Shown: piece after piece, positions 1-36,286 of the stretch
Layout of the letters: each line of letters begins with the position of its first letter
How positions within the stretch are numbered: the first letter of the stretch is position 1
Virus record (IMG/VR): IMGVR_UViG_3300042507_003910
Coordinates: 1 to 36,286 of that record
Origin: a virus
Strand: one strand, 5' to 3'
DNA length: 36,286 nt
Made by a program: the position numbers and the translations under genes
Notes under the pieces: model-generated
What the model saw: only the letters and a program-made list of their open reading frames with translations
What the model was told of the DNA's origin: nothing
The model's database searches: none

Positions 1-1590
1 CTCCCTCCAATCACCAAAGAAGCCGGTGTAGCCCATATTGGCATACTCTTGCCAGAATGGCTTAATATAGTACCGCGTATTTTCAGCTAACGGATTACCT
101 GTTACCGGATCATATTGTGCCGACAGAGTGTACCTAGTGTAATCGTAAGAAACACCTTCTGAATACACACTCATTCCAAACACTACGTTACTTACTTTGT
201 TATCAGAAGAAGTGACAAAACGAATGGGTGGGCCACCATACGTTTCTACACCATCAATAATTGAGTTATTGACATAATATAGCGCAAGCATGGATTGAGC
301 ATTTCTGCCACCCTGACAAATAAGACGAGTGTCTTCTAAAGTAAGTCCATCGCAATAGTCGAAGCGCAGAATGCTGGAAGTACCACCACCAATCTGTTTA
401 GTGGCGGCTATGTGTATTTTTTTAACTGAACCGGTAATGTAGCTAATAGCCCAAAGCGTGCCGTTGCTTCCAGCGTTGGTTGCAGTAGTATCAAGTACAG
501 GTGTAGTTGCTCCCCAATGATTACGGAAGGGACGTACCGCCACACACATATCATCAATATCAATGCCGTAAACCTTACTGAGCGTTGGCGGATAACTACA
601 ACCAATACGTTTCAGTGAAAGTTTCTCTGCTCCGGTATAGTTACCCGGAGCCACATCAAATAAGCAAGTATCGGCAATCAAACTACCTGAATTAGTTAAG
701 GCGATATAGGTTCCAGTGACTGCCCCGTTGTGAATATTCTCGCCACATACATGCGTCACCATGATGTTCGGGATTCTGATCTTGCAACCATTCGGCGGAA
801 TCGCACCGTCGAAGTCATCACCGAATACCACTTGGTTTGTATGCTGTACTTCCCAAGTGGTATAGATAGTCATCGTAACGACTGAACTGGTAGCCGTAGC
901 CGCCACATTCATTTCAAACTGAGTGGCAGACAGCACTTTCTCAACTACCGTATTCGCAGTAATACCTGCTGAACCAGTGATATGTGCGCCTGGAGATAAG
1001 TCAGTTGTGCTGCTTACCGTAGCAATACGGCTGGCATTGGTAATGGAACAGTTGGTCAGAACGATATTGCGATGCTGTGCGGTATTAGGGGTTTGTTTAA
1101 ACACCATGCCCTTGCGGCCTTTACCAAACGCAGCAAGACCAGACAACAGCCATTTAGGAACCATACCGTAAGGTTCACCAGCATTCGCCCAGGACTCATA
1201 GACGCCAGAACTAGGTGCAGTCTCTACCCACAACGCAGCCACGTAATCACGGTAAGGCACGGTGAAAGTCTGGCCTGCTGTACCGTTACTCGTACCTATT
1301 TCAATCCAGTTACCTGCAATCTCCACAGAACCCAATCCAGAGGCAGGTGTGATGTTGCCTGCTGCGGTTCCTGATACCCGCCCCATGATGAAACGAATGG
1401 CATCAGTCGTACTGGTATTCTCAATGCGCAGCTTGCCGTTGTTGATGGTGATGCTATTCCAGAACCTAGCTTGATCCGTGTTGACCGTAACCACTGCGCC
1501 ATTATTGATGGTCAGAGAGTCATTGGAACGCCATGCACCCGATGCAATCGCATCAGCATTCACGTTGGCTGTAACTGTCTGGACAGCCAT
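1..1590 (-). CDS. Tail or surface structural protein, N-terminal 530 residues (partial)
   Basis: The frame is open without a stop from an ATG at 1590 to the left edge, so the C-terminus lies outside the window. The product is rich in Asn, Gly, Thr and Ser, with alternating hydrophobic residues (for example TVTANVNADA near the start), as in beta-rich tail-fibre, tailspike or baseplate proteins. There is no catalytic motif I recognise. The start overlaps the stop of the upstream gene as TAATG, implying translational coupling. Base composition is clearly richer in G+C than the genes from about 3573 onward. Position at the far end of the late module fits a tail or receptor-binding role. Assignment rests on composition and context, not on a named domain. 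Confidence 0.6.
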   Translation of the reverse strand, partial: MAVQTVTANVNADAIASGAWRSNDSLTINNGAVVTVNTDQARFWNSITINNGKLRIENTSTTDAIRFIMGRVSGTAAGNITPASGLGSVEIAGNWIEIGTSNGTAGQTFTVPYRDYVAALWVETAPSSGVYESWANAGEPYGMVPKWLLSGLAAFGKGRKGMVFKQTPNTAQHRNIVLTNCSITNASRIATVSSTTDLSPGAHITGSAGITANTVVEKVLSATQFEMNVAATATSSVVTMTIYTTWEVQHTNQVVFGDDFDGAIPPNGCKIRIPNIMVTHVCGENIHNGAVTGTYIALTNSGSLIADTCLFDVAPGNYTGAEKLSLKRIGCSYPPTLSKVYGIDIDDMCVAVRPFRNHWGATTPVLDTTATNAGSNGTLWAISYITGSVKKIHIAATKQIGGGTSSILRFDYCDGLTLEDTRLICQGGRNAQSMLALYYVNNSIIDGVETYGGPPIRFVTSSDNKVSNVVFGMSVYSEGVSYDYTRYTLSAQYDPVTGNPLAENTRYYIKPFWQEYANMGYTGFFGDWRE

Positions 1591-2078
1591 TAGCGAGCCT
1601 TCAAGTGTTTGATGTGCTGCATGATGGCAGCAGTCATTTCAGCTTCAGAAGGTACTCGGTCGAAGATAAATTCTTCAGTAACAACCTCGCCCTTGGTGTC
1701 ATTCAGGAAATCAACCTTGGTGTAATAGTTACTGCCACGCATTTCAGCGCCGTAGCGATTCGCTTCGGTAATCTCATCCTGAGCCAGAATGTTGACCGTG
1801 AATGAATCCAGTTCAGGGGTGTCAGGCGTCGCATGAATGGCAGCAGCTTTCTCAGCCGAGATAACACCGTAGCCTTGCAGCACAGATACCAGTGCCTGCA
1901 CTTGAGGCAGACCCACATCCACACCATTCGTCCAGTCGAACTTCTGCTTCTCCAGCTTCAGCGTAGTGAGCAAAGGTTCTTGAACCCCGAATTGAGCAGG
2001 GTCCATCATGAATGCAGTAAAGGCGCTTGCTTCATCATCTAGGAGGGTGAGCAAGTCACCTTTAGTGAGATATTTCAT
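1590..2078 (-). CDS. Virion-associated protein of unknown function, 162 aa
   Basis: Begins MKYLTKGDLLTLLDDE and is acidic, helix-rich and soluble, with no signal peptide, membrane segment or catalytic motif that I can see. It lies between the repeat protein and the tail gene and is coupled to the latter through a TAATG overlap. The Shine-Dalgarno GGAG is built into the final codons of the upstream repeat gene (2081-3058), so the two are joined functionally even though their base composition differs. It shares the higher G+C of the 1-1590 gene. A structural or tail-assembly role is inferred from position only. Confidence 0.6.
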   Translation of the reverse strand: MKYLTKGDLLTLLDDEASAFTAFMMDPAQFGVQEPLLTTLKLEKQKFDWTNGVDVGLPQVQALVSVLQGYGVISAEKAAAIHATPDTPELDSFTVNILAQDEITEANRYGAEMRGSNYYTKVDFLNDTKGEVVTEEFIFDRVPSEAEMTAAIMQHIKHLKAR

Positions 2079-2080
2079 TT

Positions 2081-3058
2081 TTAAACTCCAAATAAAGTTC
2101 TATCGTCCTTAGCTATTAGTAAGAACCTATTTTCTATAGGTATTAAAACATACCTATTATCAGTACTTGTTACTATTATTCTAGCTTCTGGAATAATATT
2201 ATTAATCCAAATGATATTATTTATAAAACTACTATGAAGAATATCAGATATAATTAACTGTGCTTGTGTACCTAATTCTAAATTATCAGTAAAAGAACTT
2301 ACATCTAAGTAGTCAACTAATAATACATTACTCTGGTTTAATTCTATAGTGCTATTAGTATTTGATACTAATAGATTTAGTAAACTTATAGTTATGCCTT
2401 GTGAAAGTGCAAACTCTTCTATACTAGAATTTATATTTAGACTATCAATTAGTAAACTATGTGCTTGGTATAATAATACTGGGCTAATTGAATTTGAAGA
2501 AGCTAAACTATGTAGTATTAGACTATTAGCTTGAATTAAATCAGCTGTAGTAATTAAATTACTGTTAGCTAAATGATTAACTAGAAGATTTAATCCTTGA
2601 CTTAGTAGTACATTATCAATTATTTTTGCATTAGTTAAGTTCTGAACTGTTAATGTATATGCTTGGTATAGTAATACTGAACTTATTGAGTTTGAAGAAG
2701 CTAAACTCTGTAGTATTAGACTATTAGCTTGAATTAAATCAGCTGTAGTGAGTAAACTACTATTAGCTAAATGATTAACTAGAAGATTTAATCCTTGGCT
2801 TAGTAGTATATTATCAATTGTTTTTGCACTAAGCAGATTATTAACCGTTAGTACATAAGCTTGGTATAGTAATACTGAGCTTATTGAATTACCAGTAGCT
2901 AGACTTTGTAATATTAAAGTATTAGCTTGAATTAAATCAGCTGTAGTAAGTAAATTACTATTAGCTAAATGATTAACTAGAAGATTTAATCCTTGGCTTA
3001 GTAGTATATTATCAATTGTTTTTGCACTAAGCAGATTATTAACCGTTAGCAAGTGCAT
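2081..3058 (-). CDS. 22-residue tandem-repeat structural protein, 325 aa
   Basis: After three residues the protein consists of thirteen consecutive 22-residue repeats of the pattern L-x-V-x-x-L-(x5)-I-D-N-x-x-L-x-Q (about residues 4-289). The first nine group into three near-identical 66-residue blocks. The last 36 residues carry the repeated beta-rich motif TDNRYVLIPIENRFLL, a type of C-terminus I associate with phage virion proteins. The regular hydrophobic spacing suggests a solenoid or fibre. The ATG at 3058 has no good Shine-Dalgarno and lies inside a truncated upstream frame (3039-3122). The gene is strongly AT-rich with heavy CTA and TTA leucine use, unlike the genes on both sides. A virion or tail role is inferred; the repeat structure is directly visible. 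Confidence 0.65.
   Translation of the reverse strand: MHLLTVNNLLSAKTIDNILLSQGLNLLVNHLANSNLLTTADLIQANTLILQSLATGNSISSVLLYQAYVLTVNNLLSAKTIDNILLSQGLNLLVNHLANSSLLTTADLIQANSLILQSLASSNSISSVLLYQAYTLTVQNLTNAKIIDNVLLSQGLNLLVNHLANSNLITTADLIQANSLILHSLASSNSISPVLLYQAHSLLIDSLNINSSIEEFALSQGITISLLNLLVSNTNSTIELNQSNVLLVDYLDVSSFTDNLELGTQAQLIISDILHSSFINNIIWINNIIPEARIIVTSTDNRYVLIPIENRFLLIAKDDRTLFGV
2456..3049 (-). repeat. Three 198-bp tandem DNA repeats inside the repeat gene
   Basis: Three consecutive 198-bp units (about 3049-2852, 2851-2654 and 2653-2456) encode the three 66-residue blocks. They are close to identical at DNA level, including synonymous positions, which points to recent duplication or gene conversion. 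Each unit is itself three 66-bp sub-repeats of more diverged sequence. Confidence 0.85.
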
Positions 3059-3122
3059 TGAGTTCTGTGGTCAGCGCAGTTTCTGCACTGGCCTTGTAAC
3101 CGGATAGAGTGAATTCAGCCAT
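3039..3122 (-). pseudogene. Truncated 5' end of a virion protein gene, 27 codons
   Basis: An ATG at 3122 opens a frame reading MAEFTLSGYKASAETALTTE and ends with TAA at 3039-3041 after 27 codons. Its G+C-rich codon use matches the neighbouring genes at 3126-3569 and 1590-2078. The frame stops exactly where the AT-rich repeat sequence begins, and the repeat gene starts inside it in the +1 frame. It looks like the start of a larger tail-region gene whose body was replaced by the repeat gene. It could instead be a short leader that couples translation to the repeat gene. Confidence 0.6.
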
Positions 3123-3125
3123 GAT

Positions 3126-3569
3126 TTAACCCCTCAATGCTTTGGCAACAGCCATGTGATCGACGTTACCAAGTCCGGCCTGTTCCACTCGGCTGATTAG
3201 CGTATCAGCCAAAGACAGAATCGTCATCTTGTGAACTTCCGTGAAGTCAGGAATCAGTTCTTCAGCCACCAGACCATCAAGCACTTGCGTGAACTTGCCC
3301 AGGATCATCGGGTTGGAAAGGTCGAAGATCGGGAAGACTTCCAACGCACGTTTCGCAGCAACACAAGCCGGCTGCGAGCTGGCTTCGATGGCGATCAGCA
3401 AATCAACCAACATCAGGTATTGCCGAATGTCATGCGACAACACCTTACCCTTTGCTGGAATGTCTGCACGGTTGAGAATGGCCGCAATCACGCCGTCAGT
3501 GCCTGCGGCGATGTGAGGTGCGAGTTCTGCGGCCAGCGGGCCGGATGTTAGTTCTTCTAACAAAGACAT
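3126..3569 (-). CDS. Conserved phage structural-region protein, 147 aa
   Basis: Begins MSLLEELTSGPLAAELAPHI; an alpha-helical soluble protein without transmembrane segments or catalytic motifs. I recognise the style of sequence from tail-assembly regions of other siphoviruses but cannot name a function. It is G+C-rich like the genes at 1-2078, and sits directly upstream of the truncated frame at 3039-3122, with only 3 bp between stop and ATG. The ATG at 3569 has no obvious Shine-Dalgarno. Confidence 0.6.
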   Translation of the reverse strand: MSLLEELTSGPLAAELAPHIAAGTDGVIAAILNRADIPAKGKVLSHDIRQYLMLVDLLIAIEASSQPACVAAKRALEVFPIFDLSNPMILGKFTQVLDGLVAEELIPDFTEVHKMTILSLADTLISRVEQAGLGNVDHMAVAKALRG

Positions 3570-3572
3570 AAA

Positions 3573-3941
3573 TTAAGTAGGATCACTAGTTTCACACTTG
3601 AAGGTAGGAATTGTTACAGTACCACCAGATGTAAGAGCCTGAGAAGTACAAGTAGTAACTAGCAGTACATTAGTACCATCACAGATTGCTACGTGTGTAG
3701 CAGTTCCACTAGCATCAATAGGTACTGCTGCTTTTTGAGCCACAGTAACTTTACGACCATTTGTATCACCATTAGCCTTTGTGAAGTCACCACCTGCCAT
3801 TACTACATCTGCTAAAGCATAAGTTGTAACTGCCTCTGTACGTGTAGTTGGTTGTGCGGAACATACTGTCATAATAGTACCAGTAGCAATTTTGTCTAGA
3901 AGTCCGTCTAGTACTGCGGTTGGGTGTAGATATTTAGCCAT
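3573..3941 (-). CDS. Phage structural protein (decoration or head-tail type), 122 aa
   Basis: Begins MAKYLHPTAVLDGLLDKI and continues with alternating Thr/Val/Ala segments and a Gly-rich motif GGTVTIPTF near the C-terminus, typical of small beta-sandwich virion proteins. It lies downstream of the capsid gene in the late operon and overlaps its upstream neighbour by 8 bp. It marks the return from G+C-rich to AT-rich codon use. Head decoration or tail attachment are possible roles; the sequence does not decide between them. Confidence 0.55.
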   Translation of the reverse strand: MAKYLHPTAVLDGLLDKIATGTIMTVCSAQPTTRTEAVTTYALADVVMAGGDFTKANGDTNGRKVTVAQKAAVPIDASGTATHVAICDGTNVLLVTTCTSQALTSGGTVTIPTFKCETSDPT

Positions 3942-4158
3942 TAGCTGATTCTCCTAAAACTGTTATAGACATATCGGTTGGATTAATTGTACTATCTGTT
4001 ACAACTCTATCGGATTGGCCGATTTGACCTGAAAGGTCCTTCGCCCAGCCGTTTTGGCACCAAGTTAATCCAACTTCATCAGTAACTGTTAGTCTATCTC
4101 CAGCTTCTGCATAAAATCCATGGCTACTTAGTTTAGTTTCTAAAATTTCTACTTTCAT
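3934..4158 (-). CDS. Small phage protein with SH3-like pattern, 74 aa
   Basis: MKVEILETKLSSHGFYAEAG followed by GDRLTVTDEVGLTWCQNGWA: a compact beta pattern with a GD-turn and a C-terminal Trp-Ala, resembling small SH3-like phage proteins found near head and tail genes. It overlaps the downstream gene by 8 bp and the upstream gene by 4 bp (ATGA). Function unknown. Confidence 0.55.
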   Translation of the reverse strand: MKVEILETKLSSHGFYAEAGDRLTVTDEVGLTWCQNGWAKDLSGQIGQSDRVVTDSTINPTDMSITVLGESANG

Positions 4159-4400
4159 TTATTTTCTTCCTCATATACCATAGTTTTAGCACGAGCTAAA
4201 TCTGTATAGTATGCTAGTTTACAGTGTTCTGGTTCCCAAAAACATACAAAATTAATAACTTTTTCCAATTTCCATGATTCTTTAAATGCTCTACCACTAA
4301 CAGAGTCATTGGCATTACCATTAAATAAAAATACATTTGCAAGCTGACTGAGAGCATCCATACCTCTAACAAAAATATTAGGTCTTAATATTATATTCAT
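4155..4400 (-). CDS. Conserved hypothetical phage protein, 81 aa
   Basis: The start is placed at the ATG at 4400 (MNIILRPNIFVRGMDALSQL) because it is preceded by a G-rich Shine-Dalgarno (GGGGGGAAC); a start 24 bp upstream is also open. It is a basic, aromatic-rich protein with the motif FVCFWEPEHCK. It overlaps the upstream gene by 23 bp and the downstream gene by 4 bp. I know similar sequences from lysis and tail regions of other phages but no function. Confidence 0.6.
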   Translation of the reverse strand: MNIILRPNIFVRGMDALSQLANVFLFNGNANDSVSGRAFKESWKLEKVINFVCFWEPEHCKLAYYTDLARAKTMVYEEENK

Positions 4401-4713
4401 TAGTTCCCCCCGTAAATTGTACATCCTCTTCTACAATCTCTCCATTAAAATGCCATAACCATAACCAATCTAGAAATGGTCCAAATTTTTTAGCTTTAAT
4501 GTTTTCTTCTTTTGTACGAACTAGTTGTGTTACTTTACCTTCTTTGGTTTGATGTAAAAAATGTGGTACAAGATTTAATATATGGTACTTACCACAGCCA
4601 TGCAGCTCAGCAATTAAACTCTTACGCATTTTTATGTAACCACCATGTTTAATCCACATACTAATAGCATATGTTAAACAATTTCTTGGCTTAAAATACC
4701 AACTTTTTTTCAT
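4378..4713 (-). CDS. Conserved hypothetical phage protein, 111 aa
   Basis: The ATG at 4713 (MKKSWYFKPRNCLTYAISMW) forms an ATGA overlap with the stop of the upstream gene, which favours it over a TTG 24 bp upstream. The protein is basic and rich in Trp, His and Lys, with no recognised domain. It belongs to a three-gene coupled set (4155-5150) between the capsid gene and the virion proteins. A host-lysis or internal-virion role would fit the position but is unsupported by motif. Confidence 0.55.
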   Translation of the reverse strand: MKKSWYFKPRNCLTYAISMWIKHGGYIKMRKSLIAELHGCGKYHILNLVPHFLHQTKEGKVTQLVRTKEENIKAKKFGPFLDWLWLWHFNGEIVEEDVQFTGGTNEYNIKT

Positions 4714-5150
4714 AATGGTAAATGTATAGAAGCCCAAACACCTGCTACGAACATTAAAACAGCTACTAGTATTTTTTCTACAATACCTTCACTTATTTTT
4801 CTTTTACTAGCATTAAGTGCTTTTTCTTCTTCTACTTTTCTTTTTGCGAACTCACAGAGTCCACCATTATTTCTTCTAGCTTTAATAAAATCTAATGATT
4901 CTGTGTGCTCTACTTTTTTAGCTATTTGCTCATCTACCCACTTATGGTGAGCATCATGAGCATCCGAATGCCCATTAAGTACTATATGTTTAATTTTAGC
5001 TTCATCAGATAGTACCTTATCTAATTTATGTGATATATTATCCATACTTCTCATAAGTAACATTAAAACTATACGTTGCCCAGGATCTTGAATAGTAGCT
5101 AAAGCATCTAACATATCCTTTTTTAAATCGGTGTCTTCAGTATCTACCAT
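4710..5150 (-). CDS. C-terminal-anchored membrane protein, possible holin, 146 aa
   Basis: A long charged, helical cytoplasmic part (residues 1 to about 125, rich in Lys, Glu and His) is followed by one hydrophobic segment, EKILVAVLMFVAGVWASIHL, at the very C-terminus. This tail-anchored design occurs in some phage holins and spanin-like proteins. The ATG at 5150 has a good Shine-Dalgarno (AAGGAT). It is the first gene after the terminator that follows the capsid gene. No endolysin is visible in the window, so the lysis assignment is weak. Confidence 0.5.
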   Translation of the reverse strand: MVDTEDTDLKKDMLDALATIQDPGQRIVLMLLMRSMDNISHKLDKVLSDEAKIKHIVLNGHSDAHDAHHKWVDEQIAKKVEHTESLDFIKARRNNGGLCEFAKRKVEEEKALNASKRKISEGIVEKILVAVLMFVAGVWASIHLPL

Positions 5151-5171
5151 AGGTATCCTTATTGCTTGTTT

Positions 5172-5207
5172 ATTTTGCTATATACTACGCGTAATATATA
5201 GCAAAAT
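5172..5207. repeat. 13-bp inverted repeat downstream of the capsid terminator
   Basis: Arms ATTTTGCTATATA (5172-5184) and its exact complement (5195-5207) are separated by 10 bp. The right arm runs into the terminator stem, so the T-tract of the terminator and the first arm of this palindrome are the same bases. It could extend the terminator or form an operator or promoter spacer for the 4155-5150 genes. Confidence 0.6.
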
Positions 5208-5225
5208 GGGGGCCGAAGCCCCCAT
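5202..5225 (-). terminator. Rho-independent terminator after the capsid gene
   Basis: On the minus strand ATGGGGGC-TTCG-GCCCCCAT (UUCG-type loop) is followed by TTTTGC. It lies 20 bp beyond the capsid stop at 5245 and would reduce transcription into the downstream structural genes. Confidence 0.8.
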
Positions 5226-5244
5226 CTATATAATTACCTAAAGA

Positions 5245-7083
5245 TTAGGCTGTCCAACGGAATACTGAAACACCGTTACCTTCAACGCTAGAGATTTGTT
5301 GGAATCCTAGACGCTGTGAAGCAACGATTAGACGTTGTTGATTTTCTACAGAATAATCAGACTCAACACGTAGTCCTTTGTAACGACCAACTAGGAAGTT
5401 ATTTTGATTAACTAGAACAGCACCAATCTTGGTGGCAGCCTTAGCTTCAAATTCACCACTTAGTACAACTGGAACATTAGCAATAGAACCAACTTGACCA
5501 GTTAGTAGGGTAGCACGAGTACCAACCTTATCCATAGTTTGGAAAGAGGTATCGTCTAGTAGATCGTAGTAAACATCATTAGAAACAACGAAAACTAGTT
5601 CTGAAGGATTAAGACCGCGGGTACCTAGGGCACGACGCATATCAATCATCTTCTGGATAGTGGCTTTAGCTAGACCAGCACCACCAGAGATAATGTCACC
5701 ACCAGCAGCGGTTGTGATAATACCTTTAATGGGGTCAGCACCAGCACCAGCACCACGTAGTAGAGCTAGATCCCATGCTTTTGCAGTTCTGCGAACAATA
5801 GCGTCACGGATGATAGGTAGTAGAGGAATAATGCTATCGTCTTCTTCTTCAGTACCTAGGAATTCCTTGGTTGCTAGTTTATAAGCAGTTAGGTTGATTT
5901 CTTTTACAACGTGGTTCTGAGCAGTACCACTAGATGTAGCAGCCTTATAGCCAGCTTCTAGTACCCAGTTAGCATACCCTGCTTCAGGGTTGACTGGTAG
6001 ACGCATAACGGGGTTATTCATGCTAATATTCTTATTGAAGATAGGATCAACAATTAGAGCACGACGAATTTCGTCTTGCATATTAGTAGAAACTTCAAGT
6101 TCCCAAGTTGCACTAGGAATATGAGCACCGAACTTTTGTACTAGGTCACGGAAAATGGAGGTTTCGGTGATACCTTTATTAGTAGCCTTAGCCATAAGTA
6201 CAGCAGCTTCTTTTTCAGCATAGCTGATTTTGTCACCAGTTGCTTTTTCATCAAATTGCATCTTGCTCTTTTGTAGAGCTTCGATTTCGCTTGCCTTCTC
6301 TGCTAGGGCAGCGCGTAGGTCTTCAACAGCTTTTAGGTTAGTTGCACCAGCAGCTTCTGCATCTTTAATGCGTTTTTCTGCATCAGCTAGTAGCTTCTCA
6401 GCACCTGACTGACCAACTTCAATACCTTTGGTTACAGCAGCACTGGTAGCTTCTGCAATCATCTTCTGTAGTTCTTCTTTATCCATAAATTCTTCTTCCT
6501 TGGGTTCTTCTACTTCGGGGAGTACCTGAGTCTCTTGCTCTTTAGCAATTTCTTCTAGGGTTTCCTCTGGTGGGTTAAATGATTTTTTAAATTCTAAGTA
6601 ATCAGCTTCACTATCAAAGCCTTTAGAGACTGAGAATAGACTATCCTGATTTGCCGGAACAGAAACTACACTAACTTCAAGTAGTTCTAGATCTTTAATT
6701 ACGAAAATATCTGTAGCACTATCGTAATCTGCATCCTTAACTTGGAATCCGATGCTAAAAGCTTTGAGGATTCCTTCTTGTACTAGCTGGTAAATTTCTC
6801 CAGCGGCTTTGCTGATTCTAGCAGTGATCTTTAAACCCTTTTCATCAATGGATAAGGATTCTGCTACACCAATCGGTCTAGAGTGGTTGTGGTATGCTAG
6901 GATAATTGGATTTAGCTTGTAGTTGTCAATACCACCCTTAGTCCATGCCTCCATTGCAACAACATCACCAACTCTATCTTTCGTAGTAGTGTTGGCATAA
7001 CCAACAATACGAAGTTCATCTGACTCTCCAGCCTTCTCAACTGAGAAACCAGAGATAAGCTCAAATTTCTTATTTATCTGCAT
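5245..7083 (-). CDS. Fused prohead protease and HK97-type major capsid protein, 612 aa
   Basis: Residues 1 to about 170 match the HK97 (S78) prohead protease fold, with candidate catalytic His65/His67 in ILAYHNH and Ser110 in KAFSIGF, then the conserved strand LLEVSVVSVPA (about 134-144). An acidic linker rich in Glu (about 170-200) leads to a coiled-coil, scaffold-like delta region (200-290), then a HK97-type capsid body to the C-terminus. It matures the procapsid and forms the shell. The ATG at 7083 (MQINKKFELISGFSVEK) is preferred to an ATG 75 bp upstream because the latter lies deep in the portal gene; the overlap with portal is then 14 bp. An internal ATG with a strong Shine-Dalgarno at 6486 may give free scaffold-capsid. 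The family assignment is confident; the processing sites are not visible. Confidence 0.9.
   Translation of the reverse strand: MQINKKFELISGFSVEKAGESDELRIVGYANTTTKDRVGDVVAMEAWTKGGIDNYKLNPIILAYHNHSRPIGVAESLSIDEKGLKITARISKAAGEIYQLVQEGILKAFSIGFQVKDADYDSATDIFVIKDLELLEVSVVSVPANQDSLFSVSKGFDSEADYLEFKKSFNPPEETLEEIAKEQETQVLPEVEEPKEEEFMDKEELQKMIAEATSAAVTKGIEVGQSGAEKLLADAEKRIKDAEAAGATNLKAVEDLRAALAEKASEIEALQKSKMQFDEKATGDKISYAEKEAAVLMAKATNKGITETSIFRDLVQKFGAHIPSATWELEVSTNMQDEIRRALIVDPIFNKNISMNNPVMRLPVNPEAGYANWVLEAGYKAATSSGTAQNHVVKEINLTAYKLATKEFLGTEEEDDSIIPLLPIIRDAIVRRTAKAWDLALLRGAGAGADPIKGIITTAAGGDIISGGAGLAKATIQKMIDMRRALGTRGLNPSELVFVVSNDVYYDLLDDTSFQTMDKVGTRATLLTGQVGSIANVPVVLSGEFEAKAATKIGAVLVNQNNFLVGRYKGLRVESDYSVENQQRLIVASQRLGFQQISSVEGNGVSVFRWTA
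6484..6501 (-). promoter_or_regulatory. Internal ribosome-binding site and ATG within the protease-capsid gene
   Basis: On the minus strand AAGGAAGAAGAATTT precedes an in-frame ATG (Met200). It lies exactly at the end of the protease domain and its acidic linker. It would start a 413-residue scaffold-delta plus capsid protein (MDKEELQKMIAEATSAAV). This resembles nested starts known in other phage protease-scaffold genes; use here is inferred. Confidence 0.5.
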
Positions 7084-8251
7084 CTTTTTTAGGGGCTCCT
7101 CCACCCGGCTCACCTGCTGCGCTACCAGCAATATTTGCAGGTACTCGTAGGTCATCATGCCCCGGTTTGGGGTCGTATCTCAATTCAGCCCTTGCTTCAT
7201 TTGGACTAATTACTCCACCATTTACAAGCGTGCTATGATACATAGCTTCATCTTTTAAATCTGGTTGGACTGCTGAAACTTTAGAAGCTTCTGGCTCTAG
7301 GTCATAACCAAAGAATCTTTCAAAACCAGCATTTACCATTCTAACAAGTGGTAAAATTGTTTCCATATAAAAGAGTCTGAGATTTGGGGTGATATTGGCA
7401 TTATTACCGGAGCTTATTAAAACCTCTGGAACTCCTAAAGCTACTAGAATTTCTAGGTCTTTAGAAGTTATTGAATCTTTGAAATCTAGCTCGCGGAAGT
7501 TTACGTCCGTGATTTTATCTAAATCTAGTCCGCCATCTAAAATTAGGGGTCTTTTTCCACCCTTAGTTGGAGAGTACTGTGACTGCCAAGACTCTATCAT
7601 ACGAGCTTTAATCTTATCACCAAGTACGTTTGGACTCTTGATCACAAGCCCAGGTACTGCTCCATTCTTGAAGAAGTTACCTTGGAAAGCAGTCATATCA
7701 CTGCGTACCTTTAAAGTATCAGTAGTCGATTTAAGCCTAGAAGTTCCCATGTATATAGAAGTACTAGAATTATCTGATATGTGCAATACTTCACTAGGTT
7801 TAAAGTCTATAATGCCATTATACTTGTAGCCCTTTACATAAATTAAAGGATCTGTTAAGATTTCCATCTGAGATGCCGGTAGATTATAGAGATATACACC
7901 ATCATAGTATATAAACGCATTACCAGTCAGCACTAGATCTATATAAATAAGTCTACGAAATTTATTAGTATCAATATATGGATTAGGCTGAAAATTAAGT
8001 AGGTTTTCTACTTTAGCCTTTCTAGTACCAATTGTTGGTGTTACTAGGCCATTTATCTTTTCTTTTACGTCTACATCGAAGCTAGATGCTCCATTAACAA
8101 TCATATCAACAGCACGTCTAACAGTAGTTAGGGCGTCATACGCTTGTTCAAAGGTGATAGTATTATCTGCATAAATACTGTCACCCTCATTTCTAGCGAT
8201 CTCGGCCTGTGCGGGGTTAAATTTTTCTATAATCCAAGACTTAAGTCCCAT
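7070..8251 (-). CDS. Portal protein, HK97 family, 393 aa
   Basis: Forms the dodecameric DNA gate at one capsid vertex. The sequence has the HK97-portal order: an N-terminal helical region, a segment with NLPASQMEIL, the conserved block MTAFQGNFFKNGAVPGLVI, and a helical stem with GVPEVLISSGNNANI. It lies between an HNH gene and the protease-capsid gene, in the expected morphogenesis order. The ATG at 8251 has a strong Shine-Dalgarno (AAGGAG). The length is typical of the family. The C-terminus is Gly-Pro-rich (GEPGGGAPKK) and probably flexible. Confidence 0.9.
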   Translation of the reverse strand: MGLKSWIIEKFNPAQAEIARNEGDSIYADNTITFEQAYDALTTVRRAVDMIVNGASSFDVDVKEKINGLVTPTIGTRKAKVENLLNFQPNPYIDTNKFRRLIYIDLVLTGNAFIYYDGVYLYNLPASQMEILTDPLIYVKGYKYNGIIDFKPSEVLHISDNSSTSIYMGTSRLKSTTDTLKVRSDMTAFQGNFFKNGAVPGLVIKSPNVLGDKIKARMIESWQSQYSPTKGGKRPLILDGGLDLDKITDVNFRELDFKDSITSKDLEILVALGVPEVLISSGNNANITPNLRLFYMETILPLVRMVNAGFERFFGYDLEPEASKVSAVQPDLKDEAMYHSTLVNGGVISPNEARAELRYDPKPGHDDLRVPANIAGSAAGEPGGGAPKKDADK

Positions 8252-8253
8252 CT

Positions 8254-8646
8254 TTACTCCTTATGCAACTTACCGTATTGAATTTTAACCCAGTTAGCTT
8301 GTTTTGCTGCTGTATGAAGTGCTGGCTTGGCTCCATAGATTGTATGTAGTTTTACATGGTGACCATTACATAGTGTAACTGCATCTTCGTATAACTCTTT
8401 TTCATGTTCAGCAATAAAGGTATCACGATGGAACATCACGTCATCAACATCATCAATAGAGATACCGGTAGTAACTTTCCACTTCTCCCATAGTAGGGTA
8501 AGGGACGAGTAGTGGTGAAACTCTAGGTTCTCAGTAGTATCACAGATAGCACAACAAGTACCCTTCGGATACCTAGCTTTAGCTCTATCGCGTACATACT
8601 TTATTTCGTCCCGTTTAAGCTCACCTTCTTTTTTATTTGCAGCCAA
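8254..8646 (-). CDS. HNH endonuclease between terL and portal, 130 aa
   Basis: The zinc and catalytic motifs are visible: CCAIC near residue 31, the beta-strand LEFHHY, and the C-terminal LCNGHHVKLH. HNH proteins encoded beside terminase and portal genes are known to help terminases cut cos sites in HK97-like phages; that role is inferred here from position. The start is a TTG at 8646 preceded by GAGGA; no ATG is available. The stop is 2 bp from the portal ATG. A homing function is the alternative. Confidence 0.85.
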   Translation of the reverse strand: MAANKKEGELKRDEIKYVRDRAKARYPKGTCCAICDTTENLEFHHYSSLTLLWEKWKVTTGISIDDVDDVMFHRDTFIAEHEKELYEDAVTLCNGHHVKLHTIYGAKPALHTAAKQANWVKIQYGKLHKE

Positions 8647-8669
8647 TTTTTATATTCCTCATTTTCAGT

Positions 8670-8698
8670 ATTATACGATAAACAAAATATAAAATCAA
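8670..8698 (-). promoter_or_regulatory. Sigma70-like promoter for HNH, portal and capsid genes
   Basis: TTGATT (8693-8698), a 17-bp spacer and TATAAT (8670-8675) on the minus strand, in the short gap between terL and the HNH gene. Confidence 0.75.
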
Positions 8699-8714
8699 TT
8701 CAATTTTCCTACCA

Positions 8715-10016
8715 TCAGAAACTTCCTACATTAGAACGATAGCTGTACAGAGCGTACCTCAAAGCATCAGCCATGTGAGAATATTTATCATGTACTGGCT
8801 TCTCAGTAATCAGAGTTTCCTTTGGGTCCCAGCGGAACTGGTCTAGTGCTGCTAGAAGATGTGTACATTTGGGGTCCACAATTAGTTTTCCTTGCTCGAC
8901 AATCATCTGAACATATGCAATCCCGTCCAGCACGGACTTAGTTGCATTAATTGTAGAAATATCATGGTTTACAGCCCAATCGTAGCGAGTCTGTTGTGCA
9001 GCAGAATCAATGAAGATCATCTGTACATCATACTTATCTTCTAGAGCTTTGCATTCTACGGCGTACTGATCTGTGGTCATATTTGCTTGCTGAAATTCGT
9101 CTAGGGCATAGAAGACCTGAGAATCGTAGTCATACCCCAAAACGAGCATGGCGGTAGGATCTTTGAAACCGATATCAAGTCCCATAATTCTTTCAAGATG
9201 TTCCCATTTATCCACCGACATGATACACTTATGGTCAAACTTAAAGATCTGTCCTTCGAACACACTAAAGCTAGCCTCAAACTCTTGAGCGAATCGCGAA
9301 GCCGGCATAGTTGCACGAGCTTCATTAATGTCATCTTCGCTAGCGCGAGGATTCTCACGATAGTCGGCGTGGATAGAAGCCCATCTAGCAAATGCAGGGA
9401 TAGAGTTGAATCCATAGTGCCAGTAAGTAGAGAACCAATTATTTCTACCGCGTGGAGTTGAAATAAAAACTGCTTTAGCACTAGGTTTATCAAGTGTGGG
9501 ACGCAACGCTATCTCAAAGGCTTCTTGCCCGTCCGAAGTTAGTGCAGCCTCATCAAACAGGATAAGGTCATATGACCGGCCAACTACTGAATCAACCTGA
9601 GATACAGATCCCATCCGAATTGTAGAACCGTTTTTTAGCTCTATGATTCTATCCTTGGCATTATCGCGTTCGACCTCTAATTTGAAATGATTAATTAGTT
9701 TACGTTGCTCTTCAAATGAAATTGACGATAGTGCATAGTTAGGACTCATGATTAATACATGAGAATTAGGAACTAATGTTATTAGCTGACCAATTATATT
9801 ACATATAGTGGTCTTTCCAACCCGCCTAGATACTGCTCCTACTACAAATCTATATTTAGGATTATTTAATGCGTTAACTAGTGCTATTTGAGGGCCATTA
9901 AGCTTTATGCCCAATAAATCAACATATTTCTGAATTGGGAGTTTTATAAACCTATCCTCTACCGGGAACTCAGTAATTTCTGTACTACTAATATCCGGCC
10001 TACTAATTTTTAACAT
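8715..10016 (-). CDS. terL: Terminase large subunit, 433 aa
   Basis: ATP-driven packaging motor and nuclease. The N-terminal ATPase has a Walker A-like motif GAVSRRVGKTT at 60-70, Walker B LILFDEAA with Asp155/Glu156, and coupling motif STPRG near 186. The C-terminal RNase H-fold nuclease has candidate metal ligands Asp281 (GLDIGFKDP), Asp337 (MIFIDSAA) and Asp417 (SHMADALRYA). The length is at the short end of the normal range. The ATG at 10016 overlaps the upstream HNH gene by 7 bp. A promoter follows at 8698-8670 for the head genes. Confidence 0.95.
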   Translation of the reverse strand: MLKISRPDISSTEITEFPVEDRFIKLPIQKYVDLLGIKLNGPQIALVNALNNPKYRFVVGAVSRRVGKTTICNIIGQLITLVPNSHVLIMSPNYALSSISFEEQRKLINHFKLEVERDNAKDRIIELKNGSTIRMGSVSQVDSVVGRSYDLILFDEAALTSDGQEAFEIALRPTLDKPSAKAVFISTPRGRNNWFSTYWHYGFNSIPAFARWASIHADYRENPRASEDDINEARATMPASRFAQEFEASFSVFEGQIFKFDHKCIMSVDKWEHLERIMGLDIGFKDPTAMLVLGYDYDSQVFYALDEFQQANMTTDQYAVECKALEDKYDVQMIFIDSAAQQTRYDWAVNHDISTINATKSVLDGIAYVQMIVEQGKLIVDPKCTHLLAALDQFRWDPKETLITEKPVHDKYSHMADALRYALYSYRSNVGSF

Positions 10017-10801
10017 ACTTCAAACCTATTACATTTACTTAAATTTTCACTAGCAATCAAGTACTGTAAGTTAAATTCACAATGAAGTCCACATACGTTA
10101 GCATGGTGTAGAGGTATAATATGATCTACATGATAACCCTCTGGTCGTTGTTTATACATTTGTTTTATCTTTTCTTTATCTGCCCAATTTGGGGTGGCTA
10201 GTAGTAGATCTGCTCTACGCTTAGCCGCATGATATGCTATTAATGGTTTATTTTCCTGCCTATACTTTTTTGCCTCTACTAGGATGCTTTCTTTATGTAT
10301 TTTATAGTAGGACCTAACCTCTTCTTTTACTTTTTCTTTATTTGCTTGATAGTACTTTCTAGCGTAACCTAGGCTTGCTTCATGGTTTTCATAGTACCTT
10401 ATATTACTATCCTCTCGTGAGCATAGCTTACATGAAGGATTTAGGCCGTGGTACTGCTGAGCACTATTGTTAAACTCTTTTAAGGGTTTTATTTCACCAC
10501 ATTTACTACACTTTTTCTTACCAATTAAAAATAAGAAGAAAGTTATATAGTAAGTATTACCTTTTTCTGACGTTAGCTTCTCATAATGCCCTGTTAAATA
10601 CTGAGATAGTTTGGAAGATCCGGAATAACCACACTTAGTAGCTAGCTCTTCACTTTTTAATCCATCTATAACTACATAAGTAATAAATTCTTTCCAGCTA
10701 GTTGCCTTTCGTTTAGTTCTACTAAATGCTGGAATACATATTTCTTTAACCCCAAACCGTGAAACTAACACCTCATAAATTTCATTAACTAAATTTTCCA
10801 C
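10010..10801 (-). CDS. HNH endonuclease between terminase subunits, 263 aa
   Basis: The start is placed at GTG 10801 because AAAGGAG lies 5 bp upstream. The N-terminal third holds a possible HTH-like segment (SEELATKCGYSGSSKLSQYL). A zinc knuckle CSKCGEIKPLKEF...CKLC follows, then a Lys/Glu/Tyr-rich helical linker. The C-terminal HNH motif is YHVDHIIPLHHANVCGLHCE, followed by NLQYLIASENLSKCNRF. This architecture is common in free-standing phage homing endonucleases, and the gene separates terS from terL. A packaging role like that of the other HNH gene is possible. An open extension upstream to 10879 has no ribosome-binding site. Confidence 0.8.
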   Translation of the reverse strand: MENLVNEIYEVLVSRFGVKEICIPAFSRTKRKATSWKEFITYVVIDGLKSEELATKCGYSGSSKLSQYLTGHYEKLTSEKGNTYYITFFLFLIGKKKCSKCGEIKPLKEFNNSAQQYHGLNPSCKLCSREDSNIRYYENHEASLGYARKYYQANKEKVKEEVRSYYKIHKESILVEAKKYRQENKPLIAYHAAKRRADLLLATPNWADKEKIKQMYKQRPEGYHVDHIIPLHHANVCGLHCEFNLQYLIASENLSKCNRFEVC

Positions 10802-10892
10802 ACCGTCTCCTTTAAGACTTTTATTGGTAGGGCTATCCCAGTGTAAAGGCACTAGGAAAGAGCTGCAGGCTCGGTTCACCCATTAACAAGTA

Positions 10893-10920
10893 GGTTCTAG
10901 CGACTTATACGTCTAGGACC
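10893..10920 (-). other. Imperfect hairpin between terS and the HNH gene
   Basis: On the minus strand GGTCCTAGAC, a 6-nt loop and GTCGCTAGAACC pair imperfectly. There is no T-tract, so it is not a clear terminator. It sits in a 143-bp gap with otherwise no coding signal and could be a homing-site remnant, a weak attenuator or an RNA-processing site. Confidence 0.3.
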
Positions 10921-10944
10921 AATAATTTTATATACTCTAGCGAG

Positions 10945-11409
10945 TTACTGAGATAAAAGCTGACCTAGTAAAGCACCATACTGGCCTTCTCCATACGGTG
11001 AGCCACCAGTATTAATTTGTACGTTTGTTTGTTTACGTATGCTACCTTCTCTAATTTTTTCAATATCAGCCATAGCTTTTAATTCTTCCATACGAATTTT
11101 ATGCTGCATCATTAATAGCTCAGAAATATCTTTAGTAGACCCTAAACCGGTTTCCATCATTTCTTCTAGTTTCTTCTCAATGAGGTCGTCGAATGCAAGA
11201 GCTAATTTATCGCGGTTACGGTACCCAGCACTAAGGTAGACATGATCTAGGTAGTTCTTGACTTCTGATTTTCTAAGGTATTGTGAGACTTGCGTGGGAT
11301 GTATGTCCAGCTCTCTAGCAGTAGCGTTAATATCTTGAGTCTGCAAGTATACATTCAATATCTCTAGAGCTTCGGGAGATATAGGGACCAACTCATTAGG
11401 TTTGGACAT
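10945..11409 (-). CDS. terS: Terminase small subunit, 154 aa
   Basis: Recognises phage DNA and loads the large subunit. The N-terminus has a helix-turn-helix (about 22-50: NATARELDIHPTQVSQYLRK). A helical oligomerisation region follows, then a flexible Gly/Gln-rich tail ending YGALLGQLLSQ. It is the first gene of the late module. The ATG at 11409 has no clear Shine-Dalgarno and lies 35 bp from the -10 box of the promoter at 11444-11472. Identification rests on architecture and synteny with terL. Confidence 0.8.
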   Translation of the reverse strand: MSKPNELVPISPEALEILNVYLQTQDINATARELDIHPTQVSQYLRKSEVKNYLDHVYLSAGYRNRDKLALAFDDLIEKKLEEMMETGLGSTKDISELLMMQHKIRMEELKAMADIEKIREGSIRKQTNVQINTGGSPYGEGQYGALLGQLLSQ

Positions 11410-11443
11410 AAGGGGAAGTTTGATAAATTTTCATAATGTGTAA

Positions 11444-11472
11444 AGTCTAACACAAGGGTAGAAGAAAATCAA
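11444..11472 (-). promoter_or_regulatory. Promoter of the late packaging and head module
   Basis: TTGATT (11467-11472), a 17-bp spacer and TAGACT (11444-11449) on the minus strand, directly upstream of terS. Confidence 0.65.
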
Positions 11473-11588
11473 CTTAATTTTGGACTATTTTATAGGTTTG
11501 GTAGATTGAGGCGGGGTGGGAGAAGATTTGGTAGATTAAGAAAATTAAGAAAATTAAGGAAAGTTTGGACAATTTAGAAAAGTTTGGA

Positions 11589-11681
11589 CAATTTGGGGTC
11601 AATTCTAGCACTTAATTGAAGTATTCTTGAATAATCTTTACAATTTGGGGTCAATTCTAGCACTTAATTGAAGTACTCTTG
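11589..11681. repeat. Two 41-bp direct repeats
   Basis: Copies at 11589-11629 and 11641-11681 start CAATTTGGGGTCAATTCTAG and differ at a single position. Their period is 52 bp, about five helical turns. Both contain the word TTTGGGGT that recurs in the window. This could be a binding site array for a phage regulator or terminase. Confidence 0.8.
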
Positions 11682-11808
11682 GTGAATTTTAAAGTTTTAC
11701 GTGCGGACTGGCCTGTGAGCGTTTGGAAAGTCAAGGTCTAATAACCGCCCCTGTACCTGGCACGCTTCTTGCATGGCCAAATATATTTTCGATCAGATTA
11801 AAATAAGC

Positions 11809-11836
11809 TTGCATTTTTTTACTATTCATGTAGAAT
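11809..11836 (+). promoter_or_regulatory. Early promoter 0 (sigma70-like)
   Basis: TTGCAT (11809-11814), a 16-bp spacer and TAGAAT (11831-11836). The following leader with ACTAAGGAAATGAA before the ATG is nearly the same as at 12403-12434, 13165-13196 and 14760-14791. Confidence 0.8.
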
Positions 11837-11867
11837 AACTACATCGACAACTTACTAAGGAAATGAA

Positions 11868-12077
11868 ATGCAAATCGTTCAAACTGTTTACTGTTCTAAC
11901 CATGCTGAGACAATGTCCATTAACCTGTATGTTCAGGGTAAGATCTCTAAGATTCAGGCCTGCATTATCCTGCGTCAATTAACTGGTGAGGATCTGTCCG
12001 GTGTTCTTAACATTCTGAACTTGGCTAAGGATAACGGCTTCTTTGATCACAATGGCAACATGATCGTGCAGGAGTAA
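11868..12077 (+). CDS. Small early protein of unknown function, 69 aa
   Basis: MQIVQTVYCSNHAETMSINL and an amphipathic remainder with KISKIQACIILRQLTGEDL. There is no membrane segment and no recognised domain. The Shine-Dalgarno AAGGAAA precedes the ATG in the shared early leader. It is the first gene of the plus-strand block and is followed by a long structured region and terminator, so it forms its own transcription unit. Such single early genes are often host-takeover or counter-defence proteins; that is inference. Confidence 0.65.
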   Translation: MQIVQTVYCSNHAETMSINLYVQGKISKIQACIILRQLTGEDLSGVLNILNLAKDNGFFDHNGNMIVQE

Positions 12078-12084
12078 TCAATAC

Positions 12085-12260
12085 CCTGAACCTAGGCAGG
12101 TAGTCCTAGGGACTGAGGGAACAGGAACCGATATAAACGGAACGTGCATGAGCCATTCGAACTGGCGGGTATGGCAAGGAATCCCGATACCGAGCGCAGG
12201 AGGAATATGACAACTTTCCGACCGGAAGGACTTTCCGGAATACGTTGTCAACAGTAGCAT
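12085..12260 (+). ncRNA. Candidate structured RNA in the 3' region of the first early unit
   Basis: About 175 bp, richer in G+C than its surroundings and without a convincing ORF. Several self-complementary segments are visible: CCTAGG twice (12091-12110), CCG/CGG around ATATAAA, GCCA-TTCGAAC-TGGC, GGTAT (12168-12172) with ATACC (12187-12191), CCGGAA with TTCCGG (12222-12238), and TGACAAC (12208-12214) with GTTGTCA (12244-12250). A terminator follows directly. It fits a 3'-UTR-derived or processed RNA; I do not recognise the family. Confidence 0.4.
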
Positions 12261-12290
12261 AAAAGGATATTCATATCCTTTTATCCTTAT
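12261..12290 (+). terminator. Terminator of early unit 0
   Basis: AAAAGGATAT-TC-ATATCCTTTT is a perfect 10-bp stem followed by an AT-rich run. Confidence 0.65.
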
Positions 12291-12321
12291 ATGGTGCGCC
12301 AATTATACTCTACCCAGCTAG

Positions 12322-12434
12322 AGACTGTCAAGCGATTTATCTGCAAATATTTTGCGACCTAACGAAAAATAAGCTTGCATTGTTGTGTGGTTCCTGTAGA
12401 ATGAACTCATCGGATAACTCACTAAGGAAATGAA
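12322..12434 (+). promoter_or_regulatory. Early promoter module 1
   Basis: Conserved upstream element ACTGTCAAGCGATTTAT and an A/T tract, then TTGCAT (12375-12380), 16 bp, TAGAAT (12397-12402) and the shared leader with ACTAAGGAAATGAA. Nearly identical modules precede the genes at 13197 and 14792. Confidence 0.85.
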
Positions 12435-12620
12435 ATGAACAACAACGAAATGCTGGCGGTTACGGGTCGCGGTCTGAAGTTTGTAGACTTTAAAGAAGAG
12501 TTTAACTCTTGGGATAATCAGAATCTTGATGCTCCTTCTTTTACTCCTTCTGGTTCTGCTTGGGCTGCTGAAGAAGGTCATAATGTTGTTATGCCTCGTC
12601 ATTCGATGTTTTGGATTTAA
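12435..12620 (+). CDS. Small early protein of unknown function, 61 aa
   Basis: MNNNEMLAVTGRGLKFVDFK, polar and aromatic, with a Ser/Pro-rich middle (APSFTPSGSAWAAEE). No recognised domain. It follows early promoter module 1 and the strong leader ribosome-binding site. Codon use (CTG, GGT, CGC) differs from the CTA-rich minus-strand genes. Confidence 0.65.
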   Translation: MNNNEMLAVTGRGLKFVDFKEEFNSWDNQNLDAPSFTPSGSAWAAEEGHNVVMPRHSMFWI

Positions 12621-12634
12621 AAGGGAATTAAATC

Positions 12635-12877
12635 ATGTTTACAGTTCTGGAAATTGTTAGGCTTAATCCTAAAGAATCAGGTAAGGCTTATATTGGTTGT
12701 CCTGATATGGCTTATAAATTGGCTCATACTATATTAGCTTATATGCCTGATTATTATGTTTTGACATTGGGTGAAACTGTTAATACTAAACCTGAGCGCT
12801 CAGATAAAGAAACTAAATTCGTAGAAAATGCTCTTAATCTGGCTTATGCAATTCTTGATAATAATGAAGGTAATTAA
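12635..12877 (+). CDS. Small early protein of unknown function, 80 aa
   Basis: MFTVLEIVRLNPKESGKAYI; the helical C-terminal half KFVENALNLAYAILDNNEGN follows a basic linker. Shine-Dalgarno AAAAGGGAA. Second gene of the operon of early module 1 and immediately followed by the first 196-bp repeat. Function not recognised. Confidence 0.65.
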   Translation: MFTVLEIVRLNPKESGKAYIGCPDMAYKLAHTILAYMPDYYVLTLGETVNTKPERSDKETKFVENALNLAYAILDNNEGN

Positions 12878-12880
12878 TAT

Positions 12881-13076
12881 CTGGCACGGTTCTTGTCCGC
12901 CAAGGATCATGCCAGAAAAAAGCCTTTAGAATCAAGGACTTAGAAAAGAAAAAAGTCCTTTAGAATCAAGGACTTAGCGCCGCGTAGCGTACCCGCGCGA
13001 AGCGCGAAATGGTAGCAAAATATTTTTATGGGCACATAAAAATATTTAATGGGGTGGGCGCCGATTTTACCATAGC
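12881..13076 (+). repeat. 196-bp structured repeat, copy 1
   Basis: Begins with a long stem (CTGGCACGG.. to ..CATGCCAG) followed by A-rich sequence. Two short hairpins built on AAGTCCTT-TAGAATC-AAGGACTT come next (the first imperfect), then a GC-rich part with GCGCGAAGCGC. The perfect stem AAATATTTTTATG/CATAAAAATATTT follows, and the unit ends GGGCGCCGATTTTACC. Two more copies of the same length lie at 14365 and 15937. Each copy stands at the end of an operon and upstream of a promoter module or AT-rich hairpins. Confidence 0.85.
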
Positions 13077-13083
13077 AGCCTAT

Positions 13084-13196
13084 AGACTGTCAAGCGATTT
13101 ATCTGCAAATATTTTGTGACCACGCGAAAAATAAGCTTGCATTGTTCTGGTGTTCCTGTAGAATGAACTCATCGGATAACTCACTAAGGAAATGAA
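13084..13196 (+). promoter_or_regulatory. Early promoter module 2
   Basis: Upstream element ACTGTCAAGCGATTTATCTG, TTGCAT (13137-13142), 16 bp, TAGAAT (13159-13164), shared leader and Shine-Dalgarno. Confidence 0.85.
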
Positions 13197-13394
13197 ATGA
13201 AAAACGAATATGATGCAAATTTGGCTCTTGCTGATAAAAAGGTTGATTTTGTTTGGACTACTGATAATAGCGCTTTTAGTTTGCCAATTCGTGCGCGTCA
13301 GAATTTGGCTAAGTTTCAGAAAATTCGGCCTTGCAATGTTTCGCTGTTTGATGTTACAATTGCTGTTCTGAAATCAATCTTTAAAGGAAAATGA
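13197..13394 (+). CDS. Small early protein of unknown function, 65 aa
   Basis: MKNEYDANLALADKKVDFVW, basic at the C-terminus (VLKSIFKGK). No recognised domain. First gene behind early promoter module 2; its stop overlaps the leader of the next small ORF. Confidence 0.6.
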   Translation: MKNEYDANLALADKKVDFVWTTDNSAFSLPIRARQNLAKFQKIRPCNVSLFDVTIAVLKSIFKGK

Positions 13395-13395
13395 A

Positions 13396-13485
13396 ATGCG
13401 ATATATCCGTAATGTAACCGCTTATGATGTTATCATGACCATGTTTATAGTAATACTTTATACTTTGGTATTGTTTAATTCCTGA
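13396..13485 (+). CDS. Tiny membrane protein, 29 aa
   Basis: ATG at 13396 gives MRYIRNVTAYDVIMTMFIVI and ends with a hydrophobic stretch (about residues 11-27), one predicted membrane helix. Shine-Dalgarno AAAGGAAA lies 8 bp upstream, within the end of the previous gene. A terminator follows directly. It is short, but the ribosome-binding site, hydrophobicity and tight fit support it. Confidence 0.5.
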   Translation: MRYIRNVTAYDVIMTMFIVILYTLVLFNS

Positions 13486-13488
13486 AAG

Positions 13489-13510
13489 CCGCCTAGCAAT
13501 AGGCGGTTTT
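13489..13510 (+). terminator. Terminator
   Basis: CCGCCTA-GCAA-TAGGCGG followed by TTTT. The same hairpin and the following 40 bp of leader recur at 16992-17049. Confidence 0.8.
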
Positions 13511-13547
13511 ATAAAGATTATTTGAATTAACTTTAAAGGAAACTGAA

Positions 13548-13754
13548 ATGACCAAACTTGAAAAAATGATTCGTGGTGCAGTTGGTGGTTTTGAAATTGT
13601 TGCTGCAAAGAAAATCGTGAAAGAGATTAACAAATCCTTTTCCAGTAATGTAATTGGCTTTAATGAATATAAAGCATGTAAAGATGCTCTGGTCGATAAT
13701 CTTACTAATCCGGAACACGATCGCATTCGCATTCTGAATATGTTTACTTATTAA
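13548..13754 (+). CDS. Small early protein of unknown function, 68 aa
   Basis: MTKLEKMIRGAVGGFEIVAA, helical with a basic N-terminal half. Shine-Dalgarno AAAGGAAA. It follows a terminator with no clear promoter of its own, so it probably depends on read-through. No recognised domain. Confidence 0.6.
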   Translation: MTKLEKMIRGAVGGFEIVAAKKIVKEINKSFSSNVIGFNEYKACKDALVDNLTNPEHDRIRILNMFTY

Positions 13755-13758
13755 TATC

Positions 13759-13851
13759 ATGATTGATTTTCTTATTAAACACAGCCCAATATGGTTAGTA
13801 ATACTTTTTCTTCGCATATTGACTTTCTTTAAATTAATTAAATGGGGGTGA
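13759..13851 (+). CDS. Tiny membrane protein, 30 aa
   Basis: ATG at 13759 gives MIDFLIKHSPIWLVILFLRI and a hydrophobic remainder ending in FFKLIKWG, one membrane helix. It starts 4 bp after the previous stop, without a strong Shine-Dalgarno, and its end carries the G-rich ribosome-binding site of the next gene. Support is context and hydrophobicity only. Confidence 0.4.
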   Translation: MIDFLIKHSPIWLVILFLRILTFFKLIKWG

Positions 13852-13856
13852 AGAAA

Positions 13857-14213
13857 ATGAAAACAAATAAAAAACAATTGTGGACTTGGGCCAAACAGAT
13901 TAATCGGGAGATTTTTGGAAACTCGATTAATCTGGAGGAATTGAGGATTATCAATAAAGCTAGAGATAAAAAGAATGCTCAAGCTAGAGCATGGTTTTAT
14001 CCACAATCTTTTAAGATTGTTTTAATTGCTAAAGAACACAGAAATGAGTTTGAGATTTTTCATACTCTTGCACATGAATTAATTCATGTTTATCAATTGC
14101 AATGCAATTGTGTGAGTGAAGAAGGAAATTTGAATCACGGTGGCAAGTTTTTTCGGTTTTATAAAGAAAAGATTTGCGCGGCTTATGAAATTGATAATGA
14201 TTGGATGTTTTAA
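13857..14213 (+). CDS. SprT-like zinc metalloprotease, 118 aa
   Basis: The zinc motif HELIH is at residues 73-77 with a third ligand His94 in NHGGKFF, the SprT/WSS1-like pattern. It lacks the zinc-ribbon tail of longer SprT proteins. SprT-like domains are known for cleaving DNA-protein crosslinks; phage roles are not established. The ATG at 13857 is preferred to one 15 bp upstream because it has the G-rich ribosome-binding site GGGGGTG. A second SprT-like gene of different type lies at 32632. Confidence 0.8.
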   Translation: MKTNKKQLWTWAKQINREIFGNSINLEELRIINKARDKKNAQARAWFYPQSFKIVLIAKEHRNEFEIFHTLAHELIHVYQLQCNCVSEEGNLNHGGKFFRFYKEKICAAYEIDNDWMF

Positions 14214-14360
14214 ATGTGGCTAGGATTATGTATTGACCCGTTTGTTTTGGCCTGTGAAATTGGGTATTATCCCGGAGAATATTGTGATTTATCCGGGATT
14301 GAATACCGGATAATTGATTTTCAATATCACGCATATTTGATTATGCCTAGAAATGATTAG
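14214..14360 (+). CDS. Small protein of unknown function, 48 aa
   Basis: The ATG directly follows the TAA of the SprT-like gene (TAAATG). It reads MWLGLCIDPFVLACEIGYYP and ends before the second 196-bp repeat. Rich in Cys, Tyr and Ile, with an N-terminal hydrophobic segment. The junction suggests termination-reinitiation. No family recognised. Confidence 0.5.
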   Translation: MWLGLCIDPFVLACEIGYYPGEYCDLSGIEYRIIDFQYHAYLIMPRND

Positions 14361-14364
14361 GAAG

Positions 14365-14560
14365 TTGGCACGCTTCTTGTCTACCAAGGATCGTGCCAGA
14401 AAAAAGCCTTTATAATCAAGGACTTAGAAAAGAAAAAAGTCCTTTAGAATCAAGGACTTAGCGCCGCGAAGCGTACCCGCGCGAAGCGCGAAATGGTAGC
14501 AAAATATTTTTATGGGCACATAAAAATCTTTAATGGGGTGGGCGCCGATTTTACCATAGC
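14365..14560 (+). repeat. 196-bp structured repeat, copy 2
   Basis: Same length and order of elements as the copy at 12881. Differences in the first stem mostly replace Watson-Crick pairs by G-U pairs, so an RNA hairpin is preserved. It contains two GCGAAGC mini-hairpin sequences. Confidence 0.85.
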
Positions 14561-14570
14561 GCGCTATGGG

Positions 14571-14600
14571 TTGTCAATAGTCTTTTTGTACTATTGACAA
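14571..14600. repeat. Hairpin repeat TTGTCAATAGT, copy 1
   Basis: Arms TTGTCAATAGT and ACTATTGACAA flank a T-rich loop. Other copies are at 16143-16172 and 16247-16275. Followed at 14605-14640 by a second stem, CTTTTTAGCG with CGCTAAAAAG. Confidence 0.75.
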
Positions 14601-14679
14601 GCGCTTCTTTTTAGCGTTCGCTAAAAAGACAAAAAGGTCTTAATACCTTGTTAGCGATTTAGCGCTCACAAAAGCTGGA

Positions 14680-14791
14680 AACTGTCAAGCGATTTATATA
14701 CAAATATTTTTGGACGTGGTGAAAAATACGCTTGCATTGTTTGGCCGTTCCTGTAGAATGAACTCATCGAATAACTCACTAAGGAAATGAA
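14680..14791 (+). promoter_or_regulatory. Early promoter module 3
   Basis: Upstream element ACTGTCAAGCGATTTATATA, TTGCAT (14732-14737), 16 bp, TAGAAT (14754-14759), shared leader with AAGGAAATGAA. Confidence 0.85.
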
Positions 14792-15025
14792 ATGAAAGAA
14801 ATTAAAACACGTTATACATGGGCTGAAATTCAGAATGCTATTTTGCGCAATATGGATTATCTTGCAAAAAGTATTGAAGACTCTGAAAAGAAAGGTATGG
14901 GTGAAAATGTTTTAGAGGTTTTAAATAAATACTTAGCACAAGCAAATTCTAATTATAAAGCTAATCAAGAAATGATTAAAGCGGGCGAACCTTGCCCATA
15001 TATTCGCTACGAAATGGAAGGTTAA
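14792..15025 (+). CDS. Small early protein of unknown function, 77 aa
   Basis: MKEIKTRYTWAEIQNAILRN, helical and charged, with AGEPCPYIRYEME near the C-terminus. First gene of the operon of early promoter module 3 (14792-15873, five genes). No recognised domain. Confidence 0.65.
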   Translation: MKEIKTRYTWAEIQNAILRNMDYLAKSIEDSEKKGMGENVLEVLNKYLAQANSNYKANQEMIKAGEPCPYIRYEMEG

Positions 15026-15029
15026 TAAA

Positions 15030-15287
15030 ATGAACAAGTTTACTGATTATAAAAACGTGAAATCCGGTTTCAAAATGCCGATAGAGTTTATCGGTGTATT
15101 ATCTGGCATTATCGGTAGTTTCTCTGTTGCTAATGGTTTGTTTACAATTGGTTATCCTTTATTCACATTGTCGGCATTGCTTCTGCTTTATACCGCATTT
15201 AAACAATCGAATAAAAACCTGATGCTTTTGCAAGCTGTTTTCCTTCTTGCAAATATTAATGGTCTTTATACGTTTTTCTTAAAATGA
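15030..15287 (+). CDS. Small multispanning membrane protein, 85 aa
   Basis: Three hydrophobic segments follow a short polar N-terminus: about 19-35 (EFIGVLSGIIGSFSVAN), 37-57 (FTIGYPLFTLSALLLLYTAF) and 65-84 (LMLLQAVFLLANINGLYTFF). It starts 4 bp after the previous stop. It probably acts in the inner membrane. Superinfection exclusion, transport or membrane remodelling are all possible; nothing in the sequence chooses between them. Confidence 0.65.
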   Translation: MNKFTDYKNVKSGFKMPIEFIGVLSGIIGSFSVANGLFTIGYPLFTLSALLLLYTAFKQSNKNLMLLQAVFLLANINGLYTFFLK

Positions 15288-15322
15288 AACGAATTAAATT
15301 TAAACTTACTAAGGAAAATAAA

Positions 15323-15463
15323 ATGAAACTGCGTCATCCTTCCGCTTATCCAATTTATGAAACTTGGATAACTTCAGATGGAAAAGAGTTTGAATTTTGG
15401 AATCAGGCTCGTTATCACGAGATTGTTTTAAAACTTCGCAAGCTTATTAAGAAAGGAAATTAA
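15323..15463 (+). CDS. Small basic protein, 46 aa
   Basis: ATG at 15323 preceded by the strong leader ACTAAGGAAAATAAA. It reads MKLRHPSAYPIYETWITSDG, then a basic helix ending RKLIKKGN. The next gene begins 1 bp after its stop. The leader resembles those of the operon-first early genes, which supports translation. Confidence 0.6.
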   Translation: MKLRHPSAYPIYETWITSDGKEFEFWNQARYHEIVLKLRKLIKKGN

Positions 15464-15464
15464 A

Positions 15465-15683
15465 ATGCACGAACAAAAAGAACTTGATGCTTTTCTCCCG
15501 GATATTTTCCCTGATGAATTAGATTTAGCTGATGAAGCTAATTGGGAAGATAATACTCTTTTTCTCTCGCTAGAAGAAGCTGGATTAGAAGAAAAAGAAT
15601 TAGAACCTTTTGATTGTATTGGCGCTAGTGAATACAATTACCAATACTGGGATGGTTCATCCTCTGAATTAACGGAGTTTTAA
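15465..15683 (+). CDS. Small strongly acidic protein, 72 aa
   Basis: MHEQKELDAFLPDIFPDELD; about one third of residues are Asp or Glu and very few are basic. Strongly acidic small phage proteins can mimic DNA and block DNA-binding host enzymes, including restriction nucleases; this is a class-level inference, not homology. It has the Shine-Dalgarno AAAGGAAA and couples to the next gene (1-bp gap). Confidence 0.6.
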   Translation: MHEQKELDAFLPDIFPDELDLADEANWEDNTLFLSLEEAGLEEKELEPFDCIGASEYNYQYWDGSSSELTEF

Positions 15684-15684
15684 A

Positions 15685-15873
15685 ATGCTTTTATTAGTAT
15701 CTCAAAATGAAGCTGAAACTTATTATTGCCTTAATGAAAAGCTTGCATTAGAAACTGCAAAATATCATGGGTTTTTTACTAAACCCGGAGATAAAATCTG
15801 TTTAATTGATTTTGAAAGAAATAAATCAATTATTTATGAATTGGGAGATGATCTAATTCCGACTATTTACTAA
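15685..15873 (+). CDS. Small early protein of unknown function, 62 aa
   Basis: MLLLVSQNEAETYYCLNEKL with a compact mixed alpha/beta look (PGDKICLIDFERNKSIIYEL). Last gene of its operon, followed by a terminator. No recognised domain. Confidence 0.6.
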   Translation: MLLLVSQNEAETYYCLNEKLALETAKYHGFFTKPGDKICLIDFERNKSIIYELGDDLIPTIY

Positions 15874-15878
15874 TTAAT

Positions 15879-15902
15879 AACCGCTTGACAAAGCGGTTTT
15901 TT
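15879..15902 (+). terminator. Terminator of the 14792-15873 operon
   Basis: AACCGCTT-GAC-AAAGCGGTT followed by a TTTT run. Confidence 0.85.
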
Positions 15903-15936
15903 ACAGTTCGCTAAAAAGATAAAGAGATCTTAATAT

Positions 15937-16132
15937 CTGGCACGATTCTTGGCCGCCAAGAATCGTGCCAGAAAAAAGCCTTTAGAATCAAGGACTTAGA
16001 AAAGAAAAAAGTCCTTTAGAATCAAGGACTTAGCGCCGCGAAGCGTACCCGCGCGAAGCGCGAAATGGTAGCAAAATATTTTTATGGGCACATAAAAATA
16101 TTTAATGGGGTGGGCGCCGATTTTACCATAGC
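15937..16132 (+). repeat. 196-bp structured repeat, copy 3
   Basis: Same architecture as the copies at 12881 and 14365. Here the first stem is perfect: 16-bp arms CTGGCACGATTCTTGG and complement around a CCG loop. Two GCGAAGC sequences are present. Confidence 0.85.
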
Positions 16133-16142
16133 GCGCTATGGG

Positions 16143-16275
16143 TTGTCAATAGTTTTTTTGTACTATTGACAAGCGCGTCTAACTAGGTTCTAAGCGCGTG
16201 TTGCGTTTTTGCAACAGGCGCCGATTTTACCACGCCCCGGCGGGCGTTGTCAATAGTTTTTTTGTACTATTGACA
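16143..16275. repeat. Hairpin repeats TTGTCAATAGT, copies 2 and 3
   Basis: Copies at 16143-16172 and 16247-16275, separated by a sequence that repeats the GGCGCCGATTTTACCA end of the 196-bp unit (16217-16232). A further stem CTTTTTAGC/GCTAAAAAG follows at about 16281-16304. Confidence 0.75.
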
Positions 16276-16575
16276 GAACTTCTTTTTAGCTAACGCTAAA
16301 AAGACAAAAAGGTCTTAATACCTTGTTAGCGATTTAGGGAAACCGTATAAACAGTTTATACAGTTTTTCTGGCTCACAAAAGCGGGAAACTGTCAAGCGA
16401 TTTATATGCAACTATTTTTCATCTTTTTTGAAAAAAGTGTTGTTTTCTTCTGCGGGAAGCGTATAATTCTTTACATGGACTGAGGCGCAGCAAGAAGCGC
16501 AGCAAGCCTAGCAGGATGCGAGTTTTGACCGCGATTCCGCCTGCTTTCCCTAATGCGCGTCAAGGAGTTGTAAAA
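16276..16575 (+). promoter_or_regulatory. Promoter and leader of the HTH gene
   Basis: Contains stems CTTTTTAGC/GCTAAAAAG and GTATAAAC/GTTTATAC, the conserved element ACTGTCAAGCGATTTATATG (16389-16408), and a promoter TTGTTT (16440-16445), 16 bp, TATAAT (16462-16467). The leader to 16575 is longer and richer in G+C than in the other modules, with two copies of GCAGCAAG, and ends with Shine-Dalgarno AAGGAG. Confidence 0.65.
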
Positions 16576-16980
16576 ATGGCTACCACGAAAACCGCTGTTG
16601 TGAATTATTCCGCTGAACAAACCGTGGAAATGGTTTCTGCTTATGTCGCTAATCCGACAAAAGAAACTGTTGAATTGTTTGCTGCGAAGTTTAATAAATC
16701 AGTTGCTTCGATTCGCGCTAAATTGGTAAAAGAAGGCGTGTATAAGAAAGCGGAATATGTTTCCAAAGCTGGTGAAACTCCGGTAGATAAAGAAAATCTG
16801 GTCGATCAGATTGCCTTGTTTATCCCCGAAGTTTCCGATGAAGCTAATCTTTCCAGCTTGGCGAAGGCCAATAAGAAAGTCTTGAAAGCGATTTTGAAGA
16901 CTGTTTCTGAATTGTCGGCTTTTAAAGAAAAAGCAATGGAAACTTTCGAGCAGTCGGCTGAAAATCTGGAAACTGAATGA
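16576..16980 (+). CDS. Helix-turn-helix DNA-binding protein, 134 aa
   Basis: The ATG at 16576 is chosen for its Shine-Dalgarno AAGGAG; an ATG 60 bp upstream has none. The core (about 10-105) contains an HTH-like part, LFAAKFNKSVASIRAKLVKE, then GVYKKAEYVSKAGETPV and a helical segment with LAKANKKVLKAILK. The gene at 31860-32189 encodes a clear paralogue with the same order of motifs. Similar small proteins occur in other large phages and are presumed transcription regulators. It has its own promoter and more G+C-rich codons than its neighbours. Confidence 0.7.
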   Translation: MATTKTAVVNYSAEQTVEMVSAYVANPTKETVELFAAKFNKSVASIRAKLVKEGVYKKAEYVSKAGETPVDKENLVDQIALFIPEVSDEANLSSLAKANKKVLKAILKTVSELSAFKEKAMETFEQSAENLETE

Positions 16981-16991
16981 TCTTTTCAAAT

Positions 16992-17012
16992 CGCCTAGCA
17001 ATAGGCGGTTTT
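16992..17012 (+). terminator. Terminator after the HTH gene
   Basis: CGCCTA-GCAA-TAGGCG followed by GTTTT, identical in core to the one at 13489-13510. The 40-bp leader after it is also duplicated. Confidence 0.8.
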
Positions 17013-17049
17013 ATAAAGATTATTTGAATTAACTTAAAAGGAAAATGAA

Positions 17050-17526
17050 ATGATTACTGAATTGAAAATCTTTGATCTTGATGGTTGCATTATTGATTCG
17101 CTGCATAGGTATCGGACTATTGCAGAAAATGGAATTGAAAAAATTGACCTTGATTATTGGCGTGAAAATGAAAAATTCGCTTGTCGTGATTCGTTTCTTC
17201 CAGCTTTCTATTCTGAGTATTTGCCTGCAATTGATAATCCTGAGTGTTTGGTTATTGTAGCAACTGCTAGAGTTTTAAATAATCCTGATAAGATGTTTTT
17301 GTCTTATCATATGCCTAAGCCTGATTTTATTATTAGTCGTCCTAATGGTTCAAGCGTTAGCGGCGGTAAATTGAAAGTTTCTGGTATTCGTAAATTGATG
17401 AATCTCCGGCAATTTGCGAATGTGAATAAAATCACGGTATATGAGGATAATATGACTTATCTGAAATATATCTGCGACAATCTGGAATGTAACGGCGTTT
17501 ATATTCCTAGCAAACAAGGTCATTAA
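17050..17526 (+). CDS. HAD-superfamily phosphatase, 158 aa
   Basis: The HAD motifs are in order: FDLDG with nucleophile Asp9 and acid Asp11, motif II VIVATAR with Thr72, a lysine in GGKLK (107-109), and motif III VYEDN (Glu132/Asp133). Such small phage HAD proteins act as nucleotide or polynucleotide 3'-phosphatases. With the P-loop kinase at 24176 it could form a split kinase-phosphatase, but the two are far apart. Shine-Dalgarno AAAAGGAAAA. Confidence 0.8.
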   Translation: MITELKIFDLDGCIIDSLHRYRTIAENGIEKIDLDYWRENEKFACRDSFLPAFYSEYLPAIDNPECLVIVATARVLNNPDKMFLSYHMPKPDFIISRPNGSSVSGGKLKVSGIRKLMNLRQFANVNKITVYEDNMTYLKYICDNLECNGVYIPSKQGH

Positions 17527-17527
17527 A

Positions 17528-17668
17528 ATGGAAAATTTTCTATTTAAGCGATATGCAGTAATTCACGCTTTTATAATTCTTACATTATTCACTTGTTTAA
17601 TTCTACCTTTTGGTCTTATTTTCCCTGATGCGGTTAATAAGATATTCGATAAATTAATTAAAGGTTAA
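17528..17668 (+). CDS. Tiny membrane protein, 46 aa
   Basis: ATG at 17528, 1 bp after the previous stop: MENFLFKRYAVIHAFIILTL and a continuing hydrophobic stretch to about residue 31, then a basic tail (KIFDKLIKG). One membrane helix. The next gene starts 2 bp after its stop. Function unknown. Confidence 0.55.
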   Translation: MENFLFKRYAVIHAFIILTLFTCLILPFGLIFPDAVNKIFDKLIKG

Positions 17669-17670
17669 AA

Positions 17671-18372
17671 ATGGCTAAAAAACAATACTTTCTAATTCTC
17701 GATTCTGAAAGCACAATCGAAAATACCGTTGCAGATATTGGAATTGTAATTGCCGATAAACAAGGCAATATTGTTAAAGAAATGGGCGTTTTAATTAAAG
17801 GCGAATTTGATGCAAAAAGCCTTTTCTTTGATGTTCATTCTAAAGATGAAATCTGGACTAAAGCCGGACTGGAAAAACGGCAAGCAAATTATGTTAATAT
17901 GCTGAATAACGGACAACGAATGATTGCAAGCGTGAATGCAGTTAATCGCTGGCTCGACCAAGCATTTTATCAATATCAGCCTGTTTTAACTGCATTTAAT
18001 CTAGCATTTGATCTTGATAAATGCCAGAATACAGGAATTGATTTAACAAAGTTTATTGATCGTTTTTGTTTGTGGAATGCGTCATACGGTCACTTTGCAA
18101 ATACAAAGGAGTTTAAGCGTTTTGTTTTAAATAATCACCTGTTTAATGCTCCAACTAAACATGGCAATATGACTTATAAAACTAATGCTGAAGTAATGGC
18201 GAGTTTTCTAAATAATGAAATGCTCCCGCCTGAACCGCATACGGCATTAGAGGATGCAAAGTTTTATGAATTGCCGATTTTAAAAGCCATTGTAAAGAAA
18301 AGTAAATGGCGAGATAAAATCAAACCGTATAATTGGCGAGATTGTCAAGTTAAGGATAATTTCACAGTTTAA
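17671..18372 (+). CDS. DnaQ-like 3'-5' exonuclease, DEDDh type, 233 aa
   Basis: Exo I is LDSES with Asp11 and Glu13, Exo II is FNLAFDLDK with Asp114, and Exo III is PHTALEDAKFYELP with His190 and Asp195, giving the DEDDh set of RNase T and DNA polymerase III epsilon relatives. It probably degrades single-stranded DNA or RNA. There is no polymerase domain. It lies in the early block after the HAD gene, suggesting a nucleic-acid processing or degradation role early in infection. Confidence 0.8.
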   Translation: MAKKQYFLILDSESTIENTVADIGIVIADKQGNIVKEMGVLIKGEFDAKSLFFDVHSKDEIWTKAGLEKRQANYVNMLNNGQRMIASVNAVNRWLDQAFYQYQPVLTAFNLAFDLDKCQNTGIDLTKFIDRFCLWNASYGHFANTKEFKRFVLNNHLFNAPTKHGNMTYKTNAEVMASFLNNEMLPPEPHTALEDAKFYELPILKAIVKKSKWRDKIKPYNWRDCQVKDNFTV

Positions 18373-18379
18373 TTTAAAT

Positions 18380-18401
18380 CCCGGCTTTTGCCGGGTATTT
18401 T
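18380..18401 (+). terminator. Terminator after the exonuclease gene
   Basis: CCCGGC-TTTT-GCCGGG followed by TATTTT. Confidence 0.8.
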
Positions 18402-18416
18402 AGAAAAGGATTTAAA

Positions 18417-18665
18417 ATGAAATTCGCTCATAATGGTAAATCGGTTGCTTGCGGTCAATGGACTTCTAAAATGAAAACACATTTTATGGTTTCTGTTGCT
18501 CATTGTTCTGATAATGATAAATTTAATAAAGCACGCGGGAAAGCACTTGCATTTAGTCGAATGGAGGATGGTTATTCCATTGTATTACCTGCTAAAGAAA
18601 GTGTTTGGGGAATTGAAGCAACTCTAAAAGAAAATCTTTTAGAGTTTCTAAATGTTAATTGTTAA
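18417..18665 (+). CDS. Small early protein of unknown function, 82 aa
   Basis: MKFAHNGKSVACGQWTSKMK, a basic N-terminal half and ATLKENLLEFLNVNC at the end. Shine-Dalgarno AAAAGGA 7 bp upstream. It sits between two terminators, so it is expressed by read-through or from an unseen promoter. No recognised domain. Confidence 0.6.
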   Translation: MKFAHNGKSVACGQWTSKMKTHFMVSVAHCSDNDKFNKARGKALAFSRMEDGYSIVLPAKESVWGIEATLKENLLEFLNVNC

Positions 18666-18673
18666 TTATATTT

Positions 18674-18704
18674 AAAGCGGATATTTATACCCGCTTTTAT
18701 TTTG
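18674..18704 (+). terminator. Terminator ending the plus-strand early block
   Basis: AAAGCGG, a 10-nt loop, CCGCTTT and ATTTT. Confidence 0.75.
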
Positions 18705-18743
18705 CCTGCTCAATCGATAAAAAGACCTTTTTGTCCTTTTAGC

Positions 18744-18757
18744 GTTCCACGTGGAAC
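18744..18757. promoter_or_regulatory. parS-like palindrome GTTCCACGTGGAAC
   Basis: A perfect 14-bp palindrome that fits the bacterial chromosomal parS core GTTNCACGTGNAAC bound by ParB. It lies in a non-coding region. A match of this length to a fixed consensus is very unlikely by chance in 36 kb. Binding is inferred; no parA or parB gene is visible in the window. Confidence 0.6.
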
Positions 18758-18870
18758 ACGTCGCTGGGTCTGCTAGGAAATCTGTTTATAATCATGGACT
18801 TAGCGAACGTACCGAGAGGCTAGAGAAATTCGTTTAAAATCATACACTTACAGAACACGCCCAGCCGCGG

Positions 18871-18955
18871 TCACAAAAAAGCCTTTAAAATCAACGACTT
18901 ACGACGGAAAAAAAGCCTTTAAAATCAAGGACTTGGCGCCCCGTAGGGTACCCGA
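18871..18955 (+). repeat. Degenerate partial copy of the 196-bp repeat
   Basis: AAAAAAGCCTTTAAAATCAA followed by GACTTA occurs twice, then GGCGCCCCGTAGGGTACCCG, matching the middle of the 196-bp repeat but without its AT-rich stem. A related motif, AATCATGGACTTAGCG, lies at about 18790-18806. Confidence 0.6.
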
Positions 18956-19077
18956 CCCCAAATTGCAAAGCAAGGGCAAATTTTTTTATGACCCTATAAG
19001 CCAAATTTATACCCGACATTCAGATCCACATATCCGCTTTAACCCGGATATTAAGACCTTTTTGTCCGATTTGGGGT

Positions 19078-19127
19078 CAAACGCGAATGATTCTCATTTC
19101 GGCCCCCAAACGCGAATGATTCTCATT
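19078..19127. repeat. 21-bp direct repeat pair
   Basis: CAAACGCGAATGATTCTCAT plus T at 19078-19098 and again at 19107-19127, with a period of 29 bp. Confidence 0.85.
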
Positions 19128-19565
19128 ATCAAGCGAGGTCGCGACCTGCGCCTTAGTGCAAAGTCGAAATTCGAAACGTTTTGCGCCGAGTGCTAAGTCG
19201 AAAAGCGATTCAAGTTGAGAATTCTGCGCCCGCCAGTGAAAAACCGATTCAAGTTCAAAATTTGTGCGGTCTGCGCCCATTATACTAAAGAACCCGAGGC
19301 ATTGTCAAGATCAAATTTATTCTTCTTACCCCAAATTGATGAAATTATGACAAATTGCGAGCAAAACCGAGAATAATAGACAATTTCAACGATTTGGGGT
19401 CAATTAGTGAGATTTCGAAGGATTTTGGCACTTTTTACGATTTGGGGTTGGTTCAAACGTATAATTTTAGCGCTTTTTACGGTTTGGGGTAAGAAAATTT
19501 TACACTTGAAAATCTGAGGTGCTACCCCAAATTGTGGCATTCGTAATGAATTGATTTCATTAGAC

Positions 19566-19592
19566 GTAAAAAAGCCCCATTTAAGGGGCTAT
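19566..19592 (-). terminator. Terminator ending the minus-strand metabolic module
   Basis: On the minus strand AGCCCC-TTAAAT-GGGGCT is followed by TTTTTTACG, just after the stop at 19596. Confidence 0.85.
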
Positions 19593-19595
19593 TTG

Positions 19596-19754
19596 TTAAA
19601 AAGGAGCTTCTACATCACAACTATACTTTTCTGACTTTATATACTGATAGCCATATTTGAAAAAATCCTTCAATTTCTTATAAGCATTATAGTTTAAGTA
19701 AGGAAATAACTCCTTAAAGGCATCCCATTCAGGGTCTAAAGATGGATTAATCAT
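19596..19754 (-). CDS. Small protein of unknown function, 52 aa
   Basis: ATG at 19754 in an ATGA overlap with the upstream gene: MINPSLDPEWDAFKELFPYL, then a basic aromatic part and an acidic end (CDVEAPF). A terminator follows 4 bp after the stop. The overlap and terminator support a real gene; function unknown. Confidence 0.6.
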   Translation of the reverse strand: MINPSLDPEWDAFKELFPYLNYNAYKKLKDFFKYGYQYIKSEKYSCDVEAPF

Positions 19755-20605
19755 AGTCCGAAGCCTATACCCATATCCCTTATTGGAAACCCTTGAACGC
19801 TAGTTAGCTCTTCTAGGGGCTTGGCAGGTTTATCCCAATCTAGTAGATTTGTGATCATATTTGGATGCCTAATTTTGGGGTCAAAAATCCAGGTTTGAGT
19901 AAGCATACACCAATAAAATTTAGTAAGCAGACTATTACCTAAAGGATGAGTACCTCCGTGACGTTTAATACCTGTATAAGCAGTTGAACTGATATTGCCC
20001 TCTTGCGTTGCATACTCTCTAAACTCTAACTGAGTATCAAAATCAAATACATCTATAGGGTCATAAACTTTTGGTAACTCATACCCCATAGAGTCGGCGT
20101 ATTCTTGGTCTCCCACCTCAGAGTCTGAATTAGGTAAGTCTGGTTTTCTAGGATTAATTAATCCTTTGAGGTAGTTAGTTACTCTAGTAATATCTTTTAA
20201 CTGGTTACCCATAATAGCACTAGTCATGAAGTCGTGATTTAACTTCCAATTTTTGTACTCTACCCCAAATTGTTCTTTATAGGCAAGTAATACTATAGGT
20301 ACAGCAGCAGAATACTGTGGATATAAAGTCTGAGTCATCTTCTTAGGTAAAAGATCAGAACGACTATATTTCGCTAGAATAGTGTAGATTAACTGAAGAT
20401 GTTTTGTAGTGATAATCTCACCATTATGTTCTCCTAGAGTTAATGGTTCTAGCAATTCTTCATACAACTTATCAAGACTGAAAGTCTTTGGTTTTAACAT
20501 AGCAATTACTGGTCTAATATGACTTAGCCAGTGTGGGTCTTCTGTCCTAATTAACGCGGGATCCTCGTTGGCGCGTTGTAAAAAAGACAATGATAGTGAT
20601 TTCAA
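19751..20605 (-). CDS. Hypothetical phage protein, 284 aa
   Basis: Begins with a TTG at 20605 preceded by CAGGAG (MKSLSLSFLQRANEDPALIR). The first two thirds are helical, with a central charged, flexible stretch (NPRKPDLPNSDSEVGDQEYA) and a C-terminal part rich in Trp, Pro and Asp. No recognised domain, signal or membrane segment. It is the last sizeable gene of the leftward metabolic module and is coupled to a 52-aa ORF. It is too large to be noise, but I cannot assign it. Confidence 0.6.
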   Translation of the reverse strand: MKSLSLSFLQRANEDPALIRTEDPHWLSHIRPVIAMLKPKTFSLDKLYEELLEPLTLGEHNGEIITTKHLQLIYTILAKYSRSDLLPKKMTQTLYPQYSAAVPIVLLAYKEQFGVEYKNWKLNHDFMTSAIMGNQLKDITRVTNYLKGLINPRKPDLPNSDSEVGDQEYADSMGYELPKVYDPIDVFDFDTQLEFREYATQEGNISSTAYTGIKRHGGTHPLGNSLLTKFYWCMLTQTWIFDPKIRHPNMITNLLDWDKPAKPLEELTSVQGFPIRDMGIGFGL

Positions 20606-20846
20606 GTTATTCTCCTGAATTTGAAACCTAGTTATTATAAATTTAACTCCACTAGAAATATAACCGAAATCCTAGTAAGTTCTTGACCCCAAATTGAAAA
20701 AATTCCACTAGAAAAGCGGCGACTATCCTGCGGGCTTGTTCGTTTAATTCACATTAAAATCAGAGTTTCCAATCCACAAAATGCACGTAAAATTTTCTTT
20801 TATTTTTTACATTTTTAAAGACGTAATTCTCCTCTTGGACTGTTCA

Positions 20847-20931
20847 AGTTTGCCCGTAAGGTTAAATTGTATCTAAGATCCCTGTCCCCAAGCGGGGTAG
20901 GAATCTTATTAACTAACCTTACGGCTAAACT
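20847..20931 (-). ncRNA. Candidate long RNA hairpin
   Basis: Outer arms AGTTT/AAACT, then perfect 11-bp arms CCGTAAGGTTA (20854-20864) and complement (20914-20924). Inside is a second stem AAGAT-CCT-CCCC with GGGG-AGG-ATCTT around an AAGC loop. A TATAAT lies upstream on the minus strand at 20959-20964. There is no ORF from 20606 to 21028. The nested perfect stems argue for a folded RNA element, perhaps an attenuator or processed small RNA. Confidence 0.45.
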
Positions 20932-20958
20932 TTTAAATTCGCTACATAATATACAATT

Positions 20959-20987
20959 ATTATACCGGAAATAAAAAATATTTACCA
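20959..20987 (-). promoter_or_regulatory. Possible promoter upstream of the 20.85-kb hairpin
   Basis: TATAAT (20959-20964) with a poor -35 TGGTAA at 17-bp spacing (20982-20987). Confidence 0.4.
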
Positions 20988-21028
20988 CTCTATTTTTCTC
21001 TGATAGACCCGGGGAGTATTTTTATTTC

Positions 21029-21295
21029 CTAGAGAGGAGTCTGATTTTCTGGGAGGAATTTATGCATACTAAGGTAATTTACTAGCTCATCTGCACTAAT
21101 CGCGCATTCAAATACTAGATTATTATTCCCTAGATTAAGTAAATTATATAAATAATTATCATTCCCTAAGTTAAGTAATCTACTTAGATAATTCTTATTG
21201 CAAAAACTCATAATCCTGTGTCTAGTACCCCACTGATCTACTAGAGGGATTTTATCCCTAATATCTTTTTCTTCAAACTCAACCGTGATTTTCAT
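21029..21295 (-). CDS. Small protein with a duplicated NLGN motif, 88 aa
   Basis: MKITVEFEEKDIRDKIPLVD, then two 12-residue repeats YLSRLLNLGNDN and YLYNLLNLGNNN (about 36-59), a tandem 36-bp DNA duplication. The start is in an ATGA overlap with the 36-aa membrane ORF upstream. Function unknown. Confidence 0.6.
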   Translation of the reverse strand: MKITVEFEEKDIRDKIPLVDQWGTRHRIMSFCNKNYLSRLLNLGNDNYLYNLLNLGNNNLVFECAISADELVNYLSMHKFLPENQTPL

Positions 21296-21402
21296 TTTTT
21301 AAGCTCCTCATACGCTGCTATAATAAACCACCCTAGTGCTCCAACGTATTGCTGATGGAACAATAGAGTGATTCCGATAATTGTTGATAAAATTGTTAAC
21401 AA
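21292..21402 (-). CDS. Tiny membrane protein, 36 aa
   Basis: TTG start at 21402 with Shine-Dalgarno AAGGAG 6 bp upstream: MLTILSTIIGITLLFHQQYV, then ALGWFIIAAYEELKK. Two short hydrophobic segments. The ATGA overlap with the next gene and the overlap with the ligase stop (21396) support translation. It resembles in design the other small membrane ORFs at 23495 and 24033. Confidence 0.55.
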   Translation of the reverse strand: MLTILSTIIGITLLFHQQYVGALGWFIIAAYEELKK

Positions 21403-22169
21403 AAATAACTCCTTATGAAAGCTAGTCGCTCTTGTTCTGTTAGGTTTTTAGGCATTTGTGCTAATAAAGGAGTGAATTCTTCATCTAGAGATAATTGCTT
21501 GTTAGATCTAGCAATAGCCTTAGACTGTAAGTAGTAAGGTGACTTAACTTTTAGATTAGTTGAACCATAAACACAAAAGCCTTCGTGCTTTACTGTTTTG
21601 AGTGAATCTAGCAAATCGCCAAAAACGGCTGAACCGTACTCCGGACGCAGCCAACCGTGGAACTCTGCTAAATCGTTAAGGAAATCTTCTTTCTCTAGGC
21701 TTGTATTGTAAGGCTTGTTGGTATGTAAATCTCGAATACCAATCAAATAAGCACCTGGCTTTTCTACAATAATATGAGGATCGTTAGGATGACAAATCTC
21801 AAATAAAAGCGTTCCAGTCATCTTTGTAGGATGCAGAAACTCTCTAGCCATTTTGGTAAAGTCAGAATCGAAAGAACCTGTCGTAGTTACTAGATCTTTA
21901 GTTTGTGCCGCCATGAATCCATTATACTTCTTAACCCACAGAATCTTTTCTGTTAAAGGAATTGTCGTATTGTTTTCCTGATAATTAAAAATCTTAGTGA
22001 AAGGTCGGGAAACGATATTATCTTCCTCATCAACTACAATACCTCTACACTCTTGGAGATTTGGGGTCCAGAGGTTATCATAGAATACCTTACGCTTATA
22101 CTTAATGATTCTTAGATTATCTTTATGCTTAACTGTTACAAGTTCTGGCTGCTCTACTTTAAATTTCAT
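21396..22169 (-). CDS. RNA ligase, T4 Rnl1-like, 257 aa
   Basis: A nucleotidyltransferase with the adenylylation motif KYNG (Lys81), preceded by ECRGIVVDEEDNIVSRPFTK, typical of the T4 Rnl1 family. Motif IV is EGFCVYG and motif V LKVKSPYYL. It would join 3'-OH and 5'-phosphate RNA ends, as in repair of tRNAs cut by host anticodon nucleases. At 257 residues it is shorter than T4 Rnl1 (374) and probably lacks the C-terminal tRNA-specificity domain. The ATG at 22169 forms an ATGA overlap with the upstream gene. Confidence 0.85.
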   Translation of the reverse strand: MKFKVEQPELVTVKHKDNLRIIKYKRKVFYDNLWTPNLQECRGIVVDEEDNIVSRPFTKIFNYQENNTTIPLTEKILWVKKYNGFMAAQTKDLVTTTGSFDSDFTKMAREFLHPTKMTGTLLFEICHPNDPHIIVEKPGAYLIGIRDLHTNKPYNTSLEKEDFLNDLAEFHGWLRPEYGSAVFGDLLDSLKTVKHEGFCVYGSTNLKVKSPYYLQSKAIARSNKQLSLDEEFTPLLAQMPKNLTEQERLAFIRSYFC

Positions 22170-22375
22170 AAGTTTGGTCTCAATAAAGAGTAAGTTGAAA
22201 TCCATTCATTTTCTAGTACATAGAAAAAGAAGAATTTGCGTTTAATTAGACGATAAGAATTAGTATAACACTTATTACGTAGGTCTATAGCTGGTCTACA
22301 CAACTCGTCTAAAACCCACATATCATTAAACTGATCTTTATAAACTTTATGCTTAATTGAACTCCATAGTTTCAT
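22166..22375 (-). CDS. Small basic protein, 69 aa
   Basis: MKLWSSIKHKVYKDQFNDMW, basic and aromatic, with the run KRKFFFFYVLENEWIS. It has ATGA overlaps with both neighbours and lies directly before the RNA ligase, so the two are translationally coupled. No recognised domain. Confidence 0.6.
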   Translation of the reverse strand: MKLWSSIKHKVYKDQFNDMWVLDELCRPAIDLRNKCYTNSYRLIKRKFFFFYVLENEWISTYSLLRPNL

Positions 22376-22530
22376 TTCTTAGTTACCCCAAATTTTAGCT
22401 CAATGTGATATGCAACCTCAATAGCGACTGCATAATCTAACCCTACATCATCTACTAGCATTTTTACTAGTTCTTGATGCACTAGCATTTCTTGCTTTAG
22501 ATCATCTATTTGCTCAGTTACTGTTTTCAT
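22372..22530 (-). CDS. Small helical protein, 52 aa
   Basis: ATG at 22530: MKTVTEQIDDLKQEMLVHQE, a predicted coiled coil with heptad-like Leu/Val, ending FGVTKK. ATGA overlaps on both sides (22375 and 22530) make translation very likely. Function unknown. Confidence 0.6.
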   Translation of the reverse strand: MKTVTEQIDDLKQEMLVHQELVKMLVDDVGLDYAVAIEVAYHIELKFGVTKK

Positions 22531-22757
22531 TCTTGTGTAAACTCCCATTCAGTGATAAACTTATCAAGTTGAATAAGTTGATATTCGTAATAATCTACTA
22601 GAAAAGCTTGAAGCTCTTCTTTAGTTTCAATGCCCCACCACGGGGCATCAAATGAATCAGCTCTCCTACCATCCTCACCCCAAATTGTTACATATGCTTG
22701 AGTGAAGAACTCACCATCAGCCGACGGATATTCATATTGAGTATAAACTGCTTTCAT
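22527..22757 (-). CDS. Small paralogous protein, MKAVY family member A, 76 aa
   Basis: MKAVYTQYEYPSADGEFFTQ, then VTIWGEDG, DSFDAPWWG and a C-terminal helix ending DKFITEWEF. It is a clear paralogue of the next gene upstream (22754-22966), which has the same motifs in order. The ATG at 22757 gives an ATGA overlap. Family and function unknown. Confidence 0.65.
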   Translation of the reverse strand: MKAVYTQYEYPSADGEFFTQAYVTIWGEDGRRADSFDAPWWGIETKEELQAFLVDYYEYQLIQLDKFITEWEFTQE

Positions 22758-22966
22758 TTGATTTCCCATTCAGTAATGTCTTTGAATTTATCTAAAGTAA
22801 ACTCATAGCGATCAGACACAAAATCTATCAGTTCATCAATAGAAGTTATATCGGTTGGAGCATCAAAACTATCTACGTAGCTACCATTATCCCAAATTGT
22901 TACTTCTGCTTCAGTGTACTTATCACCCCAATATGACTTCTCAAAGACTTCATAAACTGCTTTCAT
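22754..22966 (-). CDS. Small paralogous protein, MKAVY family member B, 70 aa
   Basis: MKAVYEVFEKSYWGDKYTEA, VTIWDNGSYVDSFDAP and DKFKDITEWEIK. The Shine-Dalgarno AAGGAAG 5 bp from the ATG at 22966 fixes the start. Tandem duplicate of the 22527-22757 gene. Confidence 0.65.
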   Translation of the reverse strand: MKAVYEVFEKSYWGDKYTEAEVTIWDNGSYVDSFDAPTDITSIDELIDFVSDRYEFTLDKFKDITEWEIK

Positions 22967-22967
22967 T

Positions 22968-23168
22968 TTACTTCCTTCCAAATTTTTCTAGTAAAGCAGC
23001 TTTTGATTCAATCAAGTGACAGTAAAGAGTACGATAAGTAATCTCAAATCTAGCATCCGTACTATCTTCAATTGCTTTTAAAAGCTTAGCTTCTTCTTTA
23101 CGATGACGTTCAATATCAGCATTGAGTCCTAGAGGTTTCTTGGGGTTATCCCAGAAATATTTGCCCAT
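22968..23168 (-). CDS. Small charged helical protein, 66 aa
   Basis: MGKYFWDNPKKPLGLNADIE, then a charged helix RHRKEEAKLLKAIEDS and a short C-terminal helix. First gene after the promoter at 23201-23229. The ATG at 23168 has AAGGTG at a good distance; a GTG 9 bp upstream is less likely. Function unknown. Confidence 0.6.
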   Translation of the reverse strand: MGKYFWDNPKKPLGLNADIERHRKEEAKLLKAIEDSTDARFEITYRTLYCHLIESKAALLEKFGRK

Positions 23169-23200
23169 TTCTTTCACCTTTAGCGCAATTCAGAAATTAT

Positions 23201-23254
23201 ATTATACGGCAAAACGCAAATAGGCTCAAGCTAAGAAATCTTAACCTGAGCCTA
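23201..23254 (-). promoter_or_regulatory. Composite terminator-promoter, copy 1
   Basis: On the minus strand arms TAGGCTCA and TGAGCCTA (23247-23254 and 23221-23228) form a hairpin. The bases TTGAGC of the second arm also serve as a -35 box (23224-23229), 17 bp before TATAAT (23201-23206). The same design occurs at 24987-25038 and 30693-30740. Confidence 0.7.
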
Positions 23255-23274
23255 CCGGGGGTATATAAAAAATT

Positions 23275-23514
23275 TCATTTAAGTAGTCTACTTCGTGGGG
23301 GCCCCCAAATATCCACAGTTTCTTCTGGAATAAGTTGCTGAAGCTCCATTAGAGCAACAATTACTCTTTCTGGAAAGCCTTGCCTGTCAATACGATCTTG
23401 TAGTAAGAGCTTATTCAGATATACCGGGCACTCTGGGGTACCCCAAATTGCATGAATTCGGTATGCAATATCAAAGTAACCAGAATCTATAATTTCACCT
23501 AAAAGTTCTTTCAT
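23275..23514 (-). CDS. Small protein of unknown function, 79 aa
   Basis: ATG at 23514 with Shine-Dalgarno AGGAAAC: MKELLGEIIDSGYFDIAYRI, helical with acidic and hydrophobic faces, and ETVDIWGPPRSRLLK at the end. The last gene before the composite terminator. No recognised domain. Confidence 0.6.
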   Translation of the reverse strand: MKELLGEIIDSGYFDIAYRIHAIWGTPECPVYLNKLLLQDRIDRQGFPERVIVALMELQQLIPEETVDIWGPPRSRLLK

Positions 23515-23665
23515 TTTGTTTCCTAGAGCAAGTACATTGATCACCAAAAGCTAACGCTAGTGACATTCCGAAAGCTACAAACCACGCGATAGCAGCAGAA
23601 TATTCACCAAAAATTAAATTTATTACAAATGAGGTAAAGGTTATCACTAACATTAGAGAGTTCAT
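23495..23665 (-). CDS. Small membrane protein, 56 aa
   Basis: ATG at 23665 in an ATGA overlap: MNSLMLVITFTSFVINLIFG, then EYSAAIAWFVAFGMSLALAF, two membrane helices, and a Cys-containing basic tail. Its end overlaps the next gene by 20 bp. Function unknown. Confidence 0.55.
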   Translation of the reverse strand: MNSLMLVITFTSFVINLIFGEYSAAIAWFVAFGMSLALAFGDQCTCSRKQNERTFR

Positions 23666-23853
23666 GTAACCACCCTAGTTTCATGGAAATCCTTAATCTC
23701 TGTAGATTCATACCAAAAGTACCTATCGGGAAAGCTTTCATTCCGCAAGTATATTTCAGTACCTGCTTTTGATTCACTAAGATAGATGCCTTCAATAGTA
23801 CTAGGAGAATCTACTTCATAATTATCACCGGACATAAGTACATATGCTTTCAT
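23662..23853 (-). CDS. Small protein, possible DUF7336-like, 63 aa
   Basis: MKAYVLMSGDNYEVDSPSTI, then EGIYLSESKAGTEIYL and an aromatic C-terminal strand. The beta-alpha-beta outline with YVL near the start and a SES/EKA-type helix is like small phage DUF7336-type proteins; this is weak. ATGA overlaps with both neighbours. Confidence 0.6.
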   Translation of the reverse strand: MKAYVLMSGDNYEVDSPSTIEGIYLSESKAGTEIYLRNESFPDRYFWYESTEIKDFHETRVVT

Positions 23854-24020
23854 TCTTGAACCTCAAATGGGTAGAAATAGTAGGATACAGAATCATCCCC
23901 AATTTCTTTGGCTCGGGCCTTTAGTTGCTCACACTTCAAAATAGCCCCCTTCTCTGTCTCATGAAGACTACATACCTCTCGATCATAGGGACTCTCTTCA
24001 ACAACAACGTAGATTTTCAT
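23850..24020 (-). CDS. Small protein, related in pattern to 23662-23853, 56 aa
   Basis: ATG at 24020: MKIYVVVEESPYDREVCSLH, then ETEKGAILKCEQLKARAKEI and a Tyr/Phe-rich end PFEVQE. Same beta-helix-beta outline as the adjacent gene, so a diverged duplicate is possible. ATGA overlap at 23850-23853. Confidence 0.6.
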   Translation of the reverse strand: MKIYVVVEESPYDREVCSLHETEKGAILKCEQLKARAKEIGDDSVSYYFYPFEVQE

Positions 24021-24032
24021 TCAATTTCCAAT

Positions 24033-24179
24033 CTAATTAAAAGTTTTGCTAGCCCATAAAGAACCAGCGGCTAACCAACCAAGTGCAGAGTGTATATGTG
24101 CATACTCATTACCTCCAAATAGAGCCCAAATAGCGTTGACTACACATATTACTATCATTAGTAAGGTTATATTATTCAT
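24033..24179 (-). CDS. Small membrane protein, 48 aa
   Basis: ATG at 24179 in an ATGA overlap with the kinase gene: MNNITLLMIVICVVNAIWAL, then ALGWLAAGSLWASKTFN. Two hydrophobic segments and a GALGW-like motif shared with the 36-aa ORF at 21292 (GALGWFI). Function unknown. Confidence 0.55.
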   Translation of the reverse strand: MNNITLLMIVICVVNAIWALFGGNEYAHIHSALGWLAAGSLWASKTFN

Positions 24180-24550
24180 TTAATTTCCTCAAATCTAGCC
24201 CGCATAGCCAGAACCTTCTCTAGTGGTACGCCATGAATATTTTTGAAAGTTCCTTTACACTCAATAATCTCGTATGGAAACCCCAAATCGATATACTTTT
24301 GAAGCGTCCACAATTTGATAAAAGTATTGGAAACGGCCACATTCAAGCCCGCCTCTAGGGCTTCCTTAGTTCGGCGAAGACACCAAGCCTGTGCTACAGG
24401 TAGAGCGGTGGGGTCAAATACGTAACCTAAGACTTTACCTTCGAAAAACATATCAGCTTCGTAATGCACATCAGCTTTACCTTGCTTTAGTAGTTCTTTA
24501 GCTAGAGTAGTTTTACCAGAACCGGGCCAACCTCTAATTAGGTACAACAT
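24176..24550 (-). CDS. P-loop kinase, polynucleotide-kinase-like, 124 aa
   Basis: Walker A GWPGSGKTT at residues 7-15 (Lys13, Thr14), then VHYEADMFFEG, as in the T4 Pnkp kinase module and related AAA_33 kinases, and a lid-like segment AWCLRRTKEALEAGLNVAVS. It probably phosphorylates 5'-OH nucleic acid ends or a small substrate. It lacks a phosphatase domain. With the RNA ligases at 21396 and 33737 it could complete an RNA-repair set. Confidence 0.75.
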   Translation of the reverse strand: MLYLIRGWPGSGKTTLAKELLKQGKADVHYEADMFFEGKVLGYVFDPTALPVAQAWCLRRTKEALEAGLNVAVSNTFIKLWTLQKYIDLGFPYEIIECKGTFKNIHGVPLEKVLAMRARFEEIK

Positions 24551-24798
24551 TAATTACTCCTACATTCTAGTTTAATATACTTAAAATCCCTCAGACTATG
24601 GTAATAAGAAGCATTCTGACACTCCTTTATTACCTCATCCCAATCATTATACTTAGTACTATCGGGCCCTTTTGGTATAGACTTTAGACATTGAATGAAT
24701 AATTCACTTCTCATACATTGATCAACACCATTAGTCACAGGAGCACAACCTACTAGGAATGCAGAAAGTACTATTGCTTTAATTATTGGGATGAGCAT
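24550..24798 (-). CDS. Small Cys-rich lipoprotein, 82 aa
   Basis: The N-terminus MLIPIIKAIVLSAFLVGCAP is a signal peptide with lipobox LVGC, so the mature protein would be lipid-anchored at Cys18. The exported part has four Cys and the motif YNDWDEVIKEC. An ATG at 24816 (MRKFLL) is an alternative start with a more basic n-region. The stop overlaps the kinase start (TAATG). Phage lipoproteins of this size can block superinfection or act in lysis; not determined. Confidence 0.65.
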   Translation of the reverse strand: MLIPIIKAIVLSAFLVGCAPVTNGVDQCMRSELFIQCLKSIPKGPDSTKYNDWDEVIKECQNASYYHSLRDFKYIKLECRSN

Positions 24799-24958
24799 AA
24801 GAAGGAATTTCCTCATATAGGTGAGTAGCAAAAGAAGGTTGCTTGATACGAATCTCAATATCTTCACCATTCTTTAAGTATTTCTTAGCTGCTTGCAATG
24901 CAATCTCTAGCGAAATGAAAGAGTCATTGAAGTAGCCGTTTACATATAATTTATACAT
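24779..24958 (-). CDS. Small protein of unknown function, 59 aa
   Basis: ATG at 24958 with Shine-Dalgarno GGAAAGGAA: MYKLYVNGYFNDSFISLEIA, then ALQAAKKYLKNGEDIEIRIK, a beta-alpha-beta outline. First gene after the composite promoter at 24987-25038. Confidence 0.6.
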   Translation of the reverse strand: MYKLYVNGYFNDSFISLEIALQAAKKYLKNGEDIEIRIKQPSFATHLYEEIPSYAHPNN

Positions 24959-24986
24959 TATTGTTCCTTTCCAAATCATAAATAAT

Positions 24987-25038
24987 ATTATAAGGCATAA
25001 AGCAAAAAGCCTCAAGCTAGAAATTCTTCGCTTGAGGC
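24987..25038 (-). promoter_or_regulatory. Composite terminator-promoter, copy 2
   Basis: Arms GCCTCAAGC and GCTTGAGGC (25030-25038 and 25009-25017) followed by TTTTTGC form a terminator. TTGAGG of the second arm is also the -35 (25010-25015), and the T-tract is part of the 17-bp spacer before TATAAT (24987-24992). Confidence 0.75.
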
Positions 25039-25043
25039 GTTTA

Positions 25044-25238
25044 TTACTCCTCGTTTACTGGAGGAGTAACCTTATGACACATAACCTTATACGATTTTAG
25101 GTCTGTTTTACGATAAGTATCTGTAACTGCCATAGCTACATTCATACAGTCTGTAAAATTATGATAGAATAACGTTGGGGTTTGATAAGTACTGCCGTTA
25201 GACAATACTAGAGACATAATTAATACAAAACTATACAT
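25044..25238 (-). CDS. Small exported protein, 64 aa
   Basis: MYSFVLIMSLVLSNGSTYQT has a short hydrophobic N-terminus that could be a signal peptide. Two Cys in the mature part (TDCMNV and VMCHKV) could form a disulfide. Last gene before the terminator at 25009-25038. Function unknown; a periplasmic role is inferred. Confidence 0.55.
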   Translation of the reverse strand: MYSFVLIMSLVLSNGSTYQTPTLFYHNFTDCMNVAMAVTDTYRKTDLKSYKVMCHKVTPPVNEE

Positions 25239-25241
25239 AAT

Positions 25242-25598
25242 TTAATCCCATGAAACAATATAAGAATCACCATAATAAGAGATATTACCAATTATTAATT
25301 TAAACCCATCAGCTCTAAGTTGCTCAATAGTATCCTCCCAAATTGGTCTACTCATTAATCTAATCGAGCTACCACCTTCACTAACTTGTTTAGAGATAAG
25401 AGCTCTAATTCTAGTAAGCTCTGCATCTTTAGCTTCTTTCTTAGCTTGTTCGGCTGCGGATAACTTTACTGGTGCTTTATTAAGTTCATTGATGAAATCA
25501 ATAACATTATCAATCTTCTGTGGGTTACTTAACCAGAAGTCTATACTTGCTTCCGCAAGTTTAGAATTTAGCACACTAATAGTGTAATTCTTAACCAT
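25242..25598 (-). CDS. Hypothetical phage protein, 118 aa
   Basis: MVKNYTISVLNSKLAEASID, a charged central helix (SAAEQAKKEAKDAELTRIRA) and a C-terminal strand region GNISYYGDSYIVSWD. It overlaps the thyX stop by 8 bp. No recognised domain. Confidence 0.6.
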   Translation of the reverse strand: MVKNYTISVLNSKLAEASIDFWLSNPQKIDNVIDFINELNKAPVKLSAAEQAKKEAKDAELTRIRALISKQVSEGGSSIRLMSRPIWEDTIEQLRADGFKLIIGNISYYGDSYIVSWD

Positions 25599-26394
25599 TA
25601 TTAAATTTCTCCATAAATTCTCTTGCCTCTGTTTTTGAAAGACATACTCTTGCTATTTCATCTAATGACTCAATAGACACATTAGTTTTAAGTACATCCC
25701 ACAGAAGCTCCATTTCCTTAGCGGAGAATGTTCTAGCATTAACAACGTAATCGTTGAAAGCTTCAACAGTTAGAGGAACATGAGGAGTAATCAAATCAAG
25801 CATAGCCTTAGCATATTCTTGAATCTCTGCCTGAGCATGTGAATGGTTGCGTAGACGAATATAGTGTAGTAGATTATGAAGATCAATCTTCCAGTACATC
25901 TCTGTATAAAGATTAATAGGAAGAATCATCCTAGCCATTTCCCTAGAAACACCATTTTCAATGGCTTCTTCATAATCATTATACGCCTCATATGAAGATT
26001 CTGCTAGAATTGCTGCAAAATGACTATTATCTAGAACACCTTCTGAACATTGCTTATTCTTATCTGATTGACCCCTAATCGCAGAGGGCAGATAAAACTC
26101 ATCAGGCATAACAGAATAACGTGCTGACATTTCGTTCACATTTGCTGTACGATGGCGAATATGCTGCCTAGCAATATAAATAGGCATTTTAAGATGGAAC
26201 TTAAATTCAACCATTTCTAGAGGCGATGTGTGTTTATGACGCAGAAGATAACGAATTAATCCACGATCCTCATTCACAGTCTTAGTACCTTCACCATAAG
26301 ATACCCTAGCAGCTTGCACAATTGCAGAGTCACTACCCATAACATCTACTAGACGCACAAAGCCTTTATCTAGTACATTAATCTTATCACGCAT
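25591..26394 (-). CDS. thyX: Flavin-dependent thymidylate synthase ThyX, 267 aa
   Basis: Converts dUMP to dTMP using methylene-tetrahydrofolate, FAD and NADPH. The ThyX signature RHR-x7-S is present at residues 80-90, with the FAD-site neighbourhood HKHTSPLEMVEFKF before it and EIQEYAKAMLDLI near the end. The length is usual for the family. It overlaps both neighbours and supplies thymidine for replication of an AT-rich genome. It draws on the cell's reduced nicotinamide pool, which the nearby NAD+ genes could support. Confidence 0.95.
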   Translation of the reverse strand: MRDKINVLDKGFVRLVDVMGSDSAIVQAARVSYGEGTKTVNEDRGLIRYLLRHKHTSPLEMVEFKFHLKMPIYIARQHIRHRTANVNEMSARYSVMPDEFYLPSAIRGQSDKNKQCSEGVLDNSHFAAILAESSYEAYNDYEEAIENGVSREMARMILPINLYTEMYWKIDLHNLLHYIRLRNHSHAQAEIQEYAKAMLDLITPHVPLTVEAFNDYVVNARTFSAKEMELLWDVLKTNVSIESLDEIARVCLSKTEAREFMEKFNNG

Positions 26395-26695
26395 CTTTTA
26401 TCGCTGCCTCCCATAAGTCATCAAAAGAGTTAATATCAATTTCTTCACCATTAATCCAGATTTTGCTTGATTCTTGGTCAGTTTCATATAACCACCAAGT
26501 AACCCAATCGTATGCTGATTCTCCAACAAGGGTAATAAACATATCATTAAAAAGGTCAGTAAACTCATCAGGTACTAAGCCAATAATAAAGTTATCCGCA
26601 TTAAGAGCTTGAAGTGCCTCACCTAAAGCTTCTTCCTTAGCTCTAGAATCATTAATTACTCTGATATAGCGTTCGCACAATTCTTTTTTCATCAT
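26387..26695 (-). CDS. Acidic hypothetical protein, 102 aa
   Basis: MMKKELCERYIRVINDSRAK, then an acidic body with EFTDLFNDMF and ending in DSFDDLWEAAIKDA. ATGA overlap with the upstream gene and an 8-bp overlap with thyX. No recognised domain. Confidence 0.6.
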   Translation of the reverse strand: MMKKELCERYIRVINDSRAKEEALGEALQALNADNFIIGLVPDEFTDLFNDMFITLVGESAYDWVTWWLYETDQESSKIWINGEEIDINSFDDLWEAAIKDA

Positions 26696-26922
26696 ACATC
26701 CTCTAAAAAGTCGTAGGAAGCTTCAAAAATTTCTTTGTCACAGATATAGTGTTCACCTTTAATACCGCGCATTAAGTAATCCCCCTCCTTACCCTGAGCA
26801 TAATCACCTTCTAGTGACTTAACTCGGAAAGGGTAGTTAATTTGCAGCGCATGAACAATAATTGGCCTCTTTACACATTCTTTTAGACCAATATTATCTT
26901 CGAATGTATCAAATGTTTTCAA
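26692..26922 (-). CDS. PGDYG-like small phage protein, 76 aa
   Basis: Contains GDYAQGKEGDYLMRGIKGEH and YICDKEIFEASY, resembling the PGDYG-type domain common in phages, of unknown function. ATGA overlap with the gene upstream. Confidence 0.6.
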   Translation of the reverse strand: MKTFDTFEDNIGLKECVKRPIIVHALQINYPFRVKSLEGDYAQGKEGDYLMRGIKGEHYICDKEIFEASYDFLEDV

Positions 26923-27125
26923 CCGTGTTCTCCTTGAATTTCTTTAATAGCTCCTTCTGGGAAGAAGCCTCTCCTAATGTAAGTTCCTAATATGGAAAGA
27001 GTCACAACCTCTAGTCTTAGAGAACCACTGGTACTAATGTACCAGCGGCCTGTAAGATAACCATAAAAGTCTGGTGCTTCTTCTGGTACTATATATACTT
27101 CAACAAGTTTACTAGGTCTTAACAA
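26919..27125 (-). CDS. Small paralogous protein, TGRW family member A, 68 aa
   Basis: MLRPSKLVEVYIVPEEAPDF, then YLTGRWYIS, LRLEVVTL and IKEIQGEHG. The same motifs in order occur in the adjacent 27119-27310 product, so these are tandem duplicates. Overlaps of 7 bp and 4 bp with neighbours. Function unknown. Confidence 0.6.
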   Translation of the reverse strand: MLRPSKLVEVYIVPEEAPDFYGYLTGRWYISTSGSLRLEVVTLSILGTYIRRGFFPEGAIKEIQGEHG

Positions 27126-27310
27126 GAGCGTTCTCCTTGAATTTCTTTCAGTCTATTGTAATCAACAAACTCATAGATTGGAATAAATAGTAATTTATAT
27201 TTTACTACTTCTATATATAAGTCATGTTTACCAGCAAACCACCTACCAGTTATGTAGACAGTTTCCTGGTAGTCTAGTAGTACTGGAGGGCATTTACTCT
27301 TCAACCCCAT
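27119..27310 (-). CDS. Small paralogous protein, TGRW family member B, 63 aa
   Basis: MGLKSKCPPVLLDYQETVYI, TGRWFAG, LYIEVVKYK and LKEIQGERSC. The start overlaps the end of the NAMPT gene by 10 bp, so expression is coupled to NAD+ synthesis. Predicted beta-rich. Function unknown. Confidence 0.6.
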   Translation of the reverse strand: MGLKSKCPPVLLDYQETVYITGRWFAGKHDLYIEVVKYKLLFIPIYEFVDYNRLKEIQGERSC

Positions 27311-28794
27311 AGATTTCCTCTAATATCCGCCAGTGATTGCTTACCAATCAGTTTTCCATCACAGAATACTGTCACTAGCTGTCCGTCCTTTTCTTCAAAC
27401 TCAGACTGTTGGTCATATAGGAAGAAGTCTTTACTTACCATCTCAATTTCAACCCGTAGTAGTCCTTTAGCAGACTTTTTGTTACCATTATCAGTTTTTG
27501 GATCTTTTGAAAGCTCACGCGCAATACCGTTTACAACTGCCCATGTAGCTTTCATTGCAAAACCAAAAGTATCGCGAGTATTGAACTGGTAAGTGTAAGA
27601 ACCAATACCGAATACAATGTTACCACTAGCAAAACCCTTATCAGCCAATCCTTTAAGAATCCGAGCAGCCCGGTCAGGTGTGATGCTGTCGCCATAAATC
27701 AGACCAACTCGCTCGTGTACTTGCTTAAAGCCTTCAGAGGTGTGCGTTCCACCAAACTGTTCCCAAAGAACTTGGACAGCTCCTTTGTATTCAGGAGTAC
27801 CTGGCTCAGCCTCACAATCACCAACAATAATCTTTACAGGATCACCAGAATCAGGGCGGAATACAACTTTAGCAAGACCAAAAGCATTTGGTTTACGAGC
27901 TAGGATTTCATTCTTAAGTGAAGGTGCAATGTTAGTAAGAACATTCCAGAAATCCCAAGTATCAGAAACGATACTAACTACACCACTAGGGTAGACTTCT
28001 GTGATGAGGCGCTTAAAGGTATTAAATTCGTCAACCTCGCCGCCTGCCGACATGACAGAGTGTTCAGTAGCAGGAACGCTACCACCAATAAGTTCCTTAT
28101 CAGAGTTCGCATTATACCATTCCTCTAGAAAATCAATGCCAGAGATAGTGTCAGTACCAGTAAAACTAAGAAGGTGTGCAGCTCCAGATTTAGCAGCTGA
28201 ATCAAGACTGGACATACCACGCATTGAGAAATCGTGACCTTGCCATTGCACAAAATCACTAGGAGTTCCAGTAAGTTTGGCGAATTTGTTCATTAGCCGG
28301 CGGAATTCGTAGGCGATTGTGGCCGAAGTACAGGTTTGCCATACTTCTGCTGAGATTGCTGTTTCAAAGTAGTTAGTAAGCCAGAAGAAATCAGGATGTG
28401 TATTAACAATGGTAAACATTGGTACACGAATATTAACACGAGAACCTTCTGGTAGTGCTTTAATATTAAGAGGTAGGTAGCCTAGATCGTGAAGAGCCTC
28501 AAAGTGAGAAACATCGATAGGGCCGATAGAATTAGTCATACGACGCTGGTATTTACCAACAACTTCATCCTTTGGCTTACTAAAGAAATTATCATTCCAT
28601 TCTTTAACTAGGAAACGCTTAATGAACGCTTGAAGCCCAAAGAATACGACTTTATTATCAAAGTCATCAAAACCCTTAAATTTATCGGCTGAACGTGCTG
28701 TCCAGTTAGAGTAAACGTACTCAGTACCTTGTGGGTATTGAAAGATGTGTCCGACTTTGTAGAAGTCGGTAGCAGTCATAGTTGTATTAGTCAT
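27301..28794 (-). CDS. nadV: Nicotinamide phosphoribosyltransferase homologue (NARP1 Namat candidate), 497 aa
   Basis: Full-length NAMPT family. The catalytic His245 is in GGSVPATEHSVMSAG, the substrate-site Asp215 in FTGTDTISG, and the phosphate-binding block RPDSGDP is at 313-319 with VSDTWDFWN before it. Length 497 compares with about 491 in animal NAMPT. Classical NAMPT makes NMN from nicotinamide and PRPP. In the phage NARP1 pathway the homologue (Namat) joins nicotinamide to ADP-ribose pyrophosphate to give NAD+ directly. The PRPP-synthetase-like gene lies in the same gene string, supporting NARP1. It has its own promoter (28821-28849) and Shine-Dalgarno AAGGAAA. Confidence 0.9.
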   Translation of the reverse strand: MTNTTMTATDFYKVGHIFQYPQGTEYVYSNWTARSADKFKGFDDFDNKVVFFGLQAFIKRFLVKEWNDNFFSKPKDEVVGKYQRRMTNSIGPIDVSHFEALHDLGYLPLNIKALPEGSRVNIRVPMFTIVNTHPDFFWLTNYFETAISAEVWQTCTSATIAYEFRRLMNKFAKLTGTPSDFVQWQGHDFSMRGMSSLDSAAKSGAAHLLSFTGTDTISGIDFLEEWYNANSDKELIGGSVPATEHSVMSAGGEVDEFNTFKRLITEVYPSGVVSIVSDTWDFWNVLTNIAPSLKNEILARKPNAFGLAKVVFRPDSGDPVKIIVGDCEAEPGTPEYKGAVQVLWEQFGGTHTSEGFKQVHERVGLIYGDSITPDRAARILKGLADKGFASGNIVFGIGSYTYQFNTRDTFGFAMKATWAVVNGIARELSKDPKTDNGNKKSAKGLLRVEIEMVSKDFFLYDQQSEFEEKDGQLVTVFCDGKLIGKQSLADIRGNLWG

Positions 28795-28820
28795 ATTTAA
28801 TTTCCTTTTTCAGATTAATA

Positions 28821-28849
28821 ATTATACTTTGTTAAGCTCTAATTTTCAA
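28821..28849 (-). promoter_or_regulatory. Promoter of the NAMPT homologue
   Basis: TTGAAA (28844-28849), 17 bp, TATAAT (28821-28826). The -35 box lies within the last codons of the macro-domain gene, so the NAMPT gene is transcribed both from here and from the upstream operon. Confidence 0.75.
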
Positions 28850-29276
28850 GTGAAAAAACAGTAACGTCAAGACCGAATAGCGCAGATTCAAATACTTCCT
28901 TCAAATCTTGTTTAGCACCACCACCAAGTCCAGCCCCTATAAACGGCATCTTAATAGGTAGGTTCAAAATCTTAGCCATAGTGCCTATTTGTACTAATCC
29001 CATGTGCAGAGCGTCATAATTAACGTATATTTTACCTTCATAACCGTAGTTACGTTGAGAGATAAGATTACACATAATAGTACCGTTAAAATTAACACAA
29101 GATACTTCACCTAGTTTCTGTTCCATTTCTAGGTAAGTTATATATAGTTCCGGGAAGTCAGACCTAACTATCTTAGCTACTCCAGAACCCATAGTACGTT
29201 GTGCATTACAACCATGTACAAAGATACACGGCCCCCTTAAGTGGTCGAATACATTACCTTTTTCGTATTTAATCAT
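28839..29276 (-). CDS. Macro-domain protein, ADP-ribose-binding family, 145 aa
   Basis: A single macro domain: HGCNAQRTMGSGVAKIV at 21-37 and the phosphate loop IGAGLGGG at 113-120, as in the ADP-ribose-1''-phosphatase (Poa1-like) branch. Such domains bind ADP-ribose, or remove phosphate or acyl groups from its derivatives. It lies between the PRPP-synthetase and NAMPT homologues with 4-bp overlaps. It could feed ADP-ribose into NAD+ resynthesis, or sequester or hydrolyse ADP-ribose-derived immune signals. The family is clear; the role is inference. Confidence 0.88.
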   Translation of the reverse strand: MIKYEKGNVFDHLRGPCIFVHGCNAQRTMGSGVAKIVRSDFPELYITYLEMEQKLGEVSCVNFNGTIMCNLISQRNYGYEGKIYVNYDALHMGLVQIGTMAKILNLPIKMPFIGAGLGGGAKQDLKEVFESALFGLDVTVFSLEN

Positions 29277-29497
29277 TTTCGCATATCCTCAATATCTTCT
29301 TCAGCTATAAAGCCATCTAATAGTCTATTAGATATAGATGTAAGAGTGCCATCATCATTTAATAATCCATAAGAGTGTAGTTTACAGAATACTTTATTCG
29401 GTAACTTAGAACCTGATCTAGCGAATATTAAGGCTTCTCTAACAGTAATACCTGGCTTCCTATTCTTTGTTAAGTGGCTAATAACTGAAACTCTCAT
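29273..29497 (-). CDS. Small operon protein of unknown function, 74 aa
   Basis: MRVSVISHLTKNRKPGITVR, helical, with GLLNDDGTLTSISNRLL and an acidic C-terminus, an outline compatible with a small winged-helix fold. It is embedded by 4-bp overlaps between the PRPP-synthetase and macro-domain genes, so it is produced with them. Not recognised. Confidence 0.6.
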   Translation of the reverse strand: MRVSVISHLTKNRKPGITVREALIFARSGSKLPNKVFCKLHSYGLLNDDGTLTSISNRLLDGFIAEEDIEDMRK

Positions 29498-30294
29498 ACT
29501 ACAATAATCCTTTTATCTTCAAACCATGGATTAGCACAGTAAATCTTATCAATAAGACCGTTAAAAACATTCAGACCTTTAGAAAAGATACCGTGTGTAA
29601 CATACAGATCAATAGGTAGATTTGTATTAGCCTGTAGAACTTTAGCAAGCTCAACAAAGGTACGCCCACCATCACAAATATCATCTACAATAAGAAATCG
29701 CTTACTAGAGTTCATAAGAGCTACAGGGTTAGCATCAACACGTGTACCAGTAATATTACCTGTAACTGGGTCTCGAACTTTATAGGCCGTAATAAATTCA
29801 CTATTAGTGATTGCCGCTAGTTTAACAATTTTCTTAGCAGCACCAGCATCAGGAGCTACTAGGATAGTATCGGGTATACTTACGATATTTTTTGCGATTT
29901 CATGCTGTTCAACAACTGTAAGGTTATTGATTAGAGCAGTAGTAACATCAGAGTGGGGATCCCAAATTTCTACGTCCGCATAATTCTGCGAATTAATCAG
30001 GTTAGCAAAGACTTTAATACTAAGAGCCTCACCCGGTACGGATACACGGTCTTGCCTAGCATAGGGTACATATGGCATAGATAGATTAAGCCGACTTCTA
30101 GGAAACATACGCTTAACGGCGTCTGTAACCATAAGAAGCTCTATAATTTCAGTCGGGCTTTGTAAGTTGGCTTCAATTGTATTGATTGGATGCGGATACT
30201 TAGGGGCTCGGTCAATACGAATAGACACCTCACCACCAGGGAAGATAAACTGTTTATACCCAACTTTCTCGATTCCGTTATAGATTTCAATCAT
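29494..30294 (-). CDS. prs: PRPP-synthetase homologue (NARP1 Adps candidate), 266 aa
   Basis: Phosphoribosyl pyrophosphate synthetase fold: PYVPYARQDR at 74-83, DPHS at 112-115, APDAGAAKK at 147-155, and the PRPP loop VDDICDGGRTF at 203-213. It is shorter than cellular Prs (about 315 residues). In NARP1 phages the homologue (Adps) transfers pyrophosphate from ATP to ADP-ribose. Sequence alone does not separate Adps from true Prs here; linkage to the NAMPT homologue does. The ATG at 30294 follows GGGAGGGGAGTGG; an upstream ATG-type extension runs into the previous gene. Confidence 0.88.
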   Translation of the reverse strand: MIEIYNGIEKVGYKQFIFPGGEVSIRIDRAPKYPHPINTIEANLQSPTEIIELLMVTDAVKRMFPRSRLNLSMPYVPYARQDRVSVPGEALSIKVFANLINSQNYADVEIWDPHSDVTTALINNLTVVEQHEIAKNIVSIPDTILVAPDAGAAKKIVKLAAITNSEFITAYKVRDPVTGNITGTRVDANPVALMNSSKRFLIVDDICDGGRTFVELAKVLQANTNLPIDLYVTHGIFSKGLNVFNGLIDKIYCANPWFEDKRIIVV

Positions 30295-30484
30295 TCCACT
30301 CCCCTCCCAAAATAGTATCTGCAATAGATATTGCAGTAAAATAAGCATTACAAGTAGCTTCTGCCCTCATTCTAGCTTTGTCACTAAGTAACAAATTTTT
30401 AGCCCTAGAATCGGCCTCTTCAGCCAGAGCTTGCATCTGATTAAGAAATTGGCACAGTTCTGGTGTACGATTAGTGTAGCTCAT
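30287..30484 (-). CDS. Small helical protein, 65 aa
   Basis: MSYTNRTPELCQFLNQMQAL, almost entirely helical, Ala- and Glu-rich, ending ISIADTILGGEWND. The ATG at 30484 gives an ATGA overlap with the first gene of the operon, and the end overlaps the PRPP-synthetase gene by 8 bp. Its G-rich end supplies that gene's ribosome-binding site. Confidence 0.6.
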   Translation of the reverse strand: MSYTNRTPELCQFLNQMQALAEEADSRAKNLLLSDKARMRAEATCNAYFTAISIADTILGGEWND

Positions 30485-30666
30485 TCTTCGAGTTCCTTCC
30501 ATTCTTTGTACATGTGCATAACTTCAGCAGCAGACATTTCTGACAAACCATCTACGGCCTGCAAGTATTCTTCTTGAGTATTATAGCCTTCCTCGTACAG
30601 AGTTTGGAACTCATTTACAAGGTATTGCATAGCGCGATCATAGGGTGAAAATCGTTTCTGTTTCAT
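30481..30666 (-). CDS. First gene of the NAD+ operon, helical protein of 61 aa
   Basis: MKQKRFSPYDRAMQYLVNEF, a charged helical protein ending MHMYKEWKELEE. Shine-Dalgarno CAGGAAA. It follows the composite promoter at 30693-30740 and heads the set 30666-28839. Function unknown. Confidence 0.6.
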   Translation of the reverse strand: MKQKRFSPYDRAMQYLVNEFQTLYEEGYNTQEEYLQAVDGLSEMSAAEVMHMYKEWKELEE

Positions 30667-30692
30667 GTGATTTCCTGATTAAGTAAGAATAT

Positions 30693-30740
30693 ATTATAGA
30701 TTACTAAACGAAAACGCTCAAGACCGAAATCTTGAGCGTT
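30693..30740 (-). promoter_or_regulatory. Composite terminator-promoter, copy 3 (NAD+ operon promoter)
   Basis: Arms AACGCTCAAGA and TCTTGAGCGTT form a terminator hairpin after phoH, followed by TTCG. TTGAGC in the second arm is the -35 (30716-30721), 17 bp from TATAAT (30693-30698). Confidence 0.75.
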
Positions 30741-30743
30741 AAT

Positions 30744-31418
30744 TTATAATATCTCTGAATCTGCGATAATAAGTGCTTTACAGAAAGCTGAGCGCACGAT
30801 ATCTTGGTGTGTAAAGTTCACCAGTTCGAAATCATCAACCATCTTATTGGCTAGGTGCTTTAGGTACTCTGAGCTAGAACCTTTGGGAAGGTCGGATTGC
30901 TTTGCATCACCTAATACTAGAACTCTTGAATTATTGCCTAGTCTAGTCAATACGGAGTATAATTCATGACGTGTAAGGTTTTGTGACTCATCAATTACCA
31001 CGGTAGCATCTTCCCAAGTACTTCCGCGTACAAAGGATGTTGGTTCAGTTCTGATAGAGCCACGGTGTAACAAAGAGTCCCATGCTGTTCCAGAATCACA
31101 AATATGATTTACATGATCTTTATATAGTTCAAAGTAAGGAGCAGCTTTTTCCTCCGCCGTACCAGGCAGAAAACCCATATCTCTGGTTGAGACTGTTGAC
31201 CTAACAAAGATGATTTCTCTGGTTTCTTGTGCAAAAAGGGATTTTAAAGCTAAATAAGTAGCTAGAAATGTTTTGCCTGTTCCGGCGGAGCCTGAAGCTA
31301 TAATATTATAACCATCTTCCCATGCTTCAAACATTTGTTTTTGTGCATAGGTTAGGGGTTTAATACCCCTAATGTATAGATTATCTGCTTGCTTACGAAC
31401 TCTTTGAGGTTTTGCCAT
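30744..31418 (-). CDS. phoH: PhoH-like ATPase, 224 aa
   Basis: P-loop GSAGTGKTF at 43-51, Walker B VIDESQN at 141-147, and sensor GDAKQSD at 170-176, the PhoH pattern related to superfamily 1 helicases. It is widespread in phages; proposed roles are RNA unwinding or phosphate stress, neither proven. ATG at 31418 with AGGAA. A terminator for the preceding RNA locus lies just upstream and the composite element just downstream, so it is a single-gene unit. Confidence 0.9.
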   Translation of the reverse strand: MAKPQRVRKQADNLYIRGIKPLTYAQKQMFEAWEDGYNIIASGSAGTGKTFLATYLALKSLFAQETREIIFVRSTVSTRDMGFLPGTAEEKAAPYFELYKDHVNHICDSGTAWDSLLHRGSIRTEPTSFVRGSTWEDATVVIDESQNLTRHELYSVLTRLGNNSRVLVLGDAKQSDLPKGSSSEYLKHLANKMVDDFELVNFTHQDIVRSAFCKALIIADSEIL

Positions 31419-31450
31419 ATATTATGGATTCCTGGTGACACACTGTAGAT

Positions 31451-31478
31451 AAGAAAAAAGCCAGACTAGCTGGCTTTT
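31451..31478 (-). terminator. Strong terminator of the RNA locus
   Basis: Minus strand AAAAGCCAG-CTAGT-CTGGCTTTT followed by TTCTT. It separates the RNA locus from phoH. Confidence 0.85.
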
Positions 31479-31816
31479 ATTTGAATCTGTGAGCTTTTCT
31501 TTGATATGAGAGAAAAGCTTGAAAACAACCCAGTAATTTTTCTTTATGCTCTTGCGGAGCTGGCGTGCGTTATCTTAGAGGTATTACGACACTCAAGATC
31601 ACCTAGTAGAAGCATGTAACTACCGAATGAGTTGGTCTCTATGCCTAGATAGCAACCCAACAAGGGTAGGTCTTCTACCTCTAGCCTTTATATTAGTGGG
31701 GAGGCCAGGGAAACCCTAAAGTCAAGAAGTTGAAAGGTCTGAGAAGGAATAGCAGACTTAGCGGTTTATCATTTTACCGCCTGCTTGTAGTATTACTCAC
31801 GTTATCCAACTCTTGA
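31451..31816 (-). ncRNA. Candidate structured non-coding RNA, about 365 nt
   Basis: There is no plausible ORF between a near-consensus promoter (31823-31851) and a strong terminator (31451-31478). The predicted transcript has many pairings. A long-range 7-bp helix joins GAGTTGG (31812-31806) to CCAACTC (31635-31629). Others are AGCAG-GCGGT..ACCGC..CTGCT, GGTAG..CTACC, GCTC-CGCAA-GAGC, and a 9-bp stem AGCTTTTCT/AGAAAAGCT near the 3' end. The size is in the range of tmRNA or RNase P RNA, but their conserved cores are not seen. I do not recognise the family. Confidence 0.65.
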
Positions 31817-31822
31817 AAACAT

Positions 31823-31851
31823 ATTATAGTATACTCGACTAAAAAAGTCAA
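31823..31851 (-). promoter_or_regulatory. Near-consensus promoter of the RNA locus
   Basis: TTGACT (31846-31851), 17 bp, TATAAT (31823-31828). This is the best sigma70 match in the window. Confidence 0.85.
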
Positions 31852-31859
31852 GTTAATTT

Positions 31860-32189
31860 TTATGGTCGGAAGTATTCATCAGAACTTTTATCCAGAGCCT
31901 TTAGCAAAAGCCTAAGCACTGATTTATTAGTCTTCTCTAGACCTTCTAAAGTATCTGGTGGAACTTTCATAGCTTTAGCTATTAAATCTACAATTTCCTG
32001 CTTAGGAATGGGTTTCTCACCAGTTTTTGTAAGATACCCGGGCTTCTTATATAGACCAGCCGCAGTAAGAATAGCTATGATACTCCTAGTAGAAGTATCA
32101 AATTTCTGACTAAGAAACTGTATATTATCTTGCGTGGGGTCTTCTTTGAAGAACTCTTTAATTAGAGATTTCGTCTCACTTGTTAGCAT
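31860..32189 (-). CDS. Helix-turn-helix protein, paralogue of 16576-16980, 109 aa
   Basis: FLSQKFDTSTRSIIAILTAA, then GLYKKPGYLTKTGEKPIPKQ and LEKTNKSVLRLLLKAL, aligning motif by motif with the early HTH protein at 16576. It lacks that protein's acidic C-terminal tail. It probably binds DNA as a transcription factor. It sits just before the RNA locus promoter, with an 8-bp stop-to-promoter gap. Overlaps the gene upstream by 7 bp. Confidence 0.7.
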   Translation of the reverse strand: MLTSETKSLIKEFFKEDPTQDNIQFLSQKFDTSTRSIIAILTAAGLYKKPGYLTKTGEKPIPKQEIVDLIAKAMKVPPDTLEGLEKTNKSVLRLLLKALDKSSDEYFRP

Positions 32190-32422
32190 ATATTTTCACC
32201 ATAGTACCATCTTAGTACATAAGATGCACCCTGAGTTTCTCCCTTAGGCATTAATCTAATCCTAGTAAAGGAGAATCTATAGGCAAAAAAGCCATTCTCG
32301 GTGTATTCACCCAACCTAACAGACTTCTCACCATCATGGTCTACTAGAACTACTAAGGGTCTATTGACTATCATAGACCATAAACATTTTATTTTATTTT
32401 TTAAGCACATACGAGTTATCAT
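32183..32422 (-). CDS. Conserved hypothetical phage protein, 79 aa
   Basis: MITRMCLKNKIKCLWSMIVN, a basic hydrophobic start, then RPLVVLVDHDGEKSVRLGEY and a beta-rich end. The ATG at 32422 has AAGG 6 bp upstream. The pattern resembles a small protein common in phages, of unknown function. Confidence 0.6.
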   Translation of the reverse strand: MITRMCLKNKIKCLWSMIVNRPLVVLVDHDGEKSVRLGEYTENGFFAYRFSFTRIRLMPKGETQGASYVLRWYYGENIC

Positions 32423-32504
32423 TAGAAGCCTTAATAAGACAGTGATTCAATTTTACTAAATAAATACCCTTTTGTAAAACCTTTGTTACTGTCATTGTTT
32501 TCAT
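32394..32504 (-). CDS. Small basic protein, 36 aa
   Basis: ATG at 32504 in an ATGA overlap: MKTMTVTKVLQKGIYLVKLN, then HCLIKASNDNSYVLKK. Overlaps the downstream gene by 29 bp. Short, but tightly coupled on the upstream side. Confidence 0.45.
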   Translation of the reverse strand: MKTMTVTKVLQKGIYLVKLNHCLIKASNDNSYVLKK

Positions 32505-32635
32505 TTACTAATCCTTTGTTGTAGCCAACTTTGAATAATATTAGGTGCTGAAGCAGGAACTACGTAGACCAAACCATCTTTCTTAATTAGGGTAAAATTG
32601 CCTAAAAACTTATTAAATTTTGCAAATGTCTTCAT
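32501..32635 (-). CDS. Small basic protein, 44 aa
   Basis: ATG at 32635 in an ATGA overlap with the SprT-like gene: MKTFAKFNKFLGNFTLIKKD, then VVPASAPNIIQSWLQQRISK. The second ATGA overlap at 32501 makes translation likely. Function unknown. Confidence 0.55.
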   Translation of the reverse strand: MKTFAKFNKFLGNFTLIKKDGLVYVVPASAPNIIQSWLQQRISK

Positions 32636-33138
32636 ACAAATTTCCTTTCTTTACCAGTGAAAAAGATAGGGCCCTTGCAAGTACAGTGGTGACTAGAGCC
32701 AGCCTGAATCTTAGCGTGAGTAGGCTTAGCCACTTCGTAAGTCTTAGCACAAACACGACATATATACTCATAGCGAGTCTTAACGCGCTTAGTAGAAACA
32801 GAATCTACATTATAAGTATGATAAGTACGGCCGTCATAACCTGCAGTTTGCATAACAGAACGAAACTCAGGGCCATGAGCTTGCTTAGCAAACGGATAGG
32901 CTTGATGCGTGATCAAGTGGGCCACTTCATGAGCCACAGTAGTCATGAACTCACGACCATTCTCTAGAGCAAGAATTTCATTAAATTGCAGTTTATGCAA
33001 TTGGTAAAAAGCCTTACCAGCTACACTAGACTTAGAGAAAAACTCTACTGATGGCATAGCCTTGTTCTTGATATTGTACACCTTGCACATATCTTCCCAC
33101 AGGATAGCAACTTCAGAGATAATGTCATCGCGGGTCAT
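32632..33138 (-). CDS. SprT-like zinc metalloprotease with zinc ribbon, 168 aa
   Basis: HEVAH at 70-74 with third ligand His88 (AHGPEF), and a C-terminal zinc ribbon with C127-x2-C130 (CRVC) and C152-x-C154 (CTC). This is the full SprT/Spartan-like layout, linked to DNA-protein crosslink proteolysis in cells. The ATG at 33138 has Shine-Dalgarno AAGGAAG. It differs in sequence and domain content from the early SprT-like protein at 13857. Confidence 0.85.
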   Translation of the reverse strand: MTRDDIISEVAILWEDMCKVYNIKNKAMPSVEFFSKSSVAGKAFYQLHKLQFNEILALENGREFMTTVAHEVAHLITHQAYPFAKQAHGPEFRSVMQTAGYDGRTYHTYNVDSVSTKRVKTRYEYICRVCAKTYEVAKPTHAKIQAGSSHHCTCKGPIFFTGKERKFV

Positions 33139-33168
33139 CTGTTCTTCCTTAATCAATCAATACAAATA

Positions 33169-33197
33169 ATTATACAGAATTAACCAAGGAAGAACAA
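33169..33197 (-). promoter_or_regulatory. Promoter of the SprT-like operon
   Basis: TTGTTC (33192-33197), 17 bp, TATAAT (33169-33174). Confidence 0.7.
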
Positions 33198-33209
33198 GCC
33201 GAAAATTTC

Positions 33210-33443
33210 TTACCTACCCATACCATCAGGACTTTTAACCCATCCATCTAGGTACATTTGGTGTTCTAGCTTTTTAACACGCTCTCTAAGAGTGTATATT
33301 TCAACTTCATGCATTAGGCACTTAACATGCTCTTTCTCATATAAGGCATCCAACTTTTTTAAAGCTAATTGTAACTCAGTTACTAGGTGTAGTAAGTCTT
33401 CTATACCACCAGTAGATAGTGGTGTGTTATCAGGGTCATACAT
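33210..33443 (-). CDS. Coiled-coil protein of unknown function, 77 aa
   Basis: MYDPDNTPLSTGGIEDLLHL, then a long helix with heptad-like Leu (LQLALKKLDALYEKEHV and LRERVKKLEHQM), ending WVKSPDGMGR. Several in-frame ATGs (33443, 33449, 33452) compete; 33443 has the best distance to GAGG. Function unknown. Confidence 0.55.
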   Translation of the reverse strand: MYDPDNTPLSTGGIEDLLHLVTELQLALKKLDALYEKEHVKCLMHEVEIYTLRERVKKLEHQMYLDGWVKSPDGMGR

Positions 33444-33744
33444 TTCCATCATCCTCTGCCCATTCACGCCTATCGTCCAACAGGCACTTTTTAGTAGACC
33501 AGTATAATTGTAATTGTGTATAATGATCTACAAGATTACTATAATCTTCCGGCTTTATAGCCCACCCCAAATCGGGGTGGAAGGCCATACTTATATGTTC
33601 TTCGGCCATAGCTAGCTTAGCCTGTAGTTCTTCTTTCTGTTTAAATTGATTCCGATAGCATTCTCTCCAGAATTTAACACTACCAGCAGCAATTTCCAGC
33701 CGTTCCTCAATAGGAATAAGAGGGTTATCCCACAGCTCAAGCAT
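33436..33744 (-). CDS. Helical protein of unknown function, 102 aa
   Basis: ATG at 33744 with AAAGGA upstream: MLELWDNPLIPIEERLEIAA, a charged helix FWRECYRNQFKQKEELQAKL and an acidic end. It overlaps the RNA ligase by 8 bp, so the two are co-translated. No recognised domain. Confidence 0.6.
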   Translation of the reverse strand: MLELWDNPLIPIEERLEIAAGSVKFWRECYRNQFKQKEELQAKLAMAEEHISMAFHPDLGWAIKPEDYSNLVDHYTQLQLYWSTKKCLLDDRREWAEDDGNV

Positions 33745-34696
33745 TTTTAATCCTTTCAAAAAAGAACTTCTTAGCTTTTACAGAAACGTACTTACCAATA
33801 TTCTTAGGTTCTAGGCCAGAAGCTACGATAATATCTGCTTCTTCGGTAAGAATATCGTTAAAAACCCAACGAATAAAGTCACCAGTAAACTTTACATCTA
33901 GAGTAACATGCTCTAGAGCTTGATTAAGGCGATTCTCAGTTACAGTATTATCGATAAATTCTTCAATACTAGCAACTAAATCCATATCTACAGAAGCAAG
34001 TTTCTTAACTTTACTAGAAGAATGCTTTTCACCCTTAACTTTGAAAATCAGTGACCTATCGGTCACAGCTGTCCAAACCACACCCTCCCCCACACCAGAA
34101 ACTCCAAAGGCTTTACCAACTGGACACTCAGCCTCAACAGCTTCAGTAATTTTGATAAGATGATTTTGAACATGCTCAGGATGTTCAAAATCAATTTCTA
34201 CCTCAAAAGTAGGAAAGTGCCTAATATTAAAAATTTGTTTCTCTGGTAAGCAGAGATTAGGCGGGGTGAACCAAATCCCATCTGCTAGAGCTTTAAAAAT
34301 AACAAACATTTTAGGTAGCTGATTAATAGCTACCCCTTGCTGAATATTTCCACCACACCATTCACCAAAGATCACCACTTGATCAAATTCAGCAAAATGT
34401 GCTAAAAACTGTCTCCAGTCAATAGTAGAGGCCCAAGTAGCAAACCCAGCATTATCACTAGTAGGTGTAATAATCCGTTCGCGGGACTGAAAGTGAATAG
34501 AACCATCAGAATTACGTGAAATAGCAGCGTTAGTGCCGTGAAGCTTCACAGTACCTTTAAAGACCATTTTAGGCAGAGGAATAGTGGCATCAAACAAAGC
34601 CTCCCCGGCGTCATCTAACCCAACAAAACGAGTCTTTTGTTTAACATGGTTAATAACATCACGAAACTGCCCAATTTTAGGGAATTTTGTAAACAT
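33737..34696 (-). CDS. RNA ligase, Rnl2-like KxxG family, 319 aa
   Basis: Adenylylation motif KLHG (Lys51) in FKGTVKLHGTNAAISRN, motif IIIa VIFGEWCGGNIQ, motif IV EGVVW and motif V LIFKVKGEKHS, then a helical C-terminal domain. It would seal nicks in structured RNA or RNA-DNA hybrids. It has an independent origin from the Rnl1-like ligase at 21396. First gene behind the promoter at 34724-34752. Confidence 0.88.
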   Translation of the reverse strand: MFTKFPKIGQFRDVINHVKQKTRFVGLDDAGEALFDATIPLPKMVFKGTVKLHGTNAAISRNSDGSIHFQSRERIITPTSDNAGFATWASTIDWRQFLAHFAEFDQVVIFGEWCGGNIQQGVAINQLPKMFVIFKALADGIWFTPPNLCLPEKQIFNIRHFPTFEVEIDFEHPEHVQNHLIKITEAVEAECPVGKAFGVSGVGEGVVWTAVTDRSLIFKVKGEKHSSSKVKKLASVDMDLVASIEEFIDNTVTENRLNQALEHVTLDVKFTGDFIRWVFNDILTEEADIIVASGLEPKNIGKYVSVKAKKFFFERIKNA

Positions 34697-34723
34697 TTTA
34701 ATTAAATCTCCAGTGAAAGAAAT

Positions 34724-34752
34724 ATTATACTCTGTGGGAGAAGAAAAATCAA
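34724..34752 (-). promoter_or_regulatory. Promoter of the Rnl2-like ligase operon
   Basis: TTGATT (34747-34752), 17 bp, TATAAT (34724-34729). Divergent from the promoter at 34811-34839. Confidence 0.75.
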
Positions 34753-34810
34753 TCTTAAATTTATTAACTAAATTATACTTTACCTTGCGCCAACACCCAC
34801 AAATCTCGGC

Positions 34811-34839
34811 TTGTTTTTAAAGTTACATGGGCGTATAAT
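34811..34839 (+). promoter_or_regulatory. Promoter of the right-hand plus-strand operon
   Basis: TTGTTT (34811-34816), 17 bp, TATAAT (34834-34839), followed by Shine-Dalgarno TTGGAGA. Confidence 0.75.
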
Positions 34840-34863
34840 TGTTATTCAAATTTGGAGAATCTT

Positions 34864-35076
34864 ATGATAATTAAATTAGCACTACTAGCAGCACTTCTTA
34901 GTGAACCGGCAGTCGACCCCAAATCGTTAGATATGTTATATGAGCCATGTGCTAAAATGTATTCTGACTATATTGAAGTTATGCGGGAGGATAGATTTAG
35001 GGGTAAACTAATGGGGGAGAATTTAAAGTATTTGTGTACTCCTATGAAACAACCAATGGGTAATGGAGAAATGTAA
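34864..35076 (+). CDS. Small protein with hydrophobic N-terminus, 70 aa
   Basis: The ATG at 34864 follows GGAGA: MIIKLALLAALLSEPAVDPK, possibly a short signal or membrane segment, then a charged body with two Cys. A TTG 12 bp upstream is within the Shine-Dalgarno. The stop overlaps the next ATG by 1 bp (TAATG). Function unknown. Confidence 0.6.
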   Translation: MIIKLALLAALLSEPAVDPKSLDMLYEPCAKMYSDYIEVMREDRFRGKLMGENLKYLCTPMKQPMGNGEM

Positions 35077-35816
35077 TGAAGCATAGAGTTTTTAGTGATA
35101 TTCACTTAGACCATAGCATGTGGTATCCTAAGCCAATGGCTTATGATGATGAAACTACACTAATTCTAGCCGGCGATCTATGGACGGGCACTAGGCTAGT
35201 AGATACAATGAACTGGTTACATGAGTTAGCTGCGAAGTTTAAGTATGTAGTATTTGTACTAGGAAATCATGATTACTGGACTAATAGAAATGGTAATGCA
35301 GATTGGAGAGGTATTCCAAAAGCATTTGATGGATTTCTACCAGATAACGTTTTCTTACTAGAAAAAGAAGTTATTGAGCTTGATGGTGTAAAAATCGGTG
35401 GTGCTACCTTATGGACAGATATTGATGGGTATAACCCACTAGCAGTTTTAGATTGCAAGCGCTATACAAATGATTTTATGCATATGCCACAAATGACCCC
35501 ACAATTGTGGATGCAGGAGTATAAAGATACAGTTGAGTGGATTAAAACTGTCGAAGTAGACATTCTTATCACACACTATGTACCTAGTGCTCATTTCTGT
35601 CATCCTCGTTATCGTGGAATGATTGAATCGTGCATGTTTAACTCGAATACTATAGGTCAAATTAGCAAGTTACCTAAAGTATGGATATTTGGCCATACTC
35701 ACGATAACTACGATGAAACCCTAGCGAATACTAAGTTTATCTGTAATCCTAGAGGCTACAGCTATGAAAACTATGATTTTAGAGAGGAAAGCTTATATGA
35801 ATTTAACTTGTGCTGA
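35076..35816 (+). CDS. Calcineurin-like metallophosphoesterase, 246 aa
   Basis: Metal-binding motifs in order: FSDIHLDH (Asp8, His10), AGDLW (32-36), GNHDYW (63-68), ITHYVPSAH and GHTHDNYD near the C-terminus. A phosphodiesterase or phosphatase of unknown substrate. Phage relatives act on nucleotides, cyclic nucleotides or RNA 2',3'-cyclic phosphate; degradation of cyclic-nucleotide immune signals is one possibility, not shown. Overlaps the next gene by 20 bp. Confidence 0.88.
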   Translation: MKHRVFSDIHLDHSMWYPKPMAYDDETTLILAGDLWTGTRLVDTMNWLHELAAKFKYVVFVLGNHDYWTNRNGNADWRGIPKAFDGFLPDNVFLLEKEVIELDGVKIGGATLWTDIDGYNPLAVLDCKRYTNDFMHMPQMTPQLWMQEYKDTVEWIKTVEVDILITHYVPSAHFCHPRYRGMIESCMFNSNTIGQISKLPKVWIFGHTHDNYDETLANTKFICNPRGYSYENYDFREESLYEFNLC

Positions 35817-36231
35817 TTGTGATAATTTCGCGAAGTCTAGCAGATGTGCTGGATGCACAAATTATTCTTTATTTGTACCTTATAATGGTATAACCTATAA
35901 AAGGGATACAGAGGAGCCTCCGGCTACTCCAAGGGTATTAAGACCTACTGAAACTGGCAAAAAGTTTGATAGTGATAAAGTTGACTGGACTTTGATGCCA
36001 TGGAAGGAATTAGAGCAGGTTCTAGAAGTTCTAGAGTTTGGAGCTAAGAAGTATTCTAGAGATAACTGGAAGCATATTGAACCTGCAAGGTATGAAAAGG
36101 CTGCAATGCGGCATCTTATCTCTTATGCTACTGGAGAAAAGATAGACCCTGAATCGGGTAAATCGCATCTAGCACACTTAATGTGTAATGCTTTATTCCT
36201 AATGTGGAATGATAATGATAAGTCCATGTAA
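35797..36231 (+). CDS. Zinc-finger DUF5664-like protein (dATP/dGTP diphosphohydrolase N-terminal-like), 144 aa
   Basis: The ATG at 35797 follows GAGAGGAAA. An N-terminal CADC...CAGC zinc knuckle (residues 4-17) is joined to a DUF5664-like helical domain: GKKFDSDKVDWTLMPWKELE, then EFGAKKYSRDNWKHIE, RYEKAAMRHLISYATGE and SHLAHLMCNALFLMW. Related proteins include MazZ-type nucleotide pyrophosphohydrolases that adjust purine dNTP pools. No purZ-like gene is in the window, so base modification cannot be concluded. Confidence 0.75.
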   Translation: MNLTCADCDNFAKSSRCAGCTNYSLFVPYNGITYKRDTEEPPATPRVLRPTETGKKFDSDKVDWTLMPWKELEQVLEVLEFGAKKYSRDNWKHIEPARYEKAAMRHLISYATGEKIDPESGKSHLAHLMCNALFLMWNDNDKSM

Positions 36232-36286
36232 TAAAATTTGTAAAATTGATTCAATTTCTGGCATATGTATTGGTTGCCTACGATAT
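36232..36286. other. Right edge, no feature seen
   Basis: The last 55 bp are AT-rich and contain no start, promoter or terminator that I can support. Confidence 0.5.

Follow-up and report, generated by a model that had tools for sequence, protein, structure and literature searches.

Candidate reverse-strand promoter-terminator modules between early operons of a T5-like phage

The repeat family and its genomic setting

The window analysed here is a stretch of viral DNA of 36,286 nucleotides (IMG/VR record IMGVR_UViG_3300042507_003910). By sequence the phage is T5-like; its terminase large subunit (ORF 8715-10016, minus strand; 50% identity to Pectobacterium phage My1 over 98%) is related to Demerecviridae, and the minus-strand ORF 10945-11409 is taken from its position as a putative terS. 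In My1 the terL-terS pair is followed by three small genes and then by the annotated right terminal repeat, and the T5-like phage cott162 also has its terminal repeat on the far side of terL. Given that the gene order of the window is the same, the region from 11.4 to 19.6 kb, which carries small plus-strand genes beyond terS-terL and is present in one copy in the record, is probably the pre-early terminal repeat. The annotation of cott162 includes A1 and A2, whereas the small genes of the window were not matched to them. Relatives of these genes were found by tblastn in L284, L055, L287 and L291 and, for some and more distantly, in L265, L266, L268 and L296. Acinetobacter phage MD-2021a, the best NAMPT match, resembled bacterial chromosome in the two stretches read and was dropped.

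Within this region a repeat search of the window detected three copies, 12882-13124, 14366-14608 and 15938-16180, which are in register and share 85-96% identity over 243 nt; a fourth, partial copy lies at 18872-18954 (84% over 83 nt). Chance is excluded for this family by the blastn E values of copy against copy within the window, which run from 6e-141 to 4e-20. A previous sequence-only reading had described three near-identical units of equal length, 196 bp each, and a degenerate partial copy at 18871. The near-identity and the register are real, and the length was an underestimate, as the matches extend over 212 nt in copy 1 and 243 nt in copies 2 and 3; the partial copy is present as well, and is the 3' end of a longer fourth member with its own minus-strand promoter at 19308-19279. 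That the units do not encode proteins and contain an ordered set of stems was also borne out, since no conserved ORF overlaps the copies and the stems appear in the inverted-repeat list. Each unit sits immediately 3' of the stop codon of the upstream gene. Its first stem (stem I) and the fourth member are located as follows:

12881-12915, no strand assigned: stem I inverted repeat of unit 1 (stem I comparison)
14365-14399, no strand assigned: stem I of unit 2 (stem I comparison)
15936-15972, no strand assigned: stem I of unit 3, 18 bp perfect (inverted-repeat list)
18872-18954, minus strand: 3'-end module of the fourth member (repeat search and 3'-module comparison)

Minus-strand promoters and terminator-like sites in the window and in relatives

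The right edge of each unit carries, on the minus strand, a sigma70 promoter sequence of the form TTGACA-18-TAAAAT, scoring 11/12 in all three units, and the same scan found further minus-strand sites at 16253, 12331 and 19308, the latter two scoring 12/12. With a cut-off of 11/12, the region from 11.4 to 19.6 kb holds seven promoters on the minus strand and none on the plus strand, compared with 0.25 and 0.27 sites per strand in dinucleotide shuffles. Six of the seven are directly followed by GGCGC, which lies 0-3 nt past the -10 box; the seventh, at 15073, is inside a gene and has no GGCGC. Compared with its own shuffles, the -35/-10 spacer is more often palindromic (combined p ~1e-6 over 13 listed spacers, an optimistic figure because some of these spacers are related to each other), and the sequence of the dyad is not the same from promoter to promoter. 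GGCGC also resembles the T5 nick consensus R/GCGCRGG, as quoted in PMC3517423.

An intrinsic-terminator-like site on the minus strand was found inside each unit by the terminator scan. It consists of the hairpin AAGTCCTTGATTCTAAAGGACTT (-9.4 kcal/mol) followed by a T run, and the terminator sequence, AAGTCCTTGATTCTAAAGGACTTTTTT, has a weaker second copy behind it. The earlier statement that the units are not simple terminators thus applies to the plus strand only. The sites on which our interpretation builds are:

13064-13093, minus strand: promoter of unit 1, followed by CGGCGCC (promoter scan, pattern search)
14548-14577, minus strand: promoter of unit 2 (promoter scan)
16120-16149, minus strand: promoter of unit 3 (promoter scan)
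16224-16253, minus strand: one more such promoter, upstream of unit 3 (promoter scan)
12302-12331, minus strand: another such promoter, with a simple hairpin after it; closest to the terminase genes (promoter scan)
19279-19308, minus strand: promoter of the longer fourth member (promoter scan)
12953-12975, minus strand: intrinsic terminator hairpin of unit 1 with its T run (scan and fold)
12919-12942, minus strand: second, weaker terminator-like copy in unit 1 (fold and 3'-module comparison)
14437-14459, minus strand: intrinsic terminator hairpin of unit 2 (scan)
16009-16031, minus strand: intrinsic terminator hairpin of unit 3 (scan)
12947-13057, minus strand: predicted non-coding RNA of unit 1, ~110 nt, with ends inferred from promoter and terminator (the unit 2 equivalent was folded)
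14431-14541, minus strand: predicted non-coding RNA of unit 2, with predicted ends
16003-16113, minus strand: predicted non-coding RNA of unit 3, ends predicted as for unit 1
13137-13164, plus strand: TTGCAT-16-TAGAAT, a weak match, from which the next early operon may start divergently (sequence; repeat families D3 and D7)

The last of these is absent from the promoter-scan list; sites of its type are repeated ahead of the 12.4, 13.2 and 14.8 kb genes.

A pattern search of the fetched loci (TTGAC(A/T), 16-19 nt, TANNAT, 0-3 nt, GGCGC) returned 37 distinct promoters of this form, a count that includes a few (L041, L053, L147, L241) on contigs not tied to T5-like phages. In the T5-like loci these promoters recur at equivalent boundaries, between small genes and on the opposite strand, and point toward terS where terS is on the contig; in My1, a TTGACA-TATAAT-GGCGC promoter was absent from the stretch scanned. 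What follows the promoter varies. The unit body is found in the three window copies and at L284:5457, L287:322 and L055:930; a simple AAAAGGATA hairpin stands behind the 12331 promoter and its equivalents, and other promoters are followed by other hairpins or by longer bodies (19308; L265). One and the same upstream part can be combined with different bodies, the sequences diverging just after GGCGCC: the upstream part of 13093 is joined to the unit body in L055:930 and to a hairpin body in L284:7930, and that of 16253 is joined to the unit body in L284:5457. Bodies therefore appear to have been exchanged by recombination at the shared GGCGCC junction.

The 3' end is similarly constant. In the three window copies, as in L267, L269 and L270, 117 nt separate the -35 box from the TAAGTCC motif of the terminator, and the 3' end GGGTACGCTWCGCGGCGC-TAAGTCCTTGATTYTAAAGG-CTTTTTT is also found after unrelated bodies, at 18940 in the window, three times in L265, and in L284. 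Its hairpin is a longer palindrome in L291, and in L268 a U-A pair is exchanged for C-G. Several members of this 3' module fold weakly, at ~-4 kcal/mol, so not every one of them need be an efficient terminator. At L284:6685, the place equivalent to the 14.4 kb unit, the relative carries a promoter and a simple hairpin, which indicates that the common element is the promoter and the stop rather than the body. By sequence comparison, promoter and 3' end are conserved and the RNA body is not. The same pair of sites bears on the suggestion that the units are mobile non-coding elements: a block is indeed present or absent at equivalent places, but no MITE-like inverted repeat joins the two ends of a unit in the inverted-repeat list, which covers arms up to 150 nt apart.

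Predicted RNAs and the boundaries between early operons

It is most likely, and well supported by the sequence, that each unit consists of a reverse promoter followed by a short terminated RNA. The predicted unit 2 RNA folds at -35.1 kcal/mol (z -3.75), and the idea of a processed RNA in the sequence-only reading is plausible in this form, on the minus strand, which that reading had not considered. If transcription starts 6-7 bases past the -10 box, most of GGCGC would belong to the discriminator, and the closing stem of the predicted fold would be left without its 5' strand. The promoters resemble stable-RNA promoters with a GC-rich discriminator such as rrnB P1, in which near-consensus hexamers likewise precede a GC-rich start region, and differ from them in the 18-bp spacer with its dyad and in the place of GGCGC, 0-3 nt after the -10 box, where it could be either discriminator or RNA 5' end.

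If the body of this RNA mattered, the units could encode a small RNA that acts in trans, as a regulator or a decoy, and is produced early in infection in several copies. The strong promoter, the compact fold, the intrinsic terminator with its U tail and the presence of three nearly identical copies would all fit such a role; yet in relatives the same promoter is followed by unrelated sequence or a simple hairpin, no Rfam family matches above its gathering score, and covariation in the RNA body is not supported. The alignment available for covariation comprises only six copies with 96% mean column identity; one pair shows a compensatory change, the most divergent copy loses pairs in several helices, and 337 of 500 shuffles match the covariation figures. 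These data neither support nor exclude the fold, and selection on an RNA fold, as proposed earlier, is not shown. We regard a trans-acting RNA as unlikely, albeit the first in order among the remaining rivals, ahead of a late switch, a plus-strand RNA element and a DNA-binding element.

In a plus-strand reading, the unit would be the structured 3' end of the upstream early mRNA, serving its stability or processing, and the reverse promoter would be incidental. The position right after the stop codon and the strong fold of the plus strand (z -4.4) are consistent with this, and the non-Watson-Crick pairs of stem I lean weakly in the same direction, with 13 G-U pairs when read on the plus strand versus 4 on the minus strand among ten distinct strings, two of them reverse-strand duplicates. 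The sequence-only reading had noted that many stem I differences are between Watson-Crick and G-U pairs; there are also 4 other mismatches, and the G-U excess depends on few independent changes. Moreover, stem I is missing in many members of the family in the fetched loci, while the reverse promoter and the terminator keep both their position and their sequence, and we consider the plus-strand reading very improbable.

On balance, we believe that each repeat is probably a reverse-strand promoter-terminator module that separates early operons of this T5-like phage and makes a short non-coding RNA. Host sigma70 RNA polymerase would start at the strong promoter at the right edge, followed by CGGCGCC, and transcribe a foldable RNA of ~110 nt leftwards, in the direction of the terminase genes and converging on the early operon upstream. 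It would halt at the intrinsic terminator, which has stem I and the weaker second copy behind it. The following early operon probably begins ~50 bp off, in divergent orientation. Read-through would be stopped by the opposing or promoter-bound polymerase together with the hairpins, so that neighbouring early operons are separated, and the short RNA would be a by-product or have a secondary role. We infer that separation is the main role; the block to plus-strand read-through is assumed, because next to units 1 and 2 no terminator of the ordinary kind is present on the plus strand. Among the three functions offered by the sequence-only reading, a transcription barrier fits best, although the strong minus-strand promoter and the internal terminators had been missed.

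Among the closest known arrangements is the OOP RNA of phage lambda, a short non-coding RNA that is antisense to cII and overlaps its 3' end. As in OOP, a strong promoter just downstream of a convergent gene would give a short non-coding RNA that ends at an intrinsic terminator. In contrast to OOP, several modules are present and the predicted unit 1 RNA ends at ~12947, short of the upstream stop codon at 12877, and would not overlap the 3' end of the convergent gene. A second parallel is the lambda pR'-tR' 6S RNA, which shares the strong promoter, an element in the -35/-10 spacer (the binding place of lambda Q at pR'), a short terminated RNA, here a predicted one, and a direction toward late genes, and differs in that there are several promoters here with opposite-strand genes in between. 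By analogy, the reverse promoters might be active from the start and yield short terminated RNAs until a putative phage antiterminator allowed polymerase to continue, which would silence early genes by antisense and extend transcription into the terminase and late genes. All promoters aim at terS-terL, the spacers form dyads more often than chance, and no other minus-strand promoter at or above 11/12 lies between 11.4 and 12.3 kb; against this, one such promoter would suffice where six or seven are present, and the dyad varies between them, which leaves such a late switch improbable. The mechanism by which T5 passes from one gene class to the next has been described as unknown (PMC7472727); a regular series of strong reverse promoters, each with a terminator, in what is presumably the DNA injected first by T5-like phages would provide concrete sites for testing it.

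A widespread 21-mer at the 3' end

Overlapping the terminator is a 21-mer that contains an IHF-consensus core and shows strong enrichment in unrelated phages. AGAATCAAGGACTTAG gave 113 matching stretches in viral contigs versus 42 for the reversed letters, and TCCTTTARAATCAANGACTTA gave at least 120 matches in viral contigs, where scaling from the reversed 16-mer predicts well under one. The matches listed fall into ~94 separate contexts, mostly intergenic and with no preferred gene orientation. The core, AATCAAGGACTTA, fits WATCARnnnnTTR, the IHF consensus as quoted in PMC8407004, and is by sequence a putative IHF site. In most named phages looked at the 21-mer carries no annotation, and a literature search with the motif sequence gave nothing relevant.

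The tandem AATCAAGGACTTA sites could accordingly bind IHF or another factor as part of an origin or chromatin element, with the terminator shape being secondary. The consensus fit and the abundance and mostly intergenic placement of the motif speak for this; however, the conserved TCCTTTAR is not explained by IHF alone, TAAN4TTGATT is not enriched in control phage contigs (10 versus 47 for the reversed pattern), and T5-like loci carry the motif in terminator orientation with a T-rich sequence or T run after it, while in the general set of matches the flank is A/T-rich without a clear T run. A primase-polymerase origin, suggested by four named phages with the motif near primase, was rejected, as PF09250 is not enriched with the motif (1/50 versus 1/42). 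We rate a DNA-binding element as the least probable of the rivals. The overlapping 21-mer, which occurs far above chance in viral contigs, is a question of its own. Tentatively, the units might represent a new non-coding RNA family of T5-like phages in which variable bodies are set between fixed ends (GGCGCC ... GGGTACGCTWCGCGGCGC plus terminator). These RNAs would be expressed from a regular set of reverse promoters in the DNA injected first, and their 3' end would make use of a 21-bp element that is widespread in unrelated phages and is recognised by a factor that has no name yet; we hold this broader proposal with rather low confidence.

A sigma54 site was also considered for the stem I arm, which resembles a -24/-12 element (TGGCACGNTTCTTG), but was rejected as the -12 C is replaced in the three units (TTGT or TTGG). 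Near the 21-mer, sigma54-like sites are slightly enriched, occurring in 7 of 145 contexts where ~0.5 are expected.

The 21-mer and paired terminator motifs

Copies of the 21-mer vary within the window, where they lie as follows.

12930, 12964, 14414, 14448, 15986, 16020, 18889 and 18923, plus strand: 21-mer TCCTTTARAATCAANGACTTA

Among unrelated viral contigs at large, the frequency of this 21-mer is far above chance. It carries no annotation in the six named phages inspected, and in four of these a primase gene lies close to it. We also observed that two of the loci fetched from viral contigs for comparison, L266 and L268, contain head-to-head pairs of the terminator motif flanking a GC-rich centre (for example, L268 809 and 824), an arrangement which resembles a bidirectional terminator.

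Sigma54-type sites in early regions

T5-like loci carry sigma54-type -24/-12 sites, TGGCAC-N5-TTGC, within their early region.

11758-11772, plus strand: sigma54-type site in the window
L269:7777, L271:4971, L291:2674, L266:5165, L266:8136 and L346:5476: sigma54-type sites in comparison loci

Control viral contigs (383 kb) contained zero sites of this type. The arms of stem I, the inverted repeat of units 1-3, nearly match the same pattern but lack the -12 C.

Other repeats and a database record

2434-3027: three tandem repeats of 198 bp (83-87%), within minus-strand ORF 2081-3058
11591, 11643, 18963, 19069, 19336, 19392, 19440, 19532 and 20694, both orientations: repeat ATTTGGGGT

The ORF bearing the 198-bp repeats has no PHROGs match. 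Copies of ATTTGGGGT cluster at each end of the early region, with others scattered elsewhere in the window, and the repeat might mark terminal-repeat borders. Separately, GenBank record CAKLQF020000015.1, labelled Acinetobacter phage MD-2021a, looks mislabelled; both stretches inspected carry chromosomal-type genes.
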